Shown piece by piece: positions 1 through 39,075 of a DNA stretch of 39,075 nt. Made by a program: the position numbers and the translations under genes. The notes below the pieces were generated by a model. That model made no database searches. It had not been told where the DNA came from and saw nothing but the letters and a program-made list of their open reading frames with translations. Numbering within the stretch: position 1 is the stretch's first letter; every line of letters begins with the position of its first letter. The DNA lies in assembly GCF_012952065.1 (NCBI RefSeq), contig NZ_JABCJJ010000024.1:1-39075 (forward strand), read 5' to 3'. Source of the stretch: Cellulomonas fimi (GTDB lineage: Bacteria > Actinomycetota > Actinomycetes > Actinomycetales > Cellulomonadaceae).

Positions 1-86
1 CGGACAAGACCAAGCAGCGCGCCCTGACCCAACTCCGCCAGCTCGGCTACGACGTCACCCTCAACCCACTACCCGCCACCGGCTGA
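1..86 (+). CDS. C-terminal end of a truncated protein, possibly a transposase
   Basis: The left edge cuts a plus-strand reading frame; the visible codons run from position 3 to the TGA at 84-86 and encode 27 residues ending LGYDVTLNPLPATG. Codon use includes CCA, CTA and CAA, less GC3-biased than the neighbours. The basic stretch followed by LGYxVTLxP resembles the tail of some actinobacterial transposases, but this is from memory and 27 residues are too few to assign a family. No inverted repeat that would mark an insertion-sequence end is obvious in the 120 bases that follow. Confidence 0.45.
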   Translation, partial: DKTKQRALTQLRQLGYDVTLNPLPATG

Positions 87-194
87 CGCCCGTAGCGCCC
101 GTGGCCTGGCAGCCATCTTCATGTCAGTGCGAGCCTCCTGAGCGCGAGCCTCCCTGAGCGCGGGCCTCGCGTCGCGGCGCGGAGCGGTCCCCGG

Positions 195-200
195 TAGACC
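195..200 (+). promoter_or_regulatory. Possible weak -10 box (TAGACC) for a leaderless HAD gene
   Basis: TAGACC lies 6 nt before the ATG at 207, the same spacing as the stronger TANNNT boxes elsewhere in the window. The last position is C instead of T, so support is weaker. Confidence 0.3.
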
Positions 201-206
201 TGACGC

Positions 207-935
207 ATGACCGAGCCCCGCACCTCCGACGCGCCCCGCACCTCCGACGAGAACGACGGCGCGGCACCTCCGGGCGCTGTCCTCCTCGACATCGACGGCA
301 CGCTCGTCGACTCCAACTACCTGCACGTCCACGCCTGGACCGAGGCGTTCGCCGCCGCCGGGCGGCCGGTCGACGCGTGGCGCATCCACCGCGGCATCGG
401 CATGGGGTCCGGGCAGCTGCTCGACGACCTGCTCGGGCCCGACGCCGAGCGCCTCGCGGGCCAGGTCAAGGACGAGCACGCGCGGCGCTACCTCGAGCTC
501 GCCGGCCTGCTGCGTCCGTTCGACGGCGCACGCGACCTGGTGCGTGCGCTCGTCGACCGGGGTGCCGCCGTCGTGCTCGCGACCTCGGCCGCCCCCGACG
601 AGCTCGAGAAGCTGCGCGAGGTGCTCGACGTCGACGAGCACGTCCTGGTCGTCGGCGCCGGGGACGTCGAGGAGGCGAAGCCCGAGCCGGACCTGGTCGA
701 GTCGGCGCTGCGCAAGGCCGATGTGCCGCCCGAGCGCGCCGTGTTCGTGGGCGACTCGCGCTGGGACGCGATCGCGTGCGCCCGTGCGGATGTCCCGTGC
801 GTCGGCGTGCTCACGGGCGGCACCAGCGCGACCGAGCTCGCCGAGGAGGGGGTCGTCGCGGTGTACGACGACGTCGCGCACCTCCTGCGCGAGCTGGACC
901 GGAGCCCGCTGGCCGCGGCGTGGTCCGACGGCTGA
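207..935 (+). CDS. HAD-superfamily phosphatase, beta-phosphoglucomutase/phosphoglycolate-phosphatase-like
   Basis: The protein has 242 residues and all four HAD motifs. Motif I is DIDGTLVD, with nucleophile Asp28 and general acid Asp30. Motif II is the Ser/Thr in ATSAA near residue 127. Motif III is the Lys in EEAKPEPD near 158. Motif IV is GDSRWD near 182. The helical cap inserted after motif I (about 40-100) places it in subfamily I with phosphoglycolate phosphatase and beta-phosphoglucomutase. These enzymes dephosphorylate or isomerise small phosphosugars in the cytosol; the substrate cannot be read from sequence. The first 22 residues are polar and include a short repeat (RTSD twice). No Shine-Dalgarno precedes the ATG, and a weak -10-like box sits 6 nt upstream. 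Confidence 0.9.
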   Translation: MTEPRTSDAPRTSDENDGAAPPGAVLLDIDGTLVDSNYLHVHAWTEAFAAAGRPVDAWRIHRGIGMGSGQLLDDLLGPDAERLAGQVKDEHARRYLELAGLLRPFDGARDLVRALVDRGAAVVLATSAAPDELEKLREVLDVDEHVLVVGAGDVEEAKPEPDLVESALRKADVPPERAVFVGDSRWDAIACARADVPCVGVLTGGTSATELAEEGVVAVYDDVAHLLRELDRSPLAAAWSDG

Positions 936-1001
936 CGCGGGGGAAGAATCTGCGCGTGGAACAGCAGATACGTCCCCCGTGCGGGGCTGGGCCGGTCGCC
1001 C

Positions 1002-1007
1002 TACCCT
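1002..1007 (+). promoter_or_regulatory. Putative -10 box (TACCCT) for the YtxH-like gene
   Basis: TACCCT fits TANNNT and would start a leader of about 35 nt. The leader holds a 7-bp hairpin (1015-1021 pairing with 1028-1034) directly before the Shine-Dalgarno AAGGAGG at 1037-1043. Confidence 0.45.
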
Positions 1008-1048
1008 CGACCGAGGCGGGGAACGAACCCCGCCGCAAGGAGGCGACC

Positions 1049-1471
1049 ATGAAGTCGAAGGCAGTGTTCATCCTGGGTGCCGGCGTGGGGTACGTGCTCG
1101 GTACGCGTGCCGGTCGCCAGCAGTTCGAGAAGATCAAGGGCTGGTCGCGCGGCGTCTGGGAGGACCCGCGGGTCCAGGCCCAGGTCACCGGCCTCGAGGA
1201 GAAGGCGACGGAGTTCGCGAAGACCCAGGCGCCGGTGCTGAAGGAGAAGGTGACCGGCACAGTCAAGTCGGCGGTCGGCTCGGTCACGGGCGGCTCAGGA
1301 TCGGGCTCGACCACCGGCCGGGACAACGACTCGGGTTCGCTCACGAACGAGGACGTCGAGGCCTCCATCGGCGGCGCCGACCTGCCCCGCAGCGCCGGCA
1401 CGAGCACGGACGACGACTCGCCGTTCGCGAGCCCGCCCGGGTCGCAGACGAACGCCGGCGGTCCCGCGTAG
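1049..1471 (+). CDS. YtxH-domain-like small membrane-anchored protein
   Basis: The product has 140 residues. It opens with a short glycine-rich hydrophobic segment (about residues 4-18, ILGAGVGYVLGTRAG) followed by a charged helical stretch (QQFEKIKGW ... EEKATEFAKTQAPVLKEKV), the layout of YtxH/general-stress small proteins. From about residue 85 the chain is Gly/Ser/Asp-rich and probably disordered. The start is well supported: a perfect AAGGAGG lies 5 nt before the ATG. The hydrophobic part is short, so it may be a monotopic anchor. Family members are often stress-induced, but no specific function is known. A small leader hairpin next to the ribosome site could modulate translation; that is inference. 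Confidence 0.8.
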   Translation: MKSKAVFILGAGVGYVLGTRAGRQQFEKIKGWSRGVWEDPRVQAQVTGLEEKATEFAKTQAPVLKEKVTGTVKSAVGSVTGGSGSGSTTGRDNDSGSLTNEDVEASIGGADLPRSAGTSTDDDSPFASPPGSQTNAGGPA

Positions 1472-1498
1472 GCCTGTCGCAGCAGCGGTCACGCCCAG

Positions 1499-1540
1499 CG
1501 TCCGCACTCCTCAGGGTCATCGCCCCGTGGAGTGCGGACG
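1499..1540. repeat. Intergenic palindromic element, family A copy 1
   Basis: A 42-nt element with 11-bp inverted ends (CGTCCGCACTC and GAGTGCGGACG) and a 20-nt centre. Read on the minus strand it matches the element at 22509-22550: the outer 9 and 11 nt and an 11-nt core (GGCGATGACCC) are identical and the total length is the same. It follows the stop of the YtxH-like gene. Confidence 0.7.
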
Positions 1541-1685
1541 TCGGTGTCGAGGGGGCCGTCGGCTGTGGTGGGGCGAGGGAGGGGCCGCCGTCGTCGGCGG
1601 GCTGGCCTGCATGGGGGCCGTCGTCGCGCTCGTCCGGCGCCAGCGCAGGTTCCTGCACTACGACGCGCACGACCCGCAGCCCTGA
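1527..1685 (+). CDS. Possible 52-residue small membrane protein (start uncertain)
   Basis: An open frame ends at TGA 1683-1685. From about 1578 every codon ends in G or C except GGA at 1578, including the final CAC TAC GAC GCG CAC GAC, the signature of real coding sequence in this genome. The encoded segment GGAAVVGGLACMGAVVALV looks like one membrane helix, followed by a basic RRQRR and the tail FLHYDAHDPQP, so the N-terminus would face out. The upstream codons are less biased and overlap the palindrome at 1499-1540, so the true start is unclear: GTG 1527 gives 52 residues and ATG 1611 gives 24. It may be a remnant of a longer gene whose 5' end was replaced by the repeat. I do not recognise a family. 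Confidence 0.35.
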   Translation: MECGRRCRGGRRLWWGEGGAAVVGGLACMGAVVALVRRQRRFLHYDAHDPQP

Positions 1686-1792
1686 CGGTGCGACGCGCCC
1701 GGCGACGGTGAACCGTCGGACCGTGACCGTCCGGTGCGGTCGTCCGTGGGGCCCGGTGGGGAAACCGCCACGTGGCCGACCGCGCTGCGCGG

Positions 1793-1798
1793 TACTCT
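1793..1798 (+). promoter_or_regulatory. Putative -10 box (TACTCT) for the GntR regulator
   Basis: TACTCT matches TANNNT and lies about 45-65 nt before the candidate starts. Further upstream, near 1705-1718, GACGGTGAACCGTC is a 6-bp inverted repeat (GACGGT/ACCGTC) that could be an operator. Confidence 0.4.
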
Positions 1799-1840
1799 CT
1801 CGCCCGGCGGCATACGTGACGAACTCGGGCAAACCGCATC

Positions 1841-2557
1841 GTGGACGGGGTGAGGGTGGCGATGGCACGTGCTCTGCACAGCGCCGTGGTGGACACGCTG
1901 GGACGGGAGATCACCTCGGGCGAGCTCCGCCCCGGCCAGGCGCTCACGCTCGAGCGGCTCCAGCACCGGTTCGGCGTGTCGCGCACGGTCGCCCGCGAGG
2001 GGATGCGCTCGCTCGAGCAGCTCCAGCTCGTCACGTCCGGCCGACGCGTCGGCATCGTGGTGCGACCGACCGTCGACTGGGACGTGCTCGACCCGCGGGT
2101 GATCCGGTGGCGGCTCGACGGGCCCGGGCGGCGGGACCAGCTCCGTTCGCTGACCGAGCTCCGCGCCGCCGTCGAACCCCTTGCGGCCGCATCGGCAGCG
2201 CGTCGCGCGAGCGCGGACGAGAGCGTCCGGCTGCTCAGGATCGCTCGGCGCCTGCGCGAGCCCGTCCCGGACGGCGGCGTGAGGAACCACCTCGAGCTCG
2301 ACATCGCCTTCCACGTGACGGTGCTGCAGGCCAGCCGCAACGAGATGTTCGCCGCGCTGACCGATGTGGTCGCCGAGGTGCTGAGGGACCGGTCGACGCG
2401 CCGGGCGACCCCCGCGCCGCCGCCCGAGGTGCTCGACCTGCACGAGACGGTGGCCGTCGCGATCAGCGAGCACGACGCGCCCGGGGCCGAGCTCGCGATG
2501 CGCCGGATCCTGAGCCGGCTGGGCGTGGCGATCCGCGCCGAGCTCGACCCGGTCTGA
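1841..2557 (+). CDS. GntR-family transcriptional regulator, FadR/FCD subfamily
   Basis: The chain is 238 residues from GTG 1841, or 231 from ATG 1862; neither start has a clean ribosome site. The N-terminal winged helix (about 12-75) shows LQHRFGVSRTVAREGMRSL, the GntR recognition helix. It is followed by an all-helical FCD ligand domain (about 90-225) with the D...H metal-site residues in ELDIAFHVTVL and the late His/Asp-rich DLHETVAVAISEHD. FCD regulators sense small organic acids or sugar acids and usually repress nearby catabolic or transport genes. No such gene adjoins it here: poxB lies convergent downstream. The DctPQM TRAP transporter at 32-35 kb is the kind of system such proteins control, but a link is speculative. 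Confidence 0.9.
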   Translation: MDGVRVAMARALHSAVVDTLGREITSGELRPGQALTLERLQHRFGVSRTVAREGMRSLEQLQLVTSGRRVGIVVRPTVDWDVLDPRVIRWRLDGPGRRDQLRSLTELRAAVEPLAAASAARRASADESVRLLRIARRLREPVPDGGVRNHLELDIAFHVTVLQASRNEMFAALTDVVAEVLRDRSTRRATPAPPPEVLDLHETVAVAISEHDAPGAELAMRRILSRLGVAIRAELDPV

Positions 2558-2592
2558 CCGGCGACGTCTGACGGGCGACGTCGTCCAGACTG

Positions 2593-4338
2593 CTAGGGCC
2601 GCGGCACGTTCCGCAGGTTCGACCGCGCCATCGCCATGACCTCGCCCATGCCGCCGCCGAACACCTCCTTGCTCATCGCCGCCGTGAAGCCGGTGACCTG
2701 CTTGCGCGTGATCTTGGGCGGCAGCGAGAGCGCGCGCGGGTCGGTCACGAGGTCCACGAGCGCGGGCCCGCGGTGCGCGAAGGCCTCGCTGAGCGCGGCC
2801 CGGATGTCCGTGGGCTGCTCGACGCGCACCGCGTGGATGCCGACGGCGCGCGCCACGGCCGCGTAGTCGATCGCCGGCGAGTCGGTGCCGAAGCTCGGCA
2901 GGCCGTCGACCAGCATCTCGAGCCGGACCATCCCGAGCGTCGCGTTGTCGAAGAGGACGATCTTGACCGGCAGGTCGTAGTGCCGCAGCGTGACGAGCTC
3001 GCCGAGCAGCATCGACAGGCCGCCGTCGCCCGCGAGCGCGACGACCTGCCGGCCCGGCTGGGCCAGCGCCGCGCCGATCGCGTGCGGGAGCGCGTTCGCC
3101 ATCGAGCCGTGCAGGAACGAGCCGATCACGCGGCGCCGGCCGTTCGGCGTGAGGTACCGCGCGGCCCACACGTTGCACATGCCGGTGTCGACGGTGAACA
3201 CCGCGTCCTCGGAGGCCTCCTCGTCGAGGAGCACCGCTGCGTACTCCGGGTGGATGGGGAGGTGGTGCTCGACGTCGCGCGTGTACGCCCCGACGACGCC
3301 GCTCATGAGCTTGTCGTGCTTGCTCACCAGGGAGTCGAGGAACCGGCGGCTCTTCTTGCGCGCGACCTGCGGCAGCAGCATCCGTACGGTCTCCCCGACG
3401 TCGCCGACGACGGCGAGGTCGTTGCGCGTGCGGCGCCCCAGGTGCGTCGGGTCGATCTCCACCTGGGCGGTGCGGACGTTCCGTGGCAGGAACTGGTCGT
3501 ACGGGAAGTCGGTGCCGAGCAGGAGCAGCAGGTCCGCCCCCTCGACGGCGTCCTGGCACGCGCCGTAGCCGAGCAGGCCGCTCATGCCGACGTCGAAGGG
3601 GTTGTCGTACTGGATGTGCTCCTTGCCACGCAGGCTGTGGCCGACGGGCGCGGCGATCTTGTCGGCGAGCGCCAGGACGTCGTCGTGCGCGCCGCGGCAG
3701 CCCGCGCCCGCGAAGATCGTCACCTTCTTGGCGGCGTCGATCGCCTGCGCGAGGGTCGCGACGTCCTCGGCGTCGGGCACGACGCGCGGCGGTCGGGTCC
3801 GCGTGAGGACGTCGGGGAGCGGCTCGGCCGCCTCGAGGTCGGCGACGTCGCCCGGCAGCGTGAGCACCGCGACCCCCGGTGCCCCGTACGCGTGGTGGAT
3901 CGCGCTGCGGATCACGCGCGGCGCCTGCTTCGGGCTCGAGATCATCTCCGAGTACACCGAGCACTCCGTGAAGAGGCGGTCGGGGTGCGTCTCCTGGAAG
4001 AACTGCGTGCCGATCTGGGCGCTCGGGATGTGGGACGCGATCGCGAGCACGGGGACCCGTGAGCGGTTGGCGTCGTAGAGCCCGTTGATCAGGTGCAGGT
4101 TGCCGGGGCCGCACGAGCCGGCGCACACGGCGAGCGTGCCCGTGAGCTCGGCCTCGGCCGCCGCCGCGAACGCGGCCGCCTCCTCGTGGCGCACGTGCAC
4201 CCACTCGATGCCCTCGGTGCGGCGGACGGCGTCGACGATCGGGTTGAGGCTGTCGCCGACGATGCCGTAGATCCGGCGGACCCCTGCCGTGACGAGCTGG
4301 TCGACGAGCTGATCGGCGACGGAGCGTGCGCGGGCCAT
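2593..4338 (-). CDS. poxB: Thiamine-diphosphate-dependent pyruvate oxidase / quinone-linked pyruvate dehydrogenase
   Basis: The 581-residue protein (E. coli PoxB has 572) has the three domains of the acetolactate-synthase/pyruvate-oxidase family. The N-terminal domain holds the TPP-activating glutamate in RHEEAAAF (residues 50-57) and the conserved GSCGPGNLHLINGLYDA. The middle FAD domain runs from about 190 to 340. The C-terminal domain carries the TPP/Mg motif GDGGLSMLLGEL near 436. The last residues (GMGEVMAMARSNLR) resemble the E. coli C-terminal lipid-binding helix, suggesting peripheral membrane association and electron transfer to quinone. It decarboxylates pyruvate to acetate and CO2. 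The start has a good GAGGAG site 6 nt upstream. The MFS gene lies 90 nt upstream on the same strand, so co-transcription is possible. Confidence 0.93.
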   Translation of the reverse strand: MARARSVADQLVDQLVTAGVRRIYGIVGDSLNPIVDAVRRTEGIEWVHVRHEEAAAFAAAAEAELTGTLAVCAGSCGPGNLHLINGLYDANRSRVPVLAIASHIPSAQIGTQFFQETHPDRLFTECSVYSEMISSPKQAPRVIRSAIHHAYGAPGVAVLTLPGDVADLEAAEPLPDVLTRTRPPRVVPDAEDVATLAQAIDAAKKVTIFAGAGCRGAHDDVLALADKIAAPVGHSLRGKEHIQYDNPFDVGMSGLLGYGACQDAVEGADLLLLLGTDFPYDQFLPRNVRTAQVEIDPTHLGRRTRNDLAVVGDVGETVRMLLPQVARKKSRRFLDSLVSKHDKLMSGVVGAYTRDVEHHLPIHPEYAAVLLDEEASEDAVFTVDTGMCNVWAARYLTPNGRRRVIGSFLHGSMANALPHAIGAALAQPGRQVVALAGDGGLSMLLGELVTLRHYDLPVKIVLFDNATLGMVRLEMLVDGLPSFGTDSPAIDYAAVARAVGIHAVRVEQPTDIRAALSEAFAHRGPALVDLVTDPRALSLPPKITRKQVTGFTAAMSKEVFGGGMGEVMAMARSNLRNVPRP

Positions 4339-4428
4339 GACGGCTCCTCTCGGCGGGCGGGCGTGCGCCCATCGTCTGCCCGTCCGCAGGGAACCGCACC
4401 TCCGCGGCTCCGCCCCACCCGGGCGCGC

Positions 4429-5772
4429 TCAGGGCCGCGCGGGCTCGACCTCGGGCGCGGAGCTCCCCGCCCGCAGCGCGCGCAGCGAGACGAGGGTGGC
4501 GAGGACGGCGACCACGCCGGCCGACGTCACCACGAGGAAGCCGCCCGACGCGCCCATGCGGTCGATCAGCGCGCCCGCGCTGGACGCCCCGATCGAGACC
4601 CCGAGGCCGAGCGCGGTGGACACCCACGTCAGGCCCTCGGTCAGACGCCGTGGCGGCACGAAGTTCTGCACCAGCCCGTTGCCCGTGATGAGGCTCGGCG
4701 CGATGGCGAACCCTGTCACGAACATGACGACGCCGAGCATCGCGGTGCTCGTGACGAACAGGAACAGCGAGACGCCGACCGCGAGCGCGACGACGCTCAT
4801 CGCGAACCGCTTCCACAGCGCCATGACGAAGTGCCGCGCGCCGTAGCCCAGGCCGGCGATCAGGGACCCGAGCGCGAACACGGCGAGCAGGAGCCCGGCC
4901 GTCGCGGTCGAGCCGCGCGCCTCGGCGAACGCGACGGTCGAGACGTCGGTGGCGCCGAAGATCGCGCCGATGCCCGCGAACACCGCGCAGAGCACGACCA
5001 TCCCGGGGTGCCGCAGGACGCTGCGCGACCGTGGGCCCCGCGTGGGTCGGCGCGCTTCTCGCGCCTCGTCGGTCGAGCGGGCGCCGGCAGGCACCGGATC
5101 AGCCGCGCCGGACGCGGCGATCGCGGCGTCGGCGTCGGCGTCGGTGTCGGCGTCCGGCAGCGGCTCAGCGAGATGCACGGGCGGCTCGGTGCCACGCTGC
5201 GCCAGGAAGAGGTAGCCACCCGTGAGGAGCGCCACGAGCGGCACGAGCAGCCCGGCGGCCGGCGCCACCGACGTCGCGAGGACGGTCGCGAGCACCGGGC
5301 CCACCACGAACACGACCTCGTCGAGCGCCGACTCGAGCGAGTACGCCGTGTGCAGCGCGCGCGGGTCGTCGAGCACGTAGGACCAGCGCGCCCGGACCAG
5401 CGCGCCGAACGACCCGGCCGGGGCACCCGCGAGGACCGCGGTCACGTAGAGCCAGGGCGTCGGCGCGTGCGCGGACGCGACGAGCACGAGCGCGGCGAGC
5501 CCGATCGCGGTGAGCCCGATCGCCCAGCGCATGACGCGCGCCTGCCCGTGCCGGTCGACGAAGCGGGCGAGCTGGGGTCCGCAGACCGCGTTCGAGATGA
5601 CGTAGACCGCCGAGACGCGGCCGGCGATCGCGTACGAGTCGTACACGACCGAGACCATCAGGACGATGCCGATGCCGACCATCGAGATGGGCAGGCGGGC
5701 GAGCAGGCCGGTCGAGGAGAACGCCAAGGCCCCTGGTCGAGTCAGGATGTCGCGATAGGGGCCGAGCACCAC
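4429..5772 (-). CDS. MFS transporter
   Basis: The 447-residue membrane protein has about 12 predicted hydrophobic segments in two halves. RFVDRHGQARVMRW after the second helix is the MFS motif-A loop. A long charged central loop (about 200-255) contains an Asp/Ala repeat (DADTDADADAAIAA), encoded by a GTCGGC-type repeat near 5120-5152, and probably lies in the cytoplasm. The GTG start at 5772 gives YRDILTRPGALAF before helix 1, as usual for this subfamily; no clear Shine-Dalgarno is seen. The family exports drugs or metabolites with proton exchange; the substrate is not predictable. It is divergent from the GNAT gene at 5873 and upstream of poxB on the same strand. Confidence 0.9.
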   Translation of the reverse strand: MVLGPYRDILTRPGALAFSSTGLLARLPISMVGIGIVLMVSVVYDSYAIAGRVSAVYVISNAVCGPQLARFVDRHGQARVMRWAIGLTAIGLAALVLVASAHAPTPWLYVTAVLAGAPAGSFGALVRARWSYVLDDPRALHTAYSLESALDEVVFVVGPVLATVLATSVAPAAGLLVPLVALLTGGYLFLAQRGTEPPVHLAEPLPDADTDADADAAIAASGAADPVPAGARSTDEAREARRPTRGPRSRSVLRHPGMVVLCAVFAGIGAIFGATDVSTVAFAEARGSTATAGLLLAVFALGSLIAGLGYGARHFVMALWKRFAMSVVALAVGVSLFLFVTSTAMLGVVMFVTGFAIAPSLITGNGLVQNFVPPRRLTEGLTWVSTALGLGVSIGASSAGALIDRMGASGGFLVVTSAGVVAVLATLVSLRALRAGSSAPEVEPARP

Positions 5773-5860
5773 GTCAGTGTGTCATCCGGCGCCCACTCCG
5801 CTCGCCGTCGGGCATGCGACTGCGGGCGCGTCTGCGCCTGCGGGCGCACGCACCCTGGGG

Positions 5861-5866
5861 CAGGAT
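5861..5866 (+). promoter_or_regulatory. Weak -10-like box (CAGGAT) 6 nt before the GNAT start
   Basis: CAGGAT has the A2 and T6 of a -10 element but not T1. The 6-nt spacing to ATG 5873 fits the leaderless pattern seen at other genes. Confidence 0.3.
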
Positions 5867-5872
5867 CACCTG

Positions 5873-6208
5873 ATGGACAACCTCACCGTGACCGACAACG
5901 CGCCCGCGCACCGCTTCGAGGCCCGCGCCGACGACGGCACCGTCCTCGGCTTCGTCGCCTACGACATCGAGGCCGCCGCGCGGCTGCAGGGTGAGGCCGA
6001 CGCCGTCGTCGTCACCCACACCCAGGTCGACCCGCAGTACGAGGGTCAGGGGGTCGGTGCGACGCTCGCCCGCGGCGCGCTCGACCTGATCCGGGAGAGC
6101 GGCCGGGGCGTGGTCCCGCTGTGCCCCTTCGTGTCGGCGTACATCCGGCGTCACCCCGAGTACCAGGGCATGGTCCAGCTCGAGCAGGACACCGGCCAGG
6201 GCGGCTGA
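5873..6208 (+). CDS. Small GCN5-related N-acetyltransferase (YjdJ/PF14542 type)
   Basis: A single-domain protein of 111 residues. It contains the acetyl-CoA loop in the short GNAT form, VDPQYEGQGVGATLARGALDLIRESG (Q/R-x-x-G-x-G with QGVG), preceded by a beta strand (ADAVVVTHTQV). It ends with the family hallmark PLCPFVSAYIRRHPEYQG. This small subfamily (Acetyltransf_CG) lacks the N-terminal helices of normal GNATs. Its members bind acetyl-CoA and are of unknown substrate. The gene is divergent from the MFS carrier and convergent with pgm, with only 20 nt between stops. Confidence 0.9.
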   Translation: MDNLTVTDNAPAHRFEARADDGTVLGFVAYDIEAAARLQGEADAVVVTHTQVDPQYEGQGVGATLARGALDLIRESGRGVVPLCPFVSAYIRRHPEYQGMVQLEQDTGQGG

Positions 6209-6228
6209 CGACCAGCGGGCCCTCGCAG

Positions 6229-7929
6229 TCAGCCGAGCGCGTCGCTCACCACGCCGCGCGCCTCCTCCTGCACGCGCGCGAGGTGGTCCGCCGACACGAA
6301 CGACTCGGCATAGATCTTGTAGACGTTCTCGGTACCCGAGGGGCGCGCGGCGAACCAGGCGTTCTCGGTCGCCACCTTGAGCCCGCCGATGGCGGCGCCG
6401 TTGCCGGGCGCTGCCGTGAGCTTGGCGCCGATCGCCTCGCCCGCGAGGGTCGTCGACCTGACCTGCTCGGGGGTGAGCGCGCCGAGCGTCGCCTTCTGCT
6501 CGAGCGTCGCGGGCGCGTCGACCCGCGCGTACCAGGACTCGCCGAAGCGGTCCGTCAGCTCGCCGTGCAGCTGCGAGGGCGAGCGGCCCGTCGTCGCCTG
6601 GATCTCGGCCGCGAGCAGCGCCAGCTGGATGCCGTCCTTGTCGGTCGTCCACACCGTGCCGTCCGTCCGCAGGAACGACGCGCCCGCGGACTCCTCGCCG
6701 CCGAACCCGACCGAGCCGTCGAGCAGCCCGGGGACGAACCACTTGAACCCGACGGGGACCTCGAGCAGGCGCCGGTCGAGCGCCGCCGCGACGCGGTCGA
6801 TCAGCGCCGACGAGACCAGCGTCTTGCCGATCGCGGCGCCTGCGGGCCAGGCCGGGCGCGCACCCGAGAAGAGGTACTGGATCGCGACGGCGAGGTAGTG
6901 GTTGGGGTTCATGAGCCCGCCGTCGGGCGTGACGATCCCGTGCCGGTCGGAGTCGGCGTCGTTCCCGGTCGCCAGGTCGTACGGCGCGGAGGCGGGGGCG
7001 GTCGCGGCGGTGCCCGCGGTGCCCTGCATCATCCGGACGAGCGATGCCATCGCCGACGGCGACGAGCAGTCCATCCGGATCTTGCCGTCCCAGTCGAGCG
7101 TCATGAACGACCAGCGCGGGTCGACCTGGGGGTTGACGACCGTGAGGTCGAGCCCGTGGCGCTCCGCGATCGCGCCCCAGTACTCGACCGACGCGCCGCC
7201 GAGCGGGTCGGCCCCGATGCGGACGCCGGACGCCCGGATCGCGGGGATGTCGATCACGCTCGGCAGGTCGTCGACGTACGCCGTGAGGTAGTCGTGCCTG
7301 CGGGTGGTGTCGGCCGCCAGCGCGGTCTCGGCGCTCACGCGCCTCACCTGCCCGACGCCGGAGCGCAGGAGCTCGTTCGCGCGCCGGGCGATCCAGCTCG
7401 TCGCGTCCGAGCCGGCGGGACCGCCGTGCGGCGGGTTGTACTTGAAGCCGCCGTCGCGTGGGGGGTTGTGCGACGGCGTGACGACGATCCCGTCGGCGAG
7501 CCCCGGCCCCTCGACCCGCACGCCCTGGGACGTCGCCGCGCCGTTGTGGAGCAGGATCGCGTGCGAGACGGCGGGCGTCGGCGTCCACGAGTCCCGCGCG
7601 TCCACGTGCACCTCGACCCCGGCCGCCGCGAGCACCTCGAGCGCCGTCTGCCACGCCGGCAGCGACAGCGCGTGCGTGTCGCGCCCGATGAACAGCGGCC
7701 CGTCGGTGCCCTGCGCGCTCCGGTACTCCACGATGGCCGCGGTCGTCGCGACGATGTGCGCCTCGTTGAACGCGCCGTCGAGGCTCGAGCCGCGGTGGCC
7801 GGACGTGCCGAACACGACCCGCTGCGCGGGATCGTCGAGGTCGGGCGTGCGGTCGTAGTAGGCGCCGACCACGGCGTCGACGTCGATGAGGTCGGAGGGC
7901 TGGGCGGGGGTTCCGGCGCGCGGGTCCAT
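6229..7929 (-). CDS. pgm: Phosphoglucomutase (alpha-D-glucose-specific)
   Basis: The 566-residue enzyme interconverts glucose-1-phosphate and glucose-6-phosphate in the cytosol, linking glycogen, trehalose and cell-wall sugar nucleotides to glycolysis. All four functional loops of the phosphohexomutase family are present: the phosphoserine loop [13 protein letters not shown] near residue 150, the Mg loop [10 protein letters not shown] near 325, the sugar-specificity loop [10 protein letters not shown] near 413 and the phosphate-binding [12 protein letters not shown] near 532. The ATG at 7929 is chosen because the downstream protein begins as in other Pgm proteins; the frame stays open upstream but loses homology. 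No Shine-Dalgarno is evident. The gene is divergent from the rhodanese gene. Confidence 0.95.
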
Positions 7930-8016
7930 GCGGTCGATGGTCTCACCCGGGGCCGACGACGTCGCGGGGTTCGGGCGGACGTCGCTCACCCGTCGGCGGC
8001 TCTCAGCGGGCCGACC

Positions 8017-8022
8017 TATCCT
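8017..8022 (+). promoter_or_regulatory. -10 box TATCCT, leaderless promoter of the rhodanese gene
   Basis: TATCCT ends exactly 6 nt before ATG 8029, leaving no room for a ribosome-binding site. Transcription should start at or next to the start codon. Confidence 0.6.
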
Positions 8023-8028
8023 GACGCG

Positions 8029-8349
8029 ATGGTCCAGCCCCAGGTGCCCACCGTCCTCGTCTCCGACCTCGACCCGCACGCGCCGGTCCCGCCCGGCACG
8101 ACGCTGCTCGACGTGCGTGAGCAGGACGAGTGGGACGCCGGTCATGCCCCGCAGGCCCTGCACGTCCCGCTCGCCGACCTCCCCGCCCGCGTCGAGGAGC
8201 TCCGTGCGGACCAGCGCGTGCTCGTCGTCTGCCACAGCGGCGGGCGCTCGGCGCGCGCGACGGCGTGGCTCAACCAGCACGGCTACGACGCGACGAACCT
8301 CGACGGGGGCATGGTCGACTGGGCGCGGGCCGGCCTCCCGGTCGTCTGA
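8029..8349 (+). CDS. Single-domain rhodanese (sulfurtransferase)
   Basis: The 106-residue protein is one complete rhodanese domain. It shows the CH2A-like [23 protein letters not shown] and the active-site loop [10 protein letters not shown] with catalytic Cys68 and the C-x5-R geometry, then [15 protein letters not shown], the usual domain end. Proteins of this type (GlpE/PspE-like) move sulfane sulfur from thiosulfate or persulfides to cyanide or thiols in the cytosol. The start is fixed by the -10 box 6 nt upstream. The DUF5926 gene follows 56 nt later but has its own -10 box. Confidence 0.92.
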
Positions 8350-8392
8350 CGCGTCGAGCCGGTCCCGCGGCGTCCTCGTCGGAGGCCTTCGG

Positions 8393-8398
8393 TACGCT
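8393..8398 (+). promoter_or_regulatory. -10 box TACGCT, leaderless promoter of the DUF5926 gene
   Basis: TACGCT lies 7 nt before ATG 8406. The intervening GCCGCGC has no Shine-Dalgarno character. Confidence 0.55.
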
Positions 8399-8405
8399 GC
8401 CGCGC

Positions 8406-9233
8406 ATGGCCAAGAAACCGTCCGTCGAGTTCGTGCTGCGCCCGTTCGAGGGCCTGCCCGGTGAGCCCGACTGGGTCGCGCTCCGCGAGGTCGTCCCCGC
8501 GGCGACCGCCCCGGTCCGCACGACGAAGGAGCACGGCGCACGCGACGTCGTGATCACCACCGTGCTCCCGGCCGGGTGGCTCGCGCTGCACCGGACCGAC
8601 GGCACCGTGCTCGTCGCCCTCCAGAACAACGCCGGCTCGGGGGACGCGAGCCGCGACGTCGCCGCCGTGCTGCTCGCCGCGCTCGAGCTCGAGCCCGGTA
8701 GCCCCCTCGAGACCGCGCCCCCGGTCGAGCCGGGCCCGCGCCTGCAGGACGTGCTGGACCTGTCGGTCCCGTTCGAGGTCACCGTCCACGAGGGATTCGA
8801 CTACTGGCTCGGGTCCGACGCCGAGATCACCTCCGAGGTCACCGCCTCGCTCGAGGAGGCCAACGCCACGATCGTGCCGACCCGCAAGCTCACCGCGGTC
8901 GACGCCGCGTACTGGTGCCGCATGGGTGCGCGCGAGTACCTGCGCTGGGCCATGCCCCACGACGAGCAGCAGATGATCGACGCGCTCGCGCGGCTGCACG
9001 CCGAGCGCGAGTCCGGGATCGGTGACGCGCGGTTCGTCGGGTACTTCCGCGCGTGCGGCGTCGTCGTCCCCGTGTGGGACCTGGCGCCGGGCACGGAGGC
9101 CGAGGAGCTCGAGAAGCCCGCGCAGGAGTTCCTCACGCGGTTCGACCGCGCGCTGGCCGACACCTCGGCGCTCGACCCCGCCGCGCGGCGCGCGCGTGCG
9201 GGGCTGGTCGCGCGCCAGGTCACGCTCCGCTGA
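8406..9233 (+). CDS. DUF5926 family protein lacking the N-terminal SEC-C motif
   Basis: The 275-residue soluble protein shows the DUF5926 hallmarks [48 protein letters not shown] and the C-terminal [16 protein letters not shown]. The family is restricted to actinobacteria and has no proven function. Streptomyces homologues, as I recall them, begin with a cysteine-rich SEC-C zinc motif and have been labelled SecA-like. Here the protein starts directly at the DUF core ([14 protein letters not shown]), and its only cysteines are two late ones (YWCRMG, RACGV), so zinc binding is unlikely. The start is supported by a -10 box 7 nt upstream. The family often sits beside a GT2 glycosyltransferase, as it does here. 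Confidence 0.85.
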
Positions 9234-9364
9234 GACACCCCGAAGACCCTCGCCGCACGCCGCGCCGGACATCTCGCCGCGAGCACCGACGCATGGGGTG
9301 AACTTGGGACTGCCTTGACGGCCCGGTGGCGCTGTACGGAGATGTTGCACGTCGTTCACCTGGC

Positions 9365-9370
9365 TAGGGT
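9365..9370 (+). promoter_or_regulatory. -10 box TAGGGT, leaderless promoter of the glycosyltransferase
   Basis: TAGGGT ends 6 nt before GTG 9377. TTGCAC at 9345-9350 resembles a -35 element, but the 14-nt spacing is short. Confidence 0.55.
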
Positions 9371-9376
9371 GGACGC

Positions 9377-10318
9377 GTGACTGCGGCGGGTGGCGAGACG
9401 GTCGGGGAGCCGACGCACGGCGATCGGCCGAGCGACCCACCGAACCCGACCTCGAGCGCCCCCGACCGCGGTGCGCGAGCCCGGCGCAGACGCCCTGGGC
9501 GCGTGCCCGCGGTGGGCGCCCCCCTCACCTCACCGACGCGCAAGGTCGCCCACGCGCCACGCCCCCGTCAGCGGGTTGCCGTGATCATCCCGGCCAAGGA
9601 CGAGTCGCGACGCATCGCGGCGACCGTCCGGTCCGCGCGCGCGATCCCGTACGTCGACCTCGTGCTCGTCGTCGACGACGGGAGCATCGACAACACCCAG
9701 CACGTCGCTCGCGAGGCGGGGGCCGTCGTCGTGCGCCACTCCCACAACCGGGGCAAGGCCGCCGCGATGGAGACCGGTGCCGCGATCGTCGCGATGCGCG
9801 ACACGGACGACCGGCCCCCGCGCCTGCTGCTGTTCATCGACGGCGACCTCGGCGACACCGCGGTCAACACCGCGCCGCTGATCCCGCCGGTCCTCGAGAG
9901 GGCGGCCGACCTCGCGATCGCGCTCCTGCCGCCGCAGCCGGGGGCGGGCGGGCGGGGGATAGTCGTGGGCGCCGCCCGCCGCGGCATCGCGCAGCTCGCG
10001 GGGTGGGCGCCGACGCAGCCGCTGTCCGGCATGCGCTGCCTGACGCGGGAGGCGTTCGAGGCGGCGACCCCGCTCGCCCACGGGTGGGGCGTCGAGACGG
10101 GGATGACGATCGACCTGCTGCGTCAGGGCTTCGTGGCGGTCGAGGTGCCGTGCGACCTCAGGCACCGCCCGTCGGGCACCGACCTGCGCGGGCAGCTGCA
10201 CCGGGCGGCGCAGTACCGCGACGTCATGATCGCGATCGGCAACCGGCGGGTGCGCAGCGCGGTCGACGCCGTCCGCGGCAGGGTCGCGCCGCCCGCGCCG
10301 CCCCGCACGCACCGCTAG
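9377..10318 (+). CDS. Family 2 glycosyltransferase
   Basis: The 313-residue protein has a disordered, Arg/Pro-rich first 60 residues and then a GT-A fold. Landmarks are VAVIIPAKDESRRI near 68, the nucleotide-sugar site VVDDGSIDNT near 100, the acceptor-side HNRGKAAAMETG and the DxD-like FIDGDLGD near 155. There is no C-terminal membrane domain. This matches dolichol-phosphate-mannose-synthase-like and UDP-glucose-type GT2 enzymes that use lipid or glycan acceptors; the donor is unknown. GTG 9377 is preferred because of the -10 box 6 nt upstream. Its stop codon overlaps the stop of the opposite-strand gene: both share CTAG at 10315-10318. Confidence 0.88.
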   Translation: MTAAGGETVGEPTHGDRPSDPPNPTSSAPDRGARARRRRPGRVPAVGAPLTSPTRKVAHAPRPRQRVAVIIPAKDESRRIAATVRSARAIPYVDLVLVVDDGSIDNTQHVAREAGAVVVRHSHNRGKAAAMETGAAIVAMRDTDDRPPRLLLFIDGDLGDTAVNTAPLIPPVLERAADLAIALLPPQPGAGGRGIVVGAARRGIAQLAGWAPTQPLSGMRCLTREAFEAATPLAHGWGVETGMTIDLLRQGFVAVEVPCDLRHRPSGTDLRGQLHRAAQYRDVMIAIGNRRVRSAVDAVRGRVAPPAPPRTHR

Positions 10319-12825
10319 ACGCGCGTCACCACCGGCGTGGCCGGGGTCGCGGGTCGCACGCCGAGCATCCACCCGGCGCACGCCGCCACGACGAGCGGCA
10401 CGACGACCGAGATCCCCACCGCCGGGATGACGATCCCCGAGTCGTTGAGCGCGAACCCGATCCCGAGCGTCACGGCGAGCGCGACGAGGCCCGGGCGGAG
10501 CATCGGCGCGTCGGTGCCGAGCTGCGTCAGCGGGGCGCCGGACGAGAGCCACGCGAACGGGCCGCCGTCGGGCGCGGTCGCGATCCCGCGCAGCGGCCGG
10601 CCGAGCACGAGCACGACCAGCGCGATCCCCGCGATCGCGAGGAAGGTGAGCGTGCTGCCGAACAGGTTGTCGAGGTTCTGCGACGCCTTGCGCGCGACGA
10701 CCGGCCAGAGCCCACCGTCGAGCACGGTCTGCACGAAGCGCCCGAGGTGCGTCTGCGAGTCCGCCGGACGCATCCAGTCGACCAGCGCGAACCCGACGAC
10801 CACGGCGGCGCCCGCGGCGAGCACCCCGAGCGCGCGTCGCCACGTCAGCCGGATCCCGGCCGCCAGGAGCGCGAGAACCGCGAACCCGGGAACCATCGCC
10901 GGCGGGCCGCCGAAGTCGCTGCCGAGCCCCGGCATGCCGTCGAGCACCGTGGCGACGACCCCGATCCCGGCCACGGCCGCGGCGGCCTGGCGGCGCCGTC
11001 CCCGCCGCACCAGCGGGTTGGCGACCGCGACGGCCAGCAGGATGGTCGACGCCGCGAACAGCGCGAACGCCTGGTTGTTGAACCCGTAGAACCGCGCACC
11101 GACCAGCGGCTGGACGCCCATGAGGGCCGAGATCTGCAGGCCGCCGCCGGTCGCGATGTCGGCCGCGATCACGAGGGCCGTGGCGCCGGCGACGACGCCG
11201 ACGGGGCCGAGCAGCCAGGACTTCCAGCGCGGCACCAGCGCGAGCGCGGTGAGCACCGCGACCCACACCACCACGAGCGCGATCAGCGCGTAGGACGGTG
11301 GGCGGAGGCGCCACCAGGGCGAGAGGTTCGCGAGGAACGTCGCGACCGGGATCGACGCGACCGCGACGCCGGCCATCCGCATGAGGCTCAGCACGAGCCG
11401 CGGTCGGCTGGTCAGGCCGTGCGCGACGGCGCGCCCCGCCCGCCCGGGGAGCACCCGGTTGAGCCCGCTGCTGAGGCTCGCGAGCACGTGCCCGTTGAGC
11501 CCGAGGGTCACGAACGCGTACAGCAGCAGGTTGACCACGATGAGGAACGTGAAGAACACCGGGACCAACGGACGCACGGCCCACGCGTGCCGGTCCTCGT
11601 CGATCATGGCCGCGACGCGCTGGCTCGCGAGCTCCGGACCGGGCACGGCCGTGATCACCGACCCCACGAGCGCGCCGGCCGGGGCCTCGCCGCGGATCCC
11701 CAGGGCCGAGAGCACGGTCGGCGTGAGGTCCGTCGTCATGACGTACCCGGGCTGGCGCGTCGACCGCGACTCGAGCAGCGCCTCGGCGAACGCCGCGCCC
11801 GGTCCGGCAGCCGCGCCGGGGTCGGCGCTGGGCCCGGAGGCGGCCGCGAGCTGGAGGTGCGGGCTGCGCCCCGAGTCGGCGAGCGACGCGACCAGCACCG
11901 TGACGTCGCGACCGGAGTCCTCGACCGCGGCGAGCGCGGCGCCGATGCGTGCGTCGATCTCCCGGACCTGGTCCGAGCGGGTGGGCTCGGTGACGGCGTC
12001 GGGAGCGGTGAGGTCCTCCTCCGACCCGGTGGGCGGCTCCGGGGTCGGGGTGGCGCCGGGGTCCGGCCGCCCGTCGCCGTCCTCGTCCAGGCCCGACGCC
12101 GGGCGGGCGACGGTCCGCTGACCCGGGTCGCGCACGGCGCCGACGTCGAGCACCACGAGCTGCGAGTCCCGCAGCGCGGTCTCGACGGTGCGCTCGAGCT
12201 CGTCCGCCTCGCGCGGCAGCCGGACGTGCGTGCCGACCGGTAGCCCGTCGGCGTCCGCGAGCGCGATGGCGGCCCCGGGGCCGATGCCGGTCACCCCGGG
12301 CACGACGGCGCCCGCGGCCGGCGCCGACGCACCGGGGACCAACGGGCTCGCGGCCGCGAGGGTGTCGCCGAGGAGCCCGAGCCGGGCGTCGTAGTCGGCC
12401 TCGCTCGCGGACTGCACGAAGTCGGCCCACCCGGCGACCCGGCCGTCCGGCATCGGCTCACGCAACGTGCGGCACTCGCCGTAGGTGGCGCCGTCGAGGT
12501 CGGCGGCGCGCGCACCGGCCGAGAGCGCGAGCCAGCCGTCGGCCGGGCACGCGAAGGGACGCAGGCTGCGGACGGCGACCGTGCCGACCGCCGCCGTGCG
12601 CGACAGCCCCCAGAGCGCCGGGGTGGTGAGCGCGCCGACGTCGTCCCAGCGCAGCCCGCTGGTGCCGATGACGAGAAGGGGCGCGCCGGCGTCGTCCACG
12701 GCGGCCGGGGCAGGCGCCGCCCAGCCCGGTGCCGTCCCGAGGAGCACCGTCAGCGCGGCGACCACCAGGGCCGCGGCGACCCGGACGGCGCGCACGCGGC
12801 GGGCAGGACCGCTCGGACGGGACAC
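10315..12825 (-). CDS. Exported/polytopic membrane protein with an alkaline-phosphatase-like N-terminal domain
   Basis: The 836-residue protein begins with a signal sequence or first helix (about 10-36, ending GTAPGWAAPA). A large extracytoplasmic domain (about 40-400) carries LLVIGTSGLRWDDVGAL, PFACPADGWLALSAGARA and, late, TTDLTPTVLSALGI. These are the architecture of alkaline-phosphatase/sulfatase superfamily proteins, where Asp and Ser/Thr near the start bind metal. The C-terminal half (about 415-820) has roughly 10 hydrophobic helices. Here the usual Asp-Gly is replaced by Thr-Ser-Gly (GTSGLRWD), so catalysis is uncertain. Homologues are conserved but uncharacterised in actinobacteria. 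A role in cell-envelope glycan or lipid modification fits the adjacent glycosyltransferase; that is inference. The GTG start has TAGGCT 6 nt upstream. Confidence 0.88.
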   Translation of the reverse strand: MSRPSGPARRVRAVRVAAALVVAALTVLLGTAPGWAAPAPAAVDDAGAPLLVIGTSGLRWDDVGALTTPALWGLSRTAAVGTVAVRSLRPFACPADGWLALSAGARAADLDGATYGECRTLREPMPDGRVAGWADFVQSASEADYDARLGLLGDTLAAASPLVPGASAPAAGAVVPGVTGIGPGAAIALADADGLPVGTHVRLPREADELERTVETALRDSQLVVLDVGAVRDPGQRTVARPASGLDEDGDGRPDPGATPTPEPPTGSEEDLTAPDAVTEPTRSDQVREIDARIGAALAAVEDSGRDVTVLVASLADSGRSPHLQLAAASGPSADPGAAAGPGAAFAEALLESRSTRQPGYVMTTDLTPTVLSALGIRGEAPAGALVGSVITAVPGPELASQRVAAMIDEDRHAWAVRPLVPVFFTFLIVVNLLLYAFVTLGLNGHVLASLSSGLNRVLPGRAGRAVAHGLTSRPRLVLSLMRMAGVAVASIPVATFLANLSPWWRLRPPSYALIALVVVWVAVLTALALVPRWKSWLLGPVGVVAGATALVIAADIATGGGLQISALMGVQPLVGARFYGFNNQAFALFAASTILLAVAVANPLVRRGRRRQAAAAVAGIGVVATVLDGMPGLGSDFGGPPAMVPGFAVLALLAAGIRLTWRRALGVLAAGAAVVVGFALVDWMRPADSQTHLGRFVQTVLDGGLWPVVARKASQNLDNLFGSTLTFLAIAGIALVVLVLGRPLRGIATAPDGGPFAWLSSGAPLTQLGTDAPMLRPGLVALAVTLGIGFALNDSGIVIPAVGISVVVPLVVAACAGWMLGVRPATPATPVVTRV

Positions 12826-12831
12826 CGGTCC

Positions 12832-12837
12832 AGCCTA
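12832..12837 (-). promoter_or_regulatory. -10 box TAGGCT, leaderless promoter of the 836-residue protein
   Basis: On the minus strand TAGGCT is followed by GGACCG and then the GTG start at 12825, the same 6-nt geometry as on the plus strand. Confidence 0.6.
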
Positions 12838-12910
12838 CGGTCGCACCGCTGACCGGCGCGGGCACGGCGAGCGGCTCACGTGGAGGACTTGTACAGGGCG
12901 GCCCCGGTGG

Positions 12911-12960
12911 CGAGTTCGCTGATCCGGACCAGCGAACTCGGGCCGCGATCAGCGAACTCG
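12911..12960. promoter_or_regulatory. Three-copy inverted/direct repeat upstream of the pheA promoter
   Basis: CAGCGAACTCG occurs at 12930-12940 and 12950-12960, and its complement is at 12911-12921. The left copy can pair with the near one (11 bp, 8-nt loop) or the far one (14 bp, 12911-12924 with 12947-12960). The cluster lies about 40-90 nt upstream of the pheA -10 box, between divergent promoters, so a multi-site operator fits better than a leader attenuator. Confidence 0.5.
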
Positions 12961-13000
12961 GCAACGGCGGGCGGTGCGCCGAGGTATCGGTGCCCGCGGT

Positions 13001-13006
13001 TAGGCT
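13001..13006 (+). promoter_or_regulatory. Putative -10 box (TAGGCT) of pheA
   Basis: TAGGCT would start a leader of about 27 nt containing the Shine-Dalgarno AAGGAG at 13026-13031, 7 nt before ATG 13039. Confidence 0.5.
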
Positions 13007-13038
13007 CGGGCGCGCCGTCCAGGACAAGGAGCACGACC

Positions 13039-14037
13039 ATGCCCGGCTCGCACCCCGGCTCCGACCCCGCCGTGACACCCGGCGTGACACCCGGCGCGCT
13101 CCCGCGCTACGCGTTCCTCGGGCCCGCGGGCACGTTCACCGAGGCCGCGCTGCGCCAGGTCGTGAGCCCCGACGACGCCGAGTACCTGCCCCAGGTCGAC
13201 GTCGTCTCCGCGCTCGAGGCGGTGCGCATCGGCACGGCCGACTACGCCGTCGTGCCCATCGAGAACTCGGTCGAGGGCGGCGTGACGGCGACGCTCGACA
13301 CGCTCGCGACCGGCGACTCGCTCGTGGTGCTGGGCGAGGCCCTCGTCCAGGTCGAGTTCGTGCTGGCCGGGCGCGCGGGCACGCGGCTCGACCACGTCGA
13401 GCGCGTGTCGACGCACCCGCACGCCTGGGCCCAGTGCCGCCGCTGGTTCAACGCGAACCTCCCGGCAGCCGTGCACGTCCCGGCGACCTCGACCGCGGCC
13501 GCGGCGGCGCTGCTGGCCCGGACGCCTGCCGCCGCGGACCCCGGGTTCGACGCCGTGCTCGTCGCGCCGCTCAGCGCCGAGCGCTACGGGCTCGAGGTCC
13601 TCGCCCGGCACGTCGCGGACAACGAGTCGGCGGTGACGCGGTTCGTCGTCGTCGGGCGTCCCGGGGACCTGCCCGCGCCGACCGGTGCCGACAAGACGTC
13701 CCTCGTGGTGCACCTGGCCAGCAACGACGCCGGTGCGCTGCTCGAGATGCTCGAGCAGTTCGCGGCCCGCGGGGTCAACCTGTCGCGGATCGAGTCGCGC
13801 CCGATCGGCGACCTGCTCGGCCGGTACTCGTTCTCGATCGACGCCGAGGGGCACATCGCCGAGGAGCGCGTCGCGGAGGCGCTGATGGGCCTGCACCGCG
13901 CGTGCCCGTACGTGCGGTTCCTCGGCTCGTACCCGCGGGCCGACCGGGCCGTGACCGAGGTGCGGCCGGGGACCGCGGACCTCGACTTCGCGGCGGCGCG
14001 CGACTGGGTCGAGGCGCAGCGGCGGCGGCCGGAGTAG
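13039..14037 (+). CDS. pheA: Prephenate dehydratase
   Basis: The 332-residue monofunctional enzyme converts prephenate to phenylpyruvate, the committed step of phenylalanine synthesis. After a short variable N-terminus with a repeated PGVTPG, the catalytic domain (about 22-215) shows RYAFLGPAGTFTEAAL, VPIENSVEGGV, the STHPHAWAQC and ATSTAAAAA segments, and the catalytic threonine motif VTRFVVVGR. A C-terminal ACT domain (about 222-300) has the phenylalanine-binding GALLEML and SRIESRP motifs, so feedback inhibition by Phe is expected. There is no chorismate mutase domain. The Shine-Dalgarno fixes the start. Upstream repeats (12911-12960) may bind a regulator. Confidence 0.95.
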   Translation: MPGSHPGSDPAVTPGVTPGALPRYAFLGPAGTFTEAALRQVVSPDDAEYLPQVDVVSALEAVRIGTADYAVVPIENSVEGGVTATLDTLATGDSLVVLGEALVQVEFVLAGRAGTRLDHVERVSTHPHAWAQCRRWFNANLPAAVHVPATSTAAAAALLARTPAAADPGFDAVLVAPLSAERYGLEVLARHVADNESAVTRFVVVGRPGDLPAPTGADKTSLVVHLASNDAGALLEMLEQFAARGVNLSRIESRPIGDLLGRYSFSIDAEGHIAEERVAEALMGLHRACPYVRFLGSYPRADRAVTEVRPGTADLDFAAARDWVEAQRRRPE

Positions 14038-14101
14038 GCGGGTCCGGCGGGTCTGGCGGGTCTGGTCTGGCGGGCCGGTCGGGTATGCCAGGCCGAGCGG
14101 G

Positions 14102-15331
14102 TCAGGCCGCCGTCGGCGTCCGCACGACGAGCGCGCCGGCGTCGACCCGCGCGGTGACCTCGAGCGCCTTGCCGAGCACGTCGCCGTCCACCTGGATGGC
14201 CTCGGGGCGGTCGACGGACACGTGCAGGTGCTGGGCCCGACGATGGTCGATCCGCCCGATCTTGCCGGGCAGGTCGTTGCGGATCCCGACACCCTGCAGC
14301 ACGATCTCGCCGAACAGCTGCGCCCACCCCATGAGCCCGCCGCGGGTGTCGATCGCGCCGAGGTCGAGCCAGCCGTCGTCGAGCACCGCGTCGGGCAGCA
14401 GGTTGATGCCGCCGGGGAGCTTGCCGCAGTTGCCGATCAGCAGGCTGCGCAGCCGCGTCGCCTGCGTCTCACCGCCGTCCACCCGCAGGCGGAGCTTGAG
14501 GCGACGGCCGTGCAGGTGGCGCGCGGCGGCCGCGAAGTAGGCGATCCAGCCGACCTTGGCCTTGAGCTCCTCGTCCGTGTCGCCCACCATCGCGGCGTCG
14601 AACCCGATCCCGGCGATGACGAGGAAGATGTGGTCCCGCGGCGGCTCCTTGGCGCCGGGTGGGACGTCGCCCGGCCCCACGTCGTCGGGCCGCCCGCCCG
14701 CGCCGGGGATCTCGTCGGCCGCCTCCGCGATGTCGTCCGACACCTGCGACTCGTCGCGCACGACCCGCAGCCAGCCGACGTCGATGGTCCGTTCCGGCCC
14801 GGTGAGGGCCATGCGCAGCTGCTCGTCGACGTCGGTCAGGGCGATGTCGAGGTTCCGCGCGAGCAGGTTGCCCGTGCCCTGCGGGATGAGCCCCATCGGC
14901 ACGCCGGTGCCCGCGAGGGCCTCGGCGACGGCGCGGACGGTGCCGTCGCCCCCGACCGCGATGACGGCCTGCGCCCCGCGCGCGACCGCCTCGCGCGCCT
15001 GGCCCACACCCGGGTCGTCGACCGTCGTCTCGAACCAGAGCGGTTCGGGCATGTACCGCGACGAGCAGGCGCGGATCGCGGCGTCGCGCAGCTCGCTCGC
15101 CCCCGGTTTGGTCGGGTTGGCGACGAACGCCACGAGCTCGCCGTGCGTCCCGACCGGCGGCAGCGGCTCCTCGTCGGTCCCCTCGGCGTGGCCCGACGCC
15201 GTCGCGCCCGGTGCTGAGGGCCGTCCGTCCCGGCGGAGCGCGCGTCCGCGTCGGATCGCGGCTGTTGAGAGTCCGAGCGCTCCGATCGCGACGACGACGG
15301 CGAGCACGCTGAGCCACTCCGACCACGACAT
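14102..15331 (-). CDS. Diacylglycerol-kinase-family lipid kinase
   Basis: The 409-residue protein has one N-terminal membrane helix (about 6-26), a polar linker (30-65), then the DAGK/YegS/sphingosine-kinase catalytic fold. The diagnostic ATP-site motif [14 protein letters not shown] lies near 125, followed by [17 protein letters not shown]. The second domain holds [27 protein letters not shown] and [23 protein letters not shown] charged insert around 220-250 ([17 protein letters not shown]) is longer than usual. Such kinases phosphorylate diacylglycerol or related lipids at the inner membrane face and feed phospholipid recycling. TACCGT lies 7 nt before the ATG, suggesting a leaderless transcript. 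It is divergent from serS. Confidence 0.92.
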
Positions 15332-15338
15332 GGGCGCA

Positions 15339-15344
15339 ACGGTA
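15339..15344 (-). promoter_or_regulatory. -10 box TACCGT, leaderless promoter of the lipid kinase
   Basis: On the minus strand TACCGT, TGCGCCC and then ATG at 15331: a 7-nt gap without a ribosome site. Confidence 0.55.
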
Positions 15345-15374
15345 CGGCGCGGGGCGCCATGACCGCGCGCGCAC

Positions 15375-15489
15375 GTTGTCAGACCCGGAGGAGTCTCTGG
15401 GTTCCTGTGTGTCTGACACGTCCGTGGGCTTGCGAGTTGTCAGACCTGGAGGAGTCTCTGGGTTCCTCTGGGTCTGACAAGTCCGTGGG
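15375..15489. repeat. Tandem pair of 54-nt palindromic elements, family B
   Basis: Two 54-nt copies (15375-15428 and 15436-15489, period 61) differ at only four positions. Each begins GTTGTCAGACC and contains an inverted GTCTGACA about 36 nt in, so each can fold with an 8-9 bp outer stem and an inner GAGGA/TTCCT stem. They lie between the divergent starts of the lipid kinase and serS, where a terminator would make no sense. Confidence 0.7.
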
Positions 15490-15574
15490 GCTCCTCGGTG
15501 CGCGAGGGGTCGGCGGGAGGGGGAGCTGGGGGAGCGGGGGGACGTGCGCGGTGGGCTGTGTCGTGGGGTGTCGT

Positions 15575-15580
15575 TACCCT
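15575..15580 (+). promoter_or_regulatory. -10 box TACCCT, leaderless promoter of serS
   Basis: TACCCT ends 6 nt before GTG 15587; the gap is CGGGGG. Confidence 0.6.
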
Positions 15581-15586
15581 CGGGGG

Positions 15587-16873
15587 GTGATCGACCTGCG
15601 TGTGCTCCGTGACAACCCCGACGTCGTCCGCGCGAGCCAGCGCGCCCGCGGCGAGGACCCCGGCCTCGTCGACGAGGTGCTGGACGCCGACGCCCGCCGC
15701 CGCGCCGCGCTGACGGACTTCGAGCGCCTGCGCGCCGAGCAGAAGGCCCTCGGCAAGAAGGTCGCCTCGGCCCAGGGCGACGAGAAGGCCGAGCTGCTCC
15801 ACCGCACCAAGGGGCTGGCGCAGGAGGTCAAGGCCCGCCAGGCCGATGCCGACGCGGCGGACCAGGCGCTCGCCGAGACGATGTTCCGGATCGCCAACGT
15901 CGTCGAGGACGGGGTCCCGGTCGGCGGCGAGGACGACTACGTCGTGCGCAAGAGCGTCGGCGCCCCGCGCGACTTCGCGGCCGAGTACGGTGCCGACTTC
16001 CGCGTCCGCGACCACCTCGAGCTCGGCGAGCTGCTCGGCGCGATCGACACCGAGCGCGGCGCCAAGGTCTCCGGCTCGCGGTTCTACTTCCTCACGGGGA
16101 TCGGCGCCCGGCTCGAGCTCGCGCTGCTGAACATGGCGGTCGACCGGGCGCTCGCGGCCGGGTTCACGCCGATGATCACGCCGACCCTGGTCAAGCCCGA
16201 GGTCATGGCCGGCACCGGCTTCCTCGGCGCGCACGCCGACGAGATCTACCGGCTCGAGGCGGACGACCTGTACCTCACGGGCACGAGCGAGGTGGCGCTC
16301 GCGGGGTACCACGCCGACGAGATCCTCGACCTGAGCGGCGGCCCGAAGCGGTACGCCGGCTGGTCGGCGTGCTACCGGCGCGAGGCCGGCTCCTACGGCA
16401 AGGACACCCGCGGCATCATCCGCGTGCACCAGTTCCACAAGGTCGAGATGTTCAGCTACGTCCGCGCGGAGGACGCGGCGGCGGAGCACGAGCGACTGCT
16501 CGGCTGGGAGGAGGCCATGCTCGCCAGGGTCGAGCTGCCGTACCGGGTCATCGACACGGCGGCCGGCGACCTCGGCATGAGCGCGGCGCGCAAGTACGAC
16601 TGCGAGGCGTGGCTGCCGACGCAGGAGCGGTTCCTCGAGCTCACGTCGACCTCGAACTGCACGACCTTCCAGGCGCGCCGCCTCGCCACGCGCGAGCGGA
16701 CCGAGCAGGGCGAGACCCGGCCGGTCGCGACGCTGAACGGCACGCTGGCCACGACGCGCTGGATCGTCGCGATCCTCGAGAACCACCAGCAGGAGGACGG
16801 CTCGGTCCGGGTCCCCGAAGGCCTGCGCGGCTACCTCGGTGGGCTCGACGTGCTGGAGCCGGTCGCGCGATGA
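15587..16873 (+). CDS. serS: Seryl-tRNA synthetase
   Basis: The 428-residue class II synthetase charges tRNA-Ser; the typical length is about 425. The start is GTG 15587 ([17 protein letters not shown]), the conserved SerRS N-terminus; the frame is open upstream but that part is the family B repeat. Residues 1-105 form the antiparallel coiled-coil arm that grips the long variable arm of tRNA-Ser. The catalytic core has motif 1 around [16 protein letters not shown], motif 2 [17 protein letters not shown] near 260 and motif 3 [20 protein letters not shown]. The serine-site ELTSTSNC segment is present. Two tRNA-Ser genes occur later in this window. The next gene overlaps by ATGA, so translation is probably coupled. 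Confidence 0.97.
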
Positions 16874-17757
16874 CGCCGGTCGAGCGGGCTGGCGAGCGGG
16901 CAGGCGAGCCTGGGGCCCGGGCGATGGGCGGATCGTGGTCGGGCCGGGCGCACCTCGTCGGCGACGGCCCGCTGCTCGTCGCCCTCGACATCGACGGAAC
17001 GTTGGTCACCTACGACGAGGCGATGTCCGACGCCGTCCGGCACGCCGTCGCGGGGGTGCGCGCCGGCGGGGAGCACGTCGTGCTCGCGACGGGGCGATCG
17101 CTGCACGCGACCCTCCCGGTGGCGCAGCACCTCGGGATCGACGAGGGCTGGTTGGTGACCTCCAACGGCTCGGTCACCACGCGGCTCGACCCCGACGCCC
17201 CCGGCGGGTACCAGATCACCGAGCGGATCACCTTCGACCCGGGACCGGCCCTTCGGCTCATGCACGCCGAGCTCCCCGACGCCCTCTTCGCGGTCGAGGA
17301 CGTCGGCGTCGGGTTCCGGATGAACGGCCTGTTCCCCGACGGCGAGCTCAGCGGGCGCCAGGCCGTCGTCGACCTCGAGGACCTCTGGTCCGATCACGTC
17401 ACGCGTCTCGTCGTCCGCAGCCCCGGTCACACGAGCGAGCAGTTCCACGAGCTCGTGCACCGCATGGGCCTGTCGGACGTGACCTACGCCATCGGCTGGA
17501 CGGCCTGGATGGACATCGCCCCGCACGGTGTGACCAAGGCGAGCGCGCTCGAGAAGGTGCGTCAGCTGCTCGGCGTCGAGCCCTCGCGCACGGTCGCGAT
17601 CGGCGACGGCAGCAACGACGTCGAGATGATCGACTGGGCCGCGCGCGGCGTGGCCATGGGCCACGCGCCGCAGCACGTGCGCGAGGTGGCGGACGAGGTC
17701 ACGGGCACCATCGAGGACGACGGCGCGGTCGAGGTCCTGCTGAGCCTGATGGACTGA
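16870..17757 (+). CDS. Cof-type HAD phosphatase
   Basis: The 295-residue protein has HAD motif [19 protein letters not shown] near 39, motif [10 protein letters not shown] near 75, a motif III lysine in [14 protein letters not shown] and motif [18 protein letters not shown] large C2B cap lies between motifs II and III, the Cof/YbiV subclass that hydrolyses sugar phosphates, pyridoxal phosphate or flavin mononucleotide; the substrate is unknown. The first ATG overlaps the serS stop (ATGA). The first 19 residues (repeated ERAGE) are not part of the fold, so ATG 16924 is an alternative start. The last 22 nt, including the stop, are repeated twice more downstream. Confidence 0.92.
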
Positions 17758-17801
17758 CCTGCTGGGCCTGATGGACTGAGCTGCTCGGCCTGATGGACTG
17801 A
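17736..17801 (+). repeat. Three tandem 22-bp copies of a gene end including its stop codon
   Basis: Units 17736-17757, 17758-17779 and 17780-17801 share CCTGATGGACTGA and near-identical left halves. The first unit is the coding end of the HAD gene, with TGA at 17755-17757. Because 22 is not a multiple of 3, the extra copies sit in different frames. Confidence 0.85.
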
Positions 17802-17812
17802 CCTCACGCCCG

Positions 17813-18862
17813 GTGGCACCATCAGCCACCGTGGCCCATGGCATCGACGAGGTTGCCCGCGCCGCCGGCGTCTCGACGGCGACGGTGTCCCGCGCGCTGC
17901 GTGGGCTGCCGAACGTGTCGGCCGAGACCCGTCGCCGGGTGGCCGACGCCGCCGCCCAGCTCGGGTACGTCGCCTCGCCGTCGGCCGCGTCGCTCGCCTC
18001 GGGCCGCACCCGCACGATCGGGCTGCTCACGCCGTGGATCAACCACTGGTTCTTCGCCAACGTGATCGAGGGCGCCGAGCGCGCGCTGCGGACCCGGGGG
18101 TTCGACGCGCTGCTGTACACGTTCGAGGTCCCGCGGCGGGCGCCTCGGCGACGGCTCGACCCCGACGTGCTGCGGCGTCGGGTCGACGGGGTCCTGGTGG
18201 TAGGCCTGCCGCTGGAGGACGGCGAGGTCGAGGCGTTGCGTGACCTCGGCCGTCCGCTGGTCTTCATCGGGACCGGGGTCCCGGGCCAGGTGACCGTCCG
18301 TCTGGACGACCGTACGACCGGACGGCGGGCCACCGAGCACCTCATCGACCTCGGGCACCGCCGCATCGGCCACATCAGCGGGTCGCCCTTCGACGTCGCG
18401 CCGGCGTCACCGCCGGTCGAGCGGCGCGAGGGCTGGCTCGAGGCGATGCGCGCCGCGGGCCTCGCGGTCGACCCGACGATGGAGACGCACGGGCACTTCG
18501 ACGTGGAGGGCGGTCGCGAGTCGCTCGCCACGCTGCTGCGCCAGTGCCCCGACCTCACGGCCGTGTTCGTCGCGTCGGACGAGATGGCGATGGGCGCGAT
18601 CCTCGCCGCCCGTGCCCTCGGCCTCGCCGTCCCGGACGACCTCTCGGTGATCGGCGTCGACGGGCACGACCTGGGTGAGCTGGTGGGCCTGACGACGATG
18701 GCGCAGCCGGCCGTCGACGAGGGCTCCGCGGCGGCGACGTTGCTGCTCGACATGATCGCGGGGGCCCCGGCGCCGGCGGAGGTGGTGTACCCCACGACGT
18801 TCGTCGAGCGGGGCTCGACCGCCGCCCCGCGGCCCCCGGCAGCCGACCCGGTCCATCGTTGA
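17813..18862 (+). CDS. LacI-family transcriptional regulator of the downstream sugar importer
   Basis: The 349-residue protein starts at GTG 17813; GTG 17831 gives the more usual short lead into the helix-turn-helix. The DNA-binding domain (about 10-58) has GIDEVARAAGVSTATVSRALRG, with the LacI hinge helix near SPSAASLASGRT. The periplasmic-binding-like core (62-335) shows TIGLLTPWINHWFFANVIEGAE, GRRATEHLIDLGHRRIGHI and FVASDEMAMGAILAARALGL. The effector is presumably the sugar carried by the next three genes. A perfect LacI-type operator lies 59 nt after its stop, in front of the binding-protein gene. The GGTGGC/GCCACC inverted repeat at 17812-17830 spans the first start codon and might mask it. 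Confidence 0.92.
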   Translation: MAPSATVAHGIDEVARAAGVSTATVSRALRGLPNVSAETRRRVADAAAQLGYVASPSAASLASGRTRTIGLLTPWINHWFFANVIEGAERALRTRGFDALLYTFEVPRRAPRRRLDPDVLRRRVDGVLVVGLPLEDGEVEALRDLGRPLVFIGTGVPGQVTVRLDDRTTGRRATEHLIDLGHRRIGHISGSPFDVAPASPPVERREGWLEAMRAAGLAVDPTMETHGHFDVEGGRESLATLLRQCPDLTAVFVASDEMAMGAILAARALGLAVPDDLSVIGVDGHDLGELVGLTTMAQPAVDEGSAAATLLLDMIAGAPAPAEVVYPTTFVERGSTAAPRPPAADPVHR

Positions 18863-18920
18863 GCACGACGTTGCGCAATTGTGACCCTCGCCGAAGGGTG
18901 GGGTGCTTGCACTTGCCAGA

Positions 18921-18934
18921 TGTAAGCGTTTGCA
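18921..18934. promoter_or_regulatory. LacI-family operator (TGTAAGCGTTTGCA)
   Basis: The 14-mer matches the LacI/PurR-family consensus TGNAANCGNTTNCA at every fixed position, with the central CG that the hinge helix contacts. It stands between the LacI gene and the importer operon, about 80 nt before the start of the binding-protein gene, and probably overlaps its promoter. TTGCAC at 18907-18912 could be the -35. Confidence 0.8.
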
Positions 18935-19013
18935 TGAGCCGCAAGGCTCCGCCGGAGGCGTACTTTGTCCCCATTCGGAGCGACTCAGACCACAACGCAG
19001 TGGAGGTCACGTG

Positions 19014-20399
19014 ATGTCCAGCATCCGTTCTCGTCGCTCTCTGGCGGCGGTCGCCGGCGGGCTGGGGTTCGCCCTGGCCCTGTCGGCATGTTCAGGGGAC
19101 TCCGGTGGGGGCGGCGGGGACGACACCGCGGGTGGCGGTGCCACCGGCGGTGACACCGACTGCGCGGCCTACGCGGACTACGGCGACCTGTCCGGCAAGG
19201 AGATCTCGGTCTACGCCTCGATCGTCGACCCGGAGGCCCAGCAGCAGCGCGACTCGTACAAGCCGTTCGAGGAGTGCACGGGCGCGACGATCGCGTACGA
19301 GGGCTCGCGCGAGTTCGAGGCGCAGCTCCCCGTGCGCATCCAGGCCGGCAACCCGCCGGACCTCGCGTACATCCCGCAGCCGGGGTTCCTGAAGTCCATC
19401 ACCGAGGACTACCCGGACGCCCTCGTGCCCGCGCCGCAGGGCGTGATCGACAACGCGAACGAGTTCTACACCGAGGGCTGGGTCAACTACGGCACGGTCG
19501 ACGGGACGCTCTACGCGACTCCGCTCGGCGCGAACGTGAAGTCGTTCGTCTGGTACTCGCCCTCGATGTTCGACGAGGCCGGCTACGAGATCCCGACGAC
19601 GTGGGACGAGCTGATCGCGCTCTCCGACACGATCGCCGAGTCCGGCGCCAAGCCCTGGTGCGCCGGCGTCGAGTCCGGTGACGCCACGGGCTGGCCGGCC
19701 ACCGACTTCCTCGAGGACGTCGTGCTCCGCACGGGCGGCCCCGACGTCTACGACCAGTGGGTGAACCACGAGATCCCGTTCAACGACCCGCAGATCGTCG
19801 AGGCGCTCGGCACGGTCGGCTCCATCCTCAAGAACGAGGACTACGTCAACGGCGGCCTGGGCGACGTCCAGTCCATCGCGGCGGCGCCGTGGGTCGACGC
19901 CGGTCTGCCGATCCTCGACGGGACCTGCTGGCTGCACCGCGCGGCGAACTTCTACCAGGCGAACTGGCCGGAGGGCACCGAGGTCGCCGAGGACGGTGAC
20001 GTCTTCGCGTTCTACCTGCCGGGTCAGTCGGCCGACGACAAGCCGCTCCTGGGCGGTGGCGAGTTCGTCGCCGCGTTCTCGGACCGCCCCGAGGTCCAGG
20101 CGTTCCAGGCGTACCTCTCGAGCCCCGAGTGGGCCAACGCCAAGGCCGAGGTGACCGGGCAGGGCTGGATCAGCGCCAACAGCGGCCTCGACCGGGACCT
20201 CCTGAAGTCGCCGATCGACATCCTGTCGTTCGACCTGCTCACCGACGAGAGCTACACGTTCCGGTTCGACGGCTCCGACCAGATGCCCGGTTCCGTGGGT
20301 GCCGGTGCGTTCTGGACGGAGATGACGGCCTGGTTCGCGAGCGACAAGGACGACAAGGCCGTGCTCGACGCCATCGAGGCCGCGTGGCCGGCGTCCTGA
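19014..20399 (+). CDS. aglE: Sugar ABC transporter substrate-binding lipoprotein, AglE-like
   Basis: The 461-residue lipoprotein has a signal peptide with twin arginines near the start (residues 5-7 and later) and lipobox LSAC, giving lipidated Cys near residue 26. A Gly/Asp-rich linker follows, then a family 1 solute-binding fold beginning KEISVYASIVDPEAQQQR. QAGNPPDLAYIPQPGFL is the segment shared with alpha-glucoside-binding AglE proteins. I infer an alpha-glucoside or maltose-like ligand; the exact sugar is not proven. Start choice: GGAGGT lies 6 nt before ATG 19014 and only 3 nt before GTG 19011. A strong hairpin follows the stop, so the binding protein can be made in excess over the permeases. 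Confidence 0.9.
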   Translation: MSSIRSRRSLAAVAGGLGFALALSACSGDSGGGGGDDTAGGGATGGDTDCAAYADYGDLSGKEISVYASIVDPEAQQQRDSYKPFEECTGATIAYEGSREFEAQLPVRIQAGNPPDLAYIPQPGFLKSITEDYPDALVPAPQGVIDNANEFYTEGWVNYGTVDGTLYATPLGANVKSFVWYSPSMFDEAGYEIPTTWDELIALSDTIAESGAKPWCAGVESGDATGWPATDFLEDVVLRTGGPDVYDQWVNHEIPFNDPQIVEALGTVGSILKNEDYVNGGLGDVQSIAAAPWVDAGLPILDGTCWLHRAANFYQANWPEGTEVAEDGDVFAFYLPGQSADDKPLLGGGEFVAAFSDRPEVQAFQAYLSSPEWANAKAEVTGQGWISANSGLDRDLLKSPIDILSFDLLTDESYTFRFDGSDQMPGSVGAGAFWTEMTAWFASDKDDKAVLDAIEAAWPAS

Positions 20400-20412
20400 C
20401 CTCACGATGAGC

Positions 20413-20448
20413 CGCTGGGGGACCCATCGACCGGTGGGTCCCCCAGCG
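20413..20448 (+). terminator. 14-bp intra-operon hairpin between aglE and aglF
   Basis: 20413-20426 pairs perfectly with 20435-20448 around an 8-nt loop (TCGACCGG). No T-run follows, and the permease genes continue 87 nt later. It is best read as a partial terminator or 3' stabiliser of the binding-protein mRNA. Confidence 0.6.
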
Positions 20449-20534
20449 CCACGGCCGGGCACGCGAGGCAGACGCCCGCCGGACCTCTGGGTGGCTACTG
20501 CGGGGACGTCCGTCCCCGGGACGCGGAGTGCGAG

Positions 20535-21524
20535 ATGGACTGGTTGACCGACGCGGGGACGCCCGCGGAGAAGCTCACGCTCATGGTCGTGGCGATCGTG
20601 CTGTTCGTCGTCGTGATGGGGGCGATCCTGCTCGCCGTCGACCGGCCCAAGCGGATCCCGAACTGGCTGGTCGTCCTCGGCTTCGTCGGTCCGACGGTCC
20701 TGGCGATCGGCTTCGGGCTCGTGTACCCGGGGCTGCGCACCATGTACGCCTCGTTCTTCGACCGGGGCGGCAAGAACTTCGTCGGCCTCGACAACTACGT
20801 CACGGCATTCACCCAGGACCAGTTCCAGATCGTGCTGCGCAACACGGCGCTGTGGGTGCTCATCGTGCCGGTCGTGGCCACGTTCATCGGGCTCGTGTAC
20901 GCCGTGCTCGTCGACCGCACGCGGTTCGAGGCGGTCGCGAAGGGCCTGATCTTCCTGCCCATGGCGATCTCCATGGTCGCGGCCTCGATCATCTGGAGGT
21001 TCGTCTACGAGTACAAGCCGAACCAGCCAGGGGTGAACCAGACCGGCCTCGCCAACCAGCTGCTCGTCTGGCTCGGCAGGGAGCCCCAGCAGTTCCTGCT
21101 CAACGCGCCGACGAACACGTTCTTCCTCATGGCCGTCATGGTCTGGATCCAGACCGGCTTCGCGATGACGGTGCTCTCGGCCGCGATCAAGGCGATCCCG
21201 GACGACATCATCGAGGCGGCGCGGCTCGACGGCCTCAAGGGCATGCAGATGTTCCGCTTCATCACGGTGCCGAGCATCCGTCCCGCCCTCATCGTGGTGG
21301 TCACGACGATCGCCATGGGCACGCTCAAGGTCTTCGACATCGTCCGGACGATGACCGGTGGCAACTTCGAGACGTCGGTCGTGGCGAACGAGTTCTACAC
21401 GCAGAGCTTCCGCTTCAACGAGCAGGGGTTCGGCGCGGCGCTCGCGGTCATCCTGTTCGTCTTCGTGATCCCGCTGATCGTGTACAACGTCCGCCAGCTG
21501 CGCCTGTCGGAGGAGATCCGATGA
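20535..21524 (+). CDS. aglF: Sugar ABC transporter permease, AglF/MalF-like
   Basis: The 329-residue inner-membrane protein has an extra N-terminal helix (about 16-36) before the usual six. The binding-protein-dependent permease signature EAARLDGLKGMQMFRFITVPSIRP (EAAxxDGxxxxxxFxxIxxP) lies near 232-255 and docks the ATPase. The conserved FVGLDNYVTAF precedes the transport domain. GGAG sits upstream of the ATG. The stop overlaps the next start (ATGA), so translation is coupled. With AglG it forms the heterodimeric channel of a carbohydrate importer; no ATPase gene is in the window, so a shared MsiK-type ATPase is expected. Confidence 0.93.
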   Translation: MDWLTDAGTPAEKLTLMVVAIVLFVVVMGAILLAVDRPKRIPNWLVVLGFVGPTVLAIGFGLVYPGLRTMYASFFDRGGKNFVGLDNYVTAFTQDQFQIVLRNTALWVLIVPVVATFIGLVYAVLVDRTRFEAVAKGLIFLPMAISMVAASIIWRFVYEYKPNQPGVNQTGLANQLLVWLGREPQQFLLNAPTNTFFLMAVMVWIQTGFAMTVLSAAIKAIPDDIIEAARLDGLKGMQMFRFITVPSIRPALIVVVTTIAMGTLKVFDIVRTMTGGNFETSVVANEFYTQSFRFNEQGFGAALAVILFVFVIPLIVYNVRQLRLSEEIR

Positions 21525-22480
21525 CGACGACCCCGCTGCCGCCCCAGTCGTTCGTCAAGAAGGAGCCGGGCGAGGCCTCGGTCCCCGCGCCCGGGCGGGG
21601 GCGACGGCTCACCCGCGTCGAGAAGCGCGCCATCGCCGCCCAGGGCAAGCTGAGCTCGCCGTGGGCCTCGCTGCTCGCGATCGTCATCGCGGTGCTGTGG
21701 ACCATCCCGTCGCTCGGCCTGCTGATCACCTCGTTCCGCCCCGAGCTCGACATCCGCCGGTCCGGCTGGTGGACGTTCTTCACGTCGCCCGAGGTGACGA
21801 CGGACAACTACCAGGAGGCGCTGTTCGGCAGCTCGACGAACTTCTCCACCTTCTTCATCAACTCGTTCGTCATCACGCTGCCGTCGGTCGTCATCCCGAT
21901 CTCGCTCGCGCTGCTGGCGGCGTACGCCTTCGCGTGGATCGAGTTCAAGGGCCGCAGCATCCTGTTCGTCGCCGTCTTCGCGCTCCAGGTGGTGCCGATC
22001 CAGGTCACGCTGATCCCGCTGCTCTCGCAGTACGTCGACTGGGGGCTCGAGGGGTCGTTCTGGGTCGTGTGGCTCTCGCACTCGATGTTCGCGCTGCCGC
22101 TCGCGATCTTCCTCCTGCACAACTTCATGAAGGACGTGCCGCCCTCCTTGGTCGAGGCCGCCCGGGTCGACGGCGCGGGTCACGTGAAGATCTTCTTCCA
22201 GGTCCTCATGCCGCTCCTGACGCCGGCCATCGCGTCGTTCGCGATCTTCCAGTTCCTCTGGGTCTGGAACGACCTGCTCGTCGCGCTGACCTTCGCGGGC
22301 GGCGCACCCGACGTCGCCCCGCTGACCGTCCGCATCGCCGAGCTGTCCGGCAGCCGCGGGTCGGAGTGGCACCTGCTCTCGGCCGGGGCGTTCATCTCGA
22401 TGGTCGTGCCGGTCCTCGTCTTCCTCGCGCTGCAGCGCTACTTCGTCCGCGGCCTGCTGGCGGGCTCGGTCAAGGGCTGA
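21521..22480 (+). CDS. aglG: Sugar ABC transporter permease, AglG/MalG-like
   Basis: The 319-residue protein has about 55 cytoplasmic N-terminal residues and six membrane helices. The coupling motif is VEAARVDGAGHVKIFFQVLMPLLTP near 212-235, preceded by LLHNFMKDVPPSL, as in MalG-type permeases. SLGLLITSFRPELDIRRSGWW is the first periplasmic loop typical of this group. It begins inside the aglF stop (ATGA at 21521). It completes the importer with aglE and aglF. No glycosidase follows: an intergenic palindrome and an unrelated exporter come next. Confidence 0.93.
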   Translation: MTTTPLPPQSFVKKEPGEASVPAPGRGRRLTRVEKRAIAAQGKLSSPWASLLAIVIAVLWTIPSLGLLITSFRPELDIRRSGWWTFFTSPEVTTDNYQEALFGSSTNFSTFFINSFVITLPSVVIPISLALLAAYAFAWIEFKGRSILFVAVFALQVVPIQVTLIPLLSQYVDWGLEGSFWVVWLSHSMFALPLAIFLLHNFMKDVPPSLVEAARVDGAGHVKIFFQVLMPLLTPAIASFAIFQFLWVWNDLLVALTFAGGAPDVAPLTVRIAELSGSRGSEWHLLSAGAFISMVVPVLVFLALQRYFVRGLLAGSVKG

Positions 22481-22508
22481 CGCGCAACCCCCTCTGGCCC
22501 GCCCGTCG

Positions 22509-22550
22509 CGTCCGCACCCGCTGAGGCGATGACCCCCGCGAGTGCGGACG
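22509..22550. repeat. Intergenic palindromic element, family A copy 2
   Basis: A 42-nt element with inverted ends (GCGTCCGCAC on the left, counting one more base, and GTGCGGACGC on the right) and the core GGCGATGACCC. It is the reverse-oriented partner of 1499-1540. It lies between aglG and the EamA gene. Confidence 0.7.
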
Positions 22551-22570
22551 CAACGCGCCCGAGGGTCTCG

Positions 22571-22576
22571 TAGCCT
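22571..22576 (+). promoter_or_regulatory. -10 box TAGCCT, leaderless promoter of the EamA exporter
   Basis: TAGCCT ends 6 nt before GTG 22583 with CCAGAG between. It marks an independent transcript start downstream of the agl operon. Confidence 0.6.
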
Positions 22577-22582
22577 CCAGAG

Positions 22583-23497
22583 GTGACCAGCGCCCCCGGA
22601 CGTCCGCCCGACGTCCCGGCCCGGGACCGGGTCCCGGCGCCCGCGCTCTTCCTCCTCTCCGGCCTGACGCTCTACCTGGGTGCGGCGATCGCCGTCGACC
22701 TCTTCCCGGTGCTCGGCGCGCCGACCGTCGCCTGGCTGCGGATCGTCGTCGCGGCGGTCGTGCTCGTGGCCTGGCGGCGGCCGTGGCGAAGCCGCTGGTC
22801 CCGGCGTGACCTGCTCGCGGTCGCCGGGTTCGGCACCGTGCTGGCCGCCATGAACGTCACGTTCTACGTTGCGATCGACCACCTGCCGCTCGGCACCGCG
22901 GTCGCGATGGAGTTCCTCGGCCCGATCGCCGTCGCGACGCTGACCGGTCGAGGGTGGCGTGAGCGCGTCGGGATCGCGCTCGCCGCCGTCGGGGTCGTGC
23001 TGCTCGCGGGGGTGACGCTCGACGCGGGAGGCGGGCCCGACGTCGTCGTCGGCCTGGTCGCGGTCCTCGCCGCGGCCGCGTGCTGGGCCGCGTACATCCT
23101 GCTCGGACGGCGGGTGGCGCTCGGCGAGTCGGGCGTGACGTCGCTCTCGCTGGCCATGGTCGCCGGCGGGCTCGTCTTCGCGCCGTTCCTCGTGGGATCG
23201 GCCGGGCCGGTCGTCACGGACGGGCGCGTCGCGCTCGCGGTGCTGGCGGTCGCGCTGCTCTCGTCCGTCGTGCCGTACGTGATCGACCAGGTCGTGCTGC
23301 GTCGGGTCAGCTCGGCGACCTTCGCGCTGCTCCAGGCCATGCTGCCCGCGACCGCCGCGGTGATCGGTGCACTCGTGCTGCGCCAGCTCCCTACGCCGCT
23401 CGAGGTGCTCGGCCTGGTCGCGGTCTCGGGCGCGATCGCGCTGACCTCGTTCACGCGCGGCACGCCGGCACCCGCGCCGGTCGCCGACCCCGGCTAG
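22583..23497 (+). CDS. EamA/DMT-family exporter (RhtA-like)
   Basis: The 304-residue protein has ten predicted helices in two EamA repeats. The first repeat has APTVAWLRIVVAAVVLVAWRRPW and TFYVAIDHLPLGTAVAMEFLGPIAVA, the latter a hallmark of RhtA threonine/homoserine exporters. The second has SVVPYVIDQVVLRRVSSATFALLQAMLPATAAVIG. It likely exports amino acids or related metabolites across the inner membrane; the substrate is inferred from similarity only. The start is fixed by the -10 box 6 nt upstream. It is convergent with bpa, 20 nt between stops. Confidence 0.9.
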   Translation: MTSAPGRPPDVPARDRVPAPALFLLSGLTLYLGAAIAVDLFPVLGAPTVAWLRIVVAAVVLVAWRRPWRSRWSRRDLLAVAGFGTVLAAMNVTFYVAIDHLPLGTAVAMEFLGPIAVATLTGRGWRERVGIALAAVGVVLLAGVTLDAGGGPDVVVGLVAVLAAAACWAAYILLGRRVALGESGVTSLSLAMVAGGLVFAPFLVGSAGPVVTDGRVALAVLAVALLSSVVPYVIDQVVLRRVSSATFALLQAMLPATAAVIGALVLRQLPTPLEVLGLVAVSGAIALTSFTRGTPAPAPVADPG

Positions 23498-23517
23498 CGC
23501 TCAGACCTGCAGGCCGG

Positions 23518-24192
23518 TCAGAGGTACTGCCCCGGCGTGGGCCGCCCGTCGTTCGCCTCGGCACCCTCGCCTGCGCCCGGCCCACCCGGCACATCCGGCC
23601 CACCGGGCACCACCGTCAGCCCCGGCGGCAGCGCGCGGCGCATCTGCGCGAGCTGGGCCTGGGACGCCATGTGCTGCGCGACGAGCGCCGTCTGGATCCC
23701 GTGGAACAGCCCCTCGAGCCACCCGACGAGCTGCGCCTGCGCGATCCGCAGCTCGGAGTCCGACGGCGTCGCGTCGTCCTCGAACGGCAGCGTGATGCGA
23801 TGCAGCTCGGCCACGAGCTCCGGCGACAGCCCGTCCTCGAGCTCGCGCAGCGAGCGTTCGTGCACCTCCGCGAGCCGCGCGCGGGCCGCCTCGTCGAGCG
23901 GCGCGCTGCGCACCTCGTCGAGCAGCTGCTTGATCATCGTGCCGATCCGCATGACCTTCGCCGGCTGGTCGACCGTGCCCGCGGCGTCCTCGCCGGCCTC
24001 GTCCGTGCCGACGGTGGCCTCACCGGGCCCGTGGTCGTCGCTCGCGACGCCGACGCCATCGGGTCCGACGACGACGACGCGCGGCCGGGCGGTCTCGCCG
24101 CGCCCCGCGGTGTCGCTCGCGTCGCGCGCTGTTGTCCGCTCGCCAGGCGCTGGTTCGGGTGTGCGGGTGTGCTCAGGGTCCGTGTCAGACAT
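23518..24192 (-). CDS. bpa: Bacterial proteasome activator Bpa/PafE
   Basis: The 224-residue protein ends in GQYL, the C-terminal HbYX-like tag that docks into the 20S proteasome alpha ring in actinobacteria. The helical core (about 75-180) has KVMRIGTMIKQLLDEVRSAPLDEAARARLAEVHERSL and AQLVGWLEGLFHGIQTALVAQHMASQAQL. Bpa forms a dodecameric ATP-independent ring that feeds unfolded proteins into the proteasome. The N-terminus (1-74) is longer and more acidic than in M. tuberculosis Rv3780 (178 residues in total). ATG 24192 was chosen because GC-rich non-coding sequence lies before it. The presence of Bpa implies 20S proteasome genes elsewhere in this genome. The oxidoreductase gene lies just upstream on the same strand, 145 nt away. 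Confidence 0.93.
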   Translation of the reverse strand: MSDTDPEHTRTPEPAPGERTTARDASDTAGRGETARPRVVVVGPDGVGVASDDHGPGEATVGTDEAGEDAAGTVDQPAKVMRIGTMIKQLLDEVRSAPLDEAARARLAEVHERSLRELEDGLSPELVAELHRITLPFEDDATPSDSELRIAQAQLVGWLEGLFHGIQTALVAQHMASQAQLAQMRRALPPGLTVVPGGPDVPGGPGAGEGAEANDGRPTPGQYL

Positions 24193-24337
24193 CCGCCCAT
24201 CATCGCCCGCGCCGCCCCGCGCCGGGCAGCACCGCGCAGCATCGGTCCGGGCTCGCGCGGCGGGGTCGGGGACGCACGGACTGCACGGGCTGCAGGGCTG
24301 CACGGGGCGCAGAAGCTCAGGAGCGGGCGGTGAGCGG

Positions 24338-25315
24338 TCAGGGCACCAGGAGCACCTTGCCGAAGACCTCGCCGCGCTCGAGCATGCGGTGGGCGTCGCC
24401 GGCCGCCGCCAGGGGCAGCCGCGCGTGGACGACCGGGCGGAGCCGGCCGTCGTCGACCATCGGCCACACGTGCTCCCGGACCGCAGCCACGATCGCGGTC
24501 TTCTCCGCCGCGGGCCGGGACCGCAGGGTCGTGCCGACGACCGTCGCCCGGCGGGACAGCAGCAGCCCCAGGTCCAGCTCCGCCCGCCGGCCGCGCTGCA
24601 GCCCGATGACGACCAGCCGCCCCCCGGTCGCGAGGGCCTCGAGGTTGCGCTGGAGAGCGCCTGCGCCGAGCACGTCGAGCACCAGGTCGACCCCACGCCC
24701 GTCCGTCGCGGCACGCACGGAGCGGGTGAAGTCCTCGGCGCGGTGGTCGACGGTCAGCTCGGCCCCGAGCGTCGCGCACAGGGCGGCGCGCTCCGGTCCG
24801 CCGGCCGTCGTCGCGACCCGCGCGCCCAGCGCCGTCGCGAGCTGGACGGCGATCGACCCGACGCCGCCCGAGCCGCCATGCACCAGCACCCACTCGCCCG
24901 CCCGGAGCCGCCCGGCGTCGACCAGGTTCGACCACGCCGTGCAGACCGCCTCGGGGAGCGCGGCGGCATCGACGAGGTCGATCCCCGCGGGCGCAGGGAG
25001 CGCCTGACCTGCGGAAACGCGTACCCGCTCGGCATACCCACCCCCGCTGAGCAGCGCGCAGGCCTCGTCGCCGACCGCCCACCCCCGGACCTCCGAGCCG
25101 ACCTCGACCACGGTCCCGGACACCTCGAGGCCCGGCCACTGCGGGGCGCCGGCGGGCGGGGGGTAGCTGCCCTCGCGCTGGAGCACGTCCGCACGGTTCA
25201 CCCCCGCCGCTGCCACCTCGAGCACCAGGTCGTCGGGACCCGGGACGGGTTCGGGCACAGTGCTCTCCTGGAGCACCTCGGGCCCCCCGGGCCGGCTGAT
25301 GATCACCGCGCGCAC
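24338..25315 (-). CDS. NAD(P)H:quinone oxidoreductase, zinc-independent MDR family
   Basis: The 325-residue protein is a medium-chain dehydrogenase/reductase of the quinone-oxidoreductase/PIG3 group. The N-terminal GroES-like domain has AAAGVNRADVLQREGSYPPP and GLEVSGTVVEVG without the zinc-binding cysteines. The Rossmann domain has GGSGGVGSIAVQLATALGA near 145. The C-terminus HRMLERGEVFGKVLLVP is typical. It reduces quinones or enones with NADPH. The GTG start has TAGAGT 7 nt upstream, a leaderless pattern. It is divergent from the conservon kinase and upstream of bpa; M. tuberculosis also has a similar enzyme (Rv3777) close to its Bpa gene (Rv3780), so the neighbourhood looks conserved. Confidence 0.93.
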   Translation of the reverse strand: MRAVIISRPGGPEVLQESTVPEPVPGPDDLVLEVAAAGVNRADVLQREGSYPPPAGAPQWPGLEVSGTVVEVGSEVRGWAVGDEACALLSGGGYAERVRVSAGQALPAPAGIDLVDAAALPEAVCTAWSNLVDAGRLRAGEWVLVHGGSGGVGSIAVQLATALGARVATTAGGPERAALCATLGAELTVDHRAEDFTRSVRAATDGRGVDLVLDVLGAGALQRNLEALATGGRLVVIGLQRGRRAELDLGLLLSRRATVVGTTLRSRPAAEKTAIVAAVREHVWPMVDDGRLRPVVHARLPLAAAGDAHRMLERGEVFGKVLLVP

Positions 25316-25322
25316 CTTGTCG

Positions 25323-25328
25323 ACTCTA
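25323..25328 (-). promoter_or_regulatory. -10 box TAGAGT, leaderless promoter of the quinone oxidoreductase
   Basis: On the minus strand TAGAGT, CGACAAG and then the GTG start at 25315, a 7-nt gap. Confidence 0.55.
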
Positions 25329-25498
25329 AACCGGGTGTCCAGAATCGAACCGTTTGACCCCGGCGCGGTGAGAAACTTCGCCGGGGCTGCTCATGACCTC
25401 GGGACGGCGAGCCGATGTAGGGGAAACGGCGCCGGACCACCCTGGTCGGGCCGGCCGTCGGCGCATCGCGTCGGCCAGGTGATGGAGAGAGGTAAGCC

Positions 25499-28400
25499 AT
25501 GCTGCGCAGGTTGGGCATCCGCGGGAAGGTTCTAGCGGCCCTTGCCGTGCCCGTGCTCGTCCTGTTCGCTGCTGCGACGCTCTTCTCGGCGCAGGCGGTC
25601 CAGGAGGCGCGTGCGGCCCGAGCGGTCACGCAGCTCATCGGCGTCGCCGACGAGCTCGGCACGCTGACCCGGGCCATGCAGGCCGAGCGGCAGGCATCCC
25701 TGACGCTGATCTCCGACCCGGCGACCCGCCCGGCGCTCGACCAGGCGCGAGCCCAGACCGACGCCGGTGCGGCGGCGGTCACCGCGGTGGTCGACGAGGT
25801 CGACGTCGAAGCCCTCCCGAACGAGGTCATCGTGGCGCTCGCGGGCACCCGTGAGGCGCGTGCGGACCTGCCCGGCATCCGCGACTGGGTGGACGGCAAC
25901 AGCCTGCTGCTCCCGAGCGCGGTCGAGGCCCAGTACAGCTCCATCATCGGCCTCCACGTCGCACAGGCCCGTGTCGTCTCCGACTCGCTGAGCGACCGGG
26001 AGCTGGCCCGCTACTTCAGCGCCTACGGGCTCGTGGGCGAGGCCGGTGAGGCCATGGTCCGTGAGCTCCCGTCGGCCATGCGGGCGATCATGACCCGGGG
26101 TTCGGAGCCCGACTCCGTCCGGGCGCTCGCCGCCCAGACCGCGGCCGACACGGTGCTCCGCGACCAGGCTCGCGAAGCCGTCAACGCGCTCGACCTCGAG
26201 GACGTCACGCTGACGTCGATGGACGCGACCTACGCCGTGCACCGCCTCACGCTCTCCTCCGGCAACCCGGAGGAGATCGCGAAGATCAACCCGGCAGCGT
26301 TCCAGGCCGCGGCCATGGCGGAGCTCGAGGAGCTCGGGACCGTGAACGAGCAGATGCGGGCCGTCGGCGCGGCCATCGCCGACCGGAACTCGGCGGCCGC
26401 GACCCGCGAGGCCGTACTGACGATCGCCATCGCCATCGTCACGTTCATCGTCTCGGTGCTCGTCGCGCTCCTGGTCGCCCGCCAGATCGTCGTCCCGCTG
26501 CGCCGCCTCACCACGGCCGCCGGTGAGGTCCGCAAGCAGCTGCCTCGCCTCGTCGAGCAGGTGTCGATCCCCGGTGAGGGTCCCGACCTCACGCTCGCCC
26601 AGATCCCGGTGAACTCGCGTGACGAGGTCGGCCGGCTCGCGGCCGCGTTCAACTCGGTCAACGCGACCACCATCGAGGTCGCGCAGGAGCAGGCCGCGCT
26701 GCGTGGCTCGATCGCCGAGATGTTCGTCAACGTCGCCCGCCGCGACCAGGTGCTCCTCAACCGGCAGCTGTCCTTCATCGACTCCCTCGAGCGCGCCGAG
26801 GAGGACCCGAACGTCCTCGCGAACCTGTTCCGCCTCGACCACCTCGCCACCCGGATGCGCCGCAACGCCGAGTCGCTCCTGGTGCTCGCCGGGATCGACT
26901 CGGGTCGTCGCATGCGCGACGCCATGCCGCTCTCGGACGTCATCCGCACGGCCTCGTCCGAGATCGAGCAGTACGACCGTGTCCAGCTCGAGCTCGGCGT
27001 CGACCCCGCGATGCTCGGCCACAACGCGCTCCCTGCCGCCCACCTCCTCGCCGAGCTGCTCGAGAACGCCACCGTGTTCTCCGAGCCCGAGGTGCCCGTC
27101 GAGGTCGAGACGTCGATGACGAGCGACGGCACGCACATGGTCGTCGTCGTGCGCGACCACGGCCTCGGGATGTCGGACGCCGAGCTGCAGGCCGCGAACG
27201 AGAAGATCCGGACGTCGAGCGCGGGTGACGTGCTCGGCGCCCAGCGACTGGGCTTCTACGTGGTCGGCCGCCTCGCGAACCGGCTCGACGCCGACGTAAC
27301 GCTCGCCAGGAGCTCGACGGGGAACGGCACGACCGCCACGGTCCGCTTCCCGTCGTCGCTGTTCGACCTCTCCGAGACGCCGCTCTCGAGCCTGGCCGGC
27401 CCGCAGGCCGCCGCCCCGGCGTCGACGCCCACGCAGCGACCCGCCGAGCCCGAGGCGCCCGTCGCGGTCCCCGTGGACCTCGCGGCCCTGACCGACGGAT
27501 CGACCTCGCTCGGCCTGCCTCGTCGCCGTCAGTCGGCGCCCGAGCCGCAGCAGCCGGCCGCCGAGCAGGCGGAGCGGGACGAGAGCAAGATCGTCCTCCC
27601 GCTGCGGAGCGAGCCCAAGCTCGCCCCCGAGCTCGCGGTCGGGGCCGAGGACAGCTGGACCCCGCCGGTCGTCGACGCCGCGGGCCCCCGGCTCCTCCCG
27701 AGCCGCGAGAAGGCGAGCAGCCAGCACTGGGCGCAGCCGGACGACGAGCCGGCCCCGGCCGCCGCGCCGACGCCGCTGCCCCCCGCCGCGCGCAGCAGCC
27801 TCTTCGCGGGTTTCCGCGGCCGCGCGGTCGACGCGCTCCCTCCGGGTGCGGACGCTCCCCTCGAGCGTCGTGCGCCGTCCGACGCCGCGACGGCCGGCGA
27901 CGCCGTGACCGCCGGCGACGCCGTCGCGGGCGCTGCGCAGGTGGCGCCGGCCGGACCGGTCGGTCCGGCGTTCGTGATCCCCGAGCTCGCGCCCGACGAC
28001 GACGCGCCGTGGACCCCGAGGCCCGCCTCGCCGCAGATGCACTCGATGCACCAGGACACGATCCGCCTCGAGCCTGTGGACCTCGAGCCGGTGCCGCACG
28101 AGCCGGTGACGCACGAGCCGGAGACGCACGAGCCGGTGACGTACGAGCCGGTGACGTACGAGCCGGTGGCCGAGCCCGCTTCCGACCTCGAGCTGCATGC
28201 GCCCGTGGCCGAGGTGCCCGCCCCGCAGTCGTCGGTGGAACAGCAGTCGTCGGTCGAGCAGCAGTCGTCGGTCGAGCAGCAGTCGCCGGTGGAGCAGCCG
28301 CTCCCCGCGCGCCGGAGCCCCGGCTTCACCGCGTTCAGCGGCTACGCCGGGTACACGTCGTCGAACGGCGGGGAGCCGGCCGGCTTCGAGCGGACGCTCG

Positions 28401-30016
28401 ACGAGGCCCGGGCGTGGGGTGTCGACCAGCAGGGTGGGGGCGCCGACGGCCGGTCCGGTCAGCAGACCGGGACCGGTGCGGTGGCCGACCCGGCTGCCGC
28501 CGATCAGCCCGCCGCGCACCGGCCCGCCGCGCAGCCTGTGGACGCGCAGCCTGTGGACGCGCAGCCTGTGGACGCGCAGCCTGTCGACGCGCAGCCTGTC
28601 AACGCGTGGCAGGCACCCGCTGAGCGATGGGCTCCGGCCTTCGCGGAGAGCGAGGAGCCGACGCCGGTCGCCGAGAGCTGGGAGCAGCCCGCCGGCCCCG
28701 AGGCGTGGGCTCCGACCCCCGTCGCGGAGACCTGGGCACCGACCCCCGTCGCGAGCACGTGGCAGGCGCCGGAGAGCGAGGAGTGGGCCCCGGCCCAGGC
28801 CGCGCCCGAGCAGGCGGTGGCCGCGGATCAGACGCTGCCCGGGCGCACCCCGGTCGCCTCGTGGCACGCCGAGCCCGCCTCCGCGCCGTCGGTCGAGTGG
28901 CGCGTCGAGCCGACCCCGACCCCGACGACGGCACCGACCGTGGCCCCGGTCGCGGACTGGCATGTCCAGCCGACCTCCAGCGCAGCCCCGGACGCGGCCC
29001 CGACCTCGGCGCCGTCGGTCGGATGGCTGGCCACGCCCGCCTCGAGGCCCGCCTCGACGCCCGCCCCCACGCCGGCGTACGAGCCGACGCCGGTCCCGGG
29101 TCTCGCGCCGACCCCGACGGGCACGGCCGCCGCACCGGCATCGCCGTTCCCGGTCCCGCCCGCAGCCGAGCCGCGCAAGGGCTTCTTCGGATGGCTGCGG
29201 CGCAAGTCGGGGGACGACCAGCACGCACACGCCCCTGTGCCGGCAGCGGCCACAGCTCCGGCGGGACCCATGGCGGCCTCCGCCCCGGTCGCCGAGACGC
29301 CCGCGCCGTCGGTGCCCGCCGGTCCGCCCGTCCGCTCGTCCGCCTGGGACTCGACGCCCGGTGCCCACGCCGACTCCGACGCCCCCGCGTCCGACGGTCG
29401 CTGGACGTCCGCCGTCCCGGCGGCACCGCGATGGAGCCCGCAGCAGCACGACGTCGAGCCTTCGGCACCGGCTGCGCCCCCGGCTGCGACCTCCTTCACG
29501 CCGGCCGCGCCGGCCGAGAGCTGGTCCGCGCCCACGTGGTCGGCCGAGCACGCGGCCGCGGCTGCGGCGCCGGAGGACAACGGGGGGCGGCTCCCGTCCC
29601 CGTCGCTCCCGGCAGCAGTCGCGCGGCGTCCGGTGTCCCCGGGAGTTCTCGACGGAGAGGTGGCTGCGATGCTCGCGCTCCGGTCCGACATCCAGGAGCA
29701 GGCGCTCGCCGAGCTCAGCCAGCTGTCCGCCTACCGGCCGAGTGCGGTCGGTACCAGCGGGACCGGGGGCGGCGCGACGCTGCAGCGCCGAGTCCCCACC
29801 GCCATCCCGGCCGCCCCGGAGATCGTTCTCCCCGACGGCGACCGGCCCACCGCACGGGATGCGGAGCAGCTGCGTTCGCGGCTGTCGAGCTTCCAGTCCG
29901 GTACGAGCCGCGGACGTCGCGCGGCTGACGGACCTGCCGACGGCGAGTCCGCGAGGGGCGACGAGCCCCCCGTCGACCGTGGATCTCATGACCACACACC
30001 GGCACCGACATGGTGA
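25499..30016 (+). CDS. cvnA: Conservon sensor histidine kinase (CvnA-like) with a giant repeat-rich C-terminal tail
   Basis: The 1505-residue protein starts at ATG 25499 behind AGAGAGG. Helix 1 (about 13-31) and helix 2 (about 304-329) flank an extracytoplasmic NIT (nitrate/nitrite-sensor) domain. A HAMP-like region (330-400) follows, then the dimerisation segment with phospho-acceptor candidate His in FRLDHLATRMRRNAESLLVL near 443. The ATPase domain has N-box ELLENATVFS near 518, VRDHGLGM near 553 and the G2 region around QRLGFYVVGRLANRL. Catalytic similarity ends near 622. The remaining 880 or so residues are Pro/Ala/Glu-rich with tandem repeats (EPVT[H/Y], QSSVEQ, AQPVD), a basic aromatic patch GFFGWLRRK near 1227 and a conserved-looking helix GVLDGEVAAMLALRSDIQEQALAEL near 1378. 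The GTPase-linked partners follow downstream. Confidence 0.93.
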   Translation: MLRRLGIRGKVLAALAVPVLVLFAAATLFSAQAVQEARAARAVTQLIGVADELGTLTRAMQAERQASLTLISDPATRPALDQARAQTDAGAAAVTAVVDEVDVEALPNEVIVALAGTREARADLPGIRDWVDGNSLLLPSAVEAQYSSIIGLHVAQARVVSDSLSDRELARYFSAYGLVGEAGEAMVRELPSAMRAIMTRGSEPDSVRALAAQTAADTVLRDQAREAVNALDLEDVTLTSMDATYAVHRLTLSSGNPEEIAKINPAAFQAAAMAELEELGTVNEQMRAVGAAIADRNSAAATREAVLTIAIAIVTFIVSVLVALLVARQIVVPLRRLTTAAGEVRKQLPRLVEQVSIPGEGPDLTLAQIPVNSRDEVGRLAAAFNSVNATTIEVAQEQAALRGSIAEMFVNVARRDQVLLNRQLSFIDSLERAEEDPNVLANLFRLDHLATRMRRNAESLLVLAGIDSGRRMRDAMPLSDVIRTASSEIEQYDRVQLELGVDPAMLGHNALPAAHLLAELLENATVFSEPEVPVEVETSMTSDGTHMVVVVRDHGLGMSDAELQAANEKIRTSSAGDVLGAQRLGFYVVGRLANRLDADVTLARSSTGNGTTATVRFPSSLFDLSETPLSSLAGPQAAAPASTPTQRPAEPEAPVAVPVDLAALTDGSTSLGLPRRRQSAPEPQQPAAEQAERDESKIVLPLRSEPKLAPELAVGAEDSWTPPVVDAAGPRLLPSREKASSQHWAQPDDEPAPAAAPTPLPPAARSSLFAGFRGRAVDALPPGADAPLERRAPSDAATAGDAVTAGDAVAGAAQVAPAGPVGPAFVIPELAPDDDAPWTPRPASPQMHSMHQDTIRLEPVDLEPVPHEPVTHEPETHEPVTYEPVTYEPVAEPASDLELHAPVAEVPAPQSSVEQQSSVEQQSSVEQQSPVEQPLPARRSPGFTAFSGYAGYTSSNGGEPAGFERTLDEARAWGVDQQGGGADGRSGQQTGTGAVADPAAADQPAAHRPAAQPVDAQPVDAQPVDAQPVDAQPVNAWQAPAERWAPAFAESEEPTPVAESWEQPAGPEAWAPTPVAETWAPTPVASTWQAPESEEWAPAQAAPEQAVAADQTLPGRTPVASWHAEPASAPSVEWRVEPTPTPTTAPTVAPVADWHVQPTSSAAPDAAPTSAPSVGWLATPASRPASTPAPTPAYEPTPVPGLAPTPTGTAAAPASPFPVPPAAEPRKGFFGWLRRKSGDDQHAHAPVPAAATAPAGPMAASAPVAETPAPSVPAGPPVRSSAWDSTPGAHADSDAPASDGRWTSAVPAAPRWSPQQHDVEPSAPAAPPAATSFTPAAPAESWSAPTWSAEHAAAAAAPEDNGGRLPSPSLPAAVARRPVSPGVLDGEVAAMLALRSDIQEQALAELSQLSAYRPSAVGTSGTGGGATLQRRVPTAIPAAPEIVLPDGDRPTARDAEQLRSRLSSFQSGTSRGRRAADGPADGESARGDEPPVDRGSHDHTPAPTW
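28085..28168 (+). repeat. 15-nt coding repeat (EPVTH/EPVTY pentapeptide)
   Basis: Within the cvnA tail, about 5-6 units of 15 nt (GAGCCGGTGACGCAC type) encode pentapeptides around residues 862-890. Units differ mainly by His/Tyr and Val/Glu swaps. Confidence 0.85.
28226..28297 (+). repeat. 18-nt coding repeat (QSSVEQ hexapeptide, four units)
   Basis: Four 18-nt units encode QSSVEQ or QSPVEQ near residues 910-933 of the cvnA product. Near identity at the DNA level suggests recent expansion. Confidence 0.85.
28529..28603 (+). repeat. 15-nt coding repeat (AQPVD pentapeptide, five units)
   Basis: Five 15-nt units (GCGCAGCCTGTGGAC and variants) encode AQPVD four times and AQPVN once near residues 1011-1035. 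Three units are identical and the fourth and fifth differ by one and two bases. Confidence 0.85.
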
Positions 30017-30068
30017 CCATGGGATCTCGTGCCGCCGGCATCTCCGGCGAATCTCTCAAGGAGGAAGA

Positions 30069-30518
30069 GTGACAGCGCTCAGCACCGAGGCGGCCAACTT
30101 CGGCTGGCTCCTGGACAACTTCGTCCGTACCGTGCCGGGGACCCGGCACACCATGGTCGTCTCGGCGGACGGGCTGCTCATGGCCATGTCGGACCAGCTC
30201 GACCGGACCAGCGGCGACCAGCTCGCCGCCATCGTCTCGGGGATGTCCAGCCTGACCCGCGGAGCCTCGCGCCAGCTGCGGGCCGGCGAGGTCCGCCAGG
30301 CGATCATCGAGATGGACAACCTCTTCCTGTTCCTCATGAGCGTCTCGAACGGCTCCGTCCTCGCGGTCGTCGCCGACTCGAGCTGCGACGTCGGCCTCAT
30401 CGGCTACGAGATGGCGATGCTCGTCTCGCGCACCGAGGCGACGCTGACGCCTCAGCTCATCACGGAGATGCGTGGACAGCTCCCGGTCGACGGGGCCACG
30501 CGGACCCCGGTCGGGTGA
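30069..30518 (+). CDS. cvnB: Roadblock/LC7-domain protein (conservon CvnB-like)
   Basis: The 149-residue protein is a single roadblock/LC7 domain: NFGWLLDNFVRTVPGTRHTMVVSADGLLMAMS, then DQLAAIVSGMSSLTRGASRQL and the strand NLFLFLMSVSNGSVLAVVADSSCDVGLIGYEMAMLV. In conservons such proteins dimerise and act as a platform or GTPase-activating partner for the Ras-like GTPase encoded two genes later. The start is GTG 30069, certain from a perfect AAGGAGG 4 nt upstream. It lies 52 nt after cvnA and 4 nt before the DUF742 gene. It should be cytosolic and recruited to the kinase. Confidence 0.95.
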   Translation: MTALSTEAANFGWLLDNFVRTVPGTRHTMVVSADGLLMAMSDQLDRTSGDQLAAIVSGMSSLTRGASRQLRAGEVRQAIIEMDNLFLFLMSVSNGSVLAVVADSSCDVGLIGYEMAMLVSRTEATLTPQLITEMRGQLPVDGATRTPVG

Positions 30519-30522
30519 CCCG

Positions 30523-30906
30523 ATGACGGAACACGTGGAGTACGAGGCGCGAACGGTCCGGCCCTACGCCGTGACCGGCGGGCGGGTACGCACGACGAGC
30601 TCCGACGCCCCGCTGCCGCTCGAGGCCCTGGTGGAGGTCATGCCCGGCGCCGTCGGCGGGCAGGGCCTCACCCCGGAGAAGCGGGCGATCCTGCAGCACG
30701 CCGCCCACACGTACGTCTCGATCGCCGAGCTCTCGGCGCTGCTGCACCTGCCCCTCGGGGTCGTCCGCATCATCGTGGCCGACCTTACGGACGCGAAGTA
30801 CATCCGCGTCCACACCTCGACCCCGGTGGACGTCCACACCGGACAGTCACCTGCCCTGTCCCTGAGCGTGCTGGAGAGTGTTCTCAATGGCATTTCCGCC
30901 CTCTGA
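30523..30906 (+). CDS. cvnC: DUF742 protein (conservon CvnC-like)
   Basis: The 127-residue protein opens with the family motif VRPYAVTGGRVRTT. It continues with a winged-helix-like segment: LTPEKRAILQHAAHTYVSIAELSALLHLPLGVVRIIVADLTDAKYIRVH. DUF742 proteins occur almost only in conservons and resemble MarR/helix-turn-helix domains, so a DNA- or protein-binding role is plausible but unproven. ATG 30523 follows the cvnB stop by 4 nt. The last 20 nt overlap the GTPase gene, so the three small genes are translationally coupled. Confidence 0.95.
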   Translation: MTEHVEYEARTVRPYAVTGGRVRTTSSDAPLPLEALVEVMPGAVGGQGLTPEKRAILQHAAHTYVSIAELSALLHLPLGVVRIIVADLTDAKYIRVHTSTPVDVHTGQSPALSLSVLESVLNGISAL

Positions 30907-31498
30907 CACCGCGGTGGCCGCCCCGACGGCCACTGGCGGAAATGTCGCGCCCACCGTCGTCAAGATCGTCGTGGCAGGCGGCTTCGCCGTCGGCAAGACG
31001 ACCTTCATCGGGTCGATCTCCGACATCGAGCCGCTCAACACCGAGGCGGCCATGACCGAGCACTCCCTCGGCGTCGACGACGCCGGTGGGGTCTCCGACC
31101 GCAAGACGACCACGACCGTGGCGATGGACTTCGGTCGCATCGCCCTGCCCGGGTCGCTGTGGCTGTACCTGTTCGGCACGCCCGGTCAGGACCGCTTCCT
31201 CTTCATGTGGGACGACCTGGTCCGCGGTGCCATCGGCGCCGTCGTCCTCGTCGACACCGATCGCCTCGAGCAGTGCTTCCCGGCGATCGACTACTTCGAG
31301 AGCCGCGGCATCCCGTTCGTGGTCGGGGTCAACTGCTTCGACGGCGTCGCCAAGCACCAGCTCGACGACGTCCGGGAGGCGCTGCAGATCCCGGCGCACG
31401 TCCCCGTGCTGTACACCGACGCGCGCTCGCGCGCGGCGACCAAGCAGGCGCTCATCCAGCTCGTCCAGCTCGCGATGGAGCGGCTGCGCGGCGCCTGA
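30887..31498 (+). CDS. cvnD: MglA/Ras-like GTPase (conservon CvnD-like)
   Basis: The 203-residue GTP-binding protein shows the P-loop GGFAVGKTTFIGSIS near 31, a switch region with KTTTTVAMDFGRIAL, the G3 motif LFGTPGQDRFLFMWDDLVRGA (DxxG replaced by GTPG, as is normal in this family) and a G4-like VGVNCFDG (N-x-x-D) near 145. It is expected to cycle between GTP and GDP and bind the roadblock protein, relaying the kinase state. ATG 30887 is preferred over GTG 30878 because GGAGAG lies 8 nt upstream. It overlaps the DUF742 gene by 20 nt. No cytochrome P450 (CvnE) gene follows, unlike some Streptomyces conservons. Confidence 0.96.
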   Translation: MAFPPSDTAVAAPTATGGNVAPTVVKIVVAGGFAVGKTTFIGSISDIEPLNTEAAMTEHSLGVDDAGGVSDRKTTTTVAMDFGRIALPGSLWLYLFGTPGQDRFLFMWDDLVRGAIGAVVLVDTDRLEQCFPAIDYFESRGIPFVVGVNCFDGVAKHQLDDVREALQIPAHVPVLYTDARSRAATKQALIQLVQLAMERLRGA

Positions 31499-31509
31499 GC
31501 GCTCGACGT

Positions 31510-31554
31510 GACAGCCCCGGTCGGCCCTCCCCCCAGCGGCCGACCGGGGCTGTC
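31510..31554 (+). terminator. Perfect 17-bp terminator hairpin closing the conservon
   Basis: 31510-31526 pairs perfectly with 31538-31554 around an 11-nt C-rich loop, starting 12 nt after the cvnD stop. There is no T-run, as is common for actinobacterial terminators. Confidence 0.85.
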
Positions 31555-31598
31555 GCGCGCCCCCGGTCGGCCGCGTCGGCGAGGCGCCCGACCCTGGC

Positions 31599-31604
31599 TA
31601 GGCT
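31599..31604 (+). promoter_or_regulatory. Putative -10 box (TAGGCT) of the PIN gene
   Basis: TAGGCT lies after the conservon terminator and about 48 nt before ATG 31653, giving the PIN gene its own promoter. The leader holds only a weak G-rich ribosome site. Confidence 0.4.
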
Positions 31605-31652
31605 CGGAGCCCTGACAGCCCCACGGGGGCACGCCACGGGGATCGGGGCAGC

Positions 31653-32102
31653 ATGCTGGTCTACGTCGACGGGTCGGCGCTGAGCCGCTACCTGCTCGAC
31701 CTGCCCGGCTCGCGTGAGTGGCGGGCGTGGGCCGAGGCGTTCGAGCCGTCCTTCGTCACGACGCCGCTCGGGCTCACCGAGCTCAGCCGCGTGGCGCAGG
31801 GGCTGGACGCCGGGGGTCGGACGCGCGCCCACGAGGTGGGCGAGCGGCTCACCGTCGTGCGGTTCTCCGACCAGACGCTCGCGGCCGCGGCGACGGCGCC
31901 CGGGTCGCTCTCGCCGTTCGCCGCGCTCCATCTGGGCACCGCCGTGGCGCACCCCGACATCACGATGCTCGCGACCTACGACGCGCTGCTCGCGCGCGAG
32001 GCCGACACGTACGGGCTGGCGATCGTCTCCCCGGGGTACCCGGAGGGCTGGTGGTTCCGGCGTCGTCCGACGGATGCGGCGTCGCCACCGGGTGCGGGCT
32101 AG
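31653..32102 (+). CDS. Orphan PIN-domain protein (VapC-like, one acidic residue replaced)
   Basis: The 149-residue protein has the PIN-fold pattern: Asp6 in LVYVDGSALSRYLL, Glu near 43 in GLTELSRVAQ and Asp near 110 in TMLATYDALLAREA. The motif that is usually (D)ALHLA reads FAALHLGTA, so one canonical metal-binding Asp is Ala; activity may be reduced. PIN proteins are Mg-dependent ribonucleases, most often VapC toxins. No antitoxin gene adjoins it: upstream is the conservon terminator, and downstream is the convergent TRAP operon 17 nt away. It may be a solitary housekeeping PIN protein rather than a toxin. Codon use matches the neighbours. Confidence 0.8.
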   Translation: MLVYVDGSALSRYLLDLPGSREWRAWAEAFEPSFVTTPLGLTELSRVAQGLDAGGRTRAHEVGERLTVVRFSDQTLAAAATAPGSLSPFAALHLGTAVAHPDITMLATYDALLAREADTYGLAIVSPGYPEGWWFRRRPTDAASPPGAG

Positions 32103-32119
32103 GGCAGGGTCAGGGAGGG

Positions 32120-33439
32120 CTAGGGCGCCGTCGCGACCAGGCCGAGCTGGGTCGGGAGCCACAGCGACAGCTGCGGCAGGAAGACGACCACGAACAGGCC
32201 GACGATCAACGCGAGGAGGAACGGCACCAGCTTCGCCGCCACGGGCTCGATGCGGAGCCCGGCGACGCGTGCGCCGACGAAGAGCACGTTCCCGACCGGC
32301 GGCGTGATCACCCCGACGCTGAGGTTGTAGACGATCATCGTGCCGAAGTGGATCGGGTCGATGCCGAACTGCGACACGATCGGCAGGAAGATCGGCGTGA
32401 AGATGAGGATCGCCGGCGTCGGGTCCATGAAGGTCCCGACGATCAGCAGGATGACCATCATGAGGACGAGGATCGCCGTCGGGTTCTCGGTGAGCGCGAG
32501 GATCCCGGCCGAGATGGTGTCCGGCACGCGGGCGAAGGACATCACGAACGAGAGCGCCGACGACACGCCGACGAGCAGCATGACGATCGCCGTCGTCCGC
32601 GCCGCGTCGAGCAGGATGCCCGGCAGCTCGGAGACCTTGAGCATGCGGTACGCGAACCCGAGGACGAGGCAGTAGACCACCGCGATCGCCGCCGACTCCG
32701 TCGCCGTGAAGAGCCCGGCGAGGATGCCGCCGATCACGATGATGATCATCAGCAGCGACGGGACGGCCTTCCAGAGCGTGACCAGCACCTGCTTCCCGGT
32801 GACCCGGGGGCTGACCTGGATCGAGTCGCGGTTCCGTGCGACGTAGAGCGCGACGACGAGCATGCAGGCGATGACCCAGACGAGGCCCGGGCCGACACCG
32901 GCCATGAAGAGCGCGGCGATCGACGTCCCGCTCACCAGCGAGTAGACGATGAACGTGTTGCTCGGAGGGATCAGCATCCCGGCGGGCGCGGAGGCGACGT
33001 TGACCGCCGCGGAGAACCTCGGGTCGTACCCCTCCTTCGCCTGGCGCGGACCCATCACGGTCCCGACGGCCGCGGCTGCCGCCACGGCCGCGCCGCTGAC
33101 CGCGCCGAACATGGCGTTCGCGACGACGTTCGTCTGGGCGAGCGACCCGGGCGCCCGACCGACCAGCACCTTGGCGGCGTCGATCAGTCGGCCCGCGATG
33201 CCTCCGTTGTTCATGAGGACCCCGGCGAGCACGAAGAACGGGATCGCGAGCAGGGGGAACGAGTTGATGCCGGTGAACATGCGCTGCGAGGTGACGAGCA
33301 CGGCCCCCTCGAGCCCCACGAGCGCGATCACGGCGAGCAGCGACGACAGGCCGATGGCGATCGCGATCGGTGTGCTGGACGCGATCATGAGGACGATGCT
33401 GACCAGCAGGATGAGTGCGGCGAGCGCTCCAGGGTCCAT
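32120..33439 (-). CDS. dctM: TRAP transporter large permease, DctM-like
   Basis: The 439-residue polytopic membrane protein of the DctM/ion-transporter superfamily shows FPLLAIPFFVLAGVLMNNGGIAGRLIDAAK, PSNTFIVYSLVSGTSIAALFMAG and LIVGTFMDPTPAILIFTPIFLPI, the hairpin loops that bind sodium and substrate. It carries the transport path of a sodium-driven importer that works with DctP and DctQ. ATG 33439 has AGGAG just upstream, overlapping the dctQ stop region (9 nt between genes). It is the last gene of a three-gene minus-strand operon. Confidence 0.95.
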   Translation of the reverse strand: MDPGALAALILLVSIVLMIASSTPIAIAIGLSSLLAVIALVGLEGAVLVTSQRMFTGINSFPLLAIPFFVLAGVLMNNGGIAGRLIDAAKVLVGRAPGSLAQTNVVANAMFGAVSGAAVAAAAAVGTVMGPRQAKEGYDPRFSAAVNVASAPAGMLIPPSNTFIVYSLVSGTSIAALFMAGVGPGLVWVIACMLVVALYVARNRDSIQVSPRVTGKQVLVTLWKAVPSLLMIIIVIGGILAGLFTATESAAIAVVYCLVLGFAYRMLKVSELPGILLDAARTTAIVMLLVGVSSALSFVMSFARVPDTISAGILALTENPTAILVLMMVILLIVGTFMDPTPAILIFTPIFLPIVSQFGIDPIHFGTMIVYNLSVGVITPPVGNVLFVGARVAGLRIEPVAAKLVPFLLALIVGLFVVVFLPQLSLWLPTQLGLVATAP

Positions 33440-33448
33440 GGTCGTCTC

Positions 33449-33955
33449 CTAGATCGCTTCGTCGACTTCGGCGTACCCGAGGGGTTCTTCCTTCCGCCGC
33501 ACGACGAGCTGCAGGTGGTAGACGGCGTAGAAGGTGATGAACAGCCCGGCGATCGGCATCACGAGGTACATCACCCCGAGCTGTGTGGGCAGGGCGCTGA
33601 GGCTCTGCCCCCACGCGCCCATCGCCGCTCGCCAGCCGCCCCAGACCAGGGCGCCGAGCGCGAAGACGATGATCAGCACCTGGACCCCGATGGCGACGAC
33701 CCGCTGGGCGTTCTCGGAGAACTTGCGCACGAGGAAGTCGACGGCGATGTGGCCCCGTTCGGAGAAGACGAGCGCCGCGGCGAAGAAGCCGAGCCAGACG
33801 AACTCGTACCGCGCCAGCTCCTCCGACCACGTGCTAGGCGCGTCGAGCACCTGACGCGAGAACACCTGCCACACGACGGTCACGACCAGCAGCGCGAAGA
33901 GGATCCAGCAGATCACCGCGAGGATGCGGTCGAGCCCGGACTTCACGGCGGTCAT
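33449..33955 (-). CDS. dctQ: TRAP transporter small permease, DctQ-like
   Basis: The 168-residue protein has four predicted helices (about 10-32, 48-66, 85-108, 125-147). The family motif STWSEELARYEFVWLGFFAAALVFSERGHIAVDF is present. It partners the large permease as a scaffold in the membrane. The start lies 1 nt after the dctP stop, so translation is tightly coupled. Confidence 0.93.
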   Translation of the reverse strand: MTAVKSGLDRILAVICWILFALLVVTVVWQVFSRQVLDAPSTWSEELARYEFVWLGFFAAALVFSERGHIAVDFLVRKFSENAQRVVAIGVQVLIIVFALGALVWGGWRAAMGAWGQSLSALPTQLGVMYLVMPIAGLFITFYAVYHLQLVVRRKEEPLGYAEVDEAI

Positions 33956-33956
33956 G

Positions 33957-34988
33957 TCACGGCTCCTCGGGCTCGGCGGCGGCGCGCGCCGCGTCGTACA
34001 GCTCGCGCTGGACGTCGTTGCTCAGGTACTCCTCGGCCAGCGGCTCGAGCACCGCGTCGAACGCCTCGGTGTCGACCTCGCTGAACTGCGCCCCGCCCGC
34101 CTTCGCGTCCTCGATCGCGTCCTCGGTCGCCTGCGCCCAGAGCTCGGTAAACTGGTCGCGCGCGTCGGCCCACTCGTCGTCGAAGGCGCTTCGGACGTCG
34201 TCCGGCATGCTGCGCAGCGTGTCGGTGTTGATGATCAGGTAGTCCAGCCCGACGAGATGGTTGGTGGACGACCAGTACGGCGCCACCTCGAAGTGCTTCT
34301 GGGTCACGTAGGAGACCTCGTTGTTCTCCGCTCCGTCGAGGACCCCGGACTGCAGCGCGGTGTAGACCTCGCCGAACGCCATCGGGGTCGCCGACCCACC
34401 CATCGCCCGGATCATGTCGATCTGCAGCTCGCTCTCCTGCACGCGGATCTTCTGGCCCGCGAGGTCGTCGGGCGTGACGATCGGGCCGTCGGTCGTGTAG
34501 ATGCTGCGCGCCCCCTGGGTGAAGCCGCCGAGCACGGTGAAGCCGTTGCTCTCCTCGAGGGAGGAGTACAGCTCGCCGACGATCTCGTCGTCGTGCACCA
34601 CGCGCATCTGGTGCTCGACCGAGTCGAAGACCCGCGGCAGGTTGAACACGAGGAAGTCCCGGTTGAGGTTCTCGAGCTGGGTACCGGACACGATCGCGAA
34701 GTCGATGATCCCGTCGCTGACCAGCTGGAGCGCCTCTTGCTGGGCGCCGAGGGTCTCGTTGGGGAAGACGTCGATGGTCCAGGCGCCATCGGTCGCCTCG
34801 CTCAGCCGGTCGCCGAACGCGGTGAGCGCGATGTACGAGGGGTGCTGATCGGTCTGGTTGAGGGCGAGATGGAGGATCTCACCGTCGCTGGGCTCGCCGC
34901 CGCCGCCGCCGCTGCCGCTGCACGCAGTGAGCGCCAGTGCCAGGACGACGGCGCTCGCTGCGGCCCGTGATCGAGCGGTTCGCGCCAT
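33957..34988 (-). CDS. dctP: TRAP transporter substrate-binding lipoprotein, DctP-like
   Basis: The 343-residue protein has a signal peptide ending in lipobox LTAC (Cys near 23), followed by a GSGGGGGE linker. The DctP fold shows LGAQQEALQLVSDGIIDFAIV, the carboxylate-binding segment DLAGQKIRVQES with the usual Arg, and MAFGEVYTALQSGVLDGAENNEVSY. It captures an organic acid (C4-dicarboxylate, uronate or similar; not resolved) and delivers it to DctQM. A lipid anchor in place of a free periplasmic form fits a Gram-positive cell. The GGGAG site is upstream. A possible GntR-type inverted repeat lies at 35043-35057. Confidence 0.95.
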   Translation of the reverse strand: MARTARSRAAASAVVLALALTACSGSGGGGGEPSDGEILHLALNQTDQHPSYIALTAFGDRLSEATDGAWTIDVFPNETLGAQQEALQLVSDGIIDFAIVSGTQLENLNRDFLVFNLPRVFDSVEHQMRVVHDDEIVGELYSSLEESNGFTVLGGFTQGARSIYTTDGPIVTPDDLAGQKIRVQESELQIDMIRAMGGSATPMAFGEVYTALQSGVLDGAENNEVSYVTQKHFEVAPYWSSTNHLVGLDYLIINTDTLRSMPDDVRSAFDDEWADARDQFTELWAQATEDAIEDAKAGGAQFSEVDTEAFDAVLEPLAEEYLSNDVQRELYDAARAAAEPEEP

Positions 34989-35042
34989 GTGGCTCCCCCG
35001 TCCGTCGCGGGACCGGTACGGTCGGCCCCCCGCTGCGCCCTG

Positions 35043-35057
35043 GGTCCATTCAGGACC
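35043..35057. promoter_or_regulatory. Inverted repeat GGTCC-N5-GGACC upstream of dctP
   Basis: A 15-nt palindrome about 60 nt upstream of dctP, with flanking bases giving TGGGTCC...GGACCA on the plus strand. The TGGTC-spacer-GACCA style is common for FCD-type GntR operators. It also lies upstream of tRNA-Ser(UGA), so it could serve either. Confidence 0.35.
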
Positions 35058-35135
35058 AGTGCAAGCAGGCCCGCAACCCCTGGCACAATGCGGACCGTGC
35101 TCGCGCCGGCCCTCGGGTTCGGTGCGCCGGCACCA

Positions 35136-35225
35136 GGAGGGCTGTCTGAGCGGCCGAAAGAGACGGTCTTGAAAACCGTTAGTGCGGTGACCCCGTACTC
35201 AAGGGTTCGAATCCCTTGCCCTCCG
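35136..35225 (+). tRNA. tRNA-Ser(UGA)
   Basis: A 90-nt cloverleaf. The acceptor stem GGAGGGC (35136-35142) pairs with GCCCTCC (35218-35224), with discriminator G 35225. The anticodon stem ACGGT/ACCGT holds loop CTTGAAA with anticodon TGA at 35170-35172. A long variable arm, typical for serine, and the T-arm GGGTTCGAATCCC are present. CCA is not encoded. CACAAT at 35094-35099 could be the -10. Confidence 0.96.
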
Positions 35226-35244
35226 CTGGTCGCTCTCGCGACCC

Positions 35245-35287
35245 GCCTCATCCCGGCTCGCCTCATCCCGGCTCGCCTCATCTCCTC
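35245..35287 (+). repeat. 15-nt tandem repeat after tRNA-Ser(UGA)
   Basis: GCCTCATCCCGGCTC occurs twice in full and once partially. It starts 19 nt after the tRNA and shows no coding pattern. The rest of 35226-35510 holds no gene that I can support. Confidence 0.7.
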
Positions 35288-35454
35288 GCCTCGCCGTCCG
35301 GCCCCGCCGCCCGTCTGCCGCGTCTAGCTCTCGCTGCATGGCGAGCCACCTCGACGGACGACGACGCGCCGGCCGGGCCCGCCCGTCGCGCACCTACCGG
35401 ACGGGACCCGTCACGTCCTGAGGTCCGCCGACGCGATCGCCCCGCCCGGCGACC

Positions 35455-35496
35455 TGTCAGAGCTGGGCGACGCTCACGCCTCACGTAGCTCTGACA
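35455..35496. repeat. TGTCAGA...TCTGACA palindrome, family B-like
   Basis: A 10-bp inverted repeat (TGTCAGAGCT 35455-35464 with AGCTCTGACA 35487-35496) around a 22-nt loop that itself has GGCG/CGCC. The ends match the elements at 15375-15489 but the centre differs. It lies just beyond the gabT stop. Confidence 0.6.
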
Positions 35497-35510
35497 ACGC
35501 GGAGGTTCGC

Positions 35511-36863
35511 TCAGATCGCCGCCGCGAACGCGGAGTCGAGCACGTCGAGCGCCTCGTCGAGCAGCGCGCCGGGGATCGACAGGGGCGGGAGGAACCGCAG
35601 CACGTTCCCGTCCGTGCCGCACGTGAGGACGATGACGCCCTCCGCCCGAGCCGCCACGGCGACGGCCGAGGTGAGTGCGGCGTCGGGCTCGCGCGTGGCC
35701 GGGTCGACCAGCTCGACGGCGAGCATCGCGCCCCGCCCGCGGACGTCGCCGACGCGCGGGTCGCGGGCCTGGAGCGCCCGGAGCCGAGCGGTCACGCGGT
35801 CGCCGATCTCGGCCGCGCGCGCGACGAGGCCCTCCTCCCGTACCGTGTCGAGCGTCGCGAGCGCGGCAGCGCACGCGATCGGGTTGCCGCCGTAGGTGCC
35901 GCCGAGCCCGCCCACGTGCACCGCGTCCATGATCTCCGCCCGCCCGGTCACGGCGGACAGCGGCAGGCCGCCGGCCAGGCCCTTCGCGGTGACGACCAGG
36001 TCGGGGACGATCCCCTCGTGCTCGCTCGCGTACATCGTGCCCGTGCGCGCGATGCCGGTCTGCACCTCGTCGGCCACGAACACGACGCCGTTCTCCCGGC
36101 ACCAGTCGACGAGCGCCGGCAGGAACCCGGGCGCGGGCACGACGAACCCGCCCTCGCCCTGGATCGGCTCGATCACGAGCGCCGCGAGGTTCTCGACGCC
36201 CACCTGCTTCTCGATCGTCGCGATCGCCCGCCGGGCCGCGGTGACGCCGTCGAGCCCGTCACGGAACGGGTACGAGACGGGCGCGCGGTAGACCTCGGGC
36301 GCGAACGGCCCGAACCCCGACTTGTACGGCTGGTTCTTCGCCGTGAGGGCCATCGTCAGGTTGGTGCGGCCGTGGTAGGCGTGATCGAACGCGACCACCG
36401 CGTCCCTGCGCGTGAAGGACCGCGCGATCTTGACCGCGTTCTCGACCCCCTCGGCGCCCGAGTTGAACAGCGCCGTCCGCTTCTCGTGGTCCCCGGGCGT
36501 CGCGGCGTTGAGCGCCTCGGCCACGGCGACGTAGCCCTCGTACGGCGTGATCATGAAGCAGGTGTGCGTGAACGCAGCCACCTGCGCCTGCACCGCCTCG
36601 ACCACCGCCGGCGCGCTGCTGCCCACCGTCGTCACCGCGATGCCCGAGCCCAGGTCGATGAGGGAGTTCCCGTCGACGTCGACGACGACGCCGCCCCCGG
36701 CCGCGGCCGCGAACACCGGCATCGTGGTGCTCACCCCGCGCGCGACGGCGACCGCCTGTCGCGCCGCCAGCTCGCGCGAGCGCGGGCCCGGGATCTCGGT
36801 GACGAGGCGGCGTTCCTGGACCAGCGCGGGACCACCCGCGCGGAGGGGGGTGGTGGTCGGCAT
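35511..36863 (-). CDS. gabT: 4-aminobutyrate (GABA) aminotransferase
   Basis: The 450-residue class III PLP aminotransferase moves the amino group of GABA to 2-oxoglutarate, giving succinate semialdehyde and glutamate. Motifs: FNSGAEGVENAVKIAR (phosphate-binding), FDHAYHGRTNLTMALTAKNQPYK, the catalytic-domain PIQGEGGFVVPAPGFL and VFVADEVQTGIARTG. The PLP-binding lysine is in VTAKGLAGGLPLSAV near residue 290. The N-terminus LVTEIPGPRSRELAARQ is typical of actinobacterial GabT. AGGAG lies upstream of the ATG, and a TAGCGT -10 candidate is at 36929-36934. No gabD (semialdehyde dehydrogenase) adjoins it. Confidence 0.95.
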   Translation of the reverse strand: MPTTTPLRAGGPALVQERRLVTEIPGPRSRELAARQAVAVARGVSTTMPVFAAAAGGGVVVDVDGNSLIDLGSGIAVTTVGSSAPAVVEAVQAQVAAFTHTCFMITPYEGYVAVAEALNAATPGDHEKRTALFNSGAEGVENAVKIARSFTRRDAVVAFDHAYHGRTNLTMALTAKNQPYKSGFGPFAPEVYRAPVSYPFRDGLDGVTAARRAIATIEKQVGVENLAALVIEPIQGEGGFVVPAPGFLPALVDWCRENGVVFVADEVQTGIARTGTMYASEHEGIVPDLVVTAKGLAGGLPLSAVTGRAEIMDAVHVGGLGGTYGGNPIACAAALATLDTVREEGLVARAAEIGDRVTARLRALQARDPRVGDVRGRGAMLAVELVDPATREPDAALTSAVAVAARAEGVIVLTCGTDGNVLRFLPPLSIPGALLDEALDVLDSAFAAAI

Positions 36864-36928
36864 GGTGACGCTCCTGTGCTAGCGGGGGCTTGCGGGGGCT
36901 TGCGGGGGTCGCCGGTGGTGACGGGGCC

Positions 36929-36934
36929 ACGCTA
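36929..36934 (-). promoter_or_regulatory. Putative -10 box (TAGCGT) of gabT
   Basis: On the minus strand TAGCGT sits about 65 nt before the gabT ATG, just downstream of the metalloprotease stop. The leader contains three GCGGGGG-type 10-nt repeats (36887-36910). Confidence 0.4.
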
Positions 36935-36939
36935 GGGCG

Positions 36940-37914
36940 TCACAGCCCCGGCGCGCACGGCCCCCTGCCGAGCGCGGCGAGCCCCGCGAGGTCACCCGCC
37001 TGGAACGCCCCCTGCCCCTGGTTGACCGGGTGCATCAGCTGCGTCGGGTCGTCGACGTGCCCGAGGCCCACGAGGTGCCCGAACTCGTGCCGCAGCGTGC
37101 CCAGGTAGGCGGGTTCGCCGTCGTGGTCTGGCCACGAGAGCAGCTCGGTGTCGAGGAAGACCGCCCCGGACACCAGGTGCCGGGTGCCGGTCGTCGGGTC
37201 GGTCGACATCGTCTGCCCGGCCACGCCCGCGACGCCGCCCGCGAGCGCCGGCGTCGCCGTCTCGTCCGCGAACCGCACCAGGACAGGTGCCCACCGGTCG
37301 CCGTAGCGCGCGTGCTGGAAGGCGGCGCGCGGAAGGGTCGCGGGTTCCGTCGTCGTGCCGTCGTCGGCCAGCACCAGGCCCGACGCCGCCTCGACCTCGT
37401 GCGCGACAGCGCGGACCCGCTCGGCGAAGTCGGGCGGGGCGCTCGCCGGGTCGACGACGTACGTGAGGGGCCGGCACGGCGACCAGGAGACGGGGATGGC
37501 CGCGCCGTCGGGTGCCGTGTCGGTGTGGTTGAAGGCGAAGGTCGCGTCGCTCGAGGGGACGAGGGGCGCCGCGAGCAGGCGCGCGGGGGCCTCGACGCCC
37601 GGGGTCGGGAAGTCGCGGTCCTCGGGTGCGGGCAGCCGGCCGGGGAGGTGGACGCCCGTGGCGTCGGCGACCGTGCCGAGCGCGTCGCGGACCACCTGCG
37701 GGTGGCTGACGCCCTGCGCCACGCCGGCGGCGACGAGCACCAGGCTGAGCGCGGTGCGCAACCCGGGGCGGACAGCGGCCGAGCGGACGCGCGTCGACCG
37801 GACAGGATCCGGCCGGATGTGGATCGGCCGGACGTGGTGAGGCCAGACGTGGTCCGGCCGCGCGGGGGTGCGGTCGGCGAGCGGCTCCGTCGCGAGATCG
37901 GGCGCCGTGGTCAC
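36940..37914 (-). CDS. Secreted or membrane-anchored zinc metalloprotease (matrixin-like)
   Basis: The 324-residue protein has a His/Arg/Pro-rich cytoplasmic N-terminus (1-52), one hydrophobic helix (about 53-70, ALSLVLVAAGVAQGV), a linker, then a metzincin-like domain. The zinc site is HEFGHLVGLGHVDD (HExxHxxGxxH) near 280, followed by a Met-turn candidate TQLMHPVNQGQG. CRPLTYVVDPASAPP is typical of the first strand of this group. It should act outside the membrane; its target is unknown. The GTG start has no clear ribosome site. The N-terminal stretch with repeated [H/D]xVRPxH motifs is unusual and may be disordered. Confidence 0.88.
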   Translation of the reverse strand: MTTAPDLATEPLADRTPARPDHVWPHHVRPIHIRPDPVRSTRVRSAAVRPGLRTALSLVLVAAGVAQGVSHPQVVRDALGTVADATGVHLPGRLPAPEDRDFPTPGVEAPARLLAAPLVPSSDATFAFNHTDTAPDGAAIPVSWSPCRPLTYVVDPASAPPDFAERVRAVAHEVEAASGLVLADDGTTTEPATLPRAAFQHARYGDRWAPVLVRFADETATPALAGGVAGVAGQTMSTDPTTGTRHLVSGAVFLDTELLSWPDHDGEPAYLGTLRHEFGHLVGLGHVDDPTQLMHPVNQGQGAFQAGDLAGLAALGRGPCAPGL

Positions 37915-37984
37915 GGCACATTCATCGGCGGGTGCGCCGGTGGGTTGAGCACTCGCCCAGCGCGCGCGCTCGCGGCCGGCACCC

Positions 37985-37990
37985 TACCGT
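37985..37990 (+). promoter_or_regulatory. -10 box TACCGT, leaderless promoter of the YidD-like gene
   Basis: TACCGT ends 6 nt before ATG 37997, with CACGCC between. Confidence 0.6.
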
Positions 37991-37996
37991 CACGCC

Positions 37997-38293
37997 ATGA
38001 GACCCGACCGCATCACCACCGCCCCGGCCCGCGCGGTCGACCACCTCATCGGCCTGTACCAGGACCGTGTCTCGCCCCGGAAGGGCTGGAGCTGCGCGCA
38101 CCGCGTCGCGCACGACGGCGAGTCCTGCTCGGTCGCGGTCCGCGACATCGTCCGACGGCGTGGGCTCCTGCGCGGCGTCGTCCCCACCGGGCTGCGGTTC
38201 CTCGCCTGCTACCGCGCCGCGAGCCTCCTCATGGCGAGCGACGTGCGCGGCGTCTGCTGCTGCGGCCCGATCCCGATCCCGTTCAAGTTCTGA
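37997..38293 (+). CDS. yidD: YidD-like membrane protein insertion efficiency factor
   Basis: The 98-residue protein matches the divergent YidD branch: LIGLYQDRVSPRKGWSCAHRVAHDGESCSVAV, with the two conserved cysteines spaced as in family members. GLLRGV follows, then a distinctive tail with three adjacent cysteines, CCCGPIPIPFKF. YidD proteins aid insertion of proteins by YidC at the inner membrane. The normal partners rnpA and yidC are not here, so this is probably a second, unlinked copy. The three consecutive cysteines are worth noting; they could be acylated or bind metal (inference). It is divergent from the metalloprotease. Confidence 0.82.
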   Translation: MRPDRITTAPARAVDHLIGLYQDRVSPRKGWSCAHRVAHDGESCSVAVRDIVRRRGLLRGVVPTGLRFLACYRAASLLMASDVRGVCCCGPIPIPFKF

Positions 38294-38412
38294 CGGGCGC
38301 CCTGAGGTACTGACGGGCGCCCGGAGGGCGACCGGTTCCGAGGTACTGCGAGGTGCGCGGAGCGTCGGGCGGCACGCTGGGGGGTCCTTTGCGGCACGGT
38401 CATCGGGCCGGG

Positions 38413-38418
38413 TAACCT
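38413..38418 (+). promoter_or_regulatory. Promoter of tRNA-Ser(GCU): TTGCGG, 18 nt, TAACCT
   Basis: The -10 TAACCT (38413-38418) with the -35 TTGCGG at 38389-38394 lies just before the tRNA. Confidence 0.55.
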
Positions 38419-38428
38419 GTCCCAGCCT

Positions 38429-38517
38429 GGAGACGTCGCATAGCCAGGTCTAGTGCGCGACCCTGCTAAGGTCGTGAAGGGGCAACCCTTCCGTGGGTTC
38501 AAATCCCACCGTCTCCG
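38429..38517 (+). tRNA. tRNA-Ser(GCU)
   Basis: An 89-nt cloverleaf. The acceptor GGAGACG (38429-38435) pairs with CGTCTCC (38510-38516), with discriminator G 38517. The anticodon stem CGACC/GGTCG holds loop CTGCTAA with anticodon GCT at 38465-38467. It has a long variable arm and T-arm GTGGGTTCAAATCCCAC. CCA is not encoded. Confidence 0.96.
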
Positions 38518-38526
38518 CACTGCAGG

Positions 38527-38554
38527 GCCCCGGTCGCCGTCATGGGACCGGGGC
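38527..38554 (+). terminator. Intrinsic terminator of tRNA-Ser(GCU)
   Basis: GCCCCGGTC (38527-38535) pairs with GACCGGGGC (38546-38554) around a 10-nt loop, followed by TTTCTG. Confidence 0.8.
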
Positions 38555-38659
38555 TTTCTGCTGCGGGGTTGCCGCCGCCGGGGCCGGATCCTTCCGTGCG
38601 GGTGATGTGCGCCGAGCGACGACGTGAGCCCCGCGTTTGGGTGATCCCTCGCGGGACGC

Positions 38660-38665
38660 TATCCT
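38660..38665 (+). promoter_or_regulatory. Promoter of tRNA-Arg(ACG): TTGGGT, 17 nt, TATCCT
   Basis: The -10 TATCCT (38660-38665) is spaced 17 nt from TTGGGT at 38637-38642 and 21 nt before the tRNA. Confidence 0.6.
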
Positions 38666-38686
38666 CGTCTCCGGCCGTACGGCCAC

Positions 38687-38759
38687 GCGCCCGTAGCTCA
38701 ACGGATAGAGCATCTGACTACGGATCAGAAGGTTGGGGGTTCGAATCCCTTCGGGCGCA
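38687..38759 (+). tRNA. tRNA-Arg(ACG)
   Basis: A 73-nt cloverleaf. The acceptor GCGCCCG (38687-38693) pairs with CGGGCGC (38752-38758), with discriminator A 38759. The anticodon stem TCTGA/TCAGA holds loop CTACGGA with anticodon ACG at 38720-38722 (A34 is read as inosine). The T-arm GGGGGTTCGAATCCCTT is present. CCA is not encoded. Confidence 0.96.
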
Positions 38760-38780
38760 CAGTGAGATCTCGGCTGTGAG

Positions 38781-39070
38781 ATCTCGGCCCCAGGACCCGC
38801 GTCCTGGGGCCGAACTCGTTCCGGAGTACGGAGAGGATCACGGAGACAACTGCGTTTTCCCTGGTCACAGAGGTCGATGCGGGTGCCGATGTCGATGCCG
38901 TGCGCGGGACGCCGGAGCGAGCAGGGCTTCCCGCCGCCGCACGCAGGCTCCACGCCGCCCTGTCGCACCCGCATCGACCTCTGTGACCAGGGAAAACGCA
39001 GTTGTCTCCGTGATCCTCTCCGTACTCCGGAACGAGTTCGGCCCCAGGACGCGGGTCCTGGGGCCGAGAT
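38781..39070. repeat. 106-bp perfect inverted repeat with a 78-nt spacer
   Basis: 38781-38886 is the exact reverse complement of 38965-39070; the spacer is 38887-38964. Each arm contains its own smaller hairpin (see the terminator entry). The element begins 22 nt after tRNA-Arg and ends 5 nt before the window edge. No gene is visible in it. It may be genuine or a fold-back assembly artefact. Confidence 0.9.
38785..38812 (+). terminator. GC-rich hairpin after tRNA-Arg, likely terminator
   Basis: CGGCCCCAGGAC pairs with GTCCTGGGGCCG around a 4-nt loop, 26 nt after the tRNA. An inverted copy sits at 39039-39066 as part of the long inverted repeat. Confidence 0.65.
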
Positions 39071-39075
39071 AGATC

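Follow-up and report, generated by a model that had tools for sequence, protein, structure and literature searches.

Results

Features at the right end of contig C17

The window, i.e. the whole 39,075-nucleotide stretch of DNA that was analysed, corresponds to the entire contig C17 of a draft assembly of 83 contigs (3.55 Mb). Two tRNA genes are located near its right end, and an Rfam search of positions 37900-39075 at the gathering threshold returned these two tRNAs and nothing else. The second, tRNA-Arg(acg), is followed by an inverted repeat (Table 1). In a preliminary description of this DNA, the repeat had been presented as a perfect 106-bp structure around a 78-nt spacer, next to tRNA-Arg and with a short direct repeat beside its left arm. 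All of these features were confirmed; the tRNA gene lies to the left of the left arm, and the direct repeat has a full length of 13 nt. A GC-rich hairpin just past the tRNA is perhaps a candidate terminator, although no run of T follows it, and might favour folding and poor coverage.

Table 1. Features at the right end of contig C17 (window coordinates) and their reading.
Feature	Position	Strand	Evidence or remarks
tRNA-Ser(gct)	38429-38518		
tRNA-Arg(acg), genuine gene	38687-38760	+	ARAGORN; Rfam tRNA at 38687-38759; 92-97% match in 4/4 same-genus genomes
Two 13-nt direct copies of GTGAGATCTCGGC; second extends into left arm	38762-38774, 38776-38788	not assigned	
Left arm, probably genuine chromosome; 38781 read as 5' end of a folded strand	38781-38886	+	continuous with tRNA-Arg region
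GC-rich hairpin with 13-nt stems, just past the tRNA	38784-38813	+	imperfect copy at 39038-39067
Spacer, read as the hairpin loop; sequence probably genuine until close to 38964	38887-38964	+	unique loop; no second good place in own genome
Right arm, probably copied artificially from the left arm	38965-39070	+	106/106 complementary; stops exactly at AGATC
AGATC, read as first five bases of an Illumina adapter	39071-39075	+	contig then ends

When the repeat was folded as RNA, a z-score of -29 was obtained and none of 100 shuffled sequences was equally stable. As an interior control, 400,000 bases of the same genome, taken from 20 stretches, were searched for inverted repeats within at most 1.5 kb. 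The longest exact match of the same kind was a palindrome of 42 nt (two 21-nt halves), while the longest pair of separate arms measured 29 nt. Judged from the fold z-score and this control, the string is far beyond chance.

The repeat stops five bases short of the end of C17. These bases, AGATC, are identical to the start of Illumina adapters, which is given as AGATCGGAAGAGC in a passage of PMC11596026, and we infer that they are an adapter remnant. A longer adapter is absent from the window, in which a 13-base adapter pattern gave no matches with up to two mismatches. Unique sequence on both outer flanks, as a genuine repeat would have, was not found, since the right flank consists of the five adapter-start bases and the contig end, with no unique chromosomal sequence.

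At the opposite side of the contig, positions 1-90 of the window are common to five other contig ends, which indicates that C17 begins in a multi-copy repeat. By eye, these 90 positions resemble the end of an insertion-sequence gene. An aminotransferase encoded at 35514-36863 matched 80 loci in genome_contigs, all from other actinobacteria and 67-77% identical, and by these matches the genome looks actinobacterial.

Comparison with related genomes and sequence databases

Past the tRNA-Arg region, which is conserved in the same genus (Table 1), the four relatives continue into ordinary sequence that differs in each of them, and their tRNA-Arg loci contained no exact inverted repeat longer than 15 nt. 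Outside its own genome, the segment 38760-39075 had as best matches only short ones of 31-43 nt, with E-values of 0.002 or worse. The preliminary description had proposed to search arm and spacer in related genomes; among 220 further genomes from the family, nothing matched well. In the organism's own genome (G000), the repeat was seen nowhere but in its own place. Patterns of 29 and 21 bases from the spacer had no exact matches in genome_contigs and viral_contigs. Against phages, the segment 38760-39075 gave a short weak match to one record (E 0.3), and against plasmids short weak matches to 25 records, of which the 20 listed had E-values of 0.08-1.

In three of the 220 family genomes, short stretches matched the spacer side at 81-84% identity, with E-values of about 4e-6. 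None of the three loci contained a tRNA and, by eye, the matches looked like parts of different genes; they were judged to reflect chance similarity of GC-rich DNA. A coding function for arm and spacer was rejected on similar grounds: one frame on the + strand is open across the spacer, and its 42 residues matched weakly in 3 of the 220 genomes, with E-values of 0.002-0.006 that were also attributed to GC-rich chance. The true continuation of C17 was sought by way of proteins encoded downstream in the relatives, and the counterparts of the two that were tried sit well inside other contigs of the organism's own genome (C67:81690 and C56:40387).

In G001, one of the relatives, 43 nt at C1 60544-60586 are identical to part of the tRNA-Arg region and are located 14.7 kb from the whole gene (75301-75411). 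The sequence past tRNA-Arg in this genome resembles, by eye, a tyrosine-type integrase. Judging from its sequence, G001 probably carries an element integrated at tRNA-Arg.

tRNA genes are common integration sites, and the left arm of the perfect repeat in C17 adjoins one. Together with the G001 copy, which indicates that elements may enter at tRNA-Arg, this is compatible with a real 106-bp inverted repeat past tRNA-Arg whose strong hairpin, which could hinder sequencing, or whose repetition, during assembly, ended the contig. Against such a repeat stands the finding that neither arm nor spacer was matched well in the 220 family genomes.

Survey of contig ends

Of the 166 contig ends in the assembly, 162 were surveyed, with those of C79, C80, C82 and C83 left out; 45 were masked and 117 were readable. 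AGATC terminates three of the readable ends, namely the start of C9, the end of C17 and the end of C56. An end was considered unshared when its last 35-base piece was found in no other readable fetched end. This applied to 22 ends, some of which may match masked contigs, as status was judged against readable ends alone. All three AGATC ends were among these 22. With the AGATC frequency taken from the same pieces, the binomial probability of at least three such ends was 2.2e-6 when the 22 unshared ends were considered and 3.4e-4 when all 117 readable ends were. The other 19 unshared ends lack AGATC, which counts against a fold-back origin.

At the start of C9, the 20-nt arms of an inverted repeat stop exactly where AGATC begins, as at the end of C17. 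By itself, AGATC at an arm end would be weak evidence, as it comprises five bases only; jointly with the C9 start it is strong evidence. If the repeat in C17 were real, AGATC would have to occur by coincidence at both of these ends, each time exactly at the arm end. Terminal arms of at least 20 nt were present in 1 of 8120 interior control windows (400 bases each) versus 2 of 117 contig ends. The end of C10 also carries a perfect terminal inverted repeat (99 bp; L049 136-234 and 502-600), which is flush with the contig end, lacks AGATC and continues for 13 further matching bases past one mismatch. This repeat spans 465 bases and is outside the count of terminal arms. The end of C56 has AGATC and no terminal inverted repeat; here, the five bases are probably a plain adapter remnant. 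The run of 29 G residues (29 C when read outward) with which C26 starts may be one more artefact of sequencing where a contig breaks off.

The presence of GATC in all three AGATC ends would also fit a contig end that is chimeric for another cause, either through whole-genome amplification, whose chimeras can be inverted too, or through cutting at GATC in a restriction-digest library. A digest does not require the A that precedes GATC at all three ends, whereas the adapter does; moreover, just 3 of the 22 unshared ends have AGATC, and the arms stop before the A rather than at GATC. This origin is considered extremely unlikely, and even if it were true, the repeat would be artefactual.

The gap between contigs C10 and C9

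Genes at the end of C10 and the start of C9 are neighbours in all four same-genus genomes, one of which is a single contig. In each relative, both matched stretches are on one contig and one strand, at distances of 149 (G003), 131 (G002), 44 (G001) and 23 (G004) bases. The gene pieces at the two ends matched no Pfam family. At the corresponding loci of the four genomes, no exact inverted repeat longer than 18 nt was found. Most likely, therefore, the two ends flank a single gap with repeats on both sides that are absent in the relatives; as these are other species, the comparison is strong, not final. That two ends facing one gap carry repeats absent in 4/4 relatives also speaks against a real repeat at the end of C17.

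Overlaps between contig ends

Seven end-to-end overlaps were found among the readable ends, six of exactly 127 bases and one of 30. In addition, 135 pairs of ends had 121-127 bases in common in the same direction. The 127-base overlaps suggest an assembly graph with k = 127. Real arms of 106 bp are shorter than this overlap and should not, alone, have stopped the contig; running out of reads, by contrast, would stop one. The same value sets a demand on a fold-back at C9, which alone would represent a 101-base fragment and, being shorter than 127 bases, would need several k values, longer molecules or another course of events.

Discussion

Two readings of the repeat had been offered in the preliminary description, a new mobile or replication-associated palindrome and a fold-back or chimeric assembly end. 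The former found no backing in the analysis: spacer patterns were without a match, the family genomes held no good one, and no marks of an element were seen nearby. The latter is strongly supported by AGATC after the repeat, the second such dead end, the C10/C9 gap and the 127-base overlap. On this sequence evidence, the repeat is almost certainly a library fold-back artefact at a contig dead end rather than part of the chromosome. Left arm and spacer probably represent true chromosomal sequence, and the right arm is probably a copy. It is very unlikely that the contig was ended by a real repeat past tRNA-Arg, and equally unlikely that a genuine repeat is limited to one species, for example within an element integrated at tRNA-Arg, with AGATC present by coincidence.

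The arms, the position of AGATC, the second dead end and the C10 repeat were observed, and from them we infer the molecular steps and the missing coverage as follows. A single strand with its 5' end at 38781 and its 3' end near 38964 would have folded, so that the 3' end paired near 38886. Extension of the 3' end by a polymerase to the strand's own 5' end would then have created a perfect complement of 38781-38886. After ligation of an adapter to the resulting blunt end, the first five adapter bases would have remained in the data. With no true coverage beyond the spacer, the assembler would have followed the fold-back molecule and halted at the adapter. Some observations count against a fold-back: the model gives no account of why exactly five adapter bases were left at three ends, C56 has AGATC without a repeat, and C10 has a repeat without AGATC.

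Recognition of the artefact removes a false lead of a striking kind. Searches for long hairpins across draft genomes could be misled by ends of this type, and a quick test is suggested for such finds. Does the repeat lie at a contig end, and does it stop at AGATC or, at a contig start, begin after GATCT? Are other dead ends alike, and are the arms shorter than the contig overlap?

Length alone is no proof of an artefact, since long perfect inverted repeats are described in PMC13155455 as occurring, albeit rarely, in complete bacterial genomes; this precedent also favours a real repeat in C17. For libraries made by sonication or enzymatic cutting, PMC10908179 describes chimeric reads with inverted repeats. 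The repeat in C17 resembles these chimeras, which form from partly single-stranded DNA while the library is being made, whereas the setting of that study is capture sequencing of human DNA, with false variant calls as the outcome, instead of contig ends. Interrupted-palindrome reads have been reported from historic and ancient DNA (Star et al., 2014; PMC3946424); they had a higher AT content and were seldom seen in a modern sample, whereas the DNA of C17 is GC-rich, which counts against a fold-back. In the mechanism proposed there, a single strand forms a hairpin and primes synthesis from its 3' end, with its 5' part as the template; an A overhang is then added, forked Illumina adapters are ligated, and amplification gives products of increased clonality. 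The structure in C17 fits this hairpin self-priming artefact. In comparison with that account, it is long-armed and GC-rich and is found in a finished contig rather than in reads. It shares with those reads a perfect inverted repeat and, as read here, a genuine loop, a 3' arm copied from the 5' end and termination at an adapter.
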